From the NCBI GenBank assembly GCA_016278485.1, contig JADQBT010000002.1, forward strand, positions 229,601 through 293,600: a DNA stretch of 64,000 bases, written 5' to 3'. Positions 1 to 64,000 of this stretch are shown here, in pieces. Position 1 is the first letter of the stretch. Each line of letters begins with the position of its first letter. This DNA comes from Halanaerobiales bacterium. GTDB taxonomy: Bacteria; Bacillota; Halanaerobiia; Halanaerobiales; Halanaerobiaceae. The position numbers and the translations under genes are program-made. The notes beneath the pieces are model-generated. The model did not search any database. It was given only the letters and a program-made list of their open reading frames with translations, and was not told where the DNA came from.

Positions 1-726
1 GGTAGTGCAAAAACAGGAGTTTTAATCTTACATGGTTATACCGGAAAAACAACAAATATGCTCTATTTAGGGAAAAGGATTCAACGTGCTATTGGTAGTA
101 CTATTTATATTCCACGTTTACCTGGCCATGGTACAAATACTGAAGACTTTTGCAGTAGCACTGCTCATGATTGGTTACGCAAAGCATATGATGCATATTT
201 AAAACTTGCTGCCGAAGTGGAAGAAGTACAAATTATTGGGCTTTCAATGGGGGGATTATTATCCATTTTAATTAGTGCTAAATTTAATCCTCAAAAACTA
301 GTATTAATAGCACCTGCTTTATTTACTCACTCTAAGGCAGTAGAATGGGCCAAATTATTAAAGTATTTTATAGCAAAGAAAAAATTTAATGGAAAAGATT
401 CAAGAAGAGAAAATAATTTATCAGAAGCAGAAGTAGCCTACGAGGAAAACTATCATAGTTATCATTATCTTGCCCAAGTTGCTGAACTATCTAAATTAAT
501 AAAATTAGCTAGAAATAATATTCATAAGATAACAATAGCAACTATGTTAGTAGCATCAATCACTGATGAAGAAGTCCCTGAAAAAATGATTAATTATGTA
601 GAAAATAAATTAGGAAATCATTTAGAAAAAAAACTTGTCTATGCTGATTCACCGCATGTCATTAATAATGGGCCCCATAGAAAAGATTGTGCCCTAAATA
701 TTATAGAATTTCTTAAAAATTTCTAA
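1..726 (+). CDS. Alpha/beta hydrolase, carboxylesterase (Est30-like), 5' end outside the window
   Basis: The reading frame is open from base 1, so the N-terminus lies outside; 241 residues are visible. It begins with the oxyanion-hole segment LILHGYTG, followed by the nucleophile elbow GLSMGG (Ser at bases 244-246). Near the end are SITDEEVP, likely carrying the acid Asp, and DSPHVI with the catalytic His. This order matches small cytoplasmic carboxylesterases of the Est30/YvaK type, which cleave short-chain esters; the natural substrate is unknown. A start at the ATG of base 58 would remove the oxyanion loop, so it is not used. The gene converges on pepF, and a shared hairpin separates the two. 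Confidence 0.85.
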   Translation, partial: GSAKTGVLILHGYTGKTTNMLYLGKRIQRAIGSTIYIPRLPGHGTNTEDFCSSTAHDWLRKAYDAYLKLAAEVEEVQIIGLSMGGLLSILISAKFNPQKLVLIAPALFTHSKAVEWAKLLKYFIAKKKFNGKDSRRENNLSEAEVAYEENYHSYHYLAQVAELSKLIKLARNNIHKITIATMLVASITDEEVPEKMINYVENKLGNHLEKKLVYADSPHVINNGPHRKDCALNIIEFLKNF

Positions 727-729
727 AAT

Positions 730-765
730 AAAAATCCCTGTAGAATTAATTTCCCAGGGATTTTT
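730..765. terminator. Bidirectional Rho-independent terminator between convergent genes
   Basis: AAAAATCCCTG (730-740) pairs with CAGGGATTTTT (755-765) around a 14-nt loop. The A and T ends of the stem give a U-run on either strand, so the hairpin can end both the esterase and the pepF transcript. Confidence 0.85.
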
Positions 766-769
766 ACAT

Positions 770-2566
770 TTATTTTAATTCTTCTAATTTATTAACATAT
801 TTTGCAAAAACGTCAATTCCTTTTTTAATTGGTTGAGGTGAATTCATATCAACGCCCGCACTTTTTAATAATTCAATTGGATAGTCACTGCCTCCAGCTT
901 TAAGGAAATCTATATATTTATTTTTGGCCTGTTCACCCTCTTTTCTTATTTTGTCTGCTAAGGCTGTTGCAGCTGCATAGCCAGTGGCATATTTGTAAAC
1001 ATAGAAGTTATAATAAAAGTGGGGTATCCGGGCCCATTCCCATTTTATTTCATCATCTAATATGACTTTTTCACCAAAATATTTTTTGTTTAATTGATAA
1101 TAATCATCTTTTAGTTGACTAGCAGTCAAGGGAATACCTTCTTCTACTCGAGCATGAATTAATTTTTCAAATTCTGCAAACATGGTTTGACGAAATACTG
1201 TGCCACGAAAGCCTTCCAAAAAATAATTTATTAAATATAATTTTTCTTCTTTAGTATCAGCATTATTTAAGAGATGATCAATTAATAAATTCTCATTTAA
1301 CGTAGAAGCAACCTCAGCCACAAATATTTTATAGCTTGCATAATGATAGGGTTGGTTTTTATTAGCATAATAGGAGTGCAAAGCATGGCCCATTTCATGA
1401 GCAAGGGTAAATAAATTACTAATATCTTCTGTATAATTTAAAAGAACATAAGGATGCACACCATAACATCCAGAAGAATAAGCACCTGACCTTTTACCAC
1501 GATTCTCATAAACATCAATCCAACCATTCTGAAAACCATTTTTGAGCAAATTTTGATATTCATCACCAAGTAAGGCAGTCCCTTTTAATACTTCTTCTTT
1601 TGCTCTTGCGTAATCATACTTAAGGTCTATTTTTGTAATTAATGGAGTATAGAGATCATAGATATGTAACTCATCAAGTTCCAGAAACTCTCGTTTAAGT
1701 TCCATATATTTATGTAGAGGGGCAAGGTTATCTGATACAGTTGCTATTAAGTTATCATAGACTGTGATCGGAACATTATCATCATCTAAGGCTGATTGGA
1801 GCGCATTATCATATTTTCTAACTTTAGCGTAATAAATATGACTTTTCACAGCAGTATCAAGTGTTGCTGCAAAAGTATTTTCTAGTTCGCCATAAGTACC
1901 CTGTAATTTTTGAAAAGCTTCTTTCCTGACACGAGATTCAGAACTTTTCAATAGATCAATATACCGCCCATGCGTAATTCTAATTTCATTTCCTTTTTCA
2001 TCTTTCATCAATGGAAATTCAATATCTGCATTATTTAACATACTAAAAATATTATTTGGTCCGTTCGCTATTTCTCCTGTTAAAGCAATTAGTCTCTCCT
2101 CATCTGCTGAAAGAAAATGCTTTTTTTGTCTTAGAATATTGTTAAAATAATGTTCAAAATCTTTTAAATTCTCGTTTTCTTGATAAAAATTTCTGATCTT
2201 CTCTTCACTAAGTTTTAATATTTCGGGTACAACAAAAGAAGTAGCGTCTGCTAACTGATTATAAAGACCCATTGCCCGATTATTAAAAGCTTGATATTTT
2301 TCATTTTTAGTATTCTGATCAGATTTCATATGTGAATAAGCATTTAATCTAGTAGTAACCTTTTCTATTTCTAACAATTTATTTAAACCTTGATAAAGTT
2401 GATCAGCATTGTTAATTAATTTTCCCTGAAGAGATCTTATATCTTCCAAACTATTTATTACTTTCTCAAAATCTTCTTCCCATTTATCATCAGTTTCATA
2501 AATATCATGCAAATTCCATTTAAATTCATCACTTATATTTTCGCGTAATGGCAATTCTTTAGACAA
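770..2566 (-). CDS. pepF: Oligoendopeptidase F (M3 family zinc peptidase)
   Basis: A 598-residue cytoplasmic metallopeptidase that cleaves short peptides. The zinc site HEMGH lies at about residues 390-394, and the length and N-terminus (SKELPLRE) fit PepF. I place the start at a TTG (2566): AAAGGAAG lies at proper distance upstream, whereas the ATG at 2590 has no Shine-Dalgarno and adds eight residues not typical of the family. With this start it overlaps the ogt end by 8 bp, implying translational coupling. It is the last gene of the macro-glpK-asnS unit and ends just before the shared terminator. Confidence 0.93.
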   Translation of the reverse strand: MSKELPLRENISDEFKWNLHDIYETDDKWEEDFEKVINSLEDIRSLQGKLINNADQLYQGLNKLLEIEKVTTRLNAYSHMKSDQNTKNEKYQAFNNRAMGLYNQLADATSFVVPEILKLSEEKIRNFYQENENLKDFEHYFNNILRQKKHFLSADEERLIALTGEIANGPNNIFSMLNNADIEFPLMKDEKGNEIRITHGRYIDLLKSSESRVRKEAFQKLQGTYGELENTFAATLDTAVKSHIYYAKVRKYDNALQSALDDDNVPITVYDNLIATVSDNLAPLHKYMELKREFLELDELHIYDLYTPLITKIDLKYDYARAKEEVLKGTALLGDEYQNLLKNGFQNGWIDVYENRGKRSGAYSSGCYGVHPYVLLNYTEDISNLFTLAHEMGHALHSYYANKNQPYHYASYKIFVAEVASTLNENLLIDHLLNNADTKEEKLYLINYFLEGFRGTVFRQTMFAEFEKLIHARVEEGIPLTASQLKDDYYQLNKKYFGEKVILDDEIKWEWARIPHFYYNFYVYKYATGYAAATALADKIRKEGEQAKNKYIDFLKAGGSDYPIELLKSAGVDMNSPQPIKKGIDVFAKYVNKLEELK

Positions 2567-3089
2567 AACAACTCTTCCTTTCTCTATCATGCGAGTTTTT
2601 TAGTTCATGTTTCAAAAGCCATTCTTTACGCCAGACTCCACTAGCATAACCTCGTAATTTACCGTCTGCACCAATAACACGATGACAGGGAACAATAATA
2701 GCAATTGGATTTTTTCGATTGGCATTGCCAACTGCCCTTGCAGCAGAACTATAACCAATCATTTTAGAAATCTCCTGATATGATGTTGTACACCCATATG
2801 GTATTTCAAATAATGCATTCCATACTTTTTTTTCAAAATCTGTTCCTTCTAATAACACAGGTAAATCAAAATTTTTCCTTTTCCCCGTAAAATACTCATT
2901 TAGTTGATCAAAAATATGATTATAAGTTTTTCGGACAGCAATATCATCAAAATCTAAGCAATGGTTATTTTTATCAATAATATTTACTTGTTGAGCAAAA
3001 TTTATTCTTAATAAACCCTGTGCTTTAAATGAAATGTTTAAAATACCAATAGGTGATGGATAATATGTATGGTATATCTTGCCTTTCAC
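2559..3089 (-). CDS. ogt: Methylated-DNA--protein-cysteine S-methyltransferase
   Basis: A 176-residue suicide repair protein that moves alkyl groups from O6-alkylguanine in DNA to its own cysteine. The acceptor motif PCHRV is present with Cys135, preceded by the helix-turn-helix segment containing YQEISKMIGY and the arginine-finger region SAARAVGNA. Length fits Ogt/AdaB-type proteins. It starts 1 bp after the stop of the FAD oxidoreductase gene and overlaps pepF, so it is probably co-transcribed with both. The C-terminal tail (KSCFV end) is slightly longer than usual. Confidence 0.93.
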   Translation of the reverse strand: MKGKIYHTYYPSPIGILNISFKAQGLLRINFAQQVNIIDKNNHCLDFDDIAVRKTYNHIFDQLNEYFTGKRKNFDLPVLLEGTDFEKKVWNALFEIPYGCTTSYQEISKMIGYSSAARAVGNANRKNPIAIIVPCHRVIGADGKLRGYASGVWRKEWLLKHELKNSHDRERKSCFV

Positions 3090-3090
3090 G

Positions 3091-4938
3091 TTATTCCCCC
3101 CTGAATCTTTTTAACCTTGCTGGTACAGGATATTTCTCTGCAAAATGTGATAATAATATATACGCTTCTTCTCTAGTTAAAGTCTCTTCTAACTTAAGTG
3201 TGTTTTCTAACTCATTTGGAATAAGATTTCTATCGAGTAATCTCTGATAATAATGAGCAGGTTCAATTTCTAATACGCGTTGACTTTCAGCTGCAAGTAA
3301 AAGCATAAAAGCTTTCTGGGTTGTCAATAATTGAGGTTTACTAAGAGTTTCTAAACTGCCAGGAATCCATTCATAATAAGTTGGTGCATTTCTTCTGCGT
3401 AAAATTTTCACTAACATTCCTGCAAATTCTCTTTCAGGCATTACCTCTGAGAGACGAAAGTCATTATTATAACCACCGATAGTTAAACCCCATCCCAATA
3501 GCCTCATTAATGGAGCTAATGCTTTTTCATTATCAATTAATGGATTGGTTGTAGGATAATTTTTAAGATTAATAGCTAATTTATTCCTTATATAATGCAA
3601 ATATTTTTTTTCATGTAAAATATCATCTAAATTTAAATGATTAGAGACTGCTAATCCGACAGCTCGTCCAGCTGCTTCAGCCGAATTCATGCCAACAGGC
3701 AAAACTCTAGCACTCGCAGCAGCTAAAGAACTATAGCCACTACTCCGACCAACAATTAATAAGTTATTAAAACTTTTTGCCATTAATGAACGCAATGGTA
3801 TAGCATAATAATCAGGATTAAAAAGGACAAAACCAGGATAATTAATCTCTGATGCTTGATAGTCTAATGGATAAGAGCCGATTGTTATTGTATCGAAAAA
3901 TATTCGCTGTGTAAAGAGATCAGACGTTTTTAATTGATATTTTGTTAAAAAATGACGACTTTCTCTAATATATAATTCTGGAGGGAGTTCAGATAAGATC
4001 GCATTCTTAAAACCAGCTAGTTCATCTTTTAGATATTCAAGTATATATTTTGCTTCTTCTTTACCTCTCTCATAGGCGGTATTGATTGATTTTTGATCAA
4101 GTGGATTTACATTAAAAAGTAAAAGAGCATTTAGATATGCTTTATAATATCCATCTATTTGCGAAGGAACTAAAACAATGTTAAACCCTCTCAAATCAGT
4201 TTGATTAGTAACAGGCTGATATTTTTGGCCAATCTCTAAAAATCCCCAAGCATGGTTTTCACCATAATATGTATCCTGATAATTACCTGCTTTAATTTTT
4301 CTCAGCAATGCAAACTTATCAACTTTATCAAAAGCTAATACTAAAGTAGCAGCCATTTTTCTGCCTGATAAGCCAAGATCTGCAGCACCGTCAAACCAGC
4401 CATTTCCAGACAAAGCTGCTAAATCACCATCTTGACTAGCATCTATAAAAAAATCTGCATTAATTATCACCTTTTTTGCCTGATCTTCTAATTCTAAAGA
4501 GATAATATCATTAGCTTTCTTTTTAATTCCTATTAGTTTAACATTTTTTATCAACTGCAAATTTTTCTCGGCTTTTAATAATTTCCAAAATGCCTTTTCA
4601 GCTTGAAGAGGATCAAAAACAAGTTCACCACCAACCATTTGATGCCATTCTTGAAAAAGACCCTTATTAATAATTTCACCATTTTTATTATAATTTAGAT
4701 CTAAATAATTGAGACCACCATAAGTCATTAATCCTCCTGGATTTTTCCTTTTTAAAATGATTAAGGTACTTGCCCCTTCTCTGGCTGCCGCTACAGCAGC
4801 CATAATCCCTTCTGGTTGTCCACCATAAACTACTAGATCAAAATCTTCTGCTGCATTTATTTGACAAAAATAGCCAGGCAAGGTAATGATAAATATAAAA
4901 ACAATTATGCCAAATAAATAGCTATTAAAATTTCGCAT
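3091..4938 (-). CDS. Exported FAD-dependent oxidoreductase with SLH-like C-terminus
   Basis: A 615-residue protein of the FAD_oxidored type (PF12831-like). An N-terminal hydrophobic segment (about residues 8-24) looks like a Sec signal peptide. It is followed by a dinucleotide-binding fold with DLVVYGGQPEGI (about 34-45) and the loop GGLMTYGGLN. The C-terminal 120 residues contain two segments resembling S-layer homology repeats (MPEREFAGMLVKIL and LTREEAYILLSHFAEKY), suggesting attachment to the cell envelope. The start at 4938 puts the Met directly before the signal peptide; an in-frame ATG at 4968 would add ten residues. It overlaps the asnS end by 14 bp. Substrate unknown. Confidence 0.75.
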   Translation of the reverse strand: MRNFNSYLFGIIVFIFIITLPGYFCQINAAEDFDLVVYGGQPEGIMAAVAAAREGASTLIILKRKNPGGLMTYGGLNYLDLNYNKNGEIINKGLFQEWHQMVGGELVFDPLQAEKAFWKLLKAEKNLQLIKNVKLIGIKKKANDIISLELEDQAKKVIINADFFIDASQDGDLAALSGNGWFDGAADLGLSGRKMAATLVLAFDKVDKFALLRKIKAGNYQDTYYGENHAWGFLEIGQKYQPVTNQTDLRGFNIVLVPSQIDGYYKAYLNALLLFNVNPLDQKSINTAYERGKEEAKYILEYLKDELAGFKNAILSELPPELYIRESRHFLTKYQLKTSDLFTQRIFFDTITIGSYPLDYQASEINYPGFVLFNPDYYAIPLRSLMAKSFNNLLIVGRSSGYSSLAAASARVLPVGMNSAEAAGRAVGLAVSNHLNLDDILHEKKYLHYIRNKLAINLKNYPTTNPLIDNEKALAPLMRLLGWGLTIGGYNNDFRLSEVMPEREFAGMLVKILRRRNAPTYYEWIPGSLETLSKPQLLTTQKAFMLLLAAESQRVLEIEPAHYYQRLLDRNLIPNELENTLKLEETLTREEAYILLSHFAEKYPVPARLKRFRGE

Positions 4939-6316
4939 TACCTGGAGTTCTTGGGAACGGAATGACATCTCTAATATTGCCCATACCAGAAATATACATT
5001 AGAATTCTTTCAAACCCTAATCCAAATCCCGCATGAGGTACTGTTCCATATTTTCTTATATCAAGAAACCACTGATACTTATCTAGATCCATCTCAAGTT
5101 CTAACATGCGTTCTTTTAATAGATCTAATCTTTCTTCACGCTGACTACCACCAATAATTTCTCCAACACCTGGCACAAGGCAATCAACAGCGGCAACAGT
5201 CTGATTGTCATCATTATTCCTCATATAAAAAGCTTTGATAGTCTTGGGATAATCAGTCACCATGATTGGTTTTTTGAAATGATCCTCTGTCAGATATCTT
5301 TCATGTTCTGACTGTAAATCAATACCCCAATGGACAGGAAATTCAAATTCTTGTTCAACATTTTCTAAAATAGAAATCGCTTCAGTATATGTCACATGAC
5401 CAAAATCAGAGTTTATAATATTTTCGAGTTTTTTAACTCTACCTTTATCTATCCATTTATTAAAAAAGTCCATCTCTTCTGCACATTCTTCTAATGCATA
5501 TTTAAACAAATACTTAATAAATTCTTCTATTAATTCCATCATTTCAGAAAGGTTACAAAAAGCCATTTCTGGTTCAATCATCCAAAATTCTGAAGCATGA
5601 CGGGTTGTATTAGAATTTTCTGCTCTAAAAGTTGGTCCAAAGGTATAGACATCACCTAAGGCAGTCGCCATCAATTCACCCTCTAATTGGCCACTTACTG
5701 TTAGACCAGTTTCTTCACCAAAAAAATCTTGACTAAAATCTATTTCATTTTTATCATTTAATGGTAATTTTGTTAAATCAAGAGTTGTTACTTTAAAAAC
5801 TTCACCAGCTCCTTCAGCATCACCTGATGTAATAATAGGAGAATGAATATAATTAAAGTCTTTTTCCTGAAAAAATTTATGTACAGCATATGCCATCTTA
5901 CTACGAAATCTATTCATTACACCAAAAGTGTTCGTTCTTGCTCGAAGATGGGCTATCTCACGTAGGAATTCAAAAGAATGTCTTTTTTTCTGAAGTATAT
6001 AATCTTCAGGAGATTCACCGATAATTTCAATTTCTTCTGCTTTCATTTCAAGATCTTGTTCTCTACCCTGCACCTCTTCTAAATAACCTTTAATCATTAA
6101 ACTAGCACCAGTATTTATTTCATCTAAGGGAAAATTTTCTGGTGAAAGAATAACAATTTGTAAATTCTTCAAGCTGCTTCCATCATTAAGTTCAATAAAA
6201 GCTATATTTTTTGATACTCGTTTAGTACGTACCCAACCTAGGACTGTCACATTTTGATAATCTTCAACATTTTTATTTAAAATATCTTTAATTTTTTTGC
6301 GTTTATAATAATACAT
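4925..6316 (-). CDS. asnS: Asparaginyl-tRNA synthetase
   Basis: A 463-residue class II synthetase that charges tRNA-Asn. An N-terminal OB fold (about 1-110, with VLGWVRTKR) is followed by the class II core. Motif 2 lies near [16 protein letters not shown], and motif 3 is [12 protein letters not shown] followed by the ending [15 protein letters not shown], which is typical of AsnS rather than AspS. Three consecutive in-frame ATGs occur; AGGAGG is best spaced for the third (6316). Its presence means Asn-tRNA can be made directly, without amidation. It lies downstream of glpK with a 58-bp gap, and I see no T-box in that gap. Confidence 0.95.
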
Positions 6317-6374
6317 CATCATACCTCCTGTTTAATACTATTATTAACAATTCAATTTGATTTTAATAAATCCT

Positions 6375-7874
<1,500 letters not shown>

Positions 7875-7901
7875 CTAGAATACTCCTCTCAAAAACTGCT
7901 T

Positions 7902-8279
7902 TTATCCTAGTGACTCATAAATACAATTTTCAACTAGTTCAATATCATTCTCTTTAGCATATTTTCTAATCTCATCACTTCTGGTTCCAGGTTGTAACCA
8001 GACATATTTTATACCTTCCTCTTTTACTTTTTTCATTGCCTTTATAGCAATTTCTGGTCGAACCACAATATCGACTACATCTACTTTATAGGGAATATTT
8101 TTTAAATTAGTATAAGCTGTCAAACCATCAATTTGAGATAATTTAGGATTAACCGGGTAAACATTGTAACCATTCTTTGATAATCTTTTTACAATTTTAT
8201 AACCATAACTATCTTTATCATCTGAAGCACCAACTACTGCCCAATTCTTCATTTCCATAGTTTGCTCTTTAAGATCCAT
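7902..8279 (-). CDS. CoA-binding domain protein (YccU/YneT-like)
   Basis: A 125-residue single-domain protein of the CoA_binding_2 family. It shows a Rossmann-type start (NWAVVGASDDKDSYGYKI) and the family segments VYPVNPKL and YVWLQPGTRSDE. Homologues bind CoA or related nucleotides; the cellular role is not known. The start at 8279 is preceded by GGGAGG at good distance and overlaps the end of the macro-domain gene by 11 bp, so the two are translationally linked. Confidence 0.88.
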   Translation of the reverse strand: MDLKEQTMEMKNWAVVGASDDKDSYGYKIVKRLSKNGYNVYPVNPKLSQIDGLTAYTNLKNIPYKVDVVDIVVRPEIAIKAMKKVKEEGIKYVWLQPGTRSDEIRKYAKENDIELVENCIYESLG

Positions 8280-8862
8280 GCAATATTTCCTCCCATAATA
8301 ATTGTTTTCGGTTAATAATAATATTCTCCCAATCTGATAAAAATATCTTAAAAGTTTGCTTTGAAAAAAGAACCATCCTAATTAAATTTGGAAGTTGATG
8401 ATTATCATTACAGTATTTTGTGATTGTAAAAATAAAAATTTTTGCAGCAATAGGAGTTGGAAAACCATAAGCACCAGTACTAATCGAGGGAAAAGCAATA
8501 GATTTAATATCATGTTTTTGGGCCAATAAGAGACTTTCATGATAAGCTGATCTTAATAATAATTTTTCTTGATTAGAACCACTTCGCCACACAGGACCCA
8601 CTGTATGTATCACTCTCTCTGCTGGAAGCTTACCAGCAGTAGTTATGACAGCTTGTCCTGTTGGTAATTTTCCCGATTTTTTTCTAATTAGTTTACATTC
8701 TTCTAATATTTCTGGTCCACCTTTTTTATGAATGGCACCATCAACTCCTTTGCCACCAAGCAAAGAAGGATTCGCAGCATTAACTACAGCCTGAACTTTT
8801 TGTTCAGTTATATCCCCTATTATCATCTCAAGATTAATTCCATTTAGTCTGGCGCGAACCAT
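8269..8862 (-). CDS. Macro-domain protein, probable O-acetyl-ADP-ribose deacetylase
   Basis: A 197-residue MacroD/YmdB-type protein. The ADP-ribose-binding elements are visible: GDITEQKVQAVVNAANPSL, the GGKGVDGAIHKKGG loop, HTVGPVW and the diphosphate loop SISTGAYGFP. Family members remove the acetyl group from O-acetyl-ADP-ribose and can reverse mono-ADP-ribosylation. The last 35 residues after the macro fold are less conserved. It is the first gene of the unit that runs to pepF. An AAGGGG site precedes the ATG. I see no strong promoter in the 37 bp to the desulforedoxin terminator, so readthrough may supply it. Confidence 0.9.
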   Translation of the reverse strand: MVRARLNGINLEMIIGDITEQKVQAVVNAANPSLLGGKGVDGAIHKKGGPEILEECKLIRKKSGKLPTGQAVITTAGKLPAERVIHTVGPVWRSGSNQEKLLLRSAYHESLLLAQKHDIKSIAFPSISTGAYGFPTPIAAKIFIFTITKYCNDNHQLPNLIRMVLFSKQTFKIFLSDWENIIINRKQLLWEEILHGS

Positions 8863-8898
8863 TTATAACAACCCCTTAGACAATTTTAAGCAAATAAA

Positions 8899-8924
8899 AC
8901 CCGGAGCAGTAAGAGACTCCGGGT
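8899..8924 (-). terminator. Terminator of the desulforedoxin-like gene
   Basis: On the minus strand ACCCGGAG (8924-8917) pairs with CTCCGGGT (8906-8899) over a 10-nt loop and is followed by TTTATTTG. It lies 13 bp after the stop of the small gene. Confidence 0.8.
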
Positions 8925-8936
8925 AACTAAATTCAT

Positions 8937-9062
8937 TTATTCTTCAACCAGATTCATCTTCTGGCCGCAACATACAAGCTCGCCACCGCCAACTTTTTTT
9001 ACTTCAACCACATTACCACATACCTCACAATGATAAACTTCTCCTACTTTTTTAACAGCCAT
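8937..9062 (-). CDS. Desulforedoxin-like protein, 41 residues
   Basis: A very small protein beginning MAVKKVGEVYHCEVCG and ending LVCCGQKMNLVEE. Its four cysteines (12, 15, 31, 32) follow the pattern C-x2-C-x15-C-C, exactly that of desulforedoxin and of the N-terminal iron site of desulfoferrodoxin. It should bind one Fe(SCys)4 centre. No superoxide reductase catalytic domain follows, so this is a stand-alone unit, probably in electron transfer or oxygen defence of an anaerobe. A GGGGGG ribosome binding site, a strong promoter and a terminator show that it is a separate gene. Confidence 0.9.
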   Translation of the reverse strand: MAVKKVGEVYHCEVCGNVVEVKKVGGGELVCCGQKMNLVEE

Positions 9063-9101
9063 GTTTAACCCCCCTGTTAACGTAATTACTTTGTTGAATT
9101 T

Positions 9102-9130
9102 ATTATACTAGATAATATTAATTTTTGCAA
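9102..9130 (-). promoter_or_regulatory. Sigma-A promoter of the desulforedoxin-like gene
   Basis: On the minus strand the -35 box TTGCAA (9130-9125) and the -10 box TATAAT (9107-9102) are separated by 17 bp, about 40 bp before the start codon. Confidence 0.75.
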
Positions 9131-9151
9131 AATTATATCATTAAGAAATCA

Positions 9152-10204
9152 CTATAAATTAAGCTGTTTTAAGATAGCTTTAACGTTAGCTGGATAAACC
9201 TCATCTAATTCAATTTGATCTACAGCAACATCTGGGTCTTTTAATCCATGTCCTGTCAAAACAGCAACCGCTTGCAAATTTTCTGCTAGTGTGTTTTCCT
9301 TCTTCATTTTATACAAACCAGCTACAGATGCTGCTGAAGCAGGCTCAGCAAAAACTCCTTCCAAATTTGCAATCTTATGATAAGCAGAAATTATCTCAGC
9401 ATCATTCACGAAATCAATTGCTCCAGAAGAACTTCTGGCAGCATTGACTGCTTTTTCCCAGCTAGCAGGATTTCCAATTCTGATGGCAGTAGCTATTGTT
9501 TCCGGATTTTGAATAATTTTATCTTTCACTATTGCTGCAGCACCTTCTGCTTCAAATCCTCTCATTTCAGGTAATTTCTTAATCACGTTGTTAGCATGAT
9601 ATTCTTGAAATCCCTGCCAATAGGCCGTAATATTACCTGCATTACCTACTGGAATCCCCAGCAAATCTGGCGCCTTGCCAAGTTGATCACATATTTCAAA
9701 AGCAGCTGATTTTTGACCTTCTATTCTATAAGGGTTTAGAGAATTTACAAGTGTGATTGGATAATTTTCTGTAATTTCTTTCACTATCTCTAAAGCCTCA
9801 TCAAAATTACCTCTAATCGGTAATACTTTAGCACCATGAATAAGAGCTTGTGATAACTTTCCGTACGCAATTTTACCTTCAGGTATAACGACATAGACAT
9901 TTAATCCAGCTCGAGCTCCATAAGCTGCTGCTGCAGCTGAAGTATTTCCTGTAGAGGCACACATAATTGCCTGATCCCCATCTGCTACAGCTTTAGTGAC
10001 TGCAAGAGCCATTCCCCGGTCTTTAAAAGAACCGGTTGGATTAGTTCCATCATATTTTAAATATAATTCTATTCCAAGTTCTTGGCTAATTCTCTTTGCA
10101 AAAATTAATGGTGTATTTCCCTCTTGTAATGATATTATTTGGGTATTATTATCAACAGGCATATAATCTCGGTAATGATTAATAATTCCAGACCATTTTC
10201 CCAT
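9152..10204 (-). CDS. thrC: Threonine synthase
   Basis: A 350-residue PLP enzyme that converts O-phosphohomoserine to threonine, the last step of the pathway. The cofactor lysine is K61 in [10 protein letters not shown]. The phosphate-binding region and [17 protein letters not shown] fit class II short-form ThrC (Bacillus type, about 350 residues). Its start lies 2 bp before the end of hom, so it completes the thrB-hom-thrC unit. No hairpin terminator is evident after the stop; the desulforedoxin promoter starts about 20 bp further on. Confidence 0.95.
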
Positions 10205-10206
10205 CT

Positions 10207-11466
10207 TTATTCCCCCTCAATTGTTAGATAATTAATAATAAATATGTTTTTATATTTTTCATTAATTATTTTAACTAGATTATTTAGTGAGTTATATTTA
10301 ATCTTTTCAGTTAAAATAATTAATTGTAAATAATCATTCTTTAAATCATTTTCAACAATTTTTCTAATTTCTATCTTTTCATTTTTAAATTCTTTTTTCA
10401 AATCTTTAAGTAAGGTTTCTGTATTTTTAAGCTTTATATTGAAATAGTAATTATGCTCAGAAACATTAATATCTAATAAATCTGCTTTAATTAAATTTTT
10501 AGTATTTAAATTTTTGTTTCCTACAAAATAATTTTTTAAATCTGCAAAAACAGCTAAAGCAGTTGGGTATTTACCTGCTCCTGGGCCAGCAAAAAAGTAA
10601 TCACCTTTATTAAATGTATTAATTAAAAGACCATTGTCAACTCCCTGTAGTTGGGCAAGTGGGTTTTCTTTCTTTAATAAAGTAGGTCTGATATCTAAAT
10701 AATATTTATCATCTATGATTTCTGCTTTAGCTAATAATTTAATCTTATATCCAAGCTGATTAGCAATATTTATATCTTGCAAAGTGACTTCAGTAATTCC
10801 TGATCGACTTAATTTATTAAGAGCAAAGTATCTAGCAAAACAATGTCTTGCTAAAATTATAATTTTATATAATGCATCATAACCATCTAAATCAGAAGTT
10901 GGATCTTGTTCAGCATAACCAAGTTTTTGTGCCTTTAATAATACCTCAGCTTGACTGATTTGCTTATTTTCCATCTCAGTTAATATGTAATTAGTAGTTC
11001 CATTTAAAATACCATAAATGGATTTAATATCTGCAGAATTAAAATAATTATCAATTTGAGAAAATAGTGGTATCCCACCTCCCACACTTGCTTCATAATC
11101 TAGTTTCACTTTGTTTTGTACTGCAATTTGTTGAAGTTCTTTACCATATTTAGCAATTATCAATTTATTTGCAGTAATAACAGAGATCTGATTTTGTAAA
11201 GCTTTTTTAATATAAGTATAAGCAGGTTCTTCGCCACCAATCAGTTCAATGATAAGATTTATTTCTGGATCATTAAAAATAATCTCTTCATTATCAGTAA
11301 TTTGATAATCTCCAATAATATCACGTTTCTTATTTATTTGTCTAACTAGTATTGGAGCAATCTCAATTTCACTTTGAGCTAGCTTTGCTAAATATGCTTT
11401 ATTTCTATCTATTAATTCAAGCAAACCTGTACCAACTGTACCTAATCCAAGTAGCGCAATTTTCAT
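10207..11466 (-). CDS. hom: Homoserine dehydrogenase with ACT domain
   Basis: A 419-residue NAD(P)-dependent enzyme that reduces aspartate semialdehyde to homoserine. The nucleotide-binding motif GLGTVGTG is at residues 7-14. The catalytic region reads [17 protein letters not shown]. The C-terminal 90 residues, ending [11 protein letters not shown], have the pattern of an ACT domain, which usually gives feedback inhibition by threonine. The ATG overlaps the thrB stop by 4 bp (ATGA), so translation is coupled. No aspartokinase lies nearby. Confidence 0.95.
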
Positions 11467-12374
11467 TTAAGCAACTCCTCCAGTTGATTATAAAGACCTT
11501 GATTATCTGCTTTTGCAATAAGATATTCCGCTTTTATACCATAGTCTAAGCAAGTAGCACACATGGCTCCAGCAATTTTCTCAGGATTTTTATCAGTAAT
11601 TGCTAAAATTGTAGGTCCTGCCCCACTTAAGGCAGCCCCTCTAGCCCCTGCCGCATAGGCAGTAGCAATAATTTTATTAAACCCAGGAATTTTAGCAGAA
11701 CGAAATGGTTGATGTAACTTATCTTGCATCGCATTTTCAAGCAATTGCCAATCCTTGGTCAAAAAAGATTTTACTAAGAGAGCGACTCGACTCATATTGA
11801 ATAGAACAGTACTATAATCAACATTTTTCGGTAATATTTCTCTTAGTTCCGAAGTTTTTAACTCAAAATCTGGGATAACTAAGATAAAATTAAGTTCTGG
11901 ATCTATTTCAATCTTTTCATAAAATATTCTTTCCTGATCTGAATAATTTATAATTAATCCTCCAAATAGTGCTGGCAGAACATTATCAGGATGTCCTTCC
12001 AACTTAACAGCCATTTCTACAAAATCATCTTTAGCTGGTAATATACCAGTTGCTATAGCGCCAGCAGTTAACCCACCGAGTATTGCTGCAGCACTACTTC
12101 CCATTCCCCTGGCCAACGGAACTTTTAATTTTTCCCGAATCTCAATTGATGGTAGAGTTAATTGATAATAATCAGCAAATTCTAATAATGACTTATTTAA
12201 TAAGTTATCAGATTTATCAATTGACAATAAGTTATCTTGCCAATCATGAATATAAAAGACATCTTTTTCAGCAGAAGTTACCTGGAACTCACTATAAATA
12301 TTGATTGCTAAACCTAATGTATCAAAACCTGGGCCAAGATTAGCGGTTGTAGCAGGTATTGTATATCTTAGCAT
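11463..12374 (-). CDS. thrB: Homoserine kinase
   Basis: A 303-residue GHMP kinase that phosphorylates homoserine. The N-terminus YTIPATTANLGPGFDTLG and the ATP-binding motif PLARGMGSSAAAILGG are characteristic. I use the ATG at 12374, which has AAAGGAAA at proper distance; the upstream ATG at 12413 would add 13 residues before the conserved start and would overlap the promoter. First gene of the threonine unit, transcribed from the promoter at 12404-12432. Confidence 0.95.
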   Translation of the reverse strand: MLRYTIPATTANLGPGFDTLGLAINIYSEFQVTSAEKDVFYIHDWQDNLLSIDKSDNLLNKSLLEFADYYQLTLPSIEIREKLKVPLARGMGSSAAAILGGLTAGAIATGILPAKDDFVEMAVKLEGHPDNVLPALFGGLIINYSDQERIFYEKIEIDPELNFILVIPDFELKTSELREILPKNVDYSTVLFNMSRVALLVKSFLTKDWQLLENAMQDKLHQPFRSAKIPGFNKIIATAYAAGARGAALSGAGPTILAITDKNPEKIAGAMCATCLDYGIKAEYLIAKADNQGLYNQLEELLK

Positions 12375-12403
12375 AATCAATTTCCTTTCCCTAATTTTTC
12401 TAT

Positions 12404-12432
12404 ATTTTATCATCTAAAAGCAAAATAAACAA
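12404..12432 (-). promoter_or_regulatory. Sigma-A promoter of thrB-hom-thrC
   Basis: Minus-strand TTGTTT (12432-12427) and TAAAAT (12409-12404) are spaced by 17 bp, 30 bp before the thrB start. It lies just downstream of the terminator of the preceding unit, so the threonine genes are independent of megL. Confidence 0.55.
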
Positions 12433-12436
12433 GAAA

Positions 12437-12454
12437 GACCCTCAAGCGAGGGCC
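12437..12454 (-). terminator. Terminator after megL
   Basis: On the minus strand GGCCCTC (12454-12448) pairs with GAGGGTC (12443-12437) across a 4-nt loop, with one G-U pair, then TTTCTTGTTT follows. The stem includes the megL stop codon. Confidence 0.75.
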
Positions 12455-13647
12455 TCATCTAAGTCTTTAATTAAATCTCTAACATCTTCAATTCCAGCAG
12501 AGATTCTAATTAAATTGGCATTAATCCCTATTTTTTCTAAATAATCTTTAGCATAACCACGATGTGTCATCGCAAATGGGTATTCTATCAACGTTTCAGT
12601 ATCGCCAAGACTAACAGCTAGTTTAATTAACTTTAGTTTTTTTAAAAACACTTCAATATCTTCTTTATCTCCTGCAAACTCGAAACTTACTATCCCACCA
12701 AAACCAGACATCTGTTTTTGAGCAAGTTGATAATCTGCAAAATCTTTTTGACCTGGATAATAGACTTTCTCTATTTTAGGGTGACTGACTAAAAAGTCTG
12801 CTATTTGTGAGGCATTCTTTGCATGGGCATCCATTCTTAAAGCTAAAGTCTTTAATCCTCTCAACATTAACCAAGCATTAAAAGGACTCATCACTCCTCC
12901 GTATTCAGCCATATAGCCAAACTTTAATTTTTGGATATAATCTTGATCATTGCTAACAACAATACCGCCAAGTGCATCACCATGACCACAAATATATTTT
13001 GTTGCACTATGTAATACAATATCAATTCCCTCATCTAAAGGTTTTTGCCAATAGGGTGAGGCAAAAGTGTTATCAACTACTACCTTGATATTATAGGAAT
13101 CGGCATATTTAGCTATTTTTTCTAAATCAATAATATCCAGAGTTGGATTAGCTGGTGTCTCAAAATAGATAACATCAACCCCAGCTTTAATTTTTTGCAA
13201 AAACACTTTTTCATCTCTTAAATCAATAAATTCGGTAGCAACACCACGCCTAGGAAGAATTTCACTAATAAAATTATGGGCAGACCCGTATAGAACTTGA
13301 TGTGCTAATAGATTATCTCCTTTTTCCAAAAGAGATAATAAAACTGATGAAATAGCTGCCATGCCTGAAGCAAAAGCAACCGCATCATTACCATGTTCAA
13401 GGGCAGTCATTTTCTCCTCTAAAGCTCTAATAGTAGGATTATTACCCCTTGTGTAAACATAATCAGACCGTTCAAAATCAAAAGTCTTTTCAGCTGTATC
13501 AAGATCTGGAAAAGTAAAAGTTGATGTCAGATAGATTGGTGTATTAAGCGGTCTATTTGTAAATTCTTTCTCTTCACCAGCATGTACAGCATTTGTAGCA
13601 AAATGTTTTTTATCCAATTGATTCACTTCCTTATTTGCCGACTTCAT
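12442..13647 (-). CDS. megL: Methionine gamma-lyase / trans-sulfuration PLP enzyme
   Basis: A 401-residue Cys/Met-metabolism PLP enzyme. The cofactor lysine is in SATKYICGHGDALGG. The YVYTRGNNPT and FETPANPTLDI segments fit methionine gamma-lyase, which splits methionine into methanethiol, 2-oxobutanoate and ammonia. Cystathionine or homocysteine lyase activity cannot be excluded from sequence alone. The ATG at 13647 has GGGAGA upstream and overlaps the permease stop by 17 bp; an in-frame ATG at 13686 is less likely. It is the last gene of the nucleoside-transporter unit. Confidence 0.85.
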   Translation of the reverse strand: MKSANKEVNQLDKKHFATNAVHAGEEKEFTNRPLNTPIYLTSTFTFPDLDTAEKTFDFERSDYVYTRGNNPTIRALEEKMTALEHGNDAVAFASGMAAISSVLLSLLEKGDNLLAHQVLYGSAHNFISEILPRRGVATEFIDLRDEKVFLQKIKAGVDVIYFETPANPTLDIIDLEKIAKYADSYNIKVVVDNTFASPYWQKPLDEGIDIVLHSATKYICGHGDALGGIVVSNDQDYIQKLKFGYMAEYGGVMSPFNAWLMLRGLKTLALRMDAHAKNASQIADFLVSHPKIEKVYYPGQKDFADYQLAQKQMSGFGGIVSFEFAGDKEDIEVFLKKLKLIKLAVSLGDTETLIEYPFAMTHRGYAKDYLEKIGINANLIRISAGIEDVRDLIKDLDEALA

Positions 13648-14569
13648 AATGTTCTCCCAACGCAGCAGGTGGTTTAGATTTAACAACTGCTCCTGCTAAT
13701 ACAATTACAGTTAATAGATATGGTATCATTTGAATTAACTCTGAAGCAAGATTTAAATTGATTCCTTGTAATCTCATTTGCACTGCATCTGAAAATGAAA
13801 ATAAAAAACTAGCAGCAAAAGCACCTATTGGATTCCATTGGCCAAATATATTTGCCGCAAGTGCCATATATCCTCTTCCCGCAGACATATTACTACTAAA
13901 CCAACTTAATTGGCCTAAGGATAGATAAGCTCCCCCCATGCCTGCTAATGCTCCACTCAAAGTGACACTGAAATATTGCATAAAATAAACATTAATGCCA
14001 AGAGTATCAGCTGCTTCTGGGTGTTCTCCAGTCATCCTTATTCTTAATCCCAAAGATGTCTTAAATAATAACAACCAACTTAAAAAGACAGTTACGAACA
14101 TGATATAGACTATTGGTGAATGAAAAGCTAGTAAATCACCCAAGATAGGTATCTTGTTAAGAATTGGTAGCGTAATTTCAGGCAGACCATTTACTTCTGG
14201 TGACGCGCCTTTTTGTCCCCAGACTACCTGCATTAACCAGGTAGTAATGCCAAGAGCTAAAATGTTTAATCCTACACCAGCCACTACATGATCAGCTTTA
14301 AACTTAATTGTAAAGAATGCAAACAAAAGACCTAGTAAAGAACCAGCTAAAATAGCTGCCAATAATCCAAGCCAGGGACTACCAGTAAAAAATGATCCAA
14401 CAACAGCTGCAAATGCCCCCGTTAAGATCATTCCTTCTAAGCCAATATTAATAATGCCTGATCTTTCTGAAAATACTCCGCCAATAGCAGCCATCGCAAT
14501 CGGTGTTGCCATTCTGATAGCAGCAGTAAATGTGTTTATACTAAAGATAACTTCAATTATTTCAGACAT
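13631..14569 (-). CDS. ABC transporter permease, nucleoside uptake (second permease)
   Basis: A 312-residue multi-spanning inner-membrane protein of the BPD_transp_2 (branched-chain/BMP-associated) family. It shows the conserved EAA-like stretch GIINIGLEGMILTGAFAA and several further hydrophobic helices. Together with the preceding permease it forms the membrane channel of a NupPQ/YufPQ-type nucleoside importer. The ATG at 14569 sits behind GAGGTG; a GTG at 14581 is an alternative. It overlaps the first permease by 8 bp and megL by 17 bp. Confidence 0.9.
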   Translation of the reverse strand: MSEIIEVIFSINTFTAAIRMATPIAMAAIGGVFSERSGIINIGLEGMILTGAFAAVVGSFFTGSPWLGLLAAILAGSLLGLLFAFFTIKFKADHVVAGVGLNILALGITTWLMQVVWGQKGASPEVNGLPEITLPILNKIPILGDLLAFHSPIVYIMFVTVFLSWLLLFKTSLGLRIRMTGEHPEAADTLGINVYFMQYFSVTLSGALAGMGGAYLSLGQLSWFSSNMSAGRGYMALAANIFGQWNPIGAFAASFLFSFSDAVQMRLQGINLNLASELIQMIPYLLTVIVLAGAVVKSKPPAALGEHYEVGK

Positions 14570-15608
14570 TAGACTCAACACCTCTATTCTTTTTTATGAC
14601 AGGGAAAATTATTTCAAAAATTGCCGGAGCTGCCACAAATAATATAACTAACCCCTGAACTATTTCCATTAAATCACTGGGAATATCAGCAAAAAGTTGC
14701 ATAGCCATTCCACCTGCTTCTAAAGCTCCAAATAAAAATGCTGCCAATAATACACCCCAAGGTTTATTTCTACCTAAAACAGCCACTGCGATACCCGTAA
14801 AACCATAACCTGGAGAAAAGTTTGTTATGAATCGGTGCAAGACGCCAAGCACAATTGTGCCCCCAGCTAGTCCAGCTACCGCTCCACTGATAATCATAGC
14901 TAAGATAGTATATTTTCCTGTTTTAATACCAGCATATTCAGCAGCAAAAATATTTTCTCCAACAACTTTTAGGTCAAATCCAATAGCAGTTCTTTTTAAT
15001 AATTGATCAACTAAAAACACAACTATAATACCAATAATTATGGCCCAGGTTAATCTCGTATTTGTAATTAATTCAGGTAATCTTGCTTTTTTCGTAAGCA
15101 TCACTGTTTGATCAACTGGTCCATCAGCTTTGAAATATCTTTTTAATAAAAAGGTCGTTGCTAAGATTCCTATATAATTAAACATAATAGTAGTAATTAC
15201 TTCATGTGCACCTGTTTTTGCCTTTAAATATCCAGGAAATGCAGCCCATAAGCCTCCAGCAAGCGCTCCCCCCAAAAGTGCAATAAATATTAATAAATAA
15301 CCTGGTAGAAGAGTAAATTTGATAGCTATAATAGCAGTAACAAAAGCACCCCAATATAATTGACCTTCTCCACCAATATTAAAAAGACCACTTTGAAAGC
15401 CAATTGCCACTGCTAATCCAGTAAAAATTAAGGGAGTAGTCATAAGCAGAGTCTGAGCAAAGTTATAACTTGTACCAAAAGCTCCATAAAACAAATAATA
15501 ATATGCTTCTTTGACACTATGGCCAGAAATTTTAATTAAAACTGCTCCAACAAAGAGCGCAAAAATTATGGCAAGTATTGAATTTAAAATATTTTTATAT
15601 TTAGACAT
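14562..15608 (-). CDS. ABC transporter permease, nucleoside uptake (first permease)
   Basis: A 348-residue BPD_transp_2 permease. The N-terminal helix (about residues 8-28) is followed by the family segment FNIGGEGQLYWGAF and about eight more hydrophobic spans. This longer, YufP-like permease pairs with the shorter one downstream. A GGGAGGAG site precedes the ATG; the gene overlaps the ATPase end by 8 bp, as is usual for coordinated transporter subunits. Confidence 0.9.
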   Translation of the reverse strand: MSKYKNILNSILAIIFALFVGAVLIKISGHSVKEAYYYLFYGAFGTSYNFAQTLLMTTPLIFTGLAVAIGFQSGLFNIGGEGQLYWGAFVTAIIAIKFTLLPGYLLIFIALLGGALAGGLWAAFPGYLKAKTGAHEVITTIMFNYIGILATTFLLKRYFKADGPVDQTVMLTKKARLPELITNTRLTWAIIIGIIVVFLVDQLLKRTAIGFDLKVVGENIFAAEYAGIKTGKYTILAMIISGAVAGLAGGTIVLGVLHRFITNFSPGYGFTGIAVAVLGRNKPWGVLLAAFLFGALEAGGMAMQLFADIPSDLMEIVQGLVILFVAAPAIFEIIFPVIKKNRGVESNV

Positions 15609-17124
15609 TTTCTCCTCCCTGCTGATAATGACCAGCCATTAATAAACCCAGTTCTTCTTCTGTAAATTTATCTGTAGATCCTCTTGCTACAATTTTTCCT
15701 TCATATATTACTAATAAGTGGTCACTTAAACTTCTTAATTCATCAAGCTCTGCAGAAATTAATAATATTGCTTTGCCATTATTTCTCATCTCAATTAATA
15801 ATTTATGGATATATTCGATTGCCCCAACATCTACTCCCCTAGTTGGTTGAGCAGCTAAGATAAAATTAGTTTCTCTACTTAATTCTCTCCCAATAATTAA
15901 TTTTTGTTGATTTCCTCCGGATAACTCACCGGCTATTGAATTATTTTTTGTATAACGTAGATCAAATTCTTTAACTATTTCATCTTTAAATTTATTAATT
16001 TCATTATAGTTTAAGATAGAATAATATGCATAAGGAGAATCCCACTCTGAACCTAAAACTAAATTATTAGCTAAATTAAAATTTTGAATTAATCCTCGTT
16101 TCAAACGGTCTGAAGGTATATGTGCTAAACCATTTTTCCTTCTTTCTTTAACCGAAAAATTATTAATAATTTTAGAATTTAACTCTATATTTCCCTGTTG
16201 AAAACTTCGCAAACCTGCAATAACCTCTTCTAACTCTAACTGTCCATTACCTTCTACTCCGGCTATTCCTAAAATTTCTCCTGCTTGAATAGAAAAATTA
16301 ATATCTTCTAAACTTAAGCCTGACTTTTTATTTTTATAATTTAAATTACTAATTTCTAAAACTTTCTCTCCGGGATTATTTTGAGTTCTGTTCACCTTTA
16401 ATAGCACTTCGCGTCCAACCATCATTCTCGCCAATTCTGCAGGATTTGTTTGAGAAGTTTCCACTGTTCCAACCTTTTTCCCATCTCTTAATACAGAAAC
16501 CCGGTCAGCTACCTGCATTGTTTCTTTTAGTTTATGAGTGATAAAAATTATAGTTTTACCTGATTTTTTTAATTGTTCTAAAACGTTAAATAATTCCTTT
16601 GTCTCTTGTGGGGTTAAAACAGCGGTTGGTTCATCTAATATTAAAATTTCTGCATTCCGATAAAGGGCTTTTAATATTTCGACTCGTTGTTGTTCTCCCA
16701 CAGAAATTTCTCCAACAAGAGAATCAACTTTAACTTGCAAATTATATTGTTCAGAAAGGTCCCTAACTTTTCTTTCTGCTTCCCTATAATTAATAAAACC
16801 TTTACTACTTGGCTCAGCGCCAGCAATAATATTCTCAGTAATTGTTAAGCTATCTACAAGCATGAAATGTTGATGAATCATCCCAACCTTCCTTGCAATA
16901 GCATCAGCTGGGCCTTTTAACTTGACAATTTGATCATTTATTTTAATTTCACCACTATCTTTTTGATAAAGCCCAAAAATTATTTTTACTAAAGTTGATT
17001 TGCCGGCACCATTTTCACCAAGTAAGCAATGGATTTCACCTTGCTGGACCGAAAAATCAATTTTATTATTTGCATATGTATTGCCAAATTTTTTCGTAAT
17101 TTTTTTTAACTCTATTGCTTTCAT
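15601..17124 (-). CDS. ABC transporter ATPase, two fused nucleotide-binding domains (nucleoside importer)
   Basis: A 507-residue ATPase with two tandem ABC domains. The first has Walker A GENGAGKST (about residue 36) and the degenerate signature ISVGEQQRVEI. The second has the atypical Walker A GVEGNGQLE, signature LSGGNQQK and the switch segment PTRGVDVGAIEYIH. This architecture is that of RbsA/NupO/YufO importers of sugars and nucleosides. The ATG at 17124 follows GGGGGG; an upstream in-frame ATG at 17151 adds nine residues without a site. A hairpin (17171-17191) separates it from the binding-protein gene. Confidence 0.93.
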   Translation of the reverse strand: MKAIELKKITKKFGNTYANNKIDFSVQQGEIHCLLGENGAGKSTLVKIIFGLYQKDSGEIKINDQIVKLKGPADAIARKVGMIHQHFMLVDSLTITENIIAGAEPSSKGFINYREAERKVRDLSEQYNLQVKVDSLVGEISVGEQQRVEILKALYRNAEILILDEPTAVLTPQETKELFNVLEQLKKSGKTIIFITHKLKETMQVADRVSVLRDGKKVGTVETSQTNPAELARMMVGREVLLKVNRTQNNPGEKVLEISNLNYKNKKSGLSLEDINFSIQAGEILGIAGVEGNGQLELEEVIAGLRSFQQGNIELNSKIINNFSVKERRKNGLAHIPSDRLKRGLIQNFNLANNLVLGSEWDSPYAYYSILNYNEINKFKDEIVKEFDLRYTKNNSIAGELSGGNQQKLIIGRELSRETNFILAAQPTRGVDVGAIEYIHKLLIEMRNNGKAILLISAELDELRSLSDHLLVIYEGKIVARGSTDKFTEEELGLLMAGHYQQGGENV

Positions 17125-17170
17125 CAAATCCCCCCCAACTGTGCCAGACATTATGTATTTATATTAAAAT

Positions 17171-17191
17171 GGGAGGAGATTGCCTCCTCCC
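17171..17191 (-). terminator. Attenuator hairpin between binding protein and ATPase
   Basis: GGGAGGAG (17171-17178) pairs with CTCCTCCC (17184-17191) over 5 nt; on the minus strand ATTTTAATA follows. The weak U-run suggests partial termination or 3'-end protection, giving more binding protein than transporter. Confidence 0.6.
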
Positions 17192-17201
17192 AACTTATAA
17201 T

Positions 17202-18203
17202 TTATTTTCTGGCTGCATCAATAGTAGCTGGAATCTCAATTTTTCCAGTAGTTATTTTGTTTTTAACTTCTTCAAGTTTCTCAACTACATTTTCAGGAAG
17301 TAAGCTCTCTGTATAACCAAGACCGCCTTCTTCAATACCAAGCACATTTACTCCTGCCGTAAATTTGTCATTAAGCACCTGTTTTATAGCAAGTTCAACA
17401 GTATTATTGACAAATTTCATACCATTAGTTAAAATATGTCCGGGTGCAACATGACCTTGATCTGAGTCAGCACCAATACCATATATATTTCTTTCTTCAG
17501 CAGCTTTTAAGATACCCAATCCAGATCTTCCAGCAGCTCCCCAGATTACATCAATATCATCTTCAATCATAGAAATAGCTAATTCTTTACCTTTAGCTGG
17601 ATCTGCCCAGGCACCAACATAAGTATGTTGAACTGTAATTTCAGGATCAATATATTTTGCTCCAGCTATAAAACCAGCAATATTTGCATCAATTAAAGGT
17701 ATTTTCATACCCCCAATTACACCTATTTTATTTTCAGCATTTGTTAATGGGTCATCAGCTTTTGTAGTCAGCATAGCTGCAGCAACACCCATGAGAAAAC
17801 CTCTTTCTTTTTCTTCATATACATAAGAAGCAACATTGGGCTGATCTACAACTGTATCAATAATCGCATATTTTTGGTCTGGAAAACGTTGGGCCACATT
17901 ATTTAAAGCATCTGCCTGATCAAAACCAATAGATATAATGAGATCATATCTTCTTAACGCCGAATATTGGGTTAAATATGTCTCATATTCTGTAATAGAA
18001 GAAGGCTCTGCAGCATCATATTCAATATCCATTTTTTCTTTTGCTGCCATGATACCAGCAAAGGCAGCATCATTAAAGGACTTATCACCTAGTCCACCTG
18101 TGGCAAAAACAATAGCTACTCTTCCTTCAGCAGCTGCAAGTGAATTCATTGTAAAGATTGTTAACAACAAAATCCCTAAAATAATAATAGTATTTTTTTT
18201 CAT
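17202..18203 (-). CDS. BMP-family nucleoside-binding protein
   Basis: A 333-residue substrate-binding protein of the BMP/PnrA/Med family, which bind purine or pyrimidine nucleosides for ABC import. The signal peptide (about 1-24, ending NSLAAAEG) has no lipobox cysteine, so the mature protein is probably soluble rather than a lipoprotein. The mature start VAIVFATGGLGDKSFNDAAF is the family signature. GADSDQGHVAPGHIL is in the nucleoside-binding cleft region. Absence of a lipid anchor suggests a periplasm, hence an outer membrane. It lies 14 bp after a nucleoside phosphorylase gene. Confidence 0.92.
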   Translation of the reverse strand: MKKNTIIILGILLLTIFTMNSLAAAEGRVAIVFATGGLGDKSFNDAAFAGIMAAKEKMDIEYDAAEPSSITEYETYLTQYSALRRYDLIISIGFDQADALNNVAQRFPDQKYAIIDTVVDQPNVASYVYEEKERGFLMGVAAAMLTTKADDPLTNAENKIGVIGGMKIPLIDANIAGFIAGAKYIDPEITVQHTYVGAWADPAKGKELAISMIEDDIDVIWGAAGRSGLGILKAAEERNIYGIGADSDQGHVAPGHILTNGMKFVNNTVELAIKQVLNDKFTAGVNVLGIEEGGLGYTESLLPENVVEKLEEVKNKITTGKIEIPATIDAARK

Positions 18204-18217
18204 TTTTTAACCTCCAA

Positions 18218-18937
18218 TTAATTAGTTAATGCCTGCAAGGCAATATCAATCTCCTTTTTAATAGCTTCAGCAATTTTCTCACGATGTGGATTATAACTAT
18301 CAGCTTCAAAATCAATCGCAAGTCCATCAATTGCGGCAATCATTCCTGCTTTAACACCATGTAATGATGCTATTACAAATAGTGCACTAGCTTCCATCTC
18401 AACAGCTTTAGCACCTGCTTTACTAAAATAATTGTTAGGCAACCCATCTAACTCTGGATAAAATGTGCCAAGAGTCAAGACAATACCTGTCTGAGTATTT
18501 TCCTGTAAACCTTTTGCTGCTTCTTTTAATTTTACTATTAACTCATAATCTGCTATTGCAGGAAAACTTAAATCTACTAGTTGATCTGTCAGACCATCTT
18601 TTCTAACTGCACCGGTAGCAATTACAAGATCTCCATCTGTAATTGACTTATCAAGTGAACCAGCCGTCCCAACCCTTATTATTTCTTTTGCACCTCCTTT
18701 TATGATTTCTTCAAAAACTACAGCAGCTCCCGCTGCACCAACACCATGTGAAACAACACTGATTTTTTGACCAGCATATTCACCATTAAACAAACGATAT
18801 TCTCGATTATAACTTATTTCTTTTGCATCTGTAAGACTATCTGCTATTAGCTTAGCTCTGGCTGGATCGCCACAGACTAATACTTTTTTATTAATATATT
18901 GGGAATTAACTTTTAATAAAGGTAAAAATTCCTGCAT
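18218..18937 (-). CDS. Nucleoside phosphorylase (uridine phosphorylase-like)
   Basis: A 239-residue PNP/UDP-family enzyme that splits nucleosides with phosphate into base and (deoxy)ribose 1-phosphate. Phosphate-site motifs are GDPARAKLIA, SYNREYRLF and RVGTAGSL. The segments VRKDGLTDQ, TFYPE and VEMEASALF resemble uridine phosphorylase more than DeoD, but specificity is not certain. Placed directly before the BMP transporter genes, it should process the imported nucleosides. GAGGAG precedes the ATG. Confidence 0.88.
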   Translation of the reverse strand: MQEFLPLLKVNSQYINKKVLVCGDPARAKLIADSLTDAKEISYNREYRLFNGEYAGQKISVVSHGVGAAGAAVVFEEIIKGGAKEIIRVGTAGSLDKSITDGDLVIATGAVRKDGLTDQLVDLSFPAIADYELIVKLKEAAKGLQENTQTGIVLTLGTFYPELDGLPNNYFSKAGAKAVEMEASALFVIASLHGVKAGMIAAIDGLAIDFEADSYNPHREKIAEAIKKEIDIALQALTN

Positions 18938-18955
18938 CTTATCTAACTCCTCGTC

Positions 18956-19903
18956 TCAGATTTTAATTAATACTTTCAAAACTTCTTTACTTTTAGCTCT
19001 CTCAAACCCATGTAATATGCGATCAATAGTAAAGACACTGTCAACCATATTTTGCAAAGGAAAATTTCTTCTACTTAACATTCTAAGGGCCGGAGCAAAA
19101 GGTCCGCAACGTGACCCTATTATTTGGATTTCATCTACGGCTACTGGACTTAAATTGATTGCTTCCCCTGCAGCTATTGTACTTTTCAATATTATTTTTC
19201 CTGCTGGTTCGACAATTTTCAAAGCATCTTTAAGTCCAGAACTACTACCTGTTGTATCAATAACAACATTGGCACCTGGAGAATATTGGCCAGATGTATA
19301 AACAGCTATTCCTTTTTGGGCTGCGATCTCCAATTTGGATTGATGATGACCAATAAGACTGATATCATATCCTAATTCAGATAAAACAAGAGACGTTAGT
19401 AAACCTAATTTACCATCTCCTAACACTATAATTTTATCAGTTAATTTCAAATGAACTTGTTCTGGAATTTGTAAAGCAGCTGCCAGTGGCTCTACAAATA
19501 CAGCTTCAAGATCTGTAATTTGATCTGGTACCTCCCAAATATTTTTTCTGGGCAGTGTCAAATACTCAGCAAAAGCTCCATTCTTATTTTTTATTCCTAA
19601 AACTTTGATATTTTTACAATGTCGTTCTTTACCATGTTTACATAAATAACATTCATAACAGGGAATATTAATTTCTCCAACAACTCTTTTACCAGTATAT
19701 ATTCCAGATTTATCTTCGACTACCTTACCAACAAATTCATGGCCTAGGATACCGTTGAAATTCAAATAACCTTTACTTATTTCCAGATCGGTATTACATA
19801 TACCGGCCAGACTAACCTTTATTAATAATTCATCTTTTTTAGGTTTTGGTATTGGTCTATTCACCATTTCCAAAACATTTCCATTATAGACTAAAGCTTT
19901 AAT
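18956..19903 (-). CDS. Zinc-dependent medium-chain dehydrogenase, apparent ATT start
   Basis: A 315-residue MDR-family alcohol/polyol dehydrogenase. It has a catalytic-zinc region GICNTD and GHEFVGKV. The structural-zinc cysteines lie in CYECYLCKHGKERHC, and the Rossmann segment is VLGDGKLGLL. The family N-terminus (MKALVYNG type) is encoded in frame but begins with ATT at 19903, with GGGGGAG 5 nt upstream; the next upstream in-frame codons run into TAA with no ATG, GTG or TTG. A TTG at 19873 would remove the first beta strand and lacks a site. The substrate is unknown. First gene of the nucleoside unit. Confidence 0.8.
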   Translation of the reverse strand: MKALVYNGNVLEMVNRPIPKPKKDELLIKVSLAGICNTDLEISKGYLNFNGILGHEFVGKVVEDKSGIYTGKRVVGEINIPCYECYLCKHGKERHCKNIKVLGIKNKNGAFAEYLTLPRKNIWEVPDQITDLEAVFVEPLAAALQIPEQVHLKLTDKIIVLGDGKLGLLTSLVLSELGYDISLIGHHQSKLEIAAQKGIAVYTSGQYSPGANVVIDTTGSSSGLKDALKIVEPAGKIILKSTIAAGEAINLSPVAVDEIQIIGSRCGPFAPALRMLSRRNFPLQNMVDSVFTIDRILHGFERAKSKEVLKVLIKI

Positions 19904-20052
19904 ACCTACTCCCCCTTATTATTTAGTTGCTTTTGCAAGTAATTAATTTTTACTGTTCATTGTCTATTAATTAAAACAGGAATAATCTATCTACGTTCAT
20001 GACTAAATAGAATATTAATTTTAATCTGAATATTTAGCTTGTATTAGAAGTT
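19904..20052 (-). promoter_or_regulatory. About 150-nt structured leader of the nucleoside/dehydrogenase unit
   Basis: Between the strong promoter and the first gene the transcript carries three possible hairpins. CTAAATA/TATTTAG lies at 20003-20009 and 20031-20037, and an 8-bp AT stem at 19940-19947 and 19966-19973. The third is the compact TTGC-AAAA-GCAA at 19927-19938, shortly before the Shine-Dalgarno. It does not match the purine riboswitch or any other class I can recognise. Function unknown. Confidence 0.4.
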
Positions 20053-20058
20053 ACATAT

Positions 20059-20087
20059 ATTATATTTAAATTGAAAATTTTTGTCAA
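20059..20087 (-). promoter_or_regulatory. Consensus sigma-A promoter of the dehydrogenase-phosphorylase-transporter unit
   Basis: Minus-strand TTGACA (20087-20082), 17-bp spacer, TATAAT (20064-20059): both boxes are perfect. It lies just downstream of the stress-protein terminator and about 155 bp before the dehydrogenase start. Confidence 0.9.
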
Positions 20088-20094
20088 ATATAAA

Positions 20095-20116
20095 AACACG
20101 CCTAATTTGGCGTGTT
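20095..20116 (-). terminator. Terminator after the stress-protein gene
   Basis: AACACGCC (20095-20102) pairs with GGCGTGTT (20109-20116) around a 6-nt loop; on the minus strand the stem runs into TTTTTATA. Confidence 0.9.
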
Positions 20117-20141
20117 CTTATATTCTATAACTTTGTAATTG

Positions 20142-20615
20142 TTAGTGTTTTTCTACTTTACGAGCTCCATTATCTCGAAAAATTTGCTCAACATCGTCAG
20201 TTCGGTTATTAGTATCAACCAGAGCCAAAATAGCACCTGATTTTACTTCATTTTCATAATCTTCTCCTCTTTCTTTTGGAACTCCAGCATCTACCAAACT
20301 ACCTGTTAAGCCACCAGCTGCTACTCCAGACAGTCCTGCAGCTATGGGTCCTGCTGCAAGAATCGGACCAAGCCCTGGAATTGTTAGAGCTCCTGCGCCA
20401 GCAAGTAACCCGGCAATTCCACCAATAGTCCCTCCTGTTGTTGCACCAGTTGACATTTCCGTTGCATTAAAACCTTCATCCTGATTATTATCGCCGACAC
20501 TATCTTCTTTTGCAACAATAGAGATTTTTTCACTAGAAATATTTTTGTTACGTACTTCATTAACTGCTTTTTCAGCATTCTCATGACTATCAAATACCCC
20601 TATAATTCTGGACAA
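20142..20615 (-). CDS. General stress protein 17M-like protein with glycine-rich core
   Basis: A 157-residue protein. The N-terminal part (IIGVFDSHENAEKAVNEV) resembles the YflT/GSP17M domain. The middle is a glycine/alanine-rich stretch (about residues 57-108) with hydrophobic character, like proteins that associate with membranes or fold as glycine-zippers. The C-terminus SGAILALVDTNN resembles the second half of the same ferredoxin-like fold. The start is a TTG (20615) with a strong AAGGAGGT at proper distance. Role in stress is inferred from family only. It follows dut by 67 bp and has its own terminator. Confidence 0.75.
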   Translation of the reverse strand: MSRIIGVFDSHENAEKAVNEVRNKNISSEKISIVAKEDSVGDNNQDEGFNATEMSTGATTGGTIGGIAGLLAGAGALTIPGLGPILAAGPIAAGLSGVAAGGLTGSLVDAGVPKERGEDYENEVKSGAILALVDTNNRTDDVEQIFRDNGARKVEKH

Positions 20616-20682
20616 ATTTAATAACCTCCTTTTTTATTTGTTCAAAAGTTAGTTTGACCAGAATCAACAAAAATATACATGT

Positions 20683-21114
20683 TTACTTGCCAGTATGACC
20701 AAACCCGCCTGCAGATCGATTAGACTCTGGTAAAGAATCAACTTCTTCCCATTCAACACTAATAGTACGATGAAGTATAAGCTGGGCTATTCTATCACCA
20801 TGTTTAATTTTAAAATCATCTTTACCGTGATTAATTAAGATAACTCCTATTTCTCCCCGATAACCAGGGTCGATAACTCCATCAGCATTTAAAACAGTTA
20901 TACCATGTTTTAAAGCTAGTCCACTTCTAGGATAAACAAAACCACCATAACCTGGTGGAATTGAAATCATCAAACCGGTTTTAATTAATCGATAATCATT
21001 CTTTTTTATAATACAATCTTCTGCTGCATGTAAATCCAGCCCAGCATCTTCACCAAAATGTTGATATGCAGGTAAAGGCACTGTTCTATCAATTCGTTTA
21101 ATATTTATTTTCAT
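20683..21114 (-). CDS. dut: Deoxyuridine 5'-triphosphate nucleotidohydrolase
   Basis: A 143-residue trimeric dUTPase that hydrolyses dUTP to dUMP, which keeps uracil out of DNA and supplies dTMP synthesis. All five motifs are visible: AGLDLHA, PRSGLA, GVIDPGYRGEI, GDRIAQLIL and the C-terminal arm RSAGGFGHTGK. The ATG at 21114 follows AGAGGTG; the GTG at 21123 is part of that site. It lies 11 bp after the deacetylase stop, so it may be co-transcribed. Confidence 0.96.
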   Translation of the reverse strand: MKINIKRIDRTVPLPAYQHFGEDAGLDLHAAEDCIIKKNDYRLIKTGLMISIPPGYGGFVYPRSGLALKHGITVLNADGVIDPGYRGEIGVILINHGKDDFKIKHGDRIAQLILHRTISVEWEEVDSLPESNRSAGGFGHTGK

Positions 21115-21125
21115 TTTGATCACCT

Positions 21126-21821
21126 CTAATTATTATTTGATGTTAATAGGTTATTAATAGTAGAAAATTTAAATCCTTTCTCTTTTACAGTAGATATTAT
21201 ACCAGATAAAGCCTTTACAGTAACTGCAGTAGGATGTATTAAAATAATACCACCATCATCAATCTTCTGATTTACACGTTGTACAATTACTTCAGGAGCA
21301 GGTCTTTGCCAATCTATTGTATCAGCAGACCACATAATTGGTCGATAACCAATATTACTTACAATCCTAGCAATTCTACTATTCATCTCACCATAGGGTG
21401 GAGCAAATAAATTAGTTTTATAACCAGTTAATTGATAAATTAAATTTTCATTTTTCCTAATCAGGTCAGTTAATTGACGTTCATCTAAATTAGTAAGATG
21501 AACATGTTGATACCCATGATTACCTATCTCATGACCAGAATTATATATCCTTTTTAATAGTTGTTGATTTTTTTCTACCCATTTTCCAGTCACAAAAAAT
21601 GTTGCTTTGATTTGATATGCATCCATAATTTCGAGCATAGCAGGAATGTATTCACTTCCCCAATCTACATTAATTGTTAGGGAGACTTTGTTTCTGCCAG
21701 TTGGCCCATGATAAACAGGATTTTGATTAAATTGCATCACTGGCATTACTAATTCTGTGGCAGAAAAGCTAATAAAAATACCTATTAAAAGACCTATATA
21801 TATAACCTTTCTTCCAGTCAT
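21126..21821 (-). CDS. Polysaccharide deacetylase-like protein with altered motifs
   Basis: A 231-residue NodB-fold protein with an N-terminal membrane anchor or signal peptide (about residues 5-25). The zinc motif is kept as NHGYQHVHL. Motif 1 reads LTINVDWG where its neighbour has LTLDGTWG, so the expected catalytic-base Asp is Asn. Motif 3 reads APPYGEMN instead of RPPYGE. Motif 4 DTIDW and motif 5 ILIHP are present. It may be a weakened or non-catalytic paralogue. The start overlaps the stop of the upstream deacetylase gene by 4 bp, as in a tandem duplication. Confidence 0.82.
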   Translation of the reverse strand: MTGRKVIYIGLLIGIFISFSATELVMPVMQFNQNPVYHGPTGRNKVSLTINVDWGSEYIPAMLEIMDAYQIKATFFVTGKWVEKNQQLLKRIYNSGHEIGNHGYQHVHLTNLDERQLTDLIRKNENLIYQLTGYKTNLFAPPYGEMNSRIARIVSNIGYRPIMWSADTIDWQRPAPEVIVQRVNQKIDDGGIILIHPTAVTVKALSGIISTVKEKGFKFSTINNLLTSNNN

Positions 21822-22588
21822 TTTATATTCACCTGCAATCCGTTGTGTGAATATATTTTATAATTATTTTTATAAATTAACTCAGATAGATGAACTAGTT
21901 CAAATTCTTTTTTAAGTTCAGGTATTAGTTTTTCTAAAGCTGGTAGTGTATCTGGTGCATTATTATGCATTAATATTATATCACCAGAAGAGATATTATT
22001 TTTTACTCTATTATAAATATAATCCACCCCCGGCTCTCGCCAATCATGTGAATCTAAACTCCACTGTACAATTTGATAACCTGCATTTCTTACTGTCTGA
22101 ACAACTCGATTATTATATTCTCCATAAGGTGGCCGAAATAATTCTGGTCTTTTACCGGTTAATTGGTATATTAAATCAGATGTGCTTTCCAGTTCTTCTA
22201 TAATCTCATCCTTACTTAATTGATTTAAATGAGGATGTGTAAAAGTATGATTACCAATCTCATGCCCAGCAGCTGCTATTTTTTTTACTAAATCAGGATA
22301 TTTTTTTAACCAATAGCCAGCAAAGAAAAACGTAACCTTGACATCTTCATTCTTAAAAAGATTAAGTAATTGCTCAGTATACTCTGCCCCCCAAGTTCCA
22401 TCAAGTGTTAAGGCTATCTTTTTATCATCCCTGTCTACTTTATAAATAGGTACTAGGCGGTTTTCACCAGCTGTTAAAGCCAAATAATTATTGCTTCCTG
22501 TCATATAACCTGCTATAAAACTAATAAATATTATTAATAAAAAAAGGATGCCAAAAATCTTTTTATTAATAAAATAAAATTTAGACAT
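21818..22588 (-). CDS. Polysaccharide deacetylase, sporulation PdaB-like
   Basis: A 256-residue NodB-domain protein with an N-terminal membrane span (about residues 10-29). Motifs: LTLDGTWGAEY (1), NHTFTHPHLN with the metal histidines (2), FRPPYGEYN (3), SLDSHDW (4) and ILMHNN (5). The WG-type motif 1 and overall length resemble PdaB, a sporulation protein of endospore formers, rather than the TFDDG deacetylases. The enzymatic reaction would be deacetylation of cell-wall or cortex glycan, but PdaB-type activity is not established. GAGGTG precedes the ATG. It is divergent from the CwlD-like amidase. Confidence 0.85.
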   Translation of the reverse strand: MSKFYFINKKIFGILFLLIIFISFIAGYMTGSNNYLALTAGENRLVPIYKVDRDDKKIALTLDGTWGAEYTEQLLNLFKNEDVKVTFFFAGYWLKKYPDLVKKIAAAGHEIGNHTFTHPHLNQLSKDEIIEELESTSDLIYQLTGKRPELFRPPYGEYNNRVVQTVRNAGYQIVQWSLDSHDWREPGVDYIYNRVKNNISSGDIILMHNNAPDTLPALEKLIPELKKEFELVHLSELIYKNNYKIYSHNGLQVNIK

Positions 22589-22620
22589 CTAATACACCTC
22601 ACATATTAATTTCTAAGATA

Positions 22621-22648
22621 AATGTATGTGAAAAAGAATAGATTATTC
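22621..22648 (-). promoter_or_regulatory. Possible sigma-E-type (sporulation) promoter before the PdaB-like gene
   Basis: On the minus strand GAATAAT (22648-22642) and CATACATT (22628-22621) are separated by 13 bp. They resemble the sigma-E boxes of Bacillus (about KMATATT and CATACANT). The position, about 32 bp before the ATG, fits. The match is by eye and such AT-rich motifs occur by chance. Confidence 0.35.
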
Positions 22649-22708
22649 TAACTTAGAGATAGTTTTAATATATATTTAATGCATGACTCGTTTGAAAGGA
22701 TGATAAAT

Positions 22709-23398
22709 TTGTATATATTAATAGACCAGAAAAGAAAAAAAATAATTATTATTTTGCTATTCTTTTTAATTGCTCTTCTCTTATTAATATTTATTAAATC
22801 TACTAATAATGAATTAGCAGTTTACGGAACAGGTAGTTTCCGGATAATTGTTGACCCAGGTCATGGTAGTATTGATACGGGGACTCATTTTAATGGTTTA
22901 TATGAAAAAGACATCAATCTAAAGTTAGCCCGTATTTTAACAGTTAAGCTTAAAGAAAATAATATAAGAACTGCCATGACCAGAAATGAAGATCAATTAT
23001 ATAAAGATAGTCGTAACAAAGATCTCAAGAGACGTCCAACTTTGACGGGAAAGTTAAAAACTGATCTATTTATTAGTCTGCATGTAAATCAATATCATAC
23101 TTCACAACCATCAGGATCACAAATTTTTTATAAAACAAACTCTGACAAAAGTAAATTATTAGCTAAAACAATATTAAAATATCTAATAAAGATAAGGCCA
23201 GAAAATGATCGTGAGATTACTCCAGGTAATTATTATGTATTAAATCAAGCTGATTGCCCTGCTGTATTAATCGAGATAGGTTTTATTTCCAGTCCAATCG
23301 ACAGACAACTGTTAACAGATAATAAATATTTAGAAAAAATGGCCAATGCAATCACAGCAGGTATTATTGAATACTTAAAAACTAATTTTTACAATTAG
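22709..23398 (+). CDS. N-acetylmuramoyl-L-alanine amidase, CwlD-like
   Basis: A 229-residue amidase_3 protein. After an N-terminal membrane span come the zinc motifs IIVDPGHGSIDTG, GLYEKDINLKLA (Glu ligand), SLHVNQY (His ligand) and the catalytic Glu in VLIEIGFISS. CwlD removes peptide stems so that muramic lactam can form in the spore cortex; length and single-domain layout agree. The start is uncertain: AAAGG at 22695-22699 is spaced for the TTG at 22709, while in-frame ATGs at 22700 and 22679 touch or precede that site. Divergent from the deacetylases, convergent with the SleB-like gene. Confidence 0.88.
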   Translation: MYILIDQKRKKIIIILLFFLIALLLLIFIKSTNNELAVYGTGSFRIIVDPGHGSIDTGTHFNGLYEKDINLKLARILTVKLKENNIRTAMTRNEDQLYKDSRNKDLKRRPTLTGKLKTDLFISLHVNQYHTSQPSGSQIFYKTNSDKSKLLAKTILKYLIKIRPENDREITPGNYYVLNQADCPAVLIEIGFISSPIDRQLLTDNKYLEKMANAITAGIIEYLKTNFYN

Positions 23399-23408
23399 AG
23401 AAGAAAAA

Positions 23409-23433
23409 GACTGGATCAAATTAAGATCCAGTC
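23409..23433. terminator. Bidirectional terminator between amidase and SleB-like gene
   Basis: GACTGGATC (23409-23417) pairs with GATCCAGTC (23425-23433) over a 7-nt loop. The minus strand continues TTTTTCTTC, a good U-run that ends the rpsO-pnp-sleB unit; the plus side has only a short AT tail. Confidence 0.85.
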
Positions 23434-23438
23434 ATTAT

Positions 23439-24365
23439 CTATTTAGTAAAAACATGATCTCCAATCGTTACAACTAATTTCCGACCATCAAACCAACCAG
23501 TATTTGTAGCAGTCTCAGGATTATAAAAGTATAAGGAACCCATGGTAGGATCTTGACCGTTTAAAGCTGCTCTAGCTGCTTTATAAGAAGTACTATTTGG
23601 TCTAAGATTTATCTGCCCATCACCAACAGCAGAAAATTGTCTGTTTTGATAAACAACTTCAGTAATTGTATCAGGAAAGTAGTCACTTAATACACGATTT
23701 ATAATGACAGCACCTACTGCAACTTGACCTACATAAGGTTCACCTCTTGCCTCACCATGAATAGCTCGAGCAAGTACATTAAGTTGACTCTGATTTACAG
23801 TACGTTGAAGAACTTGTCTTTTAGAAAGATTATTAACAGGTAGCCAGATTTGATCACCTGTTCTAATAATACTATCTTGCATTTCATTAACTGCCATAAG
23901 TACCCCAATTGAAGTATTAAAAGCTCTCGCAAGATCAAAAAGTGTATCACCCTGACCCACATGATATTGGATCATTTTACTTTTAGGAATATTTACTTTA
24001 GGAATTTTCATGCCTGGATTAATCTGAACAGAATAATTATTCCCTATATCTAATTGAAAGTTGTTCATAATTTCTTCAGTATCTCGATATAATTGCAGGC
24101 CCCAATTTGGATTGTTGGAATCGTCATTATTTCTTTTCGGAATCACTAGTTCATCTCCAACTTTAATCCAGTGCTCCTTACCAATATTATTTAAATTTTT
24201 TATTTCTTGAACTGTTACACCATAATCTTCTGCAATTTCAGAAAGCGTATCACCTGACTGAACAACATATATTAAAGTAAACTCTGGCCCAGCAAATGAG
24301 ACAGAAGGACTGAGCAATATAAATAATGTCAATAAGAAAAAACTATAAATATAAATCTTTTTCAT
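23439..24365 (-). CDS. Cell wall hydrolase with two LysM repeats and a SleB-type domain
   Basis: A 308-residue exported protein. It has a signal peptide (about 1-25, ending SVSFAG), LysM 1 (about 33-76, YVVQSGDTLSEIAEDYG), LysM 2 (about 134-178, YHVGQGDTLFDLARAFN) and then a Hydrolase_2 domain (ARAIHGEARGEPYVGQVAVG). The Glu in HGEARGEP is the likely catalytic residue. SleB/CwlJ proteins digest spore cortex at germination, but LysM-SleB proteins also act on vegetative wall. It starts 3 bp after the helicase stop and closes the rpsO-pnp-nfo unit. Confidence 0.88.
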   Translation of the reverse strand: MKKIYIYSFFLLTLFILLSPSVSFAGPEFTLIYVVQSGDTLSEIAEDYGVTVQEIKNLNNIGKEHWIKVGDELVIPKRNNDDSNNPNWGLQLYRDTEEIMNNFQLDIGNNYSVQINPGMKIPKVNIPKSKMIQYHVGQGDTLFDLARAFNTSIGVLMAVNEMQDSIIRTGDQIWLPVNNLSKRQVLQRTVNQSQLNVLARAIHGEARGEPYVGQVAVGAVIINRVLSDYFPDTITEVVYQNRQFSAVGDGQINLRPNSTSYKAARAALNGQDPTMGSLYFYNPETATNTGWFDGRKLVVTIGDHVFTK

Positions 24366-24368
24366 AAA

Positions 24369-26831
24369 TCAGACCTCCTCCATCTTTCCAATATGTTTTT
24401 CCATAATATTTAAAGGCATTTTTCTAACTGGACAACCTGCAGGTAAAGAGTTTAAAAATTGTTTACCATAACTTTTGCTTAATACTCGTTTATCAAATAA
24501 AATTATAACTCCATGATCATTTTTAGATCTAATTAATCTACCAAATCCTTGTTTAAATCGTATAACTGACTTTGGTAAAGAATAATTATAAAAAGGATTT
24601 AAGCCTTGACTTTTAAGTAAATTTTCTCTAGCCTTAGCCAATGGTTCGCCAGGTACTGGAAAAGGCAATTTAATCATTATTACATATTTCAAATCATCCC
24701 CAGGAATATCTACACCTTCCCAAAAACTTGCAGTTCCAAAAATTATTTGCTTTGAACGCTCTTTAAATTTTTCCATTATATATCTTCTAGTAAATTTACC
24801 TTGTGCCAGGATGGTACTACCAACACTCTTGGCTAATTTTTTATCTAGCGCTTCATAAACCTCGTTTAACATTTGATAAGAAGTAAATAAAACCATAACA
24901 TTTCCACTTACAATCATTAATATTTTCTCTAAATACTTTATAACATCTCTTAAAAATTGATTTGAACCCGGTTCTGATATCTGAGCTGGAATAATTAATT
25001 CTGCCTGCTGCGAATAATCAAAAGGCGAATTAACAATCAATTCATCAGCATTTACTAAACCTGTATCCCGTTTAATGAAATCAAATTTTGCGTCAACTGC
25101 CAAAGTTGCAGATGTTAAAACTGTATTCTCCATTTTTGACCAGATTAAATCAGGTAGCAAATCACCTACTTTAAGTGGTGCTGATTTTTGCATAACTTGA
25201 TATGATTTTTTCTGATAATTTTTTTCTAACCAATAAACATAATCTGGCTTATCTGTTAAAATATTAAATTCTATCCTTTTATTTAAATCTTGTCCTCTTT
25301 TTATGGCTGATTCAAGTTCCATTGCATACTCATCATTTGTTAACTCAGTATCTTCATATAAAAAGTCATAAATTTGTTGCATAAAAAAAGTAGCATTATT
25401 TAGAAAACCCTGTAGCTTATCAGCTGTCAAATTAAAACTTTCCCATTCACTACTAGCTTTTAACTGATCGTCTACTGAAAGTTTATTCTCTTTGTTATTT
25501 GCAAAAAAACTAAGTAAATCAGAAAAATACTGTGGATATAAGTCATTTAATTTTTGTAAAACTGGAATTAACTTATGATCAACAAGTTTCAATACATCTT
25601 CTCCTGGATTATCTATAATAGTTATATCTTCTCTAATCTTACTAACAAGTGAATGTTTTTTTCCATGCAGTCTTTCCAACCATTTTTCTAATAAAGATTG
25701 CCAAAAATCATATCCTAAATGCTGGGTAGCTATTTCTTCAAAATTATGGGCTTCGTCAATAATTTGATGGTGATATTCTGGCAAAATACCTCTATCAGTT
25801 AGACCAGTATCCTTTTTTAATCTGACATCTGACATAAGTAGATGATGATTTACAACTAAAAGATTAGCCTGATAAATTTCTTTTCTGGCCTGCATAAAAT
25901 AACATTTTTTAAAATAAGGACACGCCATTTTTAAACAAAGATCACTTTCAGCACAAATTTTTTCCCACAAACTATGATTAATGCTAAAATTAATCTCTGA
26001 TTTTTCTCCACTAGCAGTATCATCCACCCAATCTAACAAATTATCTATTTGTTCTGCTTCTCCGTCAATTGCTGTTTTGCCACTAAGAAATCTTTTTTTG
26101 AAGTTTTCAAATTTTCTTAAACATAAATAATTTGATCTTCCTTTGACTAAAACAGCTCTAAATTCAAAAGGAAGTATTTTTGCAAGTAAAACTAGGTCCT
26201 TATTAATTAATTGTTCCTGCAAATTGATTGTATTTGTAGAAACTATTACTTTTTCATCATTCTTAAACGACCACCAGAGAGCAGGAATTAAATATGCAAA
26301 TGATTTCCCAGTGCCTGTGCCTGCTTCTATAAACGAGTTATTCTTCATATTAAAAGATTTTATGACTCTTTCAGTTACAATAATCTGTTCATCTCTTTCA
26401 GAGAAATTAGGCAAAACTTCTTCCAACGGACCATTTTTTTTCAAATAACTCGTAATTTCTTCAGCTGATAAACTGTTGCGACTTTTTACCTCTCCTGCTT
26501 CCACTACTATATAAATATCAGTAACAGAATTATTAATAATCGCAAAGCCAATCCCATTTTGCCCCAATCTGGAAGCAAGCCTAATATCTGCAGCAGAAGG
26601 AGTTAAATCACCAGAAGGATGATTATGAATAACCATTTCTCCTGATGACAAATTATTAATTACTGCAGGTGCCATAGAGTAGTTCCCTCTGGCAAGAACT
26701 TTAACTTCCCTAAATAAAGTCTGTTCTTTATTTAATCTTGCCTGTACAAATATTTCTCTGCCATCAGCATTATTTATTTCCTCACTTAAAGAATGATGTA
26801 CTGAAGACAGAATATCTTTAACCTCTTGCAA
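24369..26831 (-). CDS. DinG-like superfamily 2 helicase with N-terminal JAMM (RadC-type) domain
   Basis: An 820-residue protein. Residues 1-115 form a RadC/JAB-like domain with an intact JAMM signature: H69-N-H71-P-S-G, then S79 and D82. A DinG/XPD-type helicase follows with Walker A EAGTGTGKS (about 169-177). Four cysteines likely hold an iron-sulfur cluster (in SNYLC, ESDLC, MACP, KKC). The DEAH box is in IIDEAHNFEE, and the C-terminal motor has SFWEGVDIPGDDL and QGFGRLIRS. Most Firmicutes DinG proteins carry an exonuclease domain there instead. The start is TTG with AGGAGG 7 nt upstream. It follows nfo by 14 bp, which supports a DNA-repair role. Confidence 0.88.
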   Translation of the reverse strand: MQEVKDILSSVHHSLSEEINNADGREIFVQARLNKEQTLFREVKVLARGNYSMAPAVINNLSSGEMVIHNHPSGDLTPSAADIRLASRLGQNGIGFAIINNSVTDIYIVVEAGEVKSRNSLSAEEITSYLKKNGPLEEVLPNFSERDEQIIVTERVIKSFNMKNNSFIEAGTGTGKSFAYLIPALWWSFKNDEKVIVSTNTINLQEQLINKDLVLLAKILPFEFRAVLVKGRSNYLCLRKFENFKKRFLSGKTAIDGEAEQIDNLLDWVDDTASGEKSEINFSINHSLWEKICAESDLCLKMACPYFKKCYFMQARKEIYQANLLVVNHHLLMSDVRLKKDTGLTDRGILPEYHHQIIDEAHNFEEIATQHLGYDFWQSLLEKWLERLHGKKHSLVSKIREDITIIDNPGEDVLKLVDHKLIPVLQKLNDLYPQYFSDLLSFFANNKENKLSVDDQLKASSEWESFNLTADKLQGFLNNATFFMQQIYDFLYEDTELTNDEYAMELESAIKRGQDLNKRIEFNILTDKPDYVYWLEKNYQKKSYQVMQKSAPLKVGDLLPDLIWSKMENTVLTSATLAVDAKFDFIKRDTGLVNADELIVNSPFDYSQQAELIIPAQISEPGSNQFLRDVIKYLEKILMIVSGNVMVLFTSYQMLNEVYEALDKKLAKSVGSTILAQGKFTRRYIMEKFKERSKQIIFGTASFWEGVDIPGDDLKYVIMIKLPFPVPGEPLAKARENLLKSQGLNPFYNYSLPKSVIRFKQGFGRLIRSKNDHGVIILFDKRVLSKSYGKQFLNSLPAGCPVRKMPLNIMEKHIGKMEEV

Positions 26832-26845
26832 AATTATCCTCCTGA

Positions 26846-27682
26846 CTAATTTCTCATTTTTTTCAATAAAACTACATCTTCATCTGGTAATTCGTCAAAC
26901 CAGGGTGTTTCTAAAATAAAAGGCTTATCTTTTAACTTAGAGTGATTGATAATAGCTTTGACAGCTTCTTTACCAATATCACCTTCTCCAATATGGGCAT
27001 GTTCATCTTTATTAGTACCAATATCATGGCGAGAATCATTAAGATGAATAACTCGCAACTTATCTAGACCAATTATTTCATCAAACTGGGTTAACATTTT
27101 ATCAAGACCAGATTTAGTATGTAGATCATAGCCGGCAGCAAAGGCATGGCAAGTATCTAGACAGATACCAACACGTTCTTTATTTACTATATTATCTAAT
27201 ATCTGCTGCAATTGTTCAAAACTCGCTCCAATACTACTCCCGGCGCCAGCAACATTTTCTAGTAACAATAAAGTTCCATTTTCTACCTGAGCCAGGACAT
27301 CATTGATAGCTTTACTAATTCTTTTAATACCATCTTCTAAACCATCACCAGTATGGCTACCCGGATGTACTACTAAGTAATCCGCTCCAATTCTTCCAGA
27401 ACGACTGTAATCAGTAATTAAGCCATCAATAGACTTCTCCCATAAATCTTCTTTAGGAGAAGCAAGATTAATCAAATAGGTAGCATGTACCACTAATGGA
27501 GAGAAATTAAATTCGGATAATTTTTGTTTGAACTTATTCACTTCTTCATCTGTTAAATTACGTGCACGCCAGCCACGTGGGTTTTTAACAAAAATCTGCA
27601 GTGAATTACAACCTATTTCTTTCGCTCTAGCCACTGCTTTATCAAGTCCGCCTGCAATTGATACATGTTTACCTAAAATCAT
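26846..27682 (-). CDS. nfo: Endonuclease IV (AP endonuclease)
   Basis: A 278-residue class II apurinic/apyrimidinic endonuclease for base-excision repair. The trinuclear-zinc ligands are spread over the TIM barrel as expected: GKHVSIAGG, VVHATYLINLAS, VVHPGSH, LLENVAG, CLDTCHAFAAGYD, HLNDSRHDIG, HAHIGEGDIG and ILETPW. The length is normal. It lies 14 bp after pnp and 14 bp before the helicase gene, in the rpsO unit. Confidence 0.96.
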   Translation of the reverse strand: MILGKHVSIAGGLDKAVARAKEIGCNSLQIFVKNPRGWRARNLTDEEVNKFKQKLSEFNFSPLVVHATYLINLASPKEDLWEKSIDGLITDYSRSGRIGADYLVVHPGSHTGDGLEDGIKRISKAINDVLAQVENGTLLLLENVAGAGSSIGASFEQLQQILDNIVNKERVGICLDTCHAFAAGYDLHTKSGLDKMLTQFDEIIGLDKLRVIHLNDSRHDIGTNKDEHAHIGEGDIGKEAVKAIINHSKLKDKPFILETPWFDELPDEDVVLLKKMRN

Positions 27683-27696
27683 ATTTTCAACTCCAG

Positions 27697-29790
27697 CTAT
27701 TCTTTATCTTCTAGTTCTTTAAGAGCGTCTTTTCTCGATAAACTAATTTTACCTTGATTATCTACCTTTTTAACTTTAACTGGAATTTCATCACCAACAG
27801 AGATTTCATCTTCTACTTTTTTAACATGATAATCAGCTATTTCAGATATATGAACTAAACCTTCTTTATTAGGTAAAATCTCTACAAAGGCACCAAAATC
27901 AACTATATTTTTTACTGTGCCAGTATACATTTCACCGACTTCAACATCCTTTGTTAATCTTTCAATAATCTCTTTTGTGCGCTCTCCACTTTCTTGATCT
28001 TCTGTCATAATAAAGATAGTACCATCATCTTCTATATCTATTTTAGCATCTGTTTCATCAATTATACTATTGATCGTCTTTCCACCAGGACCAATAACAT
28101 GTCTGATTTTATCAGAATTAATTTTCATTTTAATTAAAGCAGGAGCATTTGCCGATAATTCAGCACGAGGCTCAGCAATAACTTCTAACATTTTGTCCAT
28201 AATATAGGCTCTGCCTTTTTGTGCTTTATTTAAAGCTAATTTCATTATCTCAGTTGAAATACCTTTAATTTTCATATCCATCTGTAAAGCTGTAATACCA
28301 TTTTTAGTACCAGCTACTTTAAAGTCCATATCACCATGGAAATCTTCAAAACCTTGGATATCAGAAAGTACCACTACTTCATCTTCATCTTTCATTAGAC
28401 CCATAGCAATTCCAGCAACAGGCTCTTTAATAGGAACACCTGCATCCATCAGTGATAAAGTACTACCACAAATACTAGCTTGAGAAGTAGAACCATTTGA
28501 TTCAAGCACTTCAGAAACTACTCTAATACTATAAGGAAATTCATCTTGTGATGGCAATACTGGTATTAAAGCTTTTTCACCTAGTGTACCATGGCCAATT
28601 TCTCTTCTACCAGGACCTCTAAGTGGACTTGTTTCCCCCACACTATATGGAGTAAAGTTATAGTGGTGCATATAACTTTTAGTCTCATTTTCTCCTAAGC
28701 CAAACAATACCTGTTCATCACTTGAGGCACCTAAAGTTACAACACTTAATGCTTGAGTTTGGCCTCTAGTAAATATACCTGAACCATGTGCTCTAGGTAC
28801 ATAGCCAACTTCACACCAAATTGGTCTTATCTCTTCTGCTGTTCTTCCATCAGGTCTCACCTTATCATGAATAATTAAACTTCTTACTTCTTCTTTTATT
28901 CTATTTTTATATATATTACTAATTTGAGAAGAAACATCACTATCAGAACCTGGATTAAGTTTATCTTCTAATTCAGCTTTCAAGGCATCAATTTTACTGT
29001 TTCTTAGCAGTTTATCTTTAATTTGAATAGCTTCTTTTAACCTGTTTTCAGTAAGATCTTTAATCCTAGTTTCCAAATCTTCATCCATTTCTGGTTCTTC
29101 AAATTCAAACTTTTCTTTACCAACCTCAGCAACCATATCTTTCTGAACTTGAACTAATTTTTTGATTTCTTGATGGGCAAGATCGATAGCTTCCAGAATA
29201 ATATCTTCGCTAACTTCATTTGCACCTGCTTCAACCATTAAGACTGCTTCTTCAGTACCAGCTACAGTGAGTTCTAAATCACTTTTTTCTTTCTCTTCAG
29301 CAGTTGGATTAATTATGTATTCACCATCAATATAACCAACCTTTGCTCCACCAATAGGACCATCAAAAGGTATATCAGATATTGCAAGTGCAGCTGAAGC
29401 ACCATTTAATGCCATCATCTCTGGATCACAATCATCATCAACTGATAATACAGTTGCAATTACCTGTACATCATGACGAAAACCATCCGGAAATAAAGGT
29501 CGTAAAGGTCTATCAATTAGGCGGGCTGCCAGAGTTGCTATATCGCGTGGACGCCCTTCTCTTCTATTAATACTACCTGGGATTTTACCAATCGCATATA
29601 TTCTTTCTTCGTAATTTACCATTAAAGGAAAATAACTAATACCTTTCCTCGGTTCAGACATAGTTGCTGTAACCAAAACAAGAGAATCACCATAACGTAC
29701 AACTACAGAACCATTTGCTTGTTTAGCAAGTTTTCCTGTTTCCATTGAAAATTCTTTACCATCTAAATCAGTTTTCCATTGATAAGTCAT
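27697..29790 (-). CDS. pnp: Polyribonucleotide nucleotidyltransferase (PNPase)
   Basis: A 697-residue phosphorolytic 3'-5' exoribonuclease. Two RNase PH domains are joined by a helical segment, with the active-site region in the second (GRREIGHGTLGEKAL, then FKVAGTKNGITALQMD). A KH domain (IGPGGKTINSIIDETDAKI) and an S1 domain (GTVKNIVDFGAFVEILP) close the protein. The ATG follows AGGAGG. The order rpsO-pnp is conserved widely, and the hairpin before it (29823-29862) may be a processing or autoregulatory site, as in other bacteria. Confidence 0.97.
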   Translation of the reverse strand: MTYQWKTDLDGKEFSMETGKLAKQANGSVVVRYGDSLVLVTATMSEPRKGISYFPLMVNYEERIYAIGKIPGSINRREGRPRDIATLAARLIDRPLRPLFPDGFRHDVQVIATVLSVDDDCDPEMMALNGASAALAISDIPFDGPIGGAKVGYIDGEYIINPTAEEKEKSDLELTVAGTEEAVLMVEAGANEVSEDIILEAIDLAHQEIKKLVQVQKDMVAEVGKEKFEFEEPEMDEDLETRIKDLTENRLKEAIQIKDKLLRNSKIDALKAELEDKLNPGSDSDVSSQISNIYKNRIKEEVRSLIIHDKVRPDGRTAEEIRPIWCEVGYVPRAHGSGIFTRGQTQALSVVTLGASSDEQVLFGLGENETKSYMHHYNFTPYSVGETSPLRGPGRREIGHGTLGEKALIPVLPSQDEFPYSIRVVSEVLESNGSTSQASICGSTLSLMDAGVPIKEPVAGIAMGLMKDEDEVVVLSDIQGFEDFHGDMDFKVAGTKNGITALQMDMKIKGISTEIMKLALNKAQKGRAYIMDKMLEVIAEPRAELSANAPALIKMKINSDKIRHVIGPGGKTINSIIDETDAKIDIEDDGTIFIMTEDQESGERTKEIIERLTKDVEVGEMYTGTVKNIVDFGAFVEILPNKEGLVHISEIADYHVKKVEDEISVGDEIPVKVKKVDNQGKISLSRKDALKELEDKE

Positions 29791-29822
29791 CTATTACCCT
29801 CCTTATTTAAAATACAAAAGTA

Positions 29823-29862
29823 CTTCATATGAAGGAAAGAGCGGGATTCCCCCGCTCTTTCC
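29823..29862 (-). promoter_or_regulatory. Long hairpin and palindrome between rpsO and pnp
   Basis: A perfect 12-bp stem, GGAAAGAGCGGG (29834-29845) with CCCGCTCTTTCC (29851-29862), closes a 5-nt loop. It is followed on the minus strand by the 12-nt palindrome CTTCATATGAAG (29823-29834). There is no proper U-run, so readthrough into pnp with RNase cleavage is more likely than full termination. Confidence 0.7.
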
Positions 29863-29885
29863 AAAAACAAAACACAAACTTATAA

Positions 29886-30152
29886 TTAACGGCGAATACC
29901 GAGATCACTTATTAATTCACGATAACGCTCAATGTCAGTATTTTTAAGATATCTAAGCAGTCTTTTACGTTGACCAACCATTTTTAATAAACCACGGCGT
30001 GAATGAAAATCATTTTTATGTTCTTTAAGATGTTCTGTTAACTCTTTAATTCTTGATGTTAAAAGAGCAATTTGAACCTCAGAAGAACCTGTATCTCCCT
30101 CTTCACGTTGATATTGATTAATTATTTCTTGTTTTTTCTCTTTATTTAGCAT
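29886..30152 (-). CDS. rpsO: Ribosomal protein S15
   Basis: An 88-residue primary 16S rRNA-binding protein of the small subunit. The signature region ([32 protein letters not shown], seen in pieces [17 protein letters not shown]) is intact. An excellent AGGAGGTGG precedes the ATG. It has its own promoter within the end of ribF and a leader in which the Shine-Dalgarno can be masked. Confidence 0.97.
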
Positions 30153-30230
30153 TGTTCCACCTCCTATAGAATTTATACACTATAAGCCAAGGTTACGTTG
30201 GAGGTACGCAATCCTAGCAAACAGTAATAT
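30153..30230 (-). promoter_or_regulatory. rpsO leader with possible Shine-Dalgarno-masking pairing
   Basis: In the roughly 80-nt leader, TACCTCC (minus strand, 30206-30200) can pair with GGAGGTG of the ribosome binding site (30164-30158). A CCAA/TTGG hairpin and a TATAG/CTATA stem lie between them. Such alternative folding fits S15 autoregulation of rpsO known in several bacteria. The exact fold is not a class I can name. Confidence 0.5.
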
Positions 30231-30237
30231 CATACTA

Positions 30238-30266
30238 ATTTTAACATAAAAGATTTCGTGTGTAAA
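30238..30266 (-). promoter_or_regulatory. Sigma-A promoter of rpsO-pnp
   Basis: Minus-strand TTTACA (30266-30261) and TAAAAT (30243-30238) with a 17-bp spacer, overlapping the 3' end of ribF. Confidence 0.65.
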
Positions 30267-31164
30267 GAATATCTTTCTTCATCTGTTTTACAAGTTCAGC
30301 AGTTGAATTAAATTTTTCTTCTGGACGAATAAAATCTATTAAATCTAAACATAATTCTTCACCATATATATTTTCAGCAAAATCAAAAATAAATACTTCA
30401 AAATGCAAATTTTCATTTTCAAATGTCGGATTTTTACCTAGATTAGCGACACCATATTTAACTTCATTTTTATAATAAATCTTCGTCGCGTAAACGCCTG
30501 AAGGTGGTTTTACATAATTAGTCTCAAGTTTTAGATTAGCTGTTGGAATCCCAAAAGTTCTACCTCTTTTTTTCCCATGCACTACCTTTCCACAGACTTG
30601 AAAAGATCTACCTAATAATTTTTCTGCTTTTTTCAATTGGCCTTTTTTAATTGAGCTTCTAATCCGAGTACTCGATATTTTATCATCATTATCTTTAATT
30701 TGTTTAATAATAGTTGTTTTGAAATTTAATACTTTACCCAAACCACTCAATAATTCCACATTACCTTCATTTTTAAAACCAAAACGAAAATCATCACCTA
30801 CAATCACATGTGAGACATGTAAACTATCGAGCAAAAGATCTTCAACAAATGAACGAAAATTTATTTCGGAAAAATCAGATGTAAACTGTTGTTCAAAATA
30901 AAAATCTAGTCCAAGTTCATTTAATAATTTTATTTTCTGGTCTCTGGAAATAATTGCTTGAGGAGCAACTCTATTTGGTATTACTGTTAAAGGATGTGGA
31001 TAGAAAGATAAAACACCTGAATGATAATTATTAGTTTCTGCTAACTTGATAGTTTTATTAATAATCTCTTGATGACCTTGATGTAAACCATCAAAAGTTC
31101 CAATCGCAAGGCAAATATCTTTCTGTTTAAAGTTTTTGAAATCTTGGCTGGTTATTACCTTCAT
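30241..31164 (-). CDS. ribF: Bifunctional riboflavin kinase / FAD synthetase
   Basis: A 307-residue enzyme that makes FMN from riboflavin and then FAD. The N-terminal nucleotidyltransferase domain has IGTFDGLHQGHQEI and the C-terminal flavokinase has GRTFGIPTANLKL. Normal length. AGGAGG precedes the ATG, 19 bp after truB. It is the last gene of the rimP-infB unit, and its tail contains the rpsO promoter. Confidence 0.96.
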   Translation of the reverse strand: MKVITSQDFKNFKQKDICLAIGTFDGLHQGHQEIINKTIKLAETNNYHSGVLSFYPHPLTVIPNRVAPQAIISRDQKIKLLNELGLDFYFEQQFTSDFSEINFRSFVEDLLLDSLHVSHVIVGDDFRFGFKNEGNVELLSGLGKVLNFKTTIIKQIKDNDDKISSTRIRSSIKKGQLKKAEKLLGRSFQVCGKVVHGKKRGRTFGIPTANLKLETNYVKPPSGVYATKIYYKNEVKYGVANLGKNPTFENENLHFEVFIFDFAENIYGEELCLDLIDFIRPEEKFNSTAELVKQMKKDILYTRNLLC

Positions 31165-31183
31165 TTAAATCCTCCTGTAACTA

Positions 31184-32098
31184 TTAAACAAAAACTCTTT
31201 CTGCTTTGAAAATCCAGCCCTCTTCTTCGTCAAATTGAGGACGATTAATTGAAAGAAATTTATTGTTAAAATTATAAACACTTATAAGTTCATTTTCTTT
31301 AAATCGCTCAGCAAGACTAGAAAAATCACTTTCTAATAAATATACACCATTTTCAGCCTTCTTTTCTGCTTCTTGCTTGAGAGTTCCAGTTGGAAATGTT
31401 AAGGGATAATCTAAAGGTAAATAAAAATCAGCAAATCTTTCCTCATCACTAGCCAAAAAATCATTTAAGGGAATACCACCTTCAAATGAAAATGGACCGG
31501 ATTTAGTCCTCACTAATGAACTCATAACAGCTAATGTATTTAGCTTTTGAGCGATGTCCCTTACTAACGATCTAATATATGTACCCTTTGCACAGACTAC
31601 TTTAAATTTTATATCCGGTAAACTTAACTCTAATAAATCAATTGCATGAATATTTATATTGCGGGGTTTTCTCTCAACTTCAATTCCTTTTCTTGCTAAT
31701 TGATATAAACGTTTGCCCTTATGATGGATTGCAGAATACATAGGTGGTATTTGTTCTGATTTTCCGATAAAAGTCTTTAAAACAGTTTCTATATCTGCTT
31801 TCGTTAGGTTATGCCAGTGTTCATCATAATCTTCTATTTCAGACTCTAAATCAAGTGTAGGTGTTGACTTACCAAACTCCATTCCACAAATATATTCTTT
31901 TGTTTTTTCATCAAAGTATGGAATGATTTTGGTTGCCCGACCAACACAAATAGGTAAAACTCCTGCAGCTTCTGGATCTAAAGTCCCTGTATGTCCCACT
32001 TTTCTAAAAGGAACCCTTTTCCTAACCTGCCTGACTGCTCCAAAAGAACTTATTCCAACTGGTTTCAAAATATTTAATATTCCACCACGATCAAACAA
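31184..32098 (-). CDS. truB: tRNA pseudouridine(55) synthase
   Basis: A 304-residue enzyme that forms pseudouridine 55 in the T-loop of tRNAs. The catalytic aspartate is D41 in GHTGTLDPEAAGVLP, followed by the KEYICGMEFG and CAKGTYIRSL motifs. The C-terminal PUA-like part is present. The start is TTG (32098), with GAGGTGG six bases before it; the gene overlaps the nrnA stop by 8 bp. Confidence 0.95.
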   Translation of the reverse strand: MFDRGGILNILKPVGISSFGAVRQVRKRVPFRKVGHTGTLDPEAAGVLPICVGRATKIIPYFDEKTKEYICGMEFGKSTPTLDLESEIEDYDEHWHNLTKADIETVLKTFIGKSEQIPPMYSAIHHKGKRLYQLARKGIEVERKPRNINIHAIDLLELSLPDIKFKVVCAKGTYIRSLVRDIAQKLNTLAVMSSLVRTKSGPFSFEGGIPLNDFLASDEERFADFYLPLDYPLTFPTGTLKQEAEKKAENGVYLLESDFSSLAERFKENELISVYNFNNKFLSINRPQFDEEEGWIFKAERVFV

Positions 32099-33092
32099 AC
32101 TTTTCCACCTCTTCTAAAACATCTGTTATTGCTGCCTCCAAAGGCTTTTTAATTGTACACCCTGCTGCGCGCGGATGGCCTCCCCCACCAAACTTAGCTG
32201 CTATTTCATTTACTTTAACATAATAATTTGATCGAAAACTAACTTTGGTTTCCAAACGATCTTCAGAAATAAATGAAATACCTACTTCAATCTGATCAAT
32301 ATCTCTGGCATAATTTACTAGACCATCAGTCATATCGGTCCCCGCATCGGCCATCATTTCCTGATCAACATACAACCAGGCTACATTGTTATCACTGTTT
32401 AAAGAGAGGGTTGATAAAGCTAAACCTTTCAAAACTAAAGATGAATAAGAGTATTTACCGAAAACTTCTTTATTAATTTGATAAATATCAACCCCATCAT
32501 CTACAAGTTTAGCTAAGATTCTAAGTACTCTTGCTGAAGTATTTTCATATTTTAGTGAGCCGGTATCTGCAATAATAGCTGTGGCTATTGCTCTACCAAT
32601 TTTCACATCAATATTCAGCTCCATTATTTCTGCTAAATCATATATTATTTCTCCTACAGCTGCTTTTTGTGAATTAACATAATTTAAATCTCCATAAGTA
32701 GGGTTGTCCTCATGATGATCGATATTTATTAAAAAATGATCCTTTATTAAATCTTTTCCTTTTCCTAAACGTTCTAAACTACCCGAATCTAAAGCAATAT
32801 ATGTAGCTGAATGAAAACCATCTATTACTGATTCATCATCAGGAAAAGATAAATATTCATCTTTTTTTATTTCTAAATAGGAATAAGTATCCAGGGTAGC
32901 TTGCTCAAGCATCACCCTGGATTTTTTACCTATTTTTTCTAATAACCATTTAAGACTAAATAACGATCCTATACAATCCCCATCTGGTTCAACATGGCCT
33001 AATATAATAAAATTATCATCTGCTATTAATTTTTCTGCAATCTCCTGAAGGGAATTATTCAAGATCTTCATTCCCTTCAGTTTTATCGTCAT
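32091..33092 (-). CDS. nrnA: DHH-family oligoribonuclease / pAp phosphatase
   Basis: A 333-residue NrnA-like phosphoesterase that degrades nanoRNAs and dephosphorylates pAp. Motifs: GHVEPDGDCIGS, ALDSGSLERLG, NIDHHEDNPTYG (DHH) and, in the DHHA1 domain, FGGGGHPRAAGC. The start is open: ATG 33092 has AAAGG upstream and overlaps rbfA by 38 bp, while in-frame ATG 33071 or TTG 33062 would follow GAAGGGA. An 11-bp inverted repeat covers this junction. Confidence 0.92.
   Translation of the reverse strand: MTIKLKGMKILNNSLQEIAEKLIADDNFIILGHVEPDGDCIGSLFSLKWLLEKIGKKSRVMLEQATLDTYSYLEIKKDEYLSFPDDESVIDGFHSATYIALDSGSLERLGKGKDLIKDHFLINIDHHEDNPTYGDLNYVNSQKAAVGEIIYDLAEIMELNIDVKIGRAIATAIIADTGSLKYENTSARVLRILAKLVDDGVDIYQINKEVFGKYSYSSLVLKGLALSTLSLNSDNNVAWLYVDQEMMADAGTDMTDGLVNYARDIDQIEVGISFISEDRLETKVSFRSNYYVKVNEIAAKFGGGGHPRAAGCTIKKPLEAAITDVLEEVEKFV
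33045..33080 (-). repeat. Perfect 11-bp inverted repeat at the rbfA/nrnA junction
   Basis: CTGAAGGGAAT (33045-33055) and its complement ATTCCCTTCAG (33070-33080) flank a 14-nt loop. On the minus-strand transcript this hairpin would span the rbfA stop and the internal ribosome binding sites of nrnA, so it may control translational coupling. Confidence 0.65.
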
Positions 33093-33426
33093 TTATATCC
33101 TTTATAATTTTAGAAATATGCACACCACGTTCAATTGAATTATCATACCTAAATAAAAGTTCGGGTGTATGATAAATATTTATCCGTTCACCAACTATTT
33201 TTCTAATATAGCCAGTTGCCTGTTCTAAAGCTTCCATAGTATCTTCCTTTTCTTTATCACTACCATAGACACTCACAAAAACTTTAGCATGCCTTAAATC
33301 ACCCGAAACCTCAACATCAGTAACTGAAACAAAACCAATCCTGGGATCTCTAAGTTCTCTTAATAAAATCTGACTAATTTCTTTTTTTAAAAGTTCTCCA
33401 ACTCTTCTTGCTCTTCCTTTACTCAT
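33055..33426 (-). CDS. rbfA: Ribosome-binding factor A
   Basis: A 123-residue KH-like factor that helps mature the 16S rRNA 5' end of the 30S subunit. The start MSKGRARRVGELLKKEIS and the segments RELRDPRIGFVSVTDVEVS and HTPELLFRYDNSIERG are diagnostic. A GAGGTG site precedes the ATG, 13 bp after infB. The C-terminal tail is short and acidic. Confidence 0.96.
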   Translation of the reverse strand: MSKGRARRVGELLKKEISQILLRELRDPRIGFVSVTDVEVSGDLRHAKVFVSVYGSDKEKEDTMEALEQATGYIRKIVGERINIYHTPELLFRYDNSIERGVHISKIIKDINDDKTEGNEDLE

Positions 33427-33439
33427 TGTGTTTTCACCT

Positions 33440-35455
33440 CTATAAGGAACGTTTTATCTCCTTATAATTATAGAATTCTAAAACATCTTCTTCTTTGATA
33501 TCATTATAATTTTCTATGCCAACACCGCATTCATAACCAGATTTGACTTCTCTAACATCATTTTCAAATCTCTTTAGAGAAGATATCTCTCCTTCATGAA
33601 TTACAACACTATCTCTTAGTAATCTCACTTCAAAATTACGATTCACAAGACCATCAGTCACATAAACACCAGCAATAATACCTGCATTAGGTACTTTAAA
33701 TGTTTCTCTAACTTCAGCTCTACCCCTGACAACTTCTTTGAGTTCAGGATCAAGTAGACCTGCCATTGCATCTTTGATCTCTTCCAGTGCTTTATAAATA
33801 ACCCGGTATAATCTTATATCAACATGCTCTTTATCTGCCATTGCGAGTGCATTATTATCAGGTCTTACATTAAAACCAATAATAATAGCATTAGTTGCAC
33901 TTGCTAAGTTCACATCAGTTTCATTGATTGCACCAACACCTGTATGAATAACTTTTACAGTTACTTCATCAGTCTGTAATCTCAATAAGGCATCTCTTAA
34001 AGCTTCAATAGAACCCTGAACATCTGCTTTTAAGATAATATTAAGCTCTTTAACTTCACCCTCTTGAATTTGTTGATATAAATCTTCTAAAGAAACTTTT
34101 GCATCTTGCTTAATCTCTTTCTGTCTTTTTTCTGTCTGACGCTCATCGGCAATAGAGCGAGCTTCTTTTTCATCTTCCATTGCTTGCACAAAATCCCCAG
34201 CTTGTGGCACATCATTAAAGCCTAACACTTCAACAGCAGTTGAGGGACCAGCTTCTTCTATTCTATCACCATATTCATTAAACATTGCTCTTACTCTACC
34301 ATAAGTAAGTCCAGTTAAAATATAATCGCCTACATGTAAGGTACCATTTTTGACTAAAACAGTAGCTACTGAACCTCTACCTTTATCTAACTCTGCTTCA
34401 ATTACAATTCCCTCTGCAAGTCGATTTGGATTTGCTTTTAGCTCTTCTATTTCTGAAACTAATAATATCATTTCAAGTAATTCATCGATATTTTCCTCTT
34501 TCAAGGCTGATACTGATACACAAATAGTATCGCCACCCCACTCTTCAGGAATTAACCCATGTTCAGTTAATTCTTGTTTTACCCTATCTGGTTGGGCATT
34601 TGGTCGGTCAACTTTATTAACCGCAACAATAATTGGGATATCTGCTGCTTTGGCATGATTAATTGCCTCAATAGTTTGTGGCATTACTCCATCATCAGCT
34701 GCTACAACTAAAATTGCTATATCAGTTATCTGTGCACCTCTAGCCCGCATAGCAGTAAAGGCTTCATGACCAGGAGTATCAATAAAAGTTATCTTCTTAT
34801 TATTAACATTTGCTTGATAAGCTCCAATATGCTGGGTAATTCCACCAGCTTCTGTTCCTGCAACTCTCGCCTTTCTAATTGCATCTAAAAGAGTAGTCTT
34901 ACCATGGTCAACATGACCCATTACGGTAACAATAGGTGGTCTTAATTTAAGTTCATTTGGCTTATCTTCAACTACTGGACCAACTCTTTTTTTACTTTCA
35001 TTTTCCTCTTCTTCTGTTTCTTGATAAGCAAACTTAATACCTAAATCATCACCCAATATATCAAGCACATCTACATCTAAAGGATGATTAACATTTGCCA
35101 TAACACCCAGATTCATTAATTCAACTATAATTTTATTTGCTGGTATATCAATTAGTTGAGCTAATTCTTTAACTGTGATTGGCGTTTCAATAATATAATC
35201 AGGCTCTTTTTCCTCATCTGCTTCTGCTAACTCAGCATCTGTTACTGTTTCTTCTGCGACTTCCATTTTATCATTCTGTTCATTCTGCTCGTTCTCATTA
35301 TTTGCATACATATCTCTAATCAAATTAGCTGTTTCATCAGTTATTGTACTCATATGACTTGAAGCATCAATATCAAGATCTTGTAAAACATCAACCAATT
35401 CCTTACTCTGTAAATCTAATTCTTTTGCTAAATTATATACTCTTATCTTACCCAT
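33440..35455 (-). CDS. infB: Translation initiation factor IF-2
   Basis: A 671-residue GTPase that brings fMet-tRNA to the 30S subunit. Two IF2-N modules (about 1-50 and 88-140) flank an acidic linker, which is short. The G domain has [14 protein letters not shown] (G1), DTPGHEAF (G3) and NKVDRPNAQ (G4). Domains II-IV follow, ending [23 protein letters not shown] precedes the ATG. It follows rnpM directly, with no L7Ae-like ylxQ gene in between. Confidence 0.97.
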
Positions 35456-35481
35456 ACGAACACCTCCATATTTACTCTCAA

Positions 35482-35742
35482 TTAATCATGTTTAATCTCC
35501 TCCGAAATACTTTCATAAATATCATCAGAAATCTTTTTTTTCAAAGCTCGTGAGAGACTATTTTTTTTATGAGCTTTTTCTAAACATTGTAAATTAGGAC
35601 ATAAGTAAGCTCCTCTTCCAGGTAATTTCCCACCTGGGTCAATTTTAATTTCATCTTGGTTATTAACTATGCGGAGTAATTCAATTTTATCTCGTCGACT
35701 TCCACAACCTACACATTTTCTAATTGGGGTACGGCGCTGCAA
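35482..35742 (-). CDS. rnpM: RnpM/YlxR-family RNA-binding protein
   Basis: An 86-residue protein of the YlxR family, reported in Bacillus as a modulator of RNase P. The family signature TPIRKCVGCGSRRDK opens the protein, and GRGAYLCPNLQCLEKA follows in the middle. The start is TTG (35742) with AAGGAGG 7 nt upstream, 1 bp after the nusA stop. An upstream in-frame ATG at 35787 would overlap nusA and add 15 unrelated residues. Confidence 0.92.
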   Translation of the reverse strand: MQRRTPIRKCVGCGSRRDKIELLRIVNNQDEIKIDPGGKLPGRGAYLCPNLQCLEKAHKKNSLSRALKKKISDDIYESISEEIKHD

Positions 35743-35743
35743 T

Positions 35744-36790
35744 TTAATCCTCCTTAGAAATAGTTTCCGATTCTTTTCTAATATCAACCTTCCAACCAGT
35801 TAATTTTGCAGCTAATCTTGCATTCTGTCCTTCTTTGCCTATTGCAAGTGATAACTGAAAATCAGGTACAACAACCTCTGCTATTTTTTCTGCGTTATTG
35901 ATAGTAACATCTATAACTTCTGCAGGGTTTAATGCATTAGCAACAAAAACAGCCGGATCTTCATCCCATTTTACAATATCAATTTTCTCATCATTAAGTT
36001 GATCAACTACTGATTGGACACGCATTCCTTTTGGACCAACACATGCGCCAACTGGATCAACATTACTATCTGAAGTTGCAACAGCCATTTTGGATCTTTG
36101 ACCAGCTTCCCTGGCAATGGCTTTAATTTCAACAATCCCCTGGAATATTTCAGGTACTTCTATTTCAAAAAGTCTTTTTAATAAACTAGGATGAGTTCTA
36201 GAGACCAATATTCTTGGCCCTCTTGAAGTTGAACTTACTTCAACAACATATAATTTAAATCTCTTTCCAACTTCATAATGTTCAGCAGCTATCTGTTCTG
36301 ATGGTGGTAAAAGAGCTTCTGTTTTTCCCATATCAATCAGGATATTATTATTATGGAACCTTTGGATAGTCCCATTTATCAGTTCTCCTTCTTTCTGTTT
36401 AAATTGTTCATAAATTACATCTCTTTCAGCTTCTCTAATCCTCTGCATAACTACCTGTTTTGCCGTCTGAGCGGCAATTCTACCAAAATTGGCTGGTGTA
36501 ACCTCTTTTTCAACTATATCTCCAAGCTCATAAGCTGGATTAATTTCTCTGGCTTCAGTAAGAGATATTTCTTCGTTTTCATTTTCAGCTTCTTCTTTGA
36601 CCTCGAGTTGAGACAAAACATGTACTTCGCCCGCATCTGTATTAATATCAACAATAACATTATCTTTTGAACCAAAATCTTTTTTATAAGCAGATAACAA
36701 GGCTGTTTCCAGTGCCTCAATAAGTATTTCTCTTGATATTCCTTTATCTTTTCTAATCTCATCAATAGCTTGCAACAAATCTAAATTCAT
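35744..36790 (-). CDS. nusA: Transcription termination/antitermination protein NusA
   Basis: A 348-residue RNA-polymerase-binding factor. It has an N-terminal domain (1-125), S1 (about 135-200, LINGTIQRFHNNNILIDMG) and two KH domains (DPVGACVGPKGMRVQSVV and SLAIGKEGQNARLAAKLTGW). There are no C-terminal acidic repeats, as in other Firmicutes. GGGGG precedes the ATG. It lies between rimP and rnpM in the classic order. Confidence 0.97.
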   Translation of the reverse strand: MNLDLLQAIDEIRKDKGISREILIEALETALLSAYKKDFGSKDNVIVDINTDAGEVHVLSQLEVKEEAENENEEISLTEAREINPAYELGDIVEKEVTPANFGRIAAQTAKQVVMQRIREAERDVIYEQFKQKEGELINGTIQRFHNNNILIDMGKTEALLPPSEQIAAEHYEVGKRFKLYVVEVSSTSRGPRILVSRTHPSLLKRLFEIEVPEIFQGIVEIKAIAREAGQRSKMAVATSDSNVDPVGACVGPKGMRVQSVVDQLNDEKIDIVKWDEDPAVFVANALNPAEVIDVTINNAEKIAEVVVPDFQLSLAIGKEGQNARLAAKLTGWKVDIRKESETISKED

Positions 36791-36813
36791 CTTTCAACCC
36801 CCTTTACATAAAA

Positions 36814-37278
36814 TTAAAATTCAACGGTTAAATTAGCTTTGGCAATTTTGTCAATAGGTATATTAATCAAATTGTCTTCACCTTTTATAGAAAGTGTAAT
36901 AAAATCATCTTTATAAGCCTTTAAGGTACCAATAAACTCTTTTTCTCCATTAATATTAACAAAAGTAGATACTTTAATAAGATTATCAAGATGTTTCAGA
37001 TAATCTTCTTCACATTTGAGAGGTCGTTCCAAACCAGGTGAAGAAACTTCTAAAACATAACTGGAATCTATTGGATCTTTTTCATCTAACTGTTCACTTA
37101 ACATGCGACTTACTTTTTCACATTGAGAAATACTAAGTTCGCCTTCATCATTTTCAACAAATACTCTAAGTACCCATTCATTACCTTCTTTTAAATAATC
37201 GACATCAACTAGTTTTAATTTTTCTGCTTTAGTAATTGGAACAACTATTTCAGTAATTTGATCTGCAATTCTACCCAT
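36814..37278 (-). CDS. rimP: Ribosome maturation factor RimP
   Basis: A 154-residue 30S assembly factor. Family segments: LVDVDYLKEGNEWVLRVFV, ISQCEKVSRMLSEQLD and the hallmark YVLEVSSPGLERPL. The ATG at 37278 has GGAGG 9 nt upstream; the in-frame TTG at 37287 lies within that spacing. First gene of the rimP-nusA-infB-ribF unit. A clear promoter was not seen in the 173-bp gap, though ATAATATA at the right place may be a -10. Confidence 0.95.
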   Translation of the reverse strand: MGRIADQITEIVVPITKAEKLKLVDVDYLKEGNEWVLRVFVENDEGELSISQCEKVSRMLSEQLDEKDPIDSSYVLEVSSPGLERPLKCEEDYLKHLDNLIKVSTFVNINGEKEFIGTLKAYKDDFITLSIKGEDNLINIPIDKIAKANLTVEF

Positions 37279-37356
37279 ATGTATCAACCTCCTTAACTTA
37301 TATTATCCGTTTTAATAGAAAAATTATTTTCAGTTTAAAAAATCTATACACTAAAG

Positions 37357-37383
37357 AAGGAGTGGGCCACTTCCCCACTCCTT
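37357..37383 (-). terminator. Terminator after polC
   Basis: AAGGAGTGGG (37357-37366) pairs with CCCACTCCTT (37374-37383) around a 7-nt loop; CTTTAGTG follows on the minus strand. It lies about 70 bp after the polC stop and separates the polC unit from rimP. Confidence 0.8.
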
Positions 37384-37451
37384 TCATTCAATCATAATAA
37401 AATTCATTTAACTCTATTTCATTTTATCATAGCTAATAGGTACATGCAAGT

Positions 37452-40400
37452 TTAAAAAAGAGAGATTTGATTTCTTTCAGGCATTCCCTCTAATGAACCA
37501 TGATCTCTAAGTATTTCAACTACAGTTTTAGTTAAACTTGTACGATTAACTAATTCCTCTATTGAAGTGAATCTACTAATTTGTCTCTCCCGAATTACAC
37601 TTTCAGCTGCACTTCTACCCAAACCTTGTAAACTTATTAATGGCGGTAAAAGTTTTTTATCTTTTTTCTTAAATAGAAATGCATCTGATTCATAGAGATC
37701 AACATTAAGAAACTCAATACCCCGTTCAATTGCTTCGACAACAATTTGTAACACAGTCACAGTATTACTTTCTTTAGCAGTCATTTCGTTACCTTTTGCT
37801 TCAAGTTCTTCCATTAACGAAATTATATACTGATGGCCTTTGCCAACTATTTGAGCATCAAAATCTTCTGCTTTAATACTAAAATATGTTGTATAAAATG
37901 CAGCAGGATAATGAACTTTGAAATATGCAATTCTAAAAGCCATCATAACATATGCAGCTGCATGAGCTTTAGGAAACATATATTTGATTTTTTTACATGA
38001 ATTAATATACCATTCAGGTACAGAACAATCACGCATATATTCTTCCTCGTCATCTGTTAAACCTTTTCCTTTACGAACATGTTCCATAATCCAAAATGCT
38101 TTTCCTGGTTTAAGTCCTTTCTGAATAAGATAATTCATAATATCATCCCGGACGGAAATAACTTCTGCTAACTTTGCTTTACCCTTGCGAATAAGATTTT
38201 GCGCATTATTTAACCAGACATCTGTTCCGTGAGAAAGACCACTAATTCTAATCAATTCAGCAAATGAAGTTGGTTCTGTATCAACCAGCATCTGTCTTAC
38301 AAAACTTGTCCCAAATTCAGGTATGCCTAATGTACCAACAATAGTATTTATATGATCAGCTTTCACATTTAGCGATCTGGTACTGGAAAAAATACTCATG
38401 GTTTTTGGGTCATCTAATGGTATTTCAGCAGGTTTTATACCAGTTAAATCTTGTAGCATACGCAGTGAAGTTGGATCATCATGTCCTAATAAATCTAATT
38501 TTAAAATACGGCCACTTATCGAATGGTAGTCAAAATGGGTTGTTCTAACATTGGTATCCTGATCATTGGCTGGGTGCTGAATGGGTGAGAAATCAAAAAT
38601 ATCCTTTGTTCTAGGTACAACCATTAATCCACCAGGATGTTGTCCAGTTGTTCTGCGAACACCAGTACAACCATTCACTAATCTATTAATTTCTGCTTTA
38701 TTAACATTAATTCCTTTTTCATCTAAAAAATTTTTAACAAAACCAAAAGCAGTTCTCTCTGCAATCGTGGAAATTGTACCTGCTCTAAAAACATAATCTC
38801 TACCAAAAATATCTTCTGTATATTGATGAATTTCATTTTGATATTCACCAGAGAAATTAAGATCTATATCTGGAACTTTATCACCTTTAAAGCCCATAAA
38901 AACTTCAAAAGGAATATCAAAACCATCTTTAATATATTGAGATCCACAATTAGGACAATTTTTATCCGGTAAATCCACACCTGTTCCAATTGAATGATCT
39001 GAGATAAATTCATTTTGTTGACAGCGGGGACAACGATAATGTGGTGGTAAGGGATTAACTTCTGTAATTTCTGTCATTGTAGCAACAAGGGAAGAACCTA
39101 CTGAACCTCTCGACCCTACTAAATAACCATCTTCCAATGATTTTTTAACAAGTTTATGTGAAATTAAATAAATCACGGCAAATCCATTCTTGATGATAGA
39201 ATCAAGTTCTTGTTCCAATCTGTCTATGACAAGTTGTGGTAAATTCTCACCATAAAATTCTTTAGCACGATTATAAGACATATCCCTAATCTGTGTTTCA
39301 GCACCTTCAATTTTTGGAGTAAACAAGCCATCAGGTAGTGGTTTTAGTTCTTCAATTTGATCAGCAATTAGATTAGAATTTTCAACAACAACTTTTTGAG
39401 CTGCTTCTTCCCCTAAATAACTAAACTCGTTCAGCATTTCCTCAGTGGTTCTTAAATAAATTGGTGGTTGTTGGTCTGCATCTTGAAACTTCTGTCCTGT
39501 TTGCAGTATTTCTCGATAAATTTTATCTTCTTCATCCAAAAAATGAACATCACAGGTTCCTACCACTGGTTTAGATAACTTTTTACCAAGTTGAAAAATA
39601 CGTTTATTAATTTCTTTTAATCCGTTTTCATCCTTAATTTGATTTGGAATTAAAAAATTATTATTTCCAATCGGTTGAATCTCCAGATAATCATAAAACT
39701 TTGCTATCTTTTTAACTTCTCGCTCTGGTTTATTATTTAAAATGGCTCGATATAATTCGCCAGCTTCACAAGCTGAACCTAAGATCAATCCTTCTCTATT
39801 TTGTATTAATTTACTTTTTAAAACTCTCGGCTTTCTATAAAAATTATCTAAATGTGAGAAAGAAATTAATTTATATAAGTTCTTTAAACCAATTTTATTT
39901 TTTGCAAGTATAATCGCATGGTAAGGTCGTAGATCTTTCCAATCAATCTGGCTAATTAATTTATTTATTTCTGTTTGCTTAAATATATTTTTTTCTGACA
40001 TCATTTCTAAAAAAGCAAGTAAAATATCAGCTGTTGCACTTGCATCATCTAAAGCACGATGGTGATTTTTAAGTTCTACACCAAGATGAACAGCTATTGT
40101 ATTTAATTTGTGGTTTTTTGTATTTTTTAATAAAGCACGTGATAGTGAAAGAGTATCAAGTACAGTCTGATTTTTTAAGTTAAGTTTTAATTTTTCAACT
40201 GCTGCGCGAATAAAACCATAATCAAAATCAGCATTATGAGCTACAAGAACTCCTTCACCGGCAAATTTTAAAAATTTTGGTAAAACCTCAGCCAATTCTG
40301 GCGCATCTGCTACCATACCCTGATCAATTCCTGTTATTTCTGTTATTTTAGCAGGAATATTAGCCAAAGGTTTAACAAAAGTAGAAAATTTATCTATAAT

Positions 40401-41657
40401 TTCACCAGATTTAATTTTAACTGCCCCTATTTCAATTATTTCATTCTGATTGGGATTTAAACCAGTTGTTTCAAGATCAAAAACAATAAACTCTGTTTCT
40501 TGCAATTGCTGATCAACTGGATTGATAATAATTGGCTCTCCATCGCTAACTAAATATGCTTCCATGCCATATATAATTTTAATATCATGCTTTTTACCAG
40601 CCTGATAAGCATCAGGAAACGCTTGGGCAACACCATGATCAGTTACCGCAATAGCAGGATGTCCCCATCTAGCTGCAGTAGCAACCGCCTGGTCTACATT
40701 TACTACAGAATCCATTGCACTCATCTGTGTATGTAAATGAAGTTCTACTCTTTTATCTACTGCTTTATCTTCGCGAGCAGGTATAATAGTTTTTTCAAGA
40801 TCTCTAATCATAATATTCCAATCTTTACTATAGGGGTCAAATTGAACTTTTCCTCTGATAAGTGCCCCATCACCTACTTTTATTCCTTGTTTAAGATCTT
40901 TTTTATCATCAACAAAGAATTTTGCTGTAATAGAACCAGTTTTATCCGTAACACTGAGAATATACAAAAATTTACCACTTCGGGTCTCTCTAATATCTAA
41001 AGCAAATATTTCCCCTTTAATTATTACACTTGGAATATCTTGATTGAGCTCTTTAATTTGATAGTTTGGTTTTTGTCTAATCTTACGCCCATAGACAGTC
41101 CCACTTTTGCTTTCTGTAGTTTTATTATTAGATTTTTTCGGAGCTAGTCCTTGTTTTGATCTAGAGTTCTTTTTTGAAATTTTATCTGCAACAAGTAAAG
41201 AATCATCTTCAATATCTGCTAAAAAATCACCATTTCTAATAAAAATTTTATCTATTTGTGAGATATATTTCTTGATGATGCTATTAAGATAACCCAATTC
41301 TTTTTCACCAGAAAGTTTCTTTTTAGCTATTTCTGTTTCCATTTTTATATTAAGGTCATTATTAACTAAGTAAAGTTGAGCTCTGTTTAGCCAATTACTG
41401 GAATAAGAAAAATGTTTATTAAAATTACTAACAATAGTTGGCCAAATAAGTTTAATTTCATCCTCGAGTTTTAATTTATTTAAAACAATAATATTAACAT
41501 CATCAAATATGGTCAGAATATTGTTCTTTATCTCTGCTAATTGTATATCTTCCCTAACATCTAAATAAATTAATACCTCATTTTTGTGTTCGTCATAAAT
41601 TACATATTTTAATTTATCAAAATGAGAGGATGGGCCTGGTATGATTGCCCTCTCCAT
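37452..41657 (-). CDS. polC: DNA polymerase III alpha subunit, PolC type
   Basis: A 1401-residue replicative polymerase with built-in proofreading, found in Firmicutes and a few other phyla. An N-terminal domain and OB fold (about 1-300) are followed by a PHP domain (VELHLHTQMSAMDSVV), which is split by a DnaQ-type 3'-5' exonuclease (FIVFDLETTGLNPNQNEIIE). After the rest of PHP come a zinc finger with CPRCQQNEF and CPNCGSQY, the palm with PDIDLNFSGEYQ, and the helix-hairpin-helix near the end. GGGAGGAA precedes the ATG. Last gene of the pyrH-polC unit. Confidence 0.97.
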   Translation of the reverse strand: MERAIIPGPSSHFDKLKYVIYDEHKNEVLIYLDVREDIQLAEIKNNILTIFDDVNIIVLNKLKLEDEIKLIWPTIVSNFNKHFSYSSNWLNRAQLYLVNNDLNIKMETEIAKKKLSGEKELGYLNSIIKKYISQIDKIFIRNGDFLADIEDDSLLVADKISKKNSRSKQGLAPKKSNNKTTESKSGTVYGRKIRQKPNYQIKELNQDIPSVIIKGEIFALDIRETRSGKFLYILSVTDKTGSITAKFFVDDKKDLKQGIKVGDGALIRGKVQFDPYSKDWNIMIRDLEKTIIPAREDKAVDKRVELHLHTQMSAMDSVVNVDQAVATAARWGHPAIAVTDHGVAQAFPDAYQAGKKHDIKIIYGMEAYLVSDGEPIIINPVDQQLQETEFIVFDLETTGLNPNQNEIIEIGAVKIKSGEIIDKFSTFVKPLANIPAKITEITGIDQGMVADAPELAEVLPKFLKFAGEGVLVAHNADFDYGFIRAAVEKLKLNLKNQTVLDTLSLSRALLKNTKNHKLNTIAVHLGVELKNHHRALDDASATADILLAFLEMMSEKNIFKQTEINKLISQIDWKDLRPYHAIILAKNKIGLKNLYKLISFSHLDNFYRKPRVLKSKLIQNREGLILGSACEAGELYRAILNNKPEREVKKIAKFYDYLEIQPIGNNNFLIPNQIKDENGLKEINKRIFQLGKKLSKPVVGTCDVHFLDEEDKIYREILQTGQKFQDADQQPPIYLRTTEEMLNEFSYLGEEAAQKVVVENSNLIADQIEELKPLPDGLFTPKIEGAETQIRDMSYNRAKEFYGENLPQLVIDRLEQELDSIIKNGFAVIYLISHKLVKKSLEDGYLVGSRGSVGSSLVATMTEITEVNPLPPHYRCPRCQQNEFISDHSIGTGVDLPDKNCPNCGSQYIKDGFDIPFEVFMGFKGDKVPDIDLNFSGEYQNEIHQYTEDIFGRDYVFRAGTISTIAERTAFGFVKNFLDEKGINVNKAEINRLVNGCTGVRRTTGQHPGGLMVVPRTKDIFDFSPIQHPANDQDTNVRTTHFDYHSISGRILKLDLLGHDDPTSLRMLQDLTGIKPAEIPLDDPKTMSIFSSTRSLNVKADHINTIVGTLGIPEFGTSFVRQMLVDTEPTSFAELIRISGLSHGTDVWLNNAQNLIRKGKAKLAEVISVRDDIMNYLIQKGLKPGKAFWIMEHVRKGKGLTDDEEEYMRDCSVPEWYINSCKKIKYMFPKAHAAAYVMMAFRIAYFKVHYPAAFYTTYFSIKAEDFDAQIVGKGHQYIISLMEELEAKGNEMTAKESNTVTVLQIVVEAIERGIEFLNVDLYESDAFLFKKKDKKLLPPLISLQGLGRSAAESVIRERQISRFTSIEELVNRTSLTKTVVEILRDHGSLEGMPERNQISLF

Positions 41658-41686
41658 AAAAATTCCTCCCTTATTAACTTGATTTA

Positions 41687-42325
41687 CTATTTGCGAAAAA
41701 AACTTCTCAAAAGTGTTATAAATATATCAAAGTACATTCCTACTCGTGCAATAAAACCATGCCAAAAACCCATTTTTTCTTCCTTCATCATATGAGTTAA
41801 TTTTGGTAATTGAACAAATTTTACTTTGCCATTTTTTTTAACATACTTATTTAAAGCTATTTCAACTCCAAAACCCTCTTTACGGAGATCACCTATTCGA
41901 TAAAATATCTCTTTTCTTACTGCTCTTTGTCCAGATAAACTTGGTGTAAAGTGTTGAGCCAAGTCAGTTAAACTACGACCATCTTCAAAAACACCAACCG
42001 ACATATCAATATTTTCGTTAAACATTGGTTCCATTATAGTATCAATGTGAACTTGTTTCAACCCAATAAGGTCAGCATCAAGCATTAAAATTGTATCACA
42101 ATCAAGATTTTCAACTCCTGTTTGCAATGCAGCTCCCTTACCACGATTTTTCTCATGTGATATAACACTAGCTCCCGCATTTTTAGCTACTAATGCCGTA
42201 TTATCTCGAGAACCATCATCTACCACCAATATATTAGAAATATATTCAATAGACTTAACAATTTCAATCACATTAGCAATCGTACGAGCTTCATTATATG
42301 CCGGTATTAAAGTACATACTTTCAT
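41687..42325 (-). CDS. Family 2 glycosyltransferase
   Basis: A 212-residue GT-A fold enzyme. The nucleotide-sugar site is visible in CTLIPAYNEARTIANVI, VVDDGSRDNT and the metal motif MLDADL (DxD-like). The C-terminal 30 residues are hydrophobic and basic (FWHGFIARVGMYFDIFITLL), suggesting membrane contact. The fold resembles polyprenyl-phosphate sugar transferases such as dolichol-phosphate mannosyltransferase-like proteins, but donor and acceptor are unknown. The ATG at 42325 follows AGGTGG. It lies unusually between proS and polC. Confidence 0.85.
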   Translation of the reverse strand: MKVCTLIPAYNEARTIANVIEIVKSIEYISNILVVDDGSRDNTALVAKNAGASVISHEKNRGKGAALQTGVENLDCDTILMLDADLIGLKQVHIDTIMEPMFNENIDMSVGVFEDGRSLTDLAQHFTPSLSGQRAVRKEIFYRIGDLRKEGFGVEIALNKYVKKNGKVKFVQLPKLTHMMKEEKMGFWHGFIARVGMYFDIFITLLRSFFRK

Positions 42326-42339
42326 ATCTACCACCTGAT

Positions 42340-44043
42340 TTATTTTATTTTAGCAAGTAATTCAGTGGTTTCTTTTACCACACTACTCAATTCAAAATTT
42401 AACTCTTGGCCGGTTGCTCTCACTTTGGCTTCTACAACCCCAGCTTCTAAGGAACGACTTCCCACTGTTAATCGAAGTGGGATGCCTATTAGATCTGCAT
42501 CGTTAAATTTAACACCAGCTCTTTCTTTTCTATCATCAACTAAAACTTCTAATCCAGCTGACTCTAACTGCTGGTAAATTTCATTAGCTTTATCAATTAC
42601 TGCATCATCATTACCTAATTGTAATATTATAATCTGATAGGGTGCAATCGCTAATGGCCAGCAAATTCCATAATCATCATGGTTTTGTTCAATAGCTGCA
42701 GCTACTAGTCGAGTGACTCCAATACCATAACTTCCCATAACTACAGGCTTATCTCTACCATTTTCATCTAGATATGAAGCACCCATACTTTCACTATATT
42801 TTGTTCCCAATTTAAAGATATGACCTACTTCAATACCAGATTTTATCTCAAGTTTACCAGAACAGCTTGGACAGCTATCACCTTCTCGAACTAAGCGAAG
42901 GTCAAGATAAGTCTCTACTTCAAAATCTCTACCTACCTTAGCACCACGATAATGATAATTTTTTTCATTAGCACCTGTTATACCTGATTCCATATTTTCT
43001 ATCCTTTGATCAGCAATGATACGAACACCTTTGCTACCAATTGGACCAATAAAACCAGGTGAGCTTTTAAAATGAGTAATAATATCCTCTTCAGAAGCTG
43101 GTTCTAAATTATCTACATCCAAGTAGTTTGCCAGTTTGATTTCATTTAACTCATCATCACCACGAACTAAAGCTAAAACTGCTTCACCATCAGCTTGATA
43201 AGCAACAGATTTAATCATATCTTCTCCTGGCAGATCAAAAAACTTTTCAAGTTCTTTAATAGTTGCAGCACCTGGTGTATGTATTTTTTCTAATTTATCT
43301 TCTTTATTAACAGTTCTTTTTTCTACTAATGACTCTGCTTTTTCAATATTTGCAGCATATTCACAGTTTGTACAAAAAGCAATTTTATCTTCTCCTGATT
43401 CAGCTAGGACCATAAATTCATGGGAGTCTTTCCCCCCCATAGCTCCTGTGTCAGCTTCAACGGCTCTTGTTTCTAATCCACAATCTACAAAAATATTAGT
43501 ATAGGCGTTATACATTGCCTGATAACTTTCGTCTAAACCTTCATCATCACGGTCAAGACTATAAGCATCTTTCATAGTAAATTCCCTACCACGCATTACT
43601 CCAAAACGCGGCCTAATCTCATCTCTTACTTTCGTTTGAATCTGATATAAATTTAAAGGAAGATCTTTATATGATCTTATTTCATCTCTCAATAAATCAG
43701 TTACTACCTCTTCATGGGTTGGCCCTAAACAAAATTCTCTATTTTTTCTATCTTTAAATTTAATCATTAATGGCCCAAATCTATCCCAGCGTTTTGATTC
43801 TTTCCAGATTTCTGAACTTTGTAGAATAGGTAATAATACTTCCTGTGCATCACTATCATCCATATGTCTTCTTATGATTTTTTCAATCTTTTGAATAACC
43901 TTATACCCTAATGGTAAGTATGAATAAATTCCAGAAGCATGGTTACGCATCAGACCAGCCCGCAACATTAATTTATGACTAATAATTTCAGCTTCAGCGG
44001 GTTCCTCTTTCAAAGTTGGTAAATATAATTTTGACATTCTCAT
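42340..44043 (-). CDS. proS: Prolyl-tRNA synthetase (bacterial type)
   Basis: A 567-residue class II synthetase. The start LYLPTLKEEPAEAEIISHKL, motif 2 region (TKVRDEIRPRFGVMRGREF), an inserted editing domain (about 225-380) and motif 3 (VMGSYGIGVTRLVAA) fit the prokaryote-type enzyme. The anticodon-binding domain ends the protein. A CAGGAGTG site precedes the ATG. It lies between ispG and the glycosyltransferase; no T-box is seen in the 24-bp gap. Confidence 0.97.
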   Translation of the reverse strand: MRMSKLYLPTLKEEPAEAEIISHKLMLRAGLMRNHASGIYSYLPLGYKVIQKIEKIIRRHMDDSDAQEVLLPILQSSEIWKESKRWDRFGPLMIKFKDRKNREFCLGPTHEEVVTDLLRDEIRSYKDLPLNLYQIQTKVRDEIRPRFGVMRGREFTMKDAYSLDRDDEGLDESYQAMYNAYTNIFVDCGLETRAVEADTGAMGGKDSHEFMVLAESGEDKIAFCTNCEYAANIEKAESLVEKRTVNKEDKLEKIHTPGAATIKELEKFFDLPGEDMIKSVAYQADGEAVLALVRGDDELNEIKLANYLDVDNLEPASEEDIITHFKSSPGFIGPIGSKGVRIIADQRIENMESGITGANEKNYHYRGAKVGRDFEVETYLDLRLVREGDSCPSCSGKLEIKSGIEVGHIFKLGTKYSESMGASYLDENGRDKPVVMGSYGIGVTRLVAAAIEQNHDDYGICWPLAIAPYQIIILQLGNDDAVIDKANEIYQQLESAGLEVLVDDRKERAGVKFNDADLIGIPLRLTVGSRSLEAGVVEAKVRATGQELNFELSSVVKETTELLAKIK

Positions 44044-44067
44044 TTGCTTATCACTCCTGTTAATCTT

Positions 44068-45117
44068 TTATAATCGCTCAATTTCATCTAATAAAGAAGA
44101 TAATAATTGTTCTTCTGGTACTTTTTTTATAATTTCTCCATTTTTAAAGATAAGTCCATTTCCTTTACCACCTGCGATACCGATATCAGCTTCACGGGCT
44201 TCTCCTGGTCCATTTACTGCACATCCCATAACAGCTATTGTAATATCTTTATCAATACTACTAACCGCTTTTTCAACTTTTTCTGCAAGTGGAATTAGCT
44301 CAATTGAAGTTCTTCCACAAGTGGGGCAAGAAATAATTTCTGGTCCTTTTTTTCTTAGGCGTAAAGATTTTAATATTTGCCAACCAACTTTAACTTCTGC
44401 AAGCGGGTCCCCAGTCAAAGAAATCCTTAAAGTATCTCCTAATCCAGCTAATAACAAAGCACCTATACCAACAGCTGACTTAATTGTACCCGACCATGGG
44501 GTACCAGCTTCTGTAATTCCAATATGGAAAGGATAATTAACTTTTTCTGCCATAATTTTATATGCTTGATATGTCATTTCAATATCAGTAGATTTAAGCG
44601 ATATAATTATATCATAGAATCCATTATCTTCAAGAATTCTAATGTTTCTTAAAGCACTTTCTACCATAGCTCGGGCTGTCGGACCCCCATATTTAAGTAA
44701 AATACTTTTCTCAATCGATCCTGAATTACTTCCGACGCGGATCGGGATATGTCTTTCTTTGGCAGCTTTAGCAACTTGAGCAATTCTTTTTTCATTACCA
44801 ATATTACCAGGATTAATTCTTAACCCAGCCACACCAGCCTCGATAGAACCAAGGGCCAATCTATAATCAAAATGAATATCGGCCACTAACGGTATATTAA
44901 TCTGCTCAATAATATCTGCTAAAACGTCAACAGAAGATTGGTCTGGGACAGCTACTCTGATAATTTCACAACCCGCTTTTTCTAAAGCATCAATCTGCTG
45001 TATTGTTGATTTAATATCTGTTGTTTTTGTGTTTGTCATTGATTGAACAGAAATCGGAGCATCACCACCGATTTTAATATTATTCATCGAAAGCTCTCTT
45101 GCTTTTCTTCTTTGCAA
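44068..45117 (-). CDS. ispG: 4-hydroxy-3-methylbut-2-en-1-yl diphosphate synthase
   Basis: A 349-residue iron-sulfur enzyme of the MEP isoprenoid pathway that reduces MEcPP to HMBPP. The TIM barrel has SVQSMTNTKT and LRINPGNIGN. The 4Fe-4S ligands are in ISCPTCGRTSIEL and MGCAVNGPGEA, and the C-terminus has GIAGGKGNGLIF. The start is TTG (45117) with GAGGTGA 8 nt upstream. It is next to dxr and rseP in the same unit. Confidence 0.96.
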   Translation of the reverse strand: MQRRKARELSMNNIKIGGDAPISVQSMTNTKTTDIKSTIQQIDALEKAGCEIIRVAVPDQSSVDVLADIIEQINIPLVADIHFDYRLALGSIEAGVAGLRINPGNIGNEKRIAQVAKAAKERHIPIRVGSNSGSIEKSILLKYGGPTARAMVESALRNIRILEDNGFYDIIISLKSTDIEMTYQAYKIMAEKVNYPFHIGITEAGTPWSGTIKSAVGIGALLLAGLGDTLRISLTGDPLAEVKVGWQILKSLRLRKKGPEIISCPTCGRTSIELIPLAEKVEKAVSSIDKDITIAVMGCAVNGPGEAREADIGIAGGKGNGLIFKNGEIIKKVPEEQLLSSLLDEIERL

Positions 45118-45136
45118 ATTATGTCACCTCAAATAA

Positions 45137-46210
45137 CTAAAAAAGACTACGTACAATATCTTTATAAATAATAAAAACCATTAATATCATTAAAATTACA
45201 AAACCTATAAAATGTACAAAACCCTCTTTTTCAGGATTGATAGGTTTTCCTCTTACTAATTCAATTACGATAAAGATTAACCGACCTCCATCAAGCGCTG
45301 GAAAAGGTAATAAATTAATAATTCCAAGGTTTATACTTATTATTGCAGTCCAGTTTAAAACATTTGCAAGACCGACTCTGGCTGCCTGACCAACTATAGA
45401 AGCAATCATAATTGGACCACCCAGATCTTCGGCAGATCTACTAACAATCATCTGCACAAATCCAGCAATAGTAAATTGAATTATCTGCCAGGTTTGCATA
45501 AATCCATAACCAATTGCATTAAATAAGTTGATTCTTTTTCGAACCATTTTTGGATAAATACCTATAATTCCGCCACCAGTCTGTTCATTAATCTCTGGTT
45601 TAAGAGAAACTTCTTGTATTTTATTATTTCTTTCAAAACTAATTGATATTACTTCTCCACCATTATTATTAATTACTTCGGCCAGTTCATTCCAATTCTC
45701 AACTTTTTCATCTGCAATGGCGATGATTTTATCTCCGCCTTGCAAACCAGCTTCTGCAGCAGGTTTCTCTGGAACCACTTGACCAAGTATAGTTGTCTGT
45801 GAGCTATCAACTGGAATGCCAAAAACAGAGAAAATTAAAATAAATACAACTGCTGCTAAAAGAAAGTTCATGATGGGGCCCATCACAATAACAGCTAGTT
45901 TTTTCCAGGCTGATTTTTGTGTAAAAAGCCTACCTTCTTTTTTAGCTTTTTCATATACTTCTCTATCCTTTTCTGGCATATCTTCATCTGGAGGAAATTC
46001 TCCCACCATATTACAAAACCCACCAAGTGGAATTGCCCGAATCGAATAGACTGTTTCTCCATATTTTTTAGATATCAATTTAGGACCAAATCCTAAAGCA
46101 AATTCAGATACTAAAATACCTGATTTTTTTGCTGTTATATAGTGTCCAAATTCATGAATAAAAACTAAAACTCCAAGTACAATAACAAAAGTAACTATTG
46201 TTAATACCAT
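45137..46210 (-). CDS. rseP: Site-2 zinc metalloprotease RseP/RasP
   Basis: A 357-residue intramembrane protease of the M50B family that cleaves membrane-bound anti-sigma factors and signal peptide remnants. The zinc motif HEFGH lies in the first transmembrane segment (residues 19-23). A PDZ domain (about 125-205, PEKPAAEAGLQGGDKI) and the third-ligand motif NLLPFPALDGGRL follow. GAGGAGG precedes the ATG, and the gene overlaps the dxr end by 10 bp. Confidence 0.95.
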   Translation of the reverse strand: MVLTIVTFVIVLGVLVFIHEFGHYITAKKSGILVSEFALGFGPKLISKKYGETVYSIRAIPLGGFCNMVGEFPPDEDMPEKDREVYEKAKKEGRLFTQKSAWKKLAVIVMGPIMNFLLAAVVFILIFSVFGIPVDSSQTTILGQVVPEKPAAEAGLQGGDKIIAIADEKVENWNELAEVINNNGGEVISISFERNNKIQEVSLKPEINEQTGGGIIGIYPKMVRKRINLFNAIGYGFMQTWQIIQFTIAGFVQMIVSRSAEDLGGPIMIASIVGQAARVGLANVLNWTAIISINLGIINLLPFPALDGGRLIFIVIELVRGKPINPEKEGFVHFIGFVILMILMVFIIYKDIVRSLF

Positions 46211-47361
46211 TTATTAATAACCTCCTCAGCTTGCTGTCGTGCCCATTTATCAGCAGTAAAAATTGTACCAAGATCAGGATCTAATGTATTATTATGTTTT
46301 TCCATAACCTGGGCTACAATACTACTAATAGCCATAAAAGGAACAATTCCTTTAAGAAAATTAGCGACAGCAACTTCATTGGCTGCATTTAGAACAGCAG
46401 GTAGTGTTCCGCCGGCTCGACCAGCTGCATAAGCCAATTTCAATGCAGGGAACTTGCTATGATCTGGTCTTTTAAATTCAAGAGCATTAAACGAAAAAAG
46501 ATCTAAATGTTTAACACTACTTGATTTTCTTTCTGGATATGTTAAACAAAATTGAATAGGTAATTTCATATTTGCAGGTCCTAACTCAGCTAAAAGAGAA
46601 CCATCATTTAATCTAATCATCGAATGAATAATACTTTGAGGATGGACTGCAACTTTGATATTATCATAATCAACATTAAAGAGCCAATGCGCCTCAATTA
46701 CTTCTAAACCTTTATTCATGAAGGTAGCTGAATCTATTGTAATCTTACTACCCATTTCCCAATTAGGATGTTTAAGCGCTTCCGCGACTGAAACAGATTC
46801 TAATTCAGAAAGAGTATGATTAAAAAAAGGTCCACCAGATGCTGTTAATATAATTTCCGAAAGCTCCTCTTTGTGACCAGTAAGTAATTGGAAAATTGCA
46901 TTATGTTCACTATCGACCGGTAATATCTGTACATTTTTCTCGCTAGCTATTTTTTTAACTAAAGGTCCTCCACTTACTAAAGTTTCTTTGTTTGCCAGAG
47001 CTAATTTATTACCTGCTTTTAAAGCTGCTATTGATGGTGCCAATCCAGCCGCACCAACTATTGCATTCAAAACTAAATCAATATTTTTCTGACCCGCTAT
47101 CTCATTTAAACCTTTAACCCCAGTTAAAACTTCTGTTTTGGAACCTTTAATCCTTTGGTCAAGCTCATAGGCGGCATCTTCATCAACCACTACAGCTATT
47201 TGGGGCTGATGCCTTTTAATTTGTTCTTCCAAAAGATCTATATTTTTATAAGCAGAAAGTGCTTGCACCTGCCATTTATTTAACTCTGTTATCACTTCAA
47301 GCGTCTGGGTTCCAATTGAACCAGTAGACCCTAAAACATTAATTTTTTTCAAATATTTCAC
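46201..47361 (-). CDS. dxr: 1-deoxy-D-xylulose 5-phosphate reductoisomerase
   Basis: A 386-residue NADPH enzyme that converts DXP to MEP, the committed step of isoprenoid synthesis. The cofactor motif GSTGSIGTQTLEVI is near the start. ALANKETLVSGG, PVDSEHNAIFQ and the substrate loop HPNWEMGSKITIDSATFMNKG are intact. The ATG overlaps the stop of the upstream permease gene by 4 bp. It serves the uppS step of the same unit by supplying isoprenoid precursors. Confidence 0.97.
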   Translation of the reverse strand: MKYLKKINVLGSTGSIGTQTLEVITELNKWQVQALSAYKNIDLLEEQIKRHQPQIAVVVDEDAAYELDQRIKGSKTEVLTGVKGLNEIAGQKNIDLVLNAIVGAAGLAPSIAALKAGNKLALANKETLVSGGPLVKKIASEKNVQILPVDSEHNAIFQLLTGHKEELSEIILTASGGPFFNHTLSELESVSVAEALKHPNWEMGSKITIDSATFMNKGLEVIEAHWLFNVDYDNIKVAVHPQSIIHSMIRLNDGSLLAELGPANMKLPIQFCLTYPERKSSSVKHLDLFSFNALEFKRPDHSKFPALKLAYAAGRAGGTLPAVLNAANEVAVANFLKGIVPFMAISSIVAQVMEKHNNTLDPDLGTIFTADKWARQQAEEVINKWY

Positions 47362-48413
47362 TCCTTAAAGACAATTAATTGAGAATCAGCGATTGCTTTA
47401 ACAACAACCAATAATGATGGTCCCACTAATATACCCAAACCACCTAAAATCCTAAATCCAGCATAAAGAGAAATCATAGTTGCAAGTGGATGTAGACCAA
47501 GACTTTCCCCCATAATCTTGCCTTCTGAGCCTGACCTTACTGCTGCTAAGATTAGATGTAGAATTAATAAGGCAACACCAAAACTTATATTTCCACTTAA
47601 AAACGAAAAAATAATCCATGGATAAAAAACCAAGGCAGGGCCAATTATAGGTATCAAATCAAGTAAAGCTGCTGAAATAGCAATTATTAAAGCATATTGA
47701 TTACCCAAAATACTAAGGCCTATCCCAGTAATAACTCCAGTAATTGAAATCAAAATAATTAGCGCTCTAATATAACCTACTGCTGATTTATTTAATTGAT
47801 TCATTACTTTATTAATTTTTAGATGCGTTTCTTCAGGAAATAAATCTACCATAAAATCTTTAATTTTGTTTGCATCACGCGAAATAAAGAAAGTGGCAAT
47901 AAAACTCAAAAATAAGATTGTAATAATCATAGGCAACATACCAATAAAACCTAAAACAGTGTTTATTAGATTTACTAGACTATTTCTAATTGTATCATAA
48001 ATCATCTGTAAATTACTGTTAATTGATGTGCGTACACCTTCTGAAATTTCGAGATTATTTAATAATTCATTAAATTGATTATTTTGTTGTAAGATCCATT
48101 GTAACTGATTACCAAGAGTCTTATAGTCTGGTAAATTTCTTAATAATCTATTCAACTCTAAATACCCTTGTGAAAAACCAACTATTACAAAAACAACTAA
48201 AATGGTTACTAAAAACAATAAGACAAATATAACAATAAAACCTCTATGAATAGGGATCTTATCATTTAAATAATTCACAATAGGATTAATTAAACTAGCT
48301 AATATTGCTGCAATAATAAATGGTGTAAAGTAAATATACACATATTTGAGCGCAAAAAGTGCAATTAACATTGCACCAATAATAATTAAATATCTAATCA
48401 TCCATTTATCCAT
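47358..48413 (-). CDS. AI-2E/PerM-family permease, YtvI-like
   Basis: A 351-residue membrane protein with about eight predicted spans: hydrophobic segments near residues 7-45, 60-85, 150-175, 205-260 and 270-340. It belongs to the AI-2E transporter family (TqsA/PerM/YtvI). The N-terminal pair of helices and the central loop resemble the sporulation protein YtvI, but the substrate is unknown and members with ion/proton antiport roles exist. Its place between cdsA and dxr, with a 4-bp overlap to dxr, is unusual. Confidence 0.83.
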   Translation of the reverse strand: MDKWMIRYLIIIGAMLIALFALKYVYIYFTPFIIAAILASLINPIVNYLNDKIPIHRGFIVIFVLLFLVTILVVFVIVGFSQGYLELNRLLRNLPDYKTLGNQLQWILQQNNQFNELLNNLEISEGVRTSINSNLQMIYDTIRNSLVNLINTVLGFIGMLPMIITILFLSFIATFFISRDANKIKDFMVDLFPEETHLKINKVMNQLNKSAVGYIRALIILISITGVITGIGLSILGNQYALIIAISAALLDLIPIIGPALVFYPWIIFSFLSGNISFGVALLILHLILAAVRSGSEGKIMGESLGLHPLATMISLYAGFRILGGLGILVGPSLLVVVKAIADSQLIVFKE

Positions 48414-48428
48414 TTCTTATCATCTCAC

Positions 48429-49235
48429 TTACTTAAAAAGAATTAACAAAATATAATATGTAAACGGTATAGTAAAAATTAGACTATCAAATCTATCAAG
48501 TATACCTCCATGTCCAGGAATAATTGAACCCATATCTTTTACTCCTAAATCTCTTTTCATTGATGATTCGAATAGATCACCCATAATTGCAAGAAGAGGA
48601 AGTGAAATTGAAAAGATAAGCCATTGAAAATTAAATATATTAAAATATATTCCAGTAAAAATTACAAAAACACTTGAAAAAATAATTCCGCCTAAAGCGC
48701 CTTCCACAGTTTTATTTGGACTAATCTGTGGAGCCAATTTTGTCTTTCCAAAACTTTTACCAATAAAATATGCACCAGTATCTGTTAGCCAAGTTGCTAT
48801 TAAAACAAACCAGATAGCCTTTGTATCATTAAACGGTCGAATAGCAAAGTTTCTTAAAAGAATGAAAAAAGATAATCCTCCCCCGATATATAATATACCG
48901 AGTAAATTATAACTAATTTTCTTCATGAAATCTTTATTTTTAGCAAATAAATTATAAAAATATAATAATAAAAATATACTATATAATATAAAACCCTTTG
49001 ACCAACTTATTTCCCCCTCATTATACATATATGAGGAGATAGCAAGAATTAAACTTAAAAATGTAAGTAAAAATAATTCAAATTTTGATTGATATGGCAT
49101 GAGACGATAATATTCTCGCATAGCTGCTACAGTAATTATCATAATCGCTATGTTAAAAACAAATTCTCCTGAATTTATCACTAAATATAACAGTATAATT
49201 CCAATAACTGCACTCAAAACTCGCTTGCCAAGCAT
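48429..49235 (-). CDS. cdsA: Phosphatidate cytidylyltransferase
   Basis: A 268-residue integral membrane enzyme that makes CDP-diacylglycerol from phosphatidate and CTP. Six to eight hydrophobic spans precede the CDS signature, here SSMKRDLGVKDMGSIIPGHG then GILDRFDSL. TWLTDTGAYFIGKSFGK and LAPQISPNKTVEGALGG are further conserved blocks. Its ATG overlaps the uppS stop by 1 bp (TAATG), with AGGTGAT as ribosome binding site. Confidence 0.96.
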   Translation of the reverse strand: MLGKRVLSAVIGIILLYLVINSGEFVFNIAIMIITVAAMREYYRLMPYQSKFELFLLTFLSLILAISSYMYNEGEISWSKGFILYSIFLLLYFYNLFAKNKDFMKKISYNLLGILYIGGGLSFFILLRNFAIRPFNDTKAIWFVLIATWLTDTGAYFIGKSFGKTKLAPQISPNKTVEGALGGIIFSSVFVIFTGIYFNIFNFQWLIFSISLPLLAIMGDLFESSMKRDLGVKDMGSIIPGHGGILDRFDSLIFTIPFTYYILLILFK

Positions 49236-49939
49236 TAATTATCACCTGCATTCTTTAGTCCGCCAAACCGCCTTTCTCTATTACAAAAATCAGTTACAGC
49301 ATTTTGTAAATCGTCAGCAGAAAAATCTGGCCAATACTTATCTGAAAAAAACATCTCAGCATATGCTAATTGCCACAATAAAAAATTGCTTATTCTTTTA
49401 TCTCCACCTGTACGGATTAATAATTCAACATCCGGTAGATCAGGTTGATATAAGTATTTAGAAAAAACATCTTCACTAATATTATCAGCTTGAAGATCAT
49501 TATCAATTACATTTTTAACTGCATCAATTATTTCTGCTCTTCCTCCATAATTAAATGCTATGTTTAATGTTAAGCGATCATTCTTTCTAGAAGATTTTTC
49601 GACATCTTTAATTTTTTCTTTTAATTCTTTTGCCAAACAATCTCTTCGACCAATAAAATTAATTTTAATCTTATTTGAAATAAGTTCATCAGTTTCAGAA
49701 GCCATAGTTCTTTCCATTAATTTCATCAAGAAATTTACTTCATGATCAGGTCTTTTCCAATTTTCAGTTGAGAAGGCATATACGGTTAAATATTTAATTC
49801 CTAATTCACTTGTCTTTTTTATAATTTTCTTTAAAATTTTAACACCTTGTCTATGTCCTTCTTGTCTTGGCAGTCCTCTTTCACTGGCCCAACGGCCATT
49901 ACCGTCCATAATAATCGCTATATGTTTGGGCAGGCACAA
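49235..49939 (-). CDS. uppS: Undecaprenyl diphosphate synthase
   Basis: A 234-residue cis-prenyltransferase that makes the C55 lipid carrier of wall synthesis. The motif HIAIIMDGNGRWA contains the catalytic Asp, and FSTENWKRP, NIAFNYGGRAEI and RTGGDKRISNFLLWQLAYAE follow. I place the start at TTG (49939), 9 nt after AAGGG; the ATG at 49948 abuts that site. A GC-rich hairpin lies between frr and this gene. Confidence 0.95.
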   Translation of the reverse strand: MCLPKHIAIIMDGNGRWASERGLPRQEGHRQGVKILKKIIKKTSELGIKYLTVYAFSTENWKRPDHEVNFLMKLMERTMASETDELISNKIKINFIGRRDCLAKELKEKIKDVEKSSRKNDRLTLNIAFNYGGRAEIIDAVKNVIDNDLQADNISEDVFSKYLYQPDLPDVELLIRTGGDKRISNFLLWQLAYAEMFFSDKYWPDFSADDLQNAVTDFCNRERRFGGLKNAGDN

Positions 49940-49977
49940 AGATATCATCCCTTCTCAAAATATATATTAACTAATTA

Positions 49978-49995
49978 CCCCCTCACGAGAGGGGG
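49978..49995 (-). terminator. Hairpin between frr and uppS (attenuator or processing site)
   Basis: CCCCCTC (49978-49984) pairs with GAGGGGG (49989-49995) over a TCGT/ACGA loop. On the minus strand TAATTAGTTAAT follows, a poor U-run. It probably reduces or processes the transcript rather than ending it. Confidence 0.6.
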
Positions 49996-50023
49996 ATAGC
50001 AATTAAATATTTATTTAAACAAT

Positions 50024-50581
50024 TTATACTTCCATTATTTCTTCTTCTTTATTTTTAGTCATAGTATCAATTTTATTAATATATTTATCTGTTAACTCCT
50101 GAATATTTTCAAGTCCGCGGTGAAGATTATCTTCTGAAATATCTCCAGCATCTTCTAACTCTTTTAAGAGTTCATTATTTTCTCTACGAATACTTCTAAT
50201 CGCAATATGACCCTTTTCAGCTTTTTCATGAAGAACTTTTACTAACTCTTTTCTTCTTTCTTCAGTTAATTGAGGAATGTTAATTCTGATAACATTACCA
50301 TCGTTATTTGGATTAAGACCTAAATTAGCACTCATAATAGCCTTTTCTATATTTTCAAGTACGTTTTTATCCCATGGTTCAATAACAATCAATCTAGCTT
50401 CAGGAGCAACAACTTTTGCCATCTGTTGAATTGGAGTCGCAACACCATAATTATTAGCCATAATATTTTCAACTAATGAGGGCCTGGCACGTCCTGTACG
50501 GATAGTGTTAAGATCTTCCCGAGTTGCCTTTAAAGACTTCTCCATTTTTTTCTCAGTTTCCGACATAACTTCATTAAACAT
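50024..50581 (-). CDS. frr: Ribosome recycling factor
   Basis: A 185-residue factor that splits post-termination ribosomes with EF-G. Family segments: LNTIRTGRARPSLVENI, NYGVATPIQQMAKVVAPEAR, IRINIPQLTEERRKELVKV and IRSIRRENNELLKEL. AAGGGGGAG precedes the ATG, 21 bp after pyrH. Normal length; the standard pyrH-frr-uppS order. Confidence 0.97.
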   Translation of the reverse strand: MFNEVMSETEKKMEKSLKATREDLNTIRTGRARPSLVENIMANNYGVATPIQQMAKVVAPEARLIVIEPWDKNVLENIEKAIMSANLGLNPNNDGNVIRINIPQLTEERRKELVKVLHEKAEKGHIAIRSIRRENNELLKELEDAGDISEDNLHRGLENIQELTDKYINKIDTMTKNKEEEIMEV

Positions 50582-50602
50582 AAATATTCACTCCCCCTTT
50601 TA

Positions 50603-51322
50603 TTAACTGACAGAAGTTCCGATTTTCTTACCAAGAATTACTTTTTTTATGTTTCCCTGTTCTTTAACTCCAAATACAATTAATGGGATTTTATTATCCA
50701 TACATAATGAAACAGCAGTAAAATCCATTACTCTTAATGATTTATTTAAAATATCTTTATATGTTAATGTTTCATGTTTAACCGCTTCTGAATTTACTAC
50801 TGGATCAGAATCATAGACTCCATCAACATTTTTGGCCATCAGAATTGCATCAGCAGATATTTCTGCTGCACGTAACGCTGCAGTAGTATCAGTAGAAAAA
50901 AACGGATTCCCAGTACCTGCGGCAAAAATAACAACTCTACCTTTTTCAAGATGTCTAATTGCACGTCTTCTAATATAAGGTTCTGCAATCTGTCTCATTT
51001 CAATTGCGGATTGAACTCTTGTCTCAATACCAGTTTTCTCAATTGCATCTTGTAAAGCCATTGAGTTTATCACAGTTGCAAGCATACCCATATAGTCTGC
51101 AGTACCTCTATCCATTCCTTTTGCACTACCAGCAATTCCACGAAATATATTACCTCCACCTACAACTATTGCAAGCTCAACCTTAGTTTCAGAAATTACA
51201 TCATTAATTTCCTCAGCAATATTTTGTACCATGACTGGATCTATACCAAATCTATTTTGGCCGGCTAACGCCTCTCCACTAATTTTTAATATGACACGTG
51301 AGTAAACCGGGTTTTCTGCCAT
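50603..51322 (-). CDS. pyrH: Uridylate kinase
   Basis: A 239-residue amino-acid-kinase-fold UMP kinase. Motifs: [42 protein letters not shown] and [19 protein letters not shown]. The ATG at 51322 follows GGAGG at 11 nt; an in-frame ATG at 51340 overlaps that site. It lies after the tsf terminator, so a promoter should exist in 51323-51416. I see only weak candidates there. Confidence 0.96.
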
Positions 51323-51416
51323 TATAAAATTAACCTCCATATATTTTATTCTCTAAAAAGACGTAAACACCTTTTTTAAGTCAGGAAATTATATATGATG
51401 AAACAACAGTCATTTT

Positions 51417-51448
51417 AAAAAAGAGAACACCTTTTAGTGTTCTCTTTT
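51417..51448 (-). terminator. Strong intrinsic terminator after tsf
   Basis: AAAAGAGAACAC (51419-51430) pairs with GTGTTCTCTTTT (51437-51448) around a 6-nt loop, and TTTTTTAAAATG follows on the minus strand. It ends the rpsB-tsf transcript. Confidence 0.92.
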
Positions 51449-51466
51449 AAAACTACCTAAAATAAT

Positions 51467-52369
51467 CTATTTGTTTTTGCTAGCTTCAGCCATAACTTCT
51501 GCAGCAAAATCTTCTTCTTCTTTTTCAATGCCTTCACCGAGTTCAAAGCGAACAAACTTATTGATTTTAAGATCACTCTCAGCAATAACATCTGCAACTG
51601 TTTTTTCATCATCTCTAACAAAAGGTTGTTCAAGCAAACAAACTTGTGTGTAATACTTAGCAATTTTTCCTTCAACAATTTGATCAATTATGTGTACTGG
51701 TTTACCTTCATTCAACATTTGTTCTTTGTAGATTTTCTTCTCTTTAGCAAGTGCATCTTGACTTACATCTTCTCTAGCAAGAAATTCAGGATTACTAGCA
51801 GCAATATGCATTGCTATATCTTTAGCACTATTTTCTGTATCATTTGTAAGTTCCCCAGCATAATCAACCATAACACCAATTTTACCACCCATATGGATAT
51901 AACCATAAACAAAACCATCGGTTTCATAACTAGCAAATCTTCTCAAATTTATATTTTCACCAATATTTGAAATGGCTTCTTTAACAATAGTGTTAACATC
52001 TTTATTTTCATCTTGATACCAAGTTTCGGAAAGAAGCTCGTCCAAATCTTTTGTATCACTTTGTAAAATATGTTCAGAAATTTTTTGAACAAGTTTCTGG
52101 AAATTTTCATTCTTAGCTACAAAATCAGTCTCACTATTAACCTCTACCAGAATACCTTTTTTATGATCGTCAGTCACAAGCAAGTTTACAAGACCCTCTG
52201 CTGCAACACGACCAGCTTTTTTTGCTGCATCTGCCATACCTTTTTCCCTTAAATATTCAACAGCAGCGTCAACATCACCCTCAGTTTCAGTGAGAGCTTT
52301 TTTACAATCAAGAACTCCTGCACCAGTTCTTTCACGAAGCTTTTTAATATTTTTCATATTTACACCCAT
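51467..52369 (-). CDS. tsf: Elongation factor Ts
   Basis: A 300-residue nucleotide exchange factor for EF-Tu. The N-terminal domain reads MKNIKKLRERTGAGVLDCKKAL and has the TDFVAKNENFQ block. The coiled-coil and C-terminal regions are present (VRFELGEGIEKEEEDFAAEV). The ATG at 52369 follows AAGGAGG at 9 nt; an upstream in-frame ATG at 52408 adds residues unrelated to the family. It is co-transcribed with rpsB. Confidence 0.96.
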   Translation of the reverse strand: MGVNMKNIKKLRERTGAGVLDCKKALTETEGDVDAAVEYLREKGMADAAKKAGRVAAEGLVNLLVTDDHKKGILVEVNSETDFVAKNENFQKLVQKISEHILQSDTKDLDELLSETWYQDENKDVNTIVKEAISNIGENINLRRFASYETDGFVYGYIHMGGKIGVMVDYAGELTNDTENSAKDIAMHIAASNPEFLAREDVSQDALAKEKKIYKEQMLNEGKPVHIIDQIVEGKIAKYYTQVCLLEQPFVRDDEKTVADVIAESDLKINKFVRFELGEGIEKEEEDFAAEVMAEASKNK

Positions 52370-52443
52370 TAAAAGATACCTCCTTATTTCATAAAAAAAG
52401 CGTGGCAAAGCAGTTAGATACTCTACCAGCGCCTTTATGTTAT

Positions 52444-53178
52444 TTATTCAGCTACTTTTTGAGCAGCTTCTGCTTTTTCTTCCATTTCAGTCTGTTCACC
52501 CTGTTTACCAGCTAGTACAGCATCTGCCATTACACTACTAATTAATTTGACAGCACGTATAGCATCATCATTCCCAGGAATAATATAATCTATTAAATCA
52601 GGATCACAGTTAGTATCTACAATAGATACGATAGGAATATTAAGCTTTTTTGCTTCTGCAACAGCAATAGATTCTTTGCGAGAATCAGTTACATAAAGCA
52701 CATCTGGTAACCCATTCATATAACGAATTCCACCAAGAAATTTTTCGAGCTTTTCATGTTCTCTTTTTAGTTCAATAACTTCTTTTTTAGGGAGAACTTC
52801 AAATAGCCCGTCTTCTTCCATAGTTTCAATCTCTTCTAGACGATTAATACGTAGTTTGATAGTGCCATAATTAGTCAACATACCACCTAACCAACGCTGA
52901 TTAACATAAGGCATCCCACAACGTTCAGCCTCTGTTCTAATAGTTTCCTGTGCTTGGCGCTTAGTTCCAACAAAAAGTATATTTTTCTTTTTAGCAGCAC
53001 TTTCTTTAACAAAATTATATGCTGTATCAATTAATTTTACAGTTTGTTGTAAATCTATAATATAGATACCATTTCTCTCGGTAAAAATATAATCCTTCAT
53101 TTTAGGATTCCATCTTCTAGTCTGATGTCCAAAATGTACACCTGACTCCAATAATTGTTTCATATTAACTACTGACAT
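52444..53178 (-). CDS. rpsB: Ribosomal protein S2
   Basis: A 244-residue protein of the small subunit. The start [27 protein letters not shown] and the blocks [29 protein letters not shown] and [10 protein letters not shown] are typical. GGAGGTGGAGG precedes the ATG at 53178; an ATG further upstream (53328) in the same frame lies inside the promoter and leader and is not used. A structured leader precedes the gene. Confidence 0.97.
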
Positions 53179-53293
53179 AACCTCCACCTCCTCTCTTGGT
53201 TTAACCTCCGATCCCTTCCGCCTGAACACACCACTATAACTAATTAAGTTATAGCACCAGTGGTTCAGTCCAGAATCGTGTGTATTTTTGCCA
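53179..53293 (-). promoter_or_regulatory. Structured rpsB leader
   Basis: Downstream of the rpsB promoter the leader forms a long hairpin. Outer CTGAAC (53268-53263) pairs with GTTCAG (53227-53222), and inner CTATAAC/GTTATAG pairs at 53254-53248 with 53240-53234. An asymmetric internal loop holding CACTGGTG lies between the two stems. A purine-rich tail GGCGGAAGGGATCGGAGG follows. Its form suggests a ribosomal-protein leader for S2 feedback control, which I infer. Confidence 0.6.
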
Positions 53294-53299
53294 TTTAAT

Positions 53300-53328
53300 A
53301 GTATACCACAATAAAAAAAAATTATCAA
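53300..53328 (-). promoter_or_regulatory. Sigma-A promoter of rpsB-tsf
   Basis: Minus-strand TTGATA (53328-53323), 17 bp, TATACT (53305-53300). It begins immediately after the cheD stop, so the ribosomal genes are transcribed separately from the che genes. Confidence 0.85.
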
Positions 53329-53334
53329 TAAAAT

Positions 53335-53817
53335 TTATAAATAATGATCATCTTTTTTATAGGATTTAATTAAAACACTTCCATTTTCAGTATGGAATAC
53401 CATTGTTCGACCATAATCTTCTCCGGTATCTTCTCCAATTATTCTTATGCCTTCATCCGCTAAAATACTTTTGACAGCAATAATATTTCTTTCTCCTACG
53501 CGCATAGTACTACTGCTTTCAGATATATTAAACATCTTAGCTCCACCTGCAATTTTAGCTTCCAAATTTCTTTTTTTAGCTCCAACCTTCTCTAATTCTT
53601 TGATGATAAGTGGAATACCTGTATCAGCATATTTGGCTGGTTTCATGCCTTTTCTGTTTTCTGGAAGCATAATATGTATCATACCACCTACTTTTTTGAA
53701 TTTATCATATAAAGTTATTCCAACACATGAACCTAATCCAATTGTTACAATAACTTCCGGGTCTTTTGCAATAGAGTATTCTGCCATTCTGACCCGAATT
53801 TGCTCATCCCTCTGCAT
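53335..53817 (-). CDS. cheD: Chemoreceptor glutamine deamidase CheD
   Basis: A 160-residue enzyme that deamidates glutamines on methyl-accepting chemotaxis proteins and stimulates CheC. The catalytic Cys31 in TIGLGSCVGI and His48 in GGMIHIMLP are present, with KYADTGIPLIIKELEK following. The ATG overlaps the cheC stop by 1 bp (TAATG). Last gene of the che unit. Confidence 0.95.
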   Translation of the reverse strand: MQRDEQIRVRMAEYSIAKDPEVIVTIGLGSCVGITLYDKFKKVGGMIHIMLPENRKGMKPAKYADTGIPLIIKELEKVGAKKRNLEAKIAGGAKMFNISESSSTMRVGERNIIAVKSILADEGIRIIGEDTGEDYGRTMVFHTENGSVLIKSYKKDDHYL

Positions 53818-54437
53818 TAGATATCAAATCCTAACGCATTGAGAATTTTATTAAGTGAACCAAGGTTTGGAATTAAAAAGAAAAATCCTTCTATTTCATT
53901 GCTCCCATCAAGAAATTGTGTTTCAATTAATAAGGCGTAATCGCTAATTTCACTAAAAGGAATCATGGAAGAACTTAATATTGCACCAGCCATATCATGT
54001 GAATAACCAGGTACAGATTGATTTAAATTAAAACCTGTTAATTGATTGAGTGCATTCAAATATGCACCACTTAAAATGTTCCCGATTTCTTTTACAGCAG
54101 AAATCTCAACGTCTCCTAATTCAGAGATATCCACCTCCTGCTTTAAAACTAATTTCAAAAGATGTTGAACACTTTTTTCTGCAAGCACAAATAAAATGCT
54201 TCCTGGAGCTTCCCCCTCAACCTGAAGTAAAATTCCAAAAACATTTTCTTCTACATCACCCGTAATTTCAGGCACTTCAGATAGGGGTAAAATATCAACA
54301 GAAGGTACACTCATATCTATTTTTTTATCAAGAAACTGTGAAAATGCAGTAGCTGCATTGCCAGCTCCAATATTTCCAACCTCGCGTAATGCATCCTTAT
54401 GCATATCATTGAGTCTACCTATTATATCATCTTCCAC
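53817..54437 (-). CDS. cheC: CheY-P phosphatase CheC
   Basis: A 206-residue phosphatase of the CheC/CheX/FliY family. Both active-site repeats are intact: ALREVGNIGAGNAATAFSQF and AVKEIGNILSGAYLNALNQ, each with the E-x2-N core. So it should dephosphorylate CheY-P at two sites, with CheD as partner. The start is GTG (54437) behind GGGGTGAT. It is followed by cheD as in Bacillus and Thermotoga. Confidence 0.94.
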   Translation of the reverse strand: MEDDIIGRLNDMHKDALREVGNIGAGNAATAFSQFLDKKIDMSVPSVDILPLSEVPEITGDVEENVFGILLQVEGEAPGSILFVLAEKSVQHLLKLVLKQEVDISELGDVEISAVKEIGNILSGAYLNALNQLTGFNLNQSVPGYSHDMAGAILSSSMIPFSEISDYALLIETQFLDGSNEIEGFFFLIPNLGSLNKILNALGFDI

Positions 54438-54449
54438 TTGTTATCACCC

Positions 54450-54956
54450 CTATTCAAGTACCAATTCATCCAATTGTTGAACTTCTTTTTCAGATAATAT
54501 TTGTTTTAAATTCAATAAAATTAATAATCTGTCCTTAAGCTTGCCTACTCCTCTAATAAAATCTTTGTTAATACCCCGGGTGATTTTGGGAGCTTCATTT
54601 ATGTCATCAACGTTTAAGCGAATAATTTCTTTTACATCATTTACCAGCATTCCGATTAAAGATTCATCAAATTCAACGATAATAATTTTATCTTCTTCCA
54701 TTTCATAACTACTATTAGATAAAGATAATCTCGTTATCAGATCTACTACTGGAACAATCTCTCCTCTTAAATTTATAACTCCTCTAACAAAATCTGGTGC
54801 ATTGGGGATCGAGGTTAATTCACTAACATTAATAATTTCTCTGGTCTGTTTGATACCAACTCCAAATTCTTCTTGACCAACATTAAAAACTACAAACTGT
54901 TCTTGAACTTTATTTTTATTTTCTTTCTTATTAGATTTGTGGAATCTTGATAACAT
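54450..54956 (-). CDS. cheW: Chemotaxis coupling protein CheW (copy 1)
   Basis: A 168-residue CheW-domain protein linking receptors to CheA. After a 20-residue basic N-terminal extension it has FVVFNVGQEEFGVGIKQTRE, PDFVRGVINLRGEIVPVVDL and VGKLKDRLLILLNLKQIL. It is paralogous to the next gene; the two may serve different receptor sets. AAAGGAG precedes the ATG. Confidence 0.93.
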   Translation of the reverse strand: MLSRFHKSNKKENKNKVQEQFVVFNVGQEEFGVGIKQTREIINVSELTSIPNAPDFVRGVINLRGEIVPVVDLITRLSLSNSSYEMEEDKIIIVEFDESLIGMLVNDVKEIIRLNVDDINEAPKITRGINKDFIRGVGKLKDRLLILLNLKQILSEKEVQQLDELVLE

Positions 54957-54980
54957 TTTTCCACTCCTTTACCTAACTAT

Positions 54981-55448
54981 TTATTCTTCATTATCAAACA
55001 ATAACTTTTCTAGATCAATCAAAACAAGCAGACGATCATTGACTTTGCCAACCCCTTGCAAAAATTCCTGTTTAATGCCCCCAGCAACCTCAGGAGCGGG
55101 TTCTATCTCGTCTTCACTTAACCAGACTACTTCATTAACAGCATCAACCATGAGTCCAATTAAATTATCTCTAACTAGAACAGTAATTATTCTTAAATGC
55201 TCGTCTTCATCCTCATCAATCACCATATTAAACCTTTTACGTAAATCAACTACTGATACGATCTGTCCCCGTAAATTAATAACACCTAAAATGTGTTCTT
55301 CCGTATTAGGGACATTAGTAATTTTACTTGGCTTAATAATCTCTTTCGCCTGGGTTATATTAACACCATATTCTTCACGACCAATTTGAAAAATAACAAA
55401 TTGGCGTTGTTCTATTTCACGAACATCTTGTTGCTCAATAGCACTCAT
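54981..55448 (-). CDS. cheW: Chemotaxis coupling protein CheW (copy 2)
   Basis: A 155-residue CheW-domain protein with QFVIFQIGREEYGVNITQAK, EEHILGVINLRGQIVSVVDL and VGKVNDRLLVLIDLEKLL. No receiver domain is attached, so it is CheW rather than CheV. It lies directly after cheA. The acidic insert (DEDEDEH) in the middle differs from copy 1. Confidence 0.93.
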   Translation of the reverse strand: MSAIEQQDVREIEQRQFVIFQIGREEYGVNITQAKEIIKPSKITNVPNTEEHILGVINLRGQIVSVVDLRKRFNMVIDEDEDEHLRIITVLVRDNLIGLMVDAVNEVVWLSEDEIEPAPEVAGGIKQEFLQGVGKVNDRLLVLIDLEKLLFDNEE

Positions 55449-55462
55449 ATCTATTCACTCCC

Positions 55463-57445
55463 TCACGCAATATTCCTGACATCAAGTATTAAAGCAACAT
55501 TTCCATCACCTATAATTGTCGCTCCACTTATATGTTCAGCATCAATTAAATAATTACCAAGTGATTTGATAACTATTTCCTGCTGATTCATCAATTCATC
55601 AACAATTAATCCAACTTGTTTATCTCCAGTATTAACAATCACAATTGGGATTTCTAAATCATTAATATAATCTCTATAACTAACGTCAAGATTGAGTTGT
55701 TTGGAAGCTTCAATAATTGGAATCGTACTTTCACGTAAGACTATTACATCTTGACCACTTACTTGACGAATGTTTTGAGGATTAACAGTTAAAGTCTCAC
55801 TTATAGCACTTAGTGGTATTGCGAATACTTCTTCATCTATCTTAACCATTAATGCCTGAGTAATAGCTAATGTCAATGGAAGTGAAATGGTAAACCTCGT
55901 GCCAACATCCATTTCTGACTCAATAAAGACTTGTCCATCAAGTGATTCTACTACTCTTTTTACAACATCCATGCCAACTCCACGTCCAGATACATCAGTT
56001 ACCTCTTTAGAAGTACTGAATCCTGGGTGAAAAATGAAATTTAGTTTTTCTTTCTTTTCCATAGATTGAATTTCTTCTGGAGTAGCAATGCCTTTTTCAA
56101 TAGCTATTTCAGCCATTAAATCAGGATCAATTCCGCCTCCATCATCTTCAACCTCGATTATAATTTCACTACCCTTTTGATAAGCGCTTAATAATATTTT
56201 ACCTATTGCATCCTTATCCTTCTTTTGACGTGCTTCTGGTGATTCAATACCATGATCAGCAGCATTTCTTAAAATGTGAACAAGTGGATCAGCTAACTCA
56301 TCAATAATTGAACGATCTAGTTCTGTATCTGCACCCTCAATTATAAGGTCAATCTGTTTATTAAGCTCTTTTGATAAGTCTCTTAACATCCTTGGAAATC
56401 GGTTAAAAATACCACCAATTGGAACCATCCGGATTTGCATAACTACATGATGCAATTCCATAGTCACTCTGTCAAGCTGTTGTAAGATATCCTGATAAAT
56501 ATCTGATTTAACTTTCAATCCTTCAAGACGCGTCTTATTTATTAGTAATTCTCCCACCATATTCATTAAATTATCTAATTTATTTATATCAACTCTAACA
56601 GTTGGAGCAACATCAAAACTTTTTACTTTTGAATTACTCTTAGAAGAAGAATTTTCAGGCGAATTAGATTTATTATCTTTCTCTTTGGTGGACTTAACCA
56701 TTTCAATTTGCTTAATTATTACTAATTGAACATCAATTATATCTTCAATCTCATCTATAATAGCATTTTCATCCATCGAAGTAACAAGAATTAAACTAAT
56801 TTCGTTTCCAAAGTCCTCATCTTCAATTTTTTCTTTAGAAGGTTTAGACTTAACAACATGGCCAAGTTCAGTAGCCTTTTTAATTACCATATATCCTCTA
56901 ACGCTTTTTAACATTGAATCTTCATTAAGTACAGTATTAACTTGATATACGTAGTCTGTTTCCTTCATTTTATTAACAATTTCATTTTTTTCATTATTAT
57001 CTAAATCAATCATAAAATTTTCATCTAATTTAGTAATAACTTCTTCCTTCTCAGCGGTATGATCCCCTGCTAAATAGGTCTTTAATTCTTCAACATAATT
57101 TGATATATCACTTGCTTCTTCACCTTTGGTCTTGATATCTTCAACAAGAGTAGTTATTAAGTCAAAACCAGCAAATAAATAATCAATCATTTCCTCATTA
57201 ATAACCAATTCATCGTTTCTTACTTTATCAAGGACGTTTTCTATCTTATGAGTGAGATCTGTCAGCTTGTCAAATCCCATAGTTGCCGCCATACCTTTTA
57301 AAGAATGCGCAGCCCTAAAGACTGAATTGATTATCTCTTTATTATTAGGTTCCTGTTCTAATACTAAAATATTTTCATTAAGCATTTGAATATATTCTGC
57401 TGACTCATCAAAAAACATCTGTAAATATTGGGAATTATTATCCAT
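55463..57445 (-). CDS. cheA: Chemotaxis histidine kinase CheA
   Basis: A 660-residue kinase with the full order P1-P5. The HPt domain has phospho-accepting His47 in VFRAAHSLKGMAATMGF. A variable P2-like region (about 150-265) is followed by the dimerisation domain (about 285-345). The HATPase_c domain has the N-box HILRNAADHGIE, the DDGGGIDPD box and SGRGVGMDVV. The CheW-like P5 ends the protein. GGGGGG precedes the ATG. It phosphorylates the CheY encoded 13 bp upstream. Confidence 0.96.
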   Translation of the reverse strand: MDNNSQYLQMFFDESAEYIQMLNENILVLEQEPNNKEIINSVFRAAHSLKGMAATMGFDKLTDLTHKIENVLDKVRNDELVINEEMIDYLFAGFDLITTLVEDIKTKGEEASDISNYVEELKTYLAGDHTAEKEEVITKLDENFMIDLDNNEKNEIVNKMKETDYVYQVNTVLNEDSMLKSVRGYMVIKKATELGHVVKSKPSKEKIEDEDFGNEISLILVTSMDENAIIDEIEDIIDVQLVIIKQIEMVKSTKEKDNKSNSPENSSSKSNSKVKSFDVAPTVRVDINKLDNLMNMVGELLINKTRLEGLKVKSDIYQDILQQLDRVTMELHHVVMQIRMVPIGGIFNRFPRMLRDLSKELNKQIDLIIEGADTELDRSIIDELADPLVHILRNAADHGIESPEARQKKDKDAIGKILLSAYQKGSEIIIEVEDDGGGIDPDLMAEIAIEKGIATPEEIQSMEKKEKLNFIFHPGFSTSKEVTDVSGRGVGMDVVKRVVESLDGQVFIESEMDVGTRFTISLPLTLAITQALMVKIDEEVFAIPLSAISETLTVNPQNIRQVSGQDVIVLRESTIPIIEASKQLNLDVSYRDYINDLEIPIVIVNTGDKQVGLIVDELMNQQEIVIKSLGNYLIDAEHISGATIIGDGNVALILDVRNIA

Positions 57446-57458
57446 ACTTTAGCCCCCC

Positions 57459-57821
57459 TTAACCAAGCACTTTGTTAATCGCCTCTAAAACCCTATCAGG
57501 CTTAAATGGCTTAACAATAAAATCTTTAGCCCCAGCCTGTATGGCATCTATGACCATTGCTTGTTGCCCCATTGCACTGCACATGATTATTTTAGCCTCT
57601 GGTTTACTTTTCAAAATAGTCTTAGTCGCCTCAATTCCACTCATTTCAGGCATGGTAATATCCATAGTTACAAGATCTGGTTCTAGATCTTTGTATTTTT
57701 CTACAGCTATTTTTCCATTTTCTGCTTCTCCAACAATCTCAAAGCCATTTTCTACTAAAATATTTTTAATCATCATCCGCATAAACGCAGCATCATCAAC
57801 GATTAGAACCTGTTTAGCCAT
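57459..57821 (-). CDS. cheY: Chemotaxis response regulator CheY
   Basis: A 120-residue single receiver domain. The acidic pair D9/D10 (LIVDDAAFMR), phospho-acceptor D54 (DLVTMDITMPEMSG), the switch residue S82 and K104 in FIVKPFKPD are all present. It resembles the CheY of Bacillus and Thermotoga that binds FliM/FliN. AAAGGAGGGG precedes the ATG. First gene of the che unit. Confidence 0.95.
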   Translation of the reverse strand: MAKQVLIVDDAAFMRMMIKNILVENGFEIVGEAENGKIAVEKYKDLEPDLVTMDITMPEMSGIEATKTILKSKPEAKIIMCSAMGQQAMVIDAIQAGAKDFIVKPFKPDRVLEAINKVLG

Positions 57822-57894
57822 AGATAACCCCTCCTTTCAAAAAAATATATATTAATCCGGAATAAAATAACAGTTTATACTATGTAATTCGACA

Positions 57895-57903
57895 ATTATA
57901 CCA
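57895..57903 (-). promoter_or_regulatory. Extended -10 promoter of the che unit
   Basis: On the minus strand TGG-TATAAT (57903-57895) forms a TGnTATAAT extended -10 box; the -35 region is weak. It lies about 75 bp before cheY and downstream of the codY terminator. Confidence 0.55.
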
Positions 57904-57926
57904 CGATTCCTGCTATTAATTTAATA

Positions 57927-57958
57927 AGCCCTTCATGGGTTTATCACCATGGAGGGCT
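57927..57958 (-). terminator. Terminator after codY
   Basis: AGCCCTTCATGG (57927-57938) pairs with CCATGGAGGGCT (57947-57958) over an 8-nt loop with one wobble pair; the minus strand continues TTATTAAATTAAT. The U-run is moderate. Confidence 0.75.
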
Positions 57959-57981
57959 ATCTTAAATTAAATATTTTAAAA

Positions 57982-58764
57982 CTATGCTTTTAATTTATCT
58001 AATTCCTCCAGTAAATAATCATTCAGCACTTTAATATAAGTACCTTTCATCCCTAGTGAACGAGATTCAATAACACCCGCACTTTCAAATTTACGTAAGG
58101 CATTAACAATTACTGATCTGGTTATACCAACACGATCAGCCACTTTACTGGCAACTAACAAGCCCTCAAGTCCGTCGAGTTCATCAAATATATGTTCAAT
58201 AGCTTCTAATTCAGAATAAGAAAGAGTATCAATAGCAATCTGCACTGCTGCTTTTTTACGAGCTTCTTTCTCAATTTTTTCGCTTCTAGAACGCAACATC
58301 TCCATACCAACGACAGCAGCTCCATATTCAGCTAAAACAAGATCCTGATCTGTAAAATCAGCACCATATCTGGCTAATACAAGAGTACCTAAACGATCTC
58401 CACCGCCTAAAACTGGGACAATAGTTGTTAATTTATCAGAAAAGAGACAATCTTCTTCATCTGAAAAAACGCATTTACCATCTTTTTGTTCAATATTAGC
58501 CTTTGTATCTCTTATTCTTAAAAGTCCTCGATTATATTCTTCCGGAAAATACCCTTCTTCAATGACTTTCTTTTCCATCAAGTCACATTCAAAATCATCC
58601 AGCAATTGGCTACCAAGAATTTTACCTTTTCTACTGGCAACATATACATTACAATCAATGGCATCATTTAGAACATAAGCCATTTCAGAAAAATCTACTG
58701 CCCTTCCCCCTGTTCTCTGTAACAATCTATTAATTTTTCGACTTCTCTCTAGTAAACTACCCAT
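57982..58764 (-). CDS. codY: GTP- and branched-chain amino acid-sensing repressor CodY
   Basis: A 260-residue global regulator that represses starvation genes when GTP and Ile/Val/Leu are high. The N-terminal GAF domain ([13 protein letters not shown] start, [18 protein letters not shown]) and the C-terminal winged helix with [20 protein letters not shown] are conserved. The ATG at 58764 follows GGAGG at 8 nt; the ATG at 58779 overlaps the site. Length fits Bacillus CodY (259). Downstream of hslVU as usual. Confidence 0.96.
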
Positions 58765-58792
58765 TTTAAAAACCTCCATTTTTTTTATAAAC

Positions 58793-60187
58793 TTATAAGA
58801 TATACTTACTTAGATCTTTATTTTTCACAACATCTGCTAATTTGTCTTTCACATAGTTTACATCAATGATAAAATTATGTTCTTCAAGCTCTGGCGCTTC
58901 AAATAAAAGATCTTCAAGTAATTTTTCCATAATTGTTTGTAAACGTCTTGCACCAATATTTTCTGTTTCTTCATTAACCTCAAAAGCAAGTTCTGCAATT
59001 TCTTCAATTGCTTCTTCTGTAAATTCAATTTCAATATTCTCAGTTTGCAAAAGTGCTTTATATTGTCTGGTAAGTGAATTTTGTGGCTTTAATAAAATTT
59101 CCTTAAAGTTACCAACACTTAAATTATCCAGTTCTACTCTAATTGGAAAGCGACCCTGTAGTTCAGGAATTAGATCAGCGGGGCTTGATACATGGAATGC
59201 TCCAGCAGCTATAAATAAAATATGATCACTCTTTACTGGACCATGCTTTGTCATAACAGTTGAGCCTTCAACAATGGGCAGAATATCTCTTTGCACCCCT
59301 TCACGAGATACTTCTGGTCCTGAACCTGATTCACGACCAGCTATCTTATCGATCTCATCAAGAAAAATTATACCATTTTCCTCAACTTTTTCGATAGCAA
59401 GAGATGCCACTTCGTCCATATCAACCATTTTTTGCGCTTCTTGCTGTTGCAAAATAGTTTTTGCTTCAGCAATAGATACTTTTCTTTTTTTCTTCTTTGT
59501 TGGCATAAAACTACCAAACATATCTTGAAAATCGATACCCATCTCTTCCATACCGGAGCCAGAAAGAAAATCCATCATTTTAGGATTATTTGCATCTACC
59601 TCAATTTCAATTGTTTTAGCATCGACCTCTCCCGCAGTAATTTTGTCTTGCAAACGCTTACGGCGAGCCTTGATACGATCATAAGAAGCACTATTATCTT
59701 CTTCCTTATTAGTTGCATCATCATCTAGAAAAAAATTAAACGAATTGTTACTCTTTTTTCCAGGAAGTGGCAACAAAATATCTACAATTCTCTGGATAGC
59801 CCTTTGGCTTGCCTTTTCATTAACTTCAGACATTCTCTCTTCTTTAATTAAGCGAATAGCTGATTCAACCAAATCTCGAACCATTGATTCTACATCACGA
59901 CCTACATAGCCAACCTCTGTGAATTTTGTCACTTCTATTTTTATAAAAGGTGCAGCCACTATTTTGGCAAGCCTTCGCGCTATCTCAGTCTTTCCGACTC
60001 CTGTAGGTCCAATCATCAAAATATTTTTCGGCAAAATTTCATCTTTAAGGTCGGCTTCAACTAATTTTCTACGCATCCTATTTCTTAATGCTATCGCCAC
60101 AGATTTTTTTGCCTGGTATTGACCAACTATATATTTATCAAGTTTTTCAACAATTTTTCTTGGTATTAATTCTTCGTTTATTGACAA
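58793..60187 (-). CDS. hslU: ATP-dependent protease ATPase subunit HslU (ClpY)
   Basis: A 464-residue AAA+ unfoldase that feeds HslV. Walker A is [15 protein letters not shown], followed by the pore motif GYVGRDVE, a charged I domain (about 110-245), Walker [12 protein letters not shown] and the sensor segment. The C-terminal tail ends DLSKYIL, which inserts into HslV. The start appears to be TTG (60187); AGGAGG is 13 nt upstream, a long spacing, and no ATG exists in frame nearby. Confidence 0.95.
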
Positions 60188-60193
60188 AAGAGA

Positions 60194-60748
60194 TCATTCA
60201 CCTCCTGATAATTCTTCAATCGTGATGTTATTATTAGTATATATACATATTGAAGCAGCAATATGCAAAGCCTCTGCTGCTATATCTTTAGCAGTCAAGT
60301 TTTTAGCATGTTTTAATAATGCCTCTGCCGCAGCCCTTGCATAAGGACCACCAGATCCTATAGCTGTTATATCACCATCTGGTTCTATTACATCACCATT
60401 ACCAGAGATAACTAACATATTTTCCTGGTCAGCTACAATTAATAATGCTTCCAGTTTACGTAGAATTTTATCAGTCCGCCATTCTTTGGCCAATTCTACT
60501 GCTGCTCTTTCAAGATTTCCATGATATTCTTCAAGTTTACCTTCGAATTTTTCAAAAAGTGTAAAAGCATCTGCTGAAGTTCCTGCAAAACCAGCCAGAA
60601 CTTGTCCACGATAAAGACGCCTAACTTTTTTGGCACCATTTTTCATGATTGTATTACCCAAAGTTACTTGACCATCTCCAGCAAGTGCCATCTGATCATT
60701 ATATTTTACAGCAACTATTGTTGTTGCGTCGAATTGATAATTCGACAA
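60194..60748 (-). CDS. hslV: ATP-dependent protease peptidase subunit HslV (ClpQ)
   Basis: A 184-residue threonine protease of proteasome type. The segment [21 protein letters not shown] shows the processed N-terminus at Thr9 and the conserved GDGQVTLG block. The start is TTG (60748) with AGAGGGGG 7 nt upstream; an in-frame ATG at 60772 would add eight residues and lacks a site. The end overlaps an out-of-frame ATG. Promoter at 60817-60844. Confidence 0.94.
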
Positions 60749-60816
60749 TTTGCAACCCCCTCTAAAAGCCATGAATTGTCATATGATTCAAAATAGTTTT
60801 TATTCCATTAAATTAT

Positions 60817-60844
60817 ATTATCACATTGTTATAAAAAAAGTCAA
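60817..60844 (-). promoter_or_regulatory. Promoter of hslV-hslU-codY
   Basis: Minus-strand TTGACT (60844-60839), 16 bp, GATAAT (60822-60817) with an upstream TG (extended -10). About 70 bp before hslV. Confidence 0.7.
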
Positions 60845-60879
60845 GTAAACCTCACTTTTTTTGTGATATATTGAAAATA

Positions 60880-62955
60880 TTACTCATCAGCTTTTTCTGA
60901 ATGACCACAATCTGAATTAGTACATTTATGAACTGTACCTTTTCTTTTATAATTTTTTACCACCATCAGACTATTACATTCAGGACATTTTTTATTGATA
61001 GGTTTATTCCAGACCATAAAATCACAATCTGGATAATTACTACATCCATAAAAGGTTCTACCCTTACGTGACTTGCGTTCTACTAATTCACCATCTTCAC
61101 AAACTGGACAATCAACTCCAGTCTTGATCAAGTATGGTTTTGTATTTTTGCAATCAGGATATCCAGAACAAGCCAAAAATTTGCCGTATCGCCCATATTT
61201 TACAACCATGGGTCGACCACATTTTTCACATTCTTCATCAGTTTCTTCAACCAAATTTACACTTTCCATATTATCTTTAGCATGTTCTAATCTTTCAGAA
61301 AATGGCTCATAAAATTCTGATAATACAGATACCCATTTTTGCTCTCCCTCTTCAATTTCATCAAGTTTTTTTTCTAATTCAGCAGTAAATTCTGTATCAG
61401 TAACATCAGGAAAATAATCAGATAACAAGTCAGTTACTACTCTACCAAGTTTAGTTGGTTTTAAAGATTTTCCTTCTTTTTCAACATAACCTCTAGATAC
61501 TATTGTAGACATGGTCGGTGCATAAGTACTAGGTCGACCAATACCTTCTTCTTCTAAGGTCTTAACTAAACTTGCTTCAGTGTATCTAGGCGGTGGTGAA
61601 GTAAAGTGTTGTTCTGGTTTAAAGTTCTTAGCTTTAAACTCCTCACCCTCTATTAATTCAGGCAGATCTATCTCATCCTCTTTTTTCTCACCAGTTAAGG
61701 CCAGAAAACCTGGGAATAACAAACGCGATCCGCTAACTCTAAACTTATATTTTTCTAAAACTCGCAGATGAGCAGTAACTGTTTCATAAACAGCTGGACT
61801 CATTTGACTGGCAACTAACTGTTGCCAAATAAGATTATATAATTTATATTGATCACTATTTAAAAATTTCTTCATCTTTTCTGGTGATCTAGAAACTGAT
61901 GTGGGACGAATTGCTTCATGGGCATCTTGCGCCGATTCTGATTTTTTATATTTTTTATTTTTATTCAGTAATTTTTCACCGAATTCCTGAACTATATAAT
62001 CTCTGGCACCAGTTCTTGCTTCATCGGATATTCTGGTACTATCTGTTCTAATATAACTTATTAAACCTATTGTTCCTTTACTGCCTAAATCAATTCCTTC
62101 ATATAATTGTTGAGCAAGAAACATTGTTTTCTTAGCTGTAAAGCCGAGTCGATTAGCAGCATTTTGTTGTAAAGTACTTGTTGTGAAAGGTGCCTTAGCA
62201 TAACGTCTCCGTTTTCTTTCTTTCACCTTTGTAACTTTAAATGATTCAGATTTAATTTCAGCAACAATTTTATCCATTTCTGCTTGTGATGCAACTTTAA
62301 ACTTTTTATTATTAATACGGTATAAGTCAGCACTAATTTTTTTATCATCATTAACAAGGTCAGCAATTAAAGACCAGTATTCTTCTTTATTAAAATTTTC
62401 AATCTCAGTTTCACGTTTGCAGATTATTTTAACTGCTACAGATTGAACACGTCCTGCACTAAGTCCTTTTCTGACCTTTTTCCAGAGAAGTGGACTTAAT
62501 TTATATCCAACAAGTCTATCAAGTAATCTTCTAGCCTGCTGGGCATCAACTAAATCTTCATCAATTTGTCGAGGATTAGTAATTGCTTTTTTGATTGCAC
62601 TTTTAGTAATTTCATTAAATGCAATTCTATTTTCATCATTTTCAAGTTTAAGCGCTTTTGCTAAATGCCAGGAAATAGCCTCCCCTTCTCTATCAGGGTC
62701 AGTTGCCAGTAAGACACGTTGACTATTTTTGGCAGCTTTTTTTAATTTACTCAAAATCTTACCTTTTCCGCGAATGGTTATATACTTAGGCTTAAAATTA
62801 TCTTCTGGTTCTACGCCTAATTGACTTTTAGGAAGATCAATGACATGACCCATTGATGCTTCAACTTTATATCCTTTACCTAAAAATTTTGTTATTGTTT
62901 TGGCCTTAGCAGGTGATTCAACAATAACAAGTGTACTATCCTGTTTCTTAGCCAT
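60880..62955 (-). CDS. topA: DNA topoisomerase I
   Basis: A 691-residue type IA topoisomerase that relaxes negative supercoils. The Toprim domain has VIVESPAKAKTITKFL and ATDPDREGEAISWHL; the catalytic tyrosine is in IGLISYIRTDSTRIS. The C-terminus holds three zinc-ribbon modules with cysteines in CEKCGRPM..C, CPVCEDGEL..C and CPECNSLM..C. No trmFO or xerC separates it from hslV. Last gene after dprA and the smg-like gene. Confidence 0.97.
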   Translation of the reverse strand: MAKKQDSTLVIVESPAKAKTITKFLGKGYKVEASMGHVIDLPKSQLGVEPEDNFKPKYITIRGKGKILSKLKKAAKNSQRVLLATDPDREGEAISWHLAKALKLENDENRIAFNEITKSAIKKAITNPRQIDEDLVDAQQARRLLDRLVGYKLSPLLWKKVRKGLSAGRVQSVAVKIICKRETEIENFNKEEYWSLIADLVNDDKKISADLYRINNKKFKVASQAEMDKIVAEIKSESFKVTKVKERKRRRYAKAPFTTSTLQQNAANRLGFTAKKTMFLAQQLYEGIDLGSKGTIGLISYIRTDSTRISDEARTGARDYIVQEFGEKLLNKNKKYKKSESAQDAHEAIRPTSVSRSPEKMKKFLNSDQYKLYNLIWQQLVASQMSPAVYETVTAHLRVLEKYKFRVSGSRLLFPGFLALTGEKKEDEIDLPELIEGEEFKAKNFKPEQHFTSPPPRYTEASLVKTLEEEGIGRPSTYAPTMSTIVSRGYVEKEGKSLKPTKLGRVVTDLLSDYFPDVTDTEFTAELEKKLDEIEEGEQKWVSVLSEFYEPFSERLEHAKDNMESVNLVEETDEECEKCGRPMVVKYGRYGKFLACSGYPDCKNTKPYLIKTGVDCPVCEDGELVERKSRKGRTFYGCSNYPDCDFMVWNKPINKKCPECNSLMVVKNYKRKGTVHKCTNSDCGHSEKADE

Positions 62956-62979
62956 ATTAATACCTCCAACATACTTATA

Positions 62980-63477
62980 TTAATTTACATTTTTATAACT
63001 ATCCATCCAGAACTCATTAAATTCATCAATTTCATCGATAATTATTTCCAATTTATCATTACTAACTAAATCATTTATGATGCTCCAAATTGAGAAGCAA
63101 TCCAGTTTATCTAAAAAAGCAGTTTGCATCATTCGATTTATCAACATTTCATATTCATCATCAGTTAGTATTTTCAAATCATTTATTTTATATAAAATAC
63201 CCTTAATATCTTTTTCAAAATATATTTTTTCAGCATCAGTAAATATTCTTCGATAAAAATGCCCAGTATCATAATTTAAATCTGTAAAAAACTCATCTTC
63301 CTCAACAACTTCTGAATTCGTATAGATAAAGGTAAAAGCCCGATCAATCTCCTGGCTGGAATAACCCATTTCATAGAGCTCTTCGGTTATTTTATCTTCC
63401 TCTAATAAGAATTCATCTTCACCTTTTATTAACTTTTGAATTATAATAGTTATAATCTCAATAATGTTATTATTCAT
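62980..63477 (-). CDS. smg: Smg-family protein (DUF494)
   Basis: A 165-residue acidic protein. The N-terminus IIEIITIIIQKLIKGE, the EELYEMGYSSQEIDRAFTF region and the C-terminal pattern match DUF494/Smg, whose role is unknown. The conserved order dprA-smg-topA supports the call. The ATG at 63477 has no close Shine-Dalgarno; AAAGGAGG lies over 20 nt upstream and a TAA is three codons before the ATG, so only the intervening ATT codons are alternatives. Confidence 0.85.
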   Translation of the reverse strand: MNNNIIEIITIIIQKLIKGEDEFLLEEDKITEELYEMGYSSQEIDRAFTFIYTNSEVVEEDEFFTDLNYDTGHFYRRIFTDAEKIYFEKDIKGILYKINDLKILTDDEYEMLINRMMQTAFLDKLDCFSIWSIINDLVSNDKLEIIIDEIDEFNEFWMDSYKNVN

Positions 63478-63543
63478 AATAATTTAAGGAAAAACCTACT
63501 CCTCCTTTGTATTTTAAAGGATAATATATTGACTAGTATATTA

Positions 63544-64000
63544 TTATATTGGTTTCAAAAGATTTTGTAAACCCTTAAATACATATTTTTTACCATTTTC
63601 CCGTTCAATTAGTCCTTTTAACTCTAATTTAACAATAATTTCATTTATTTTTCCAGTTTTATAGCCACTAATTGCAAGCAAATCTTCTTTGTTTAACTCT
63701 AACTCGTGTTGAAATATTTTAAGAATTTTTCTCTCTTTCTCAGTTAATCTGCTATAATTTATCTCGGTTTTTTTCTCTTGACAAAGCTTAGATTCATCAG
63801 CTAATAAAAGTTCAGATAGAACGTCATCACTAGATAGAACTGGTATTGCCCCTTCTTTAATTAAATTATTAGTACCTTTACTAGTTTGTCTATTAATATT
63901 CCCGGGTACAGCAAATACTTCTCTACCTTGTTCTAGAGCAAAATTTGCTGTTATTAAAGCACCACTCTTCTCAGCTGCCTCTACTACTATAACTCCTTGC
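63544..64000 (-). CDS. dprA: DNA processing protein DprA, C-terminal part (5' end outside window)
   Basis: About 151 C-terminal residues are visible; the start lies beyond base 64000. The Rossmann-like core ends with [28 protein letters not shown] and [11 protein letters not shown], all typical of DprA/Smf, the RecA loader on single-stranded DNA in natural transformation. A winged-helix-like tail follows ([15 protein letters not shown] to the stop). The stop overlaps an AT-rich inverted repeat. Identified from the translated sequence. Confidence 0.93.

Follow-up and report, generated by a model that had tools for sequence, protein, structure and literature searches.

A RadC-like JAMM domain joined to an iron-sulfur DinG helicase in a Halanaerobiales bacterium and in many other bacterial phyla

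Introduction

What does a JAMM-type zinc domain do at the head of a DNA helicase? The question is raised by a gene on contig JADQBT010000002.1 of a Halanaerobiales bacterium (GenBank assembly GCA_016278485.1), from which we analyzed a stretch of 64,000 nucleotides, here called the window. The N-terminal domain of its product resembles RadC. Whether radC has the DNA-repair phenotype first ascribed to it is disputed, and the literature is divided between a nuclease and a peptidase reading of the domain.

Fusions of RadC with DinG/RAD3 helicases were discussed by Iyer et al. 2017 (PMC5512222). Cheng 2025 (PMC11981726) later named the "RadC-like DinG" subgroup, modeled on Desulfuromonas soudanensis, and described its E/H/H/D residues, its metalloprotease resemblance, and an extra C-terminal helix, alpha7, as in YoaA, stating that there was no research on it. 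The architecture was thus already on record in 2017 and received its name in 2025, and the present protein is a member of an uncharacterized kind, not a novel architecture. Our additions are a clade of fusion JAB domains, the co-occurrence of stand-alone RadC, and the conservation of the operon independently of the JAB domain.

Results

One polypeptide carries a RadC-like JAMM domain and a complete helicase

The features of the locus are collected in Table 1. The gene coordinates given by the sequence-only reading proved correct; the strand, minus, had gone unmentioned. The TTG start codon lies at 26831 behind an AGGAGG at 26843-26838, and in the assembled genome the frame is uninterrupted by stops. 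Our analysis confirms that the architecture is real, with a RadC-like JAB/JAMM domain followed by a complete iron-sulfur DinG/XPD-type helicase in one polypeptide. The same single-frame architecture in 57 further distinct proteins, spread over many phyla, refutes the idea that two neighboring genes were merged through an error of sequencing or assembly; we found nothing in support of such an error and regard it as having a negligible probability.

Table 1. Features of the RadC-like DinG locus, in window coordinates
Feature	Position	Strand	Basis or remark
RadC-like DinG gene, 820 aa	24369..26831	-	single frame, Pfam domains, TTG start with AGGAGG ribosome-binding site
RadC-like JAB/JAMM domain, residues ~13-112 (E26, H69, H71, S79, D82)	26496..26795	-	PF04002, AF2 model, fold matches
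Codon of E26, predicted catalytic glutamate	26754..26756	-	present in all fusions but one
JAMM core H69-N-H71-P-S-G-D-L-T-P-S79-A-A-D82	26586..26627	-	alignment
Walker A motif AGTGTGKS, residues 170-177	26301..26324	-	alignment
Iron-sulfur cluster segment, C237, C299, C304, C310	25902..26123	-	invariant in 27 sequences; variants elsewhere
DEAH box, residues 359-362	25746..25757	-	alignment
Helicase_C_2 (second motor) domain, residues 635-798	24438..24929	-	Pfam
Endonuclease IV family gene (AP_endonuc_2)	26846..27682	-	Pfam; 14 nt upstream of helicase gene; adjacency conserved in class
PNPase gene	27697..29790	-	translation; gene order conserved in class
LysM plus cell-wall hydrolase gene	23439..24365	-	3 nt downstream; last gene ahead of predicted terminator
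Intrinsic-terminator-like stem-loop with T tail	23409..23433	-	consensus match only; 2 found vs 2.8 expected by chance

For the helicase part, Pfam placed DEAD at residues 154-211 and Helicase_C_2 with an E value of 2.2e-49, while DEAD_2 matched under its cut-off. The Walker A motif, the DEAH box, and the four cluster cysteines bear out the earlier description of a full DinG/XPD-type helicase. The cysteines do vary elsewhere in the family: C237 is Ser in five Gemmatimonadota members (L055, L057, L058, L061, and L066), and C299 is Ser or Thr in three other fusions (L059, L063, and L065). From its family, this part is inferred to be an ATP-driven 5'-3' motor on single-stranded DNA. Its model, from AlphaFold2 with a family alignment (mean pLDDT 86.5 for the whole protein), superposed on the DinG-ssDNA structure 6fws with a Z score of 38 over 631 residues (rmsd 7.0), and a terminal helix at 807-819, a candidate counterpart of YoaA alpha7, closes the model. 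It is the sole PF13307 helicase detected in its own genome, and most class members checked likewise have one DinG helicase only.

The protein falls below the curated cut-offs for the better-known helicases of the family (NF053712, NF008729, and NF005981 [YoaA/DinG], at 557.3/680, 429.3/598, and 544/789 bits). It shares the iron-sulfur SF2 helicase core of E. coli YoaA and DinG, which have no JAMM domain, and the YoaA partner HolC is absent here: HolC (PF04364) was found in 0/8 fusion genomes, its own included, with E. coli and Caulobacter positive as controls. Like the S. aureus and B. subtilis enzymes (ExoDinG), it has an extra N-terminal enzyme domain at the equal position of a helicase of this family; theirs is a DEDD 3'-5' exonuclease in proteins of about 900 aa or more, whereas here a JAMM-type zinc domain heads a protein of about 820 aa. 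The ExoDinG profile TIGR01407 matched only from position 241 on (402.9/547.7 bits, below the cut-off), and the Pfam scan of the protein returned no exonuclease family. With the RadC-like DinGs of Cheng 2025 it shares the N-terminal RadC-like domain with E, H, H, and D, the JAMM-type fold, the MD1/FeS/Arch/MD2 helicase with the ATP site and CCCC kept, and the lack of a HolC partner; it differs in coming from Halanaerobiales and in lying in a conserved pnp-nfo operon, and is otherwise a plain member.

The zinc site is intact and nearly invariant

The RadC family PF04002 matched residues 16-111 of the whole protein above its curated cut-off (E 9.3e-8), matched the JAB domain scanned alone with an E value of 1.4e-9, and matched 30/30 fusion members scanned, so the RadC/JAB identification made from sequence stands. 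The signature H69-x-H71-x7-S79-x2-D82 is exact, residue for residue, in the alignment, and the fifth catalytic JAMM position, missed by the sequence-only reading, is present as E26. AlphaFold2 predicted a JAMM fold for the JAB domain alone with high confidence (pLDDT 93.2), so that both the signature of JAMM/MPN+ metalloproteases (E ... HxH-x7-S-x2-D) and their fold are present.

The closest structural matches of the JAB model were BubCD (Z 10.3), PfJAMM1 (9.7), an archaeal Rpn11 homologue (9.6), and RadC 2qlc (8.5). BubCD is a bacterial protein from a ubiquitin-like conjugation system. RadC came top both in Foldseek with the JAB model (E 6.1e-5) and in a profile search of PDB sequences with the domain (E 4.2e-9). 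The fold and the E/HxH/S/D metal site are thus those of PfJAMM1, Rpn11, AMSH, and BubCD, but the identity in structural alignments is 7-22%, and RadC-like DinG has no known ubiquitin-like substrate.

Across the fusions, E26, H69, H71, S79, and D82 are all intact in 57/58 distinct proteins (59 aligned rows, of which L020 and L039 are identical). The named-genome scan relied on two patterns, one of which contained HNHPSG, and this biases that half to intact sites; in the phylum survey, whose proteins were not found via the JAMM motif, the set is intact in 27/28. That survey was queried with the whole protein and ranked by overall similarity, so degenerate members could rank lower. Sequence and modeling together establish that the JAMM zinc-site residues are conserved across phyla. 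The one exception, L029 (G349:C34:49073-51325), carries R for E26, A for H69, and N for H71 but keeps S79, D82, and the helicase intact; a joint loss of E, H, and H is what one expects if the three form one site.

It is possible that the JAMM domain is mainly a structural or docking module for DNA or protein in which catalysis is dispensable, as the dead-site variant L029 and the retention of the helicase in JAB-less relatives (see below) might suggest. However, E/H/H/S/D stays near-invariant over many phyla while overall identity among the fusions drops to about 30-40%, the signature of selection for catalysis, and we hold a purely structural role to be improbable.

The fusion domain forms a clade apart from stand-alone RadC

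The resemblance to RadC claimed from the sequence holds in part: the domain is RadC-like, but it is not canonical RadC. A tree built from 59 fusion and 32 stand-alone JAB domains (few columns, unrooted) separates the fusions from the stand-alone domains at a branch whose support is 100. The two kinds share the JAB fold and an HNHPSG-x4-S-x2-D type motif; the fusion domains are helicase-attached and shorter, lacking the HPREVFKxAI helix that RadC carries before the zinc site, and RadC equivalog scores are far under their cut-offs (NF000642, 30.2/180; TIGR00608, 24.0/133.85 bits). The JAB part of the present protein is also acidic: its net charge per 100 aa is -4.9, whereas stand-alone RadC stands at -0.1 and the helicase part at 0.0.

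In 29/29 genomes searched (27 with the fusion and two with a helicase-only DinG), PF04002 had a hit of stand-alone size. Since stand-alone RadC is kept in fusion genomes, the fusion does not replace it. In the present genome it occupies a 233-aa frame; there is also a second, shorter RadC gene (149-aa frame, G000:C36:18508-18879, L032), and a fragment of RadC lies close to the end of a contig (G000:C10:170-331, L033). Elsewhere, a strong RadC-domain match within a 574-aa open frame (G282:C83:7512-7865) is possibly another RadC fusion.

The fusion is widespread, and the operon follows the helicase

In the survey of 398 genomes of the phylum, 27 further proteins had the two parts together in a single stop-free frame, a class survey of 59 genomes added further members, and the named-genome scan found the fusion in Thermodesulfobacteriota (Geobacter and kin), Gemmatimonadota, Sumerlaeota, KSB1, Fusobacteriota, Spirochaetaceae, Acidimicrobiia, and Myxococcota. 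The remark in the sequence-only reading that most Firmicutes DinG proteins have an exonuclease at this position agrees with the survey: most phylum relatives align only from about residue 120, and many of these have 900- to 1,000-aa frames, the size of exonuclease-DinG. A role in defense or CRISPR was considered and rejected, as PADLOC matches cover the helicase core only, the gene lies in a conserved chromosomal operon, and no viral contig matched the query in its JAB part and its helicase part at once. Compared with the CasDinG of type IV CRISPR, the protein scores 105.8/400 bits against the Csf4 equivalog and retains the four FeS cysteines.

The endonuclease IV gene and its upstream neighbor, whose translation is recognizable as PNPase, lie on the same strand as the fusion with 14-nt gaps and no predicted terminator between them, which bears out the operon read from the sequence; on the minus strand, no terminator was predicted ahead of 23433-23409. 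The order pnp - nfo - dinG - LysM hydrolase is repeated through the class, where flanks are short and some genes are out of view at some loci. The order persists where the JAB domain is absent: a JAB-less helicase occupies the pnp-nfo locus in G275 (family f5), in G439, G440, and G437 (f7), and in G401 (f145). In G435 (f7), the helicase likewise lacks the JAB domain, and its neighbors were not recognized. These six class helicases (L160-L165: G439, G440, G435, G437, G275, and G401) are thus visibly in pnp-nfo order in 5/6 cases. Two JAB-less helicase matches, G439:C7 and G436:C2, contain one TAA, probably from the alignment running upstream of the start.

The JAB-less relatives are not split genes: no JAMM motif lies beside the helicase at the six loci, and the JAB hits in these genomes are distant, all in frames of stand-alone RadC size. 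In the helicase tree, the f7 group and G275 are separate JAB-less lineages (at least two) among JAB-bearing ones; these are best read as probable losses of the domain. The tree needs four changes of JAB label, at least three of them forced by supported branches, and fits one fusion gain plus losses without demonstrating a single origin. The JAMM domain is an accessory lacking in some lineages, and the helicase is the constant part. Because the gene order is kept where the JAB domain is absent, it is the helicase that the operon connects with endonuclease IV and PNPase, and the operon is no evidence for such a tie of the JAB domain, contrary to what the sequence-only reading had suggested.

Outside the class, adjacency to nfo was seen at one further locus only (L028), and neighbor clustering over 31 named loci gave no family in more than four. 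This bears on the possibility that the JAMM domain acts as a peptidase or deconjugase on a specific partner, e.g., a ubiquitin-like or repair protein, and switches or recycles the helicase instead of clearing adducts. The intact zinc site and the top structural match, bacterial BubCD, speak for such a role; however, no widely recurring neighbor gene across phyla hints at a partner, and the domain lacks the helix found in RadC before the zinc site. We judge it distinctly unlikely.

Discussion

We tentatively favor, at somewhat less than an even chance, the reading in which an active zinc hydrolase, the JAMM domain, acts in cis with the motor and is most likely a peptidase that trims DNA-blocking or crosslinked proteins. 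The helicase part would move along single-stranded DNA in the 5'-3' direction, driven by ATP, and the JAMM peptidase beside it would trim proteins that block the DNA or are covalently attached to it (DNA-protein crosslinks), an arrangement that would be akin to the JAMM enzyme Rpn11 beside the proteasome motor. The top structural matches of the JAB model are JAMM peptidases, and the acidic character of the domain may weakly favor a peptide over a nucleic-acid substrate. Furthermore, mutation of dinG in E. coli confers hypersensitivity to the DNA-protein crosslinks that azacytidine induces but none to tight non-covalent complexes (PMC4437897), and DinG mutants of S. aureus show sensitivity to both mitomycin C and formaldehyde (PMC12345164). 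Against a peptidase, these crosslink phenotypes belong to DinGs without a JAMM domain, related DinGs carry a nuclease at the JAMM position (PMC12345164), and the JAB-less lineages get by without the domain. In the literature searched, we found no demonstration of peptidase activity for any RadC-clade JAMM domain, nor any activity of purified RadC.

Alternatively, the JAMM domain could be a nuclease. Its position equals that of the ExoDinG exonuclease, and Iyer et al. 2017 argued that RadC lacks the ubiquitin-tail groove and occupies the nuclease slot in fusions, favoring nucleic-acid processing (PMC5512222); Zhang 2012 also provides arguments for this view. Crosslink resistance by S. aureus DinG needs both helicase and nuclease (PMC12345164), and the single DinG helicase of most class members checked would fit the same reading. 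However, the literature searched yielded no JAMM domain with nuclease activity, the DALI search of Cheng 2025 gave metalloproteases and zero nucleases for the RadC-like domain (PMC11981726), our own search returned JAMM proteins too, and the domain is acidic. We therefore consider a nuclease rather unlikely. The peptidase-type zinc site, the crosslink-linked motor, and the acidic JAB domain together lead us to rank the protein-adduct peptidase somewhat above it.

A more specific proposal, which we regard as unlikely, is that RadC-like DinG is a motor-coupled DNA-protein crosslink protease, in which the helicase would travel to the adduct and the JAMM domain would cut the protein.

Taken together, a single polypeptide here joins a RadC-type JAMM domain, whose catalytic set is strongly selected, to a motor of known type. 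The dead-site L029 protein is a natural control, and so are the relatives within the class that have a JAB-less helicase at this locus. If the crosslink-protease proposal is true, the RadC clade would gain its first biochemical function, and bacteria would have a helicase-fused counterpart of SPRTN and Rpn11.
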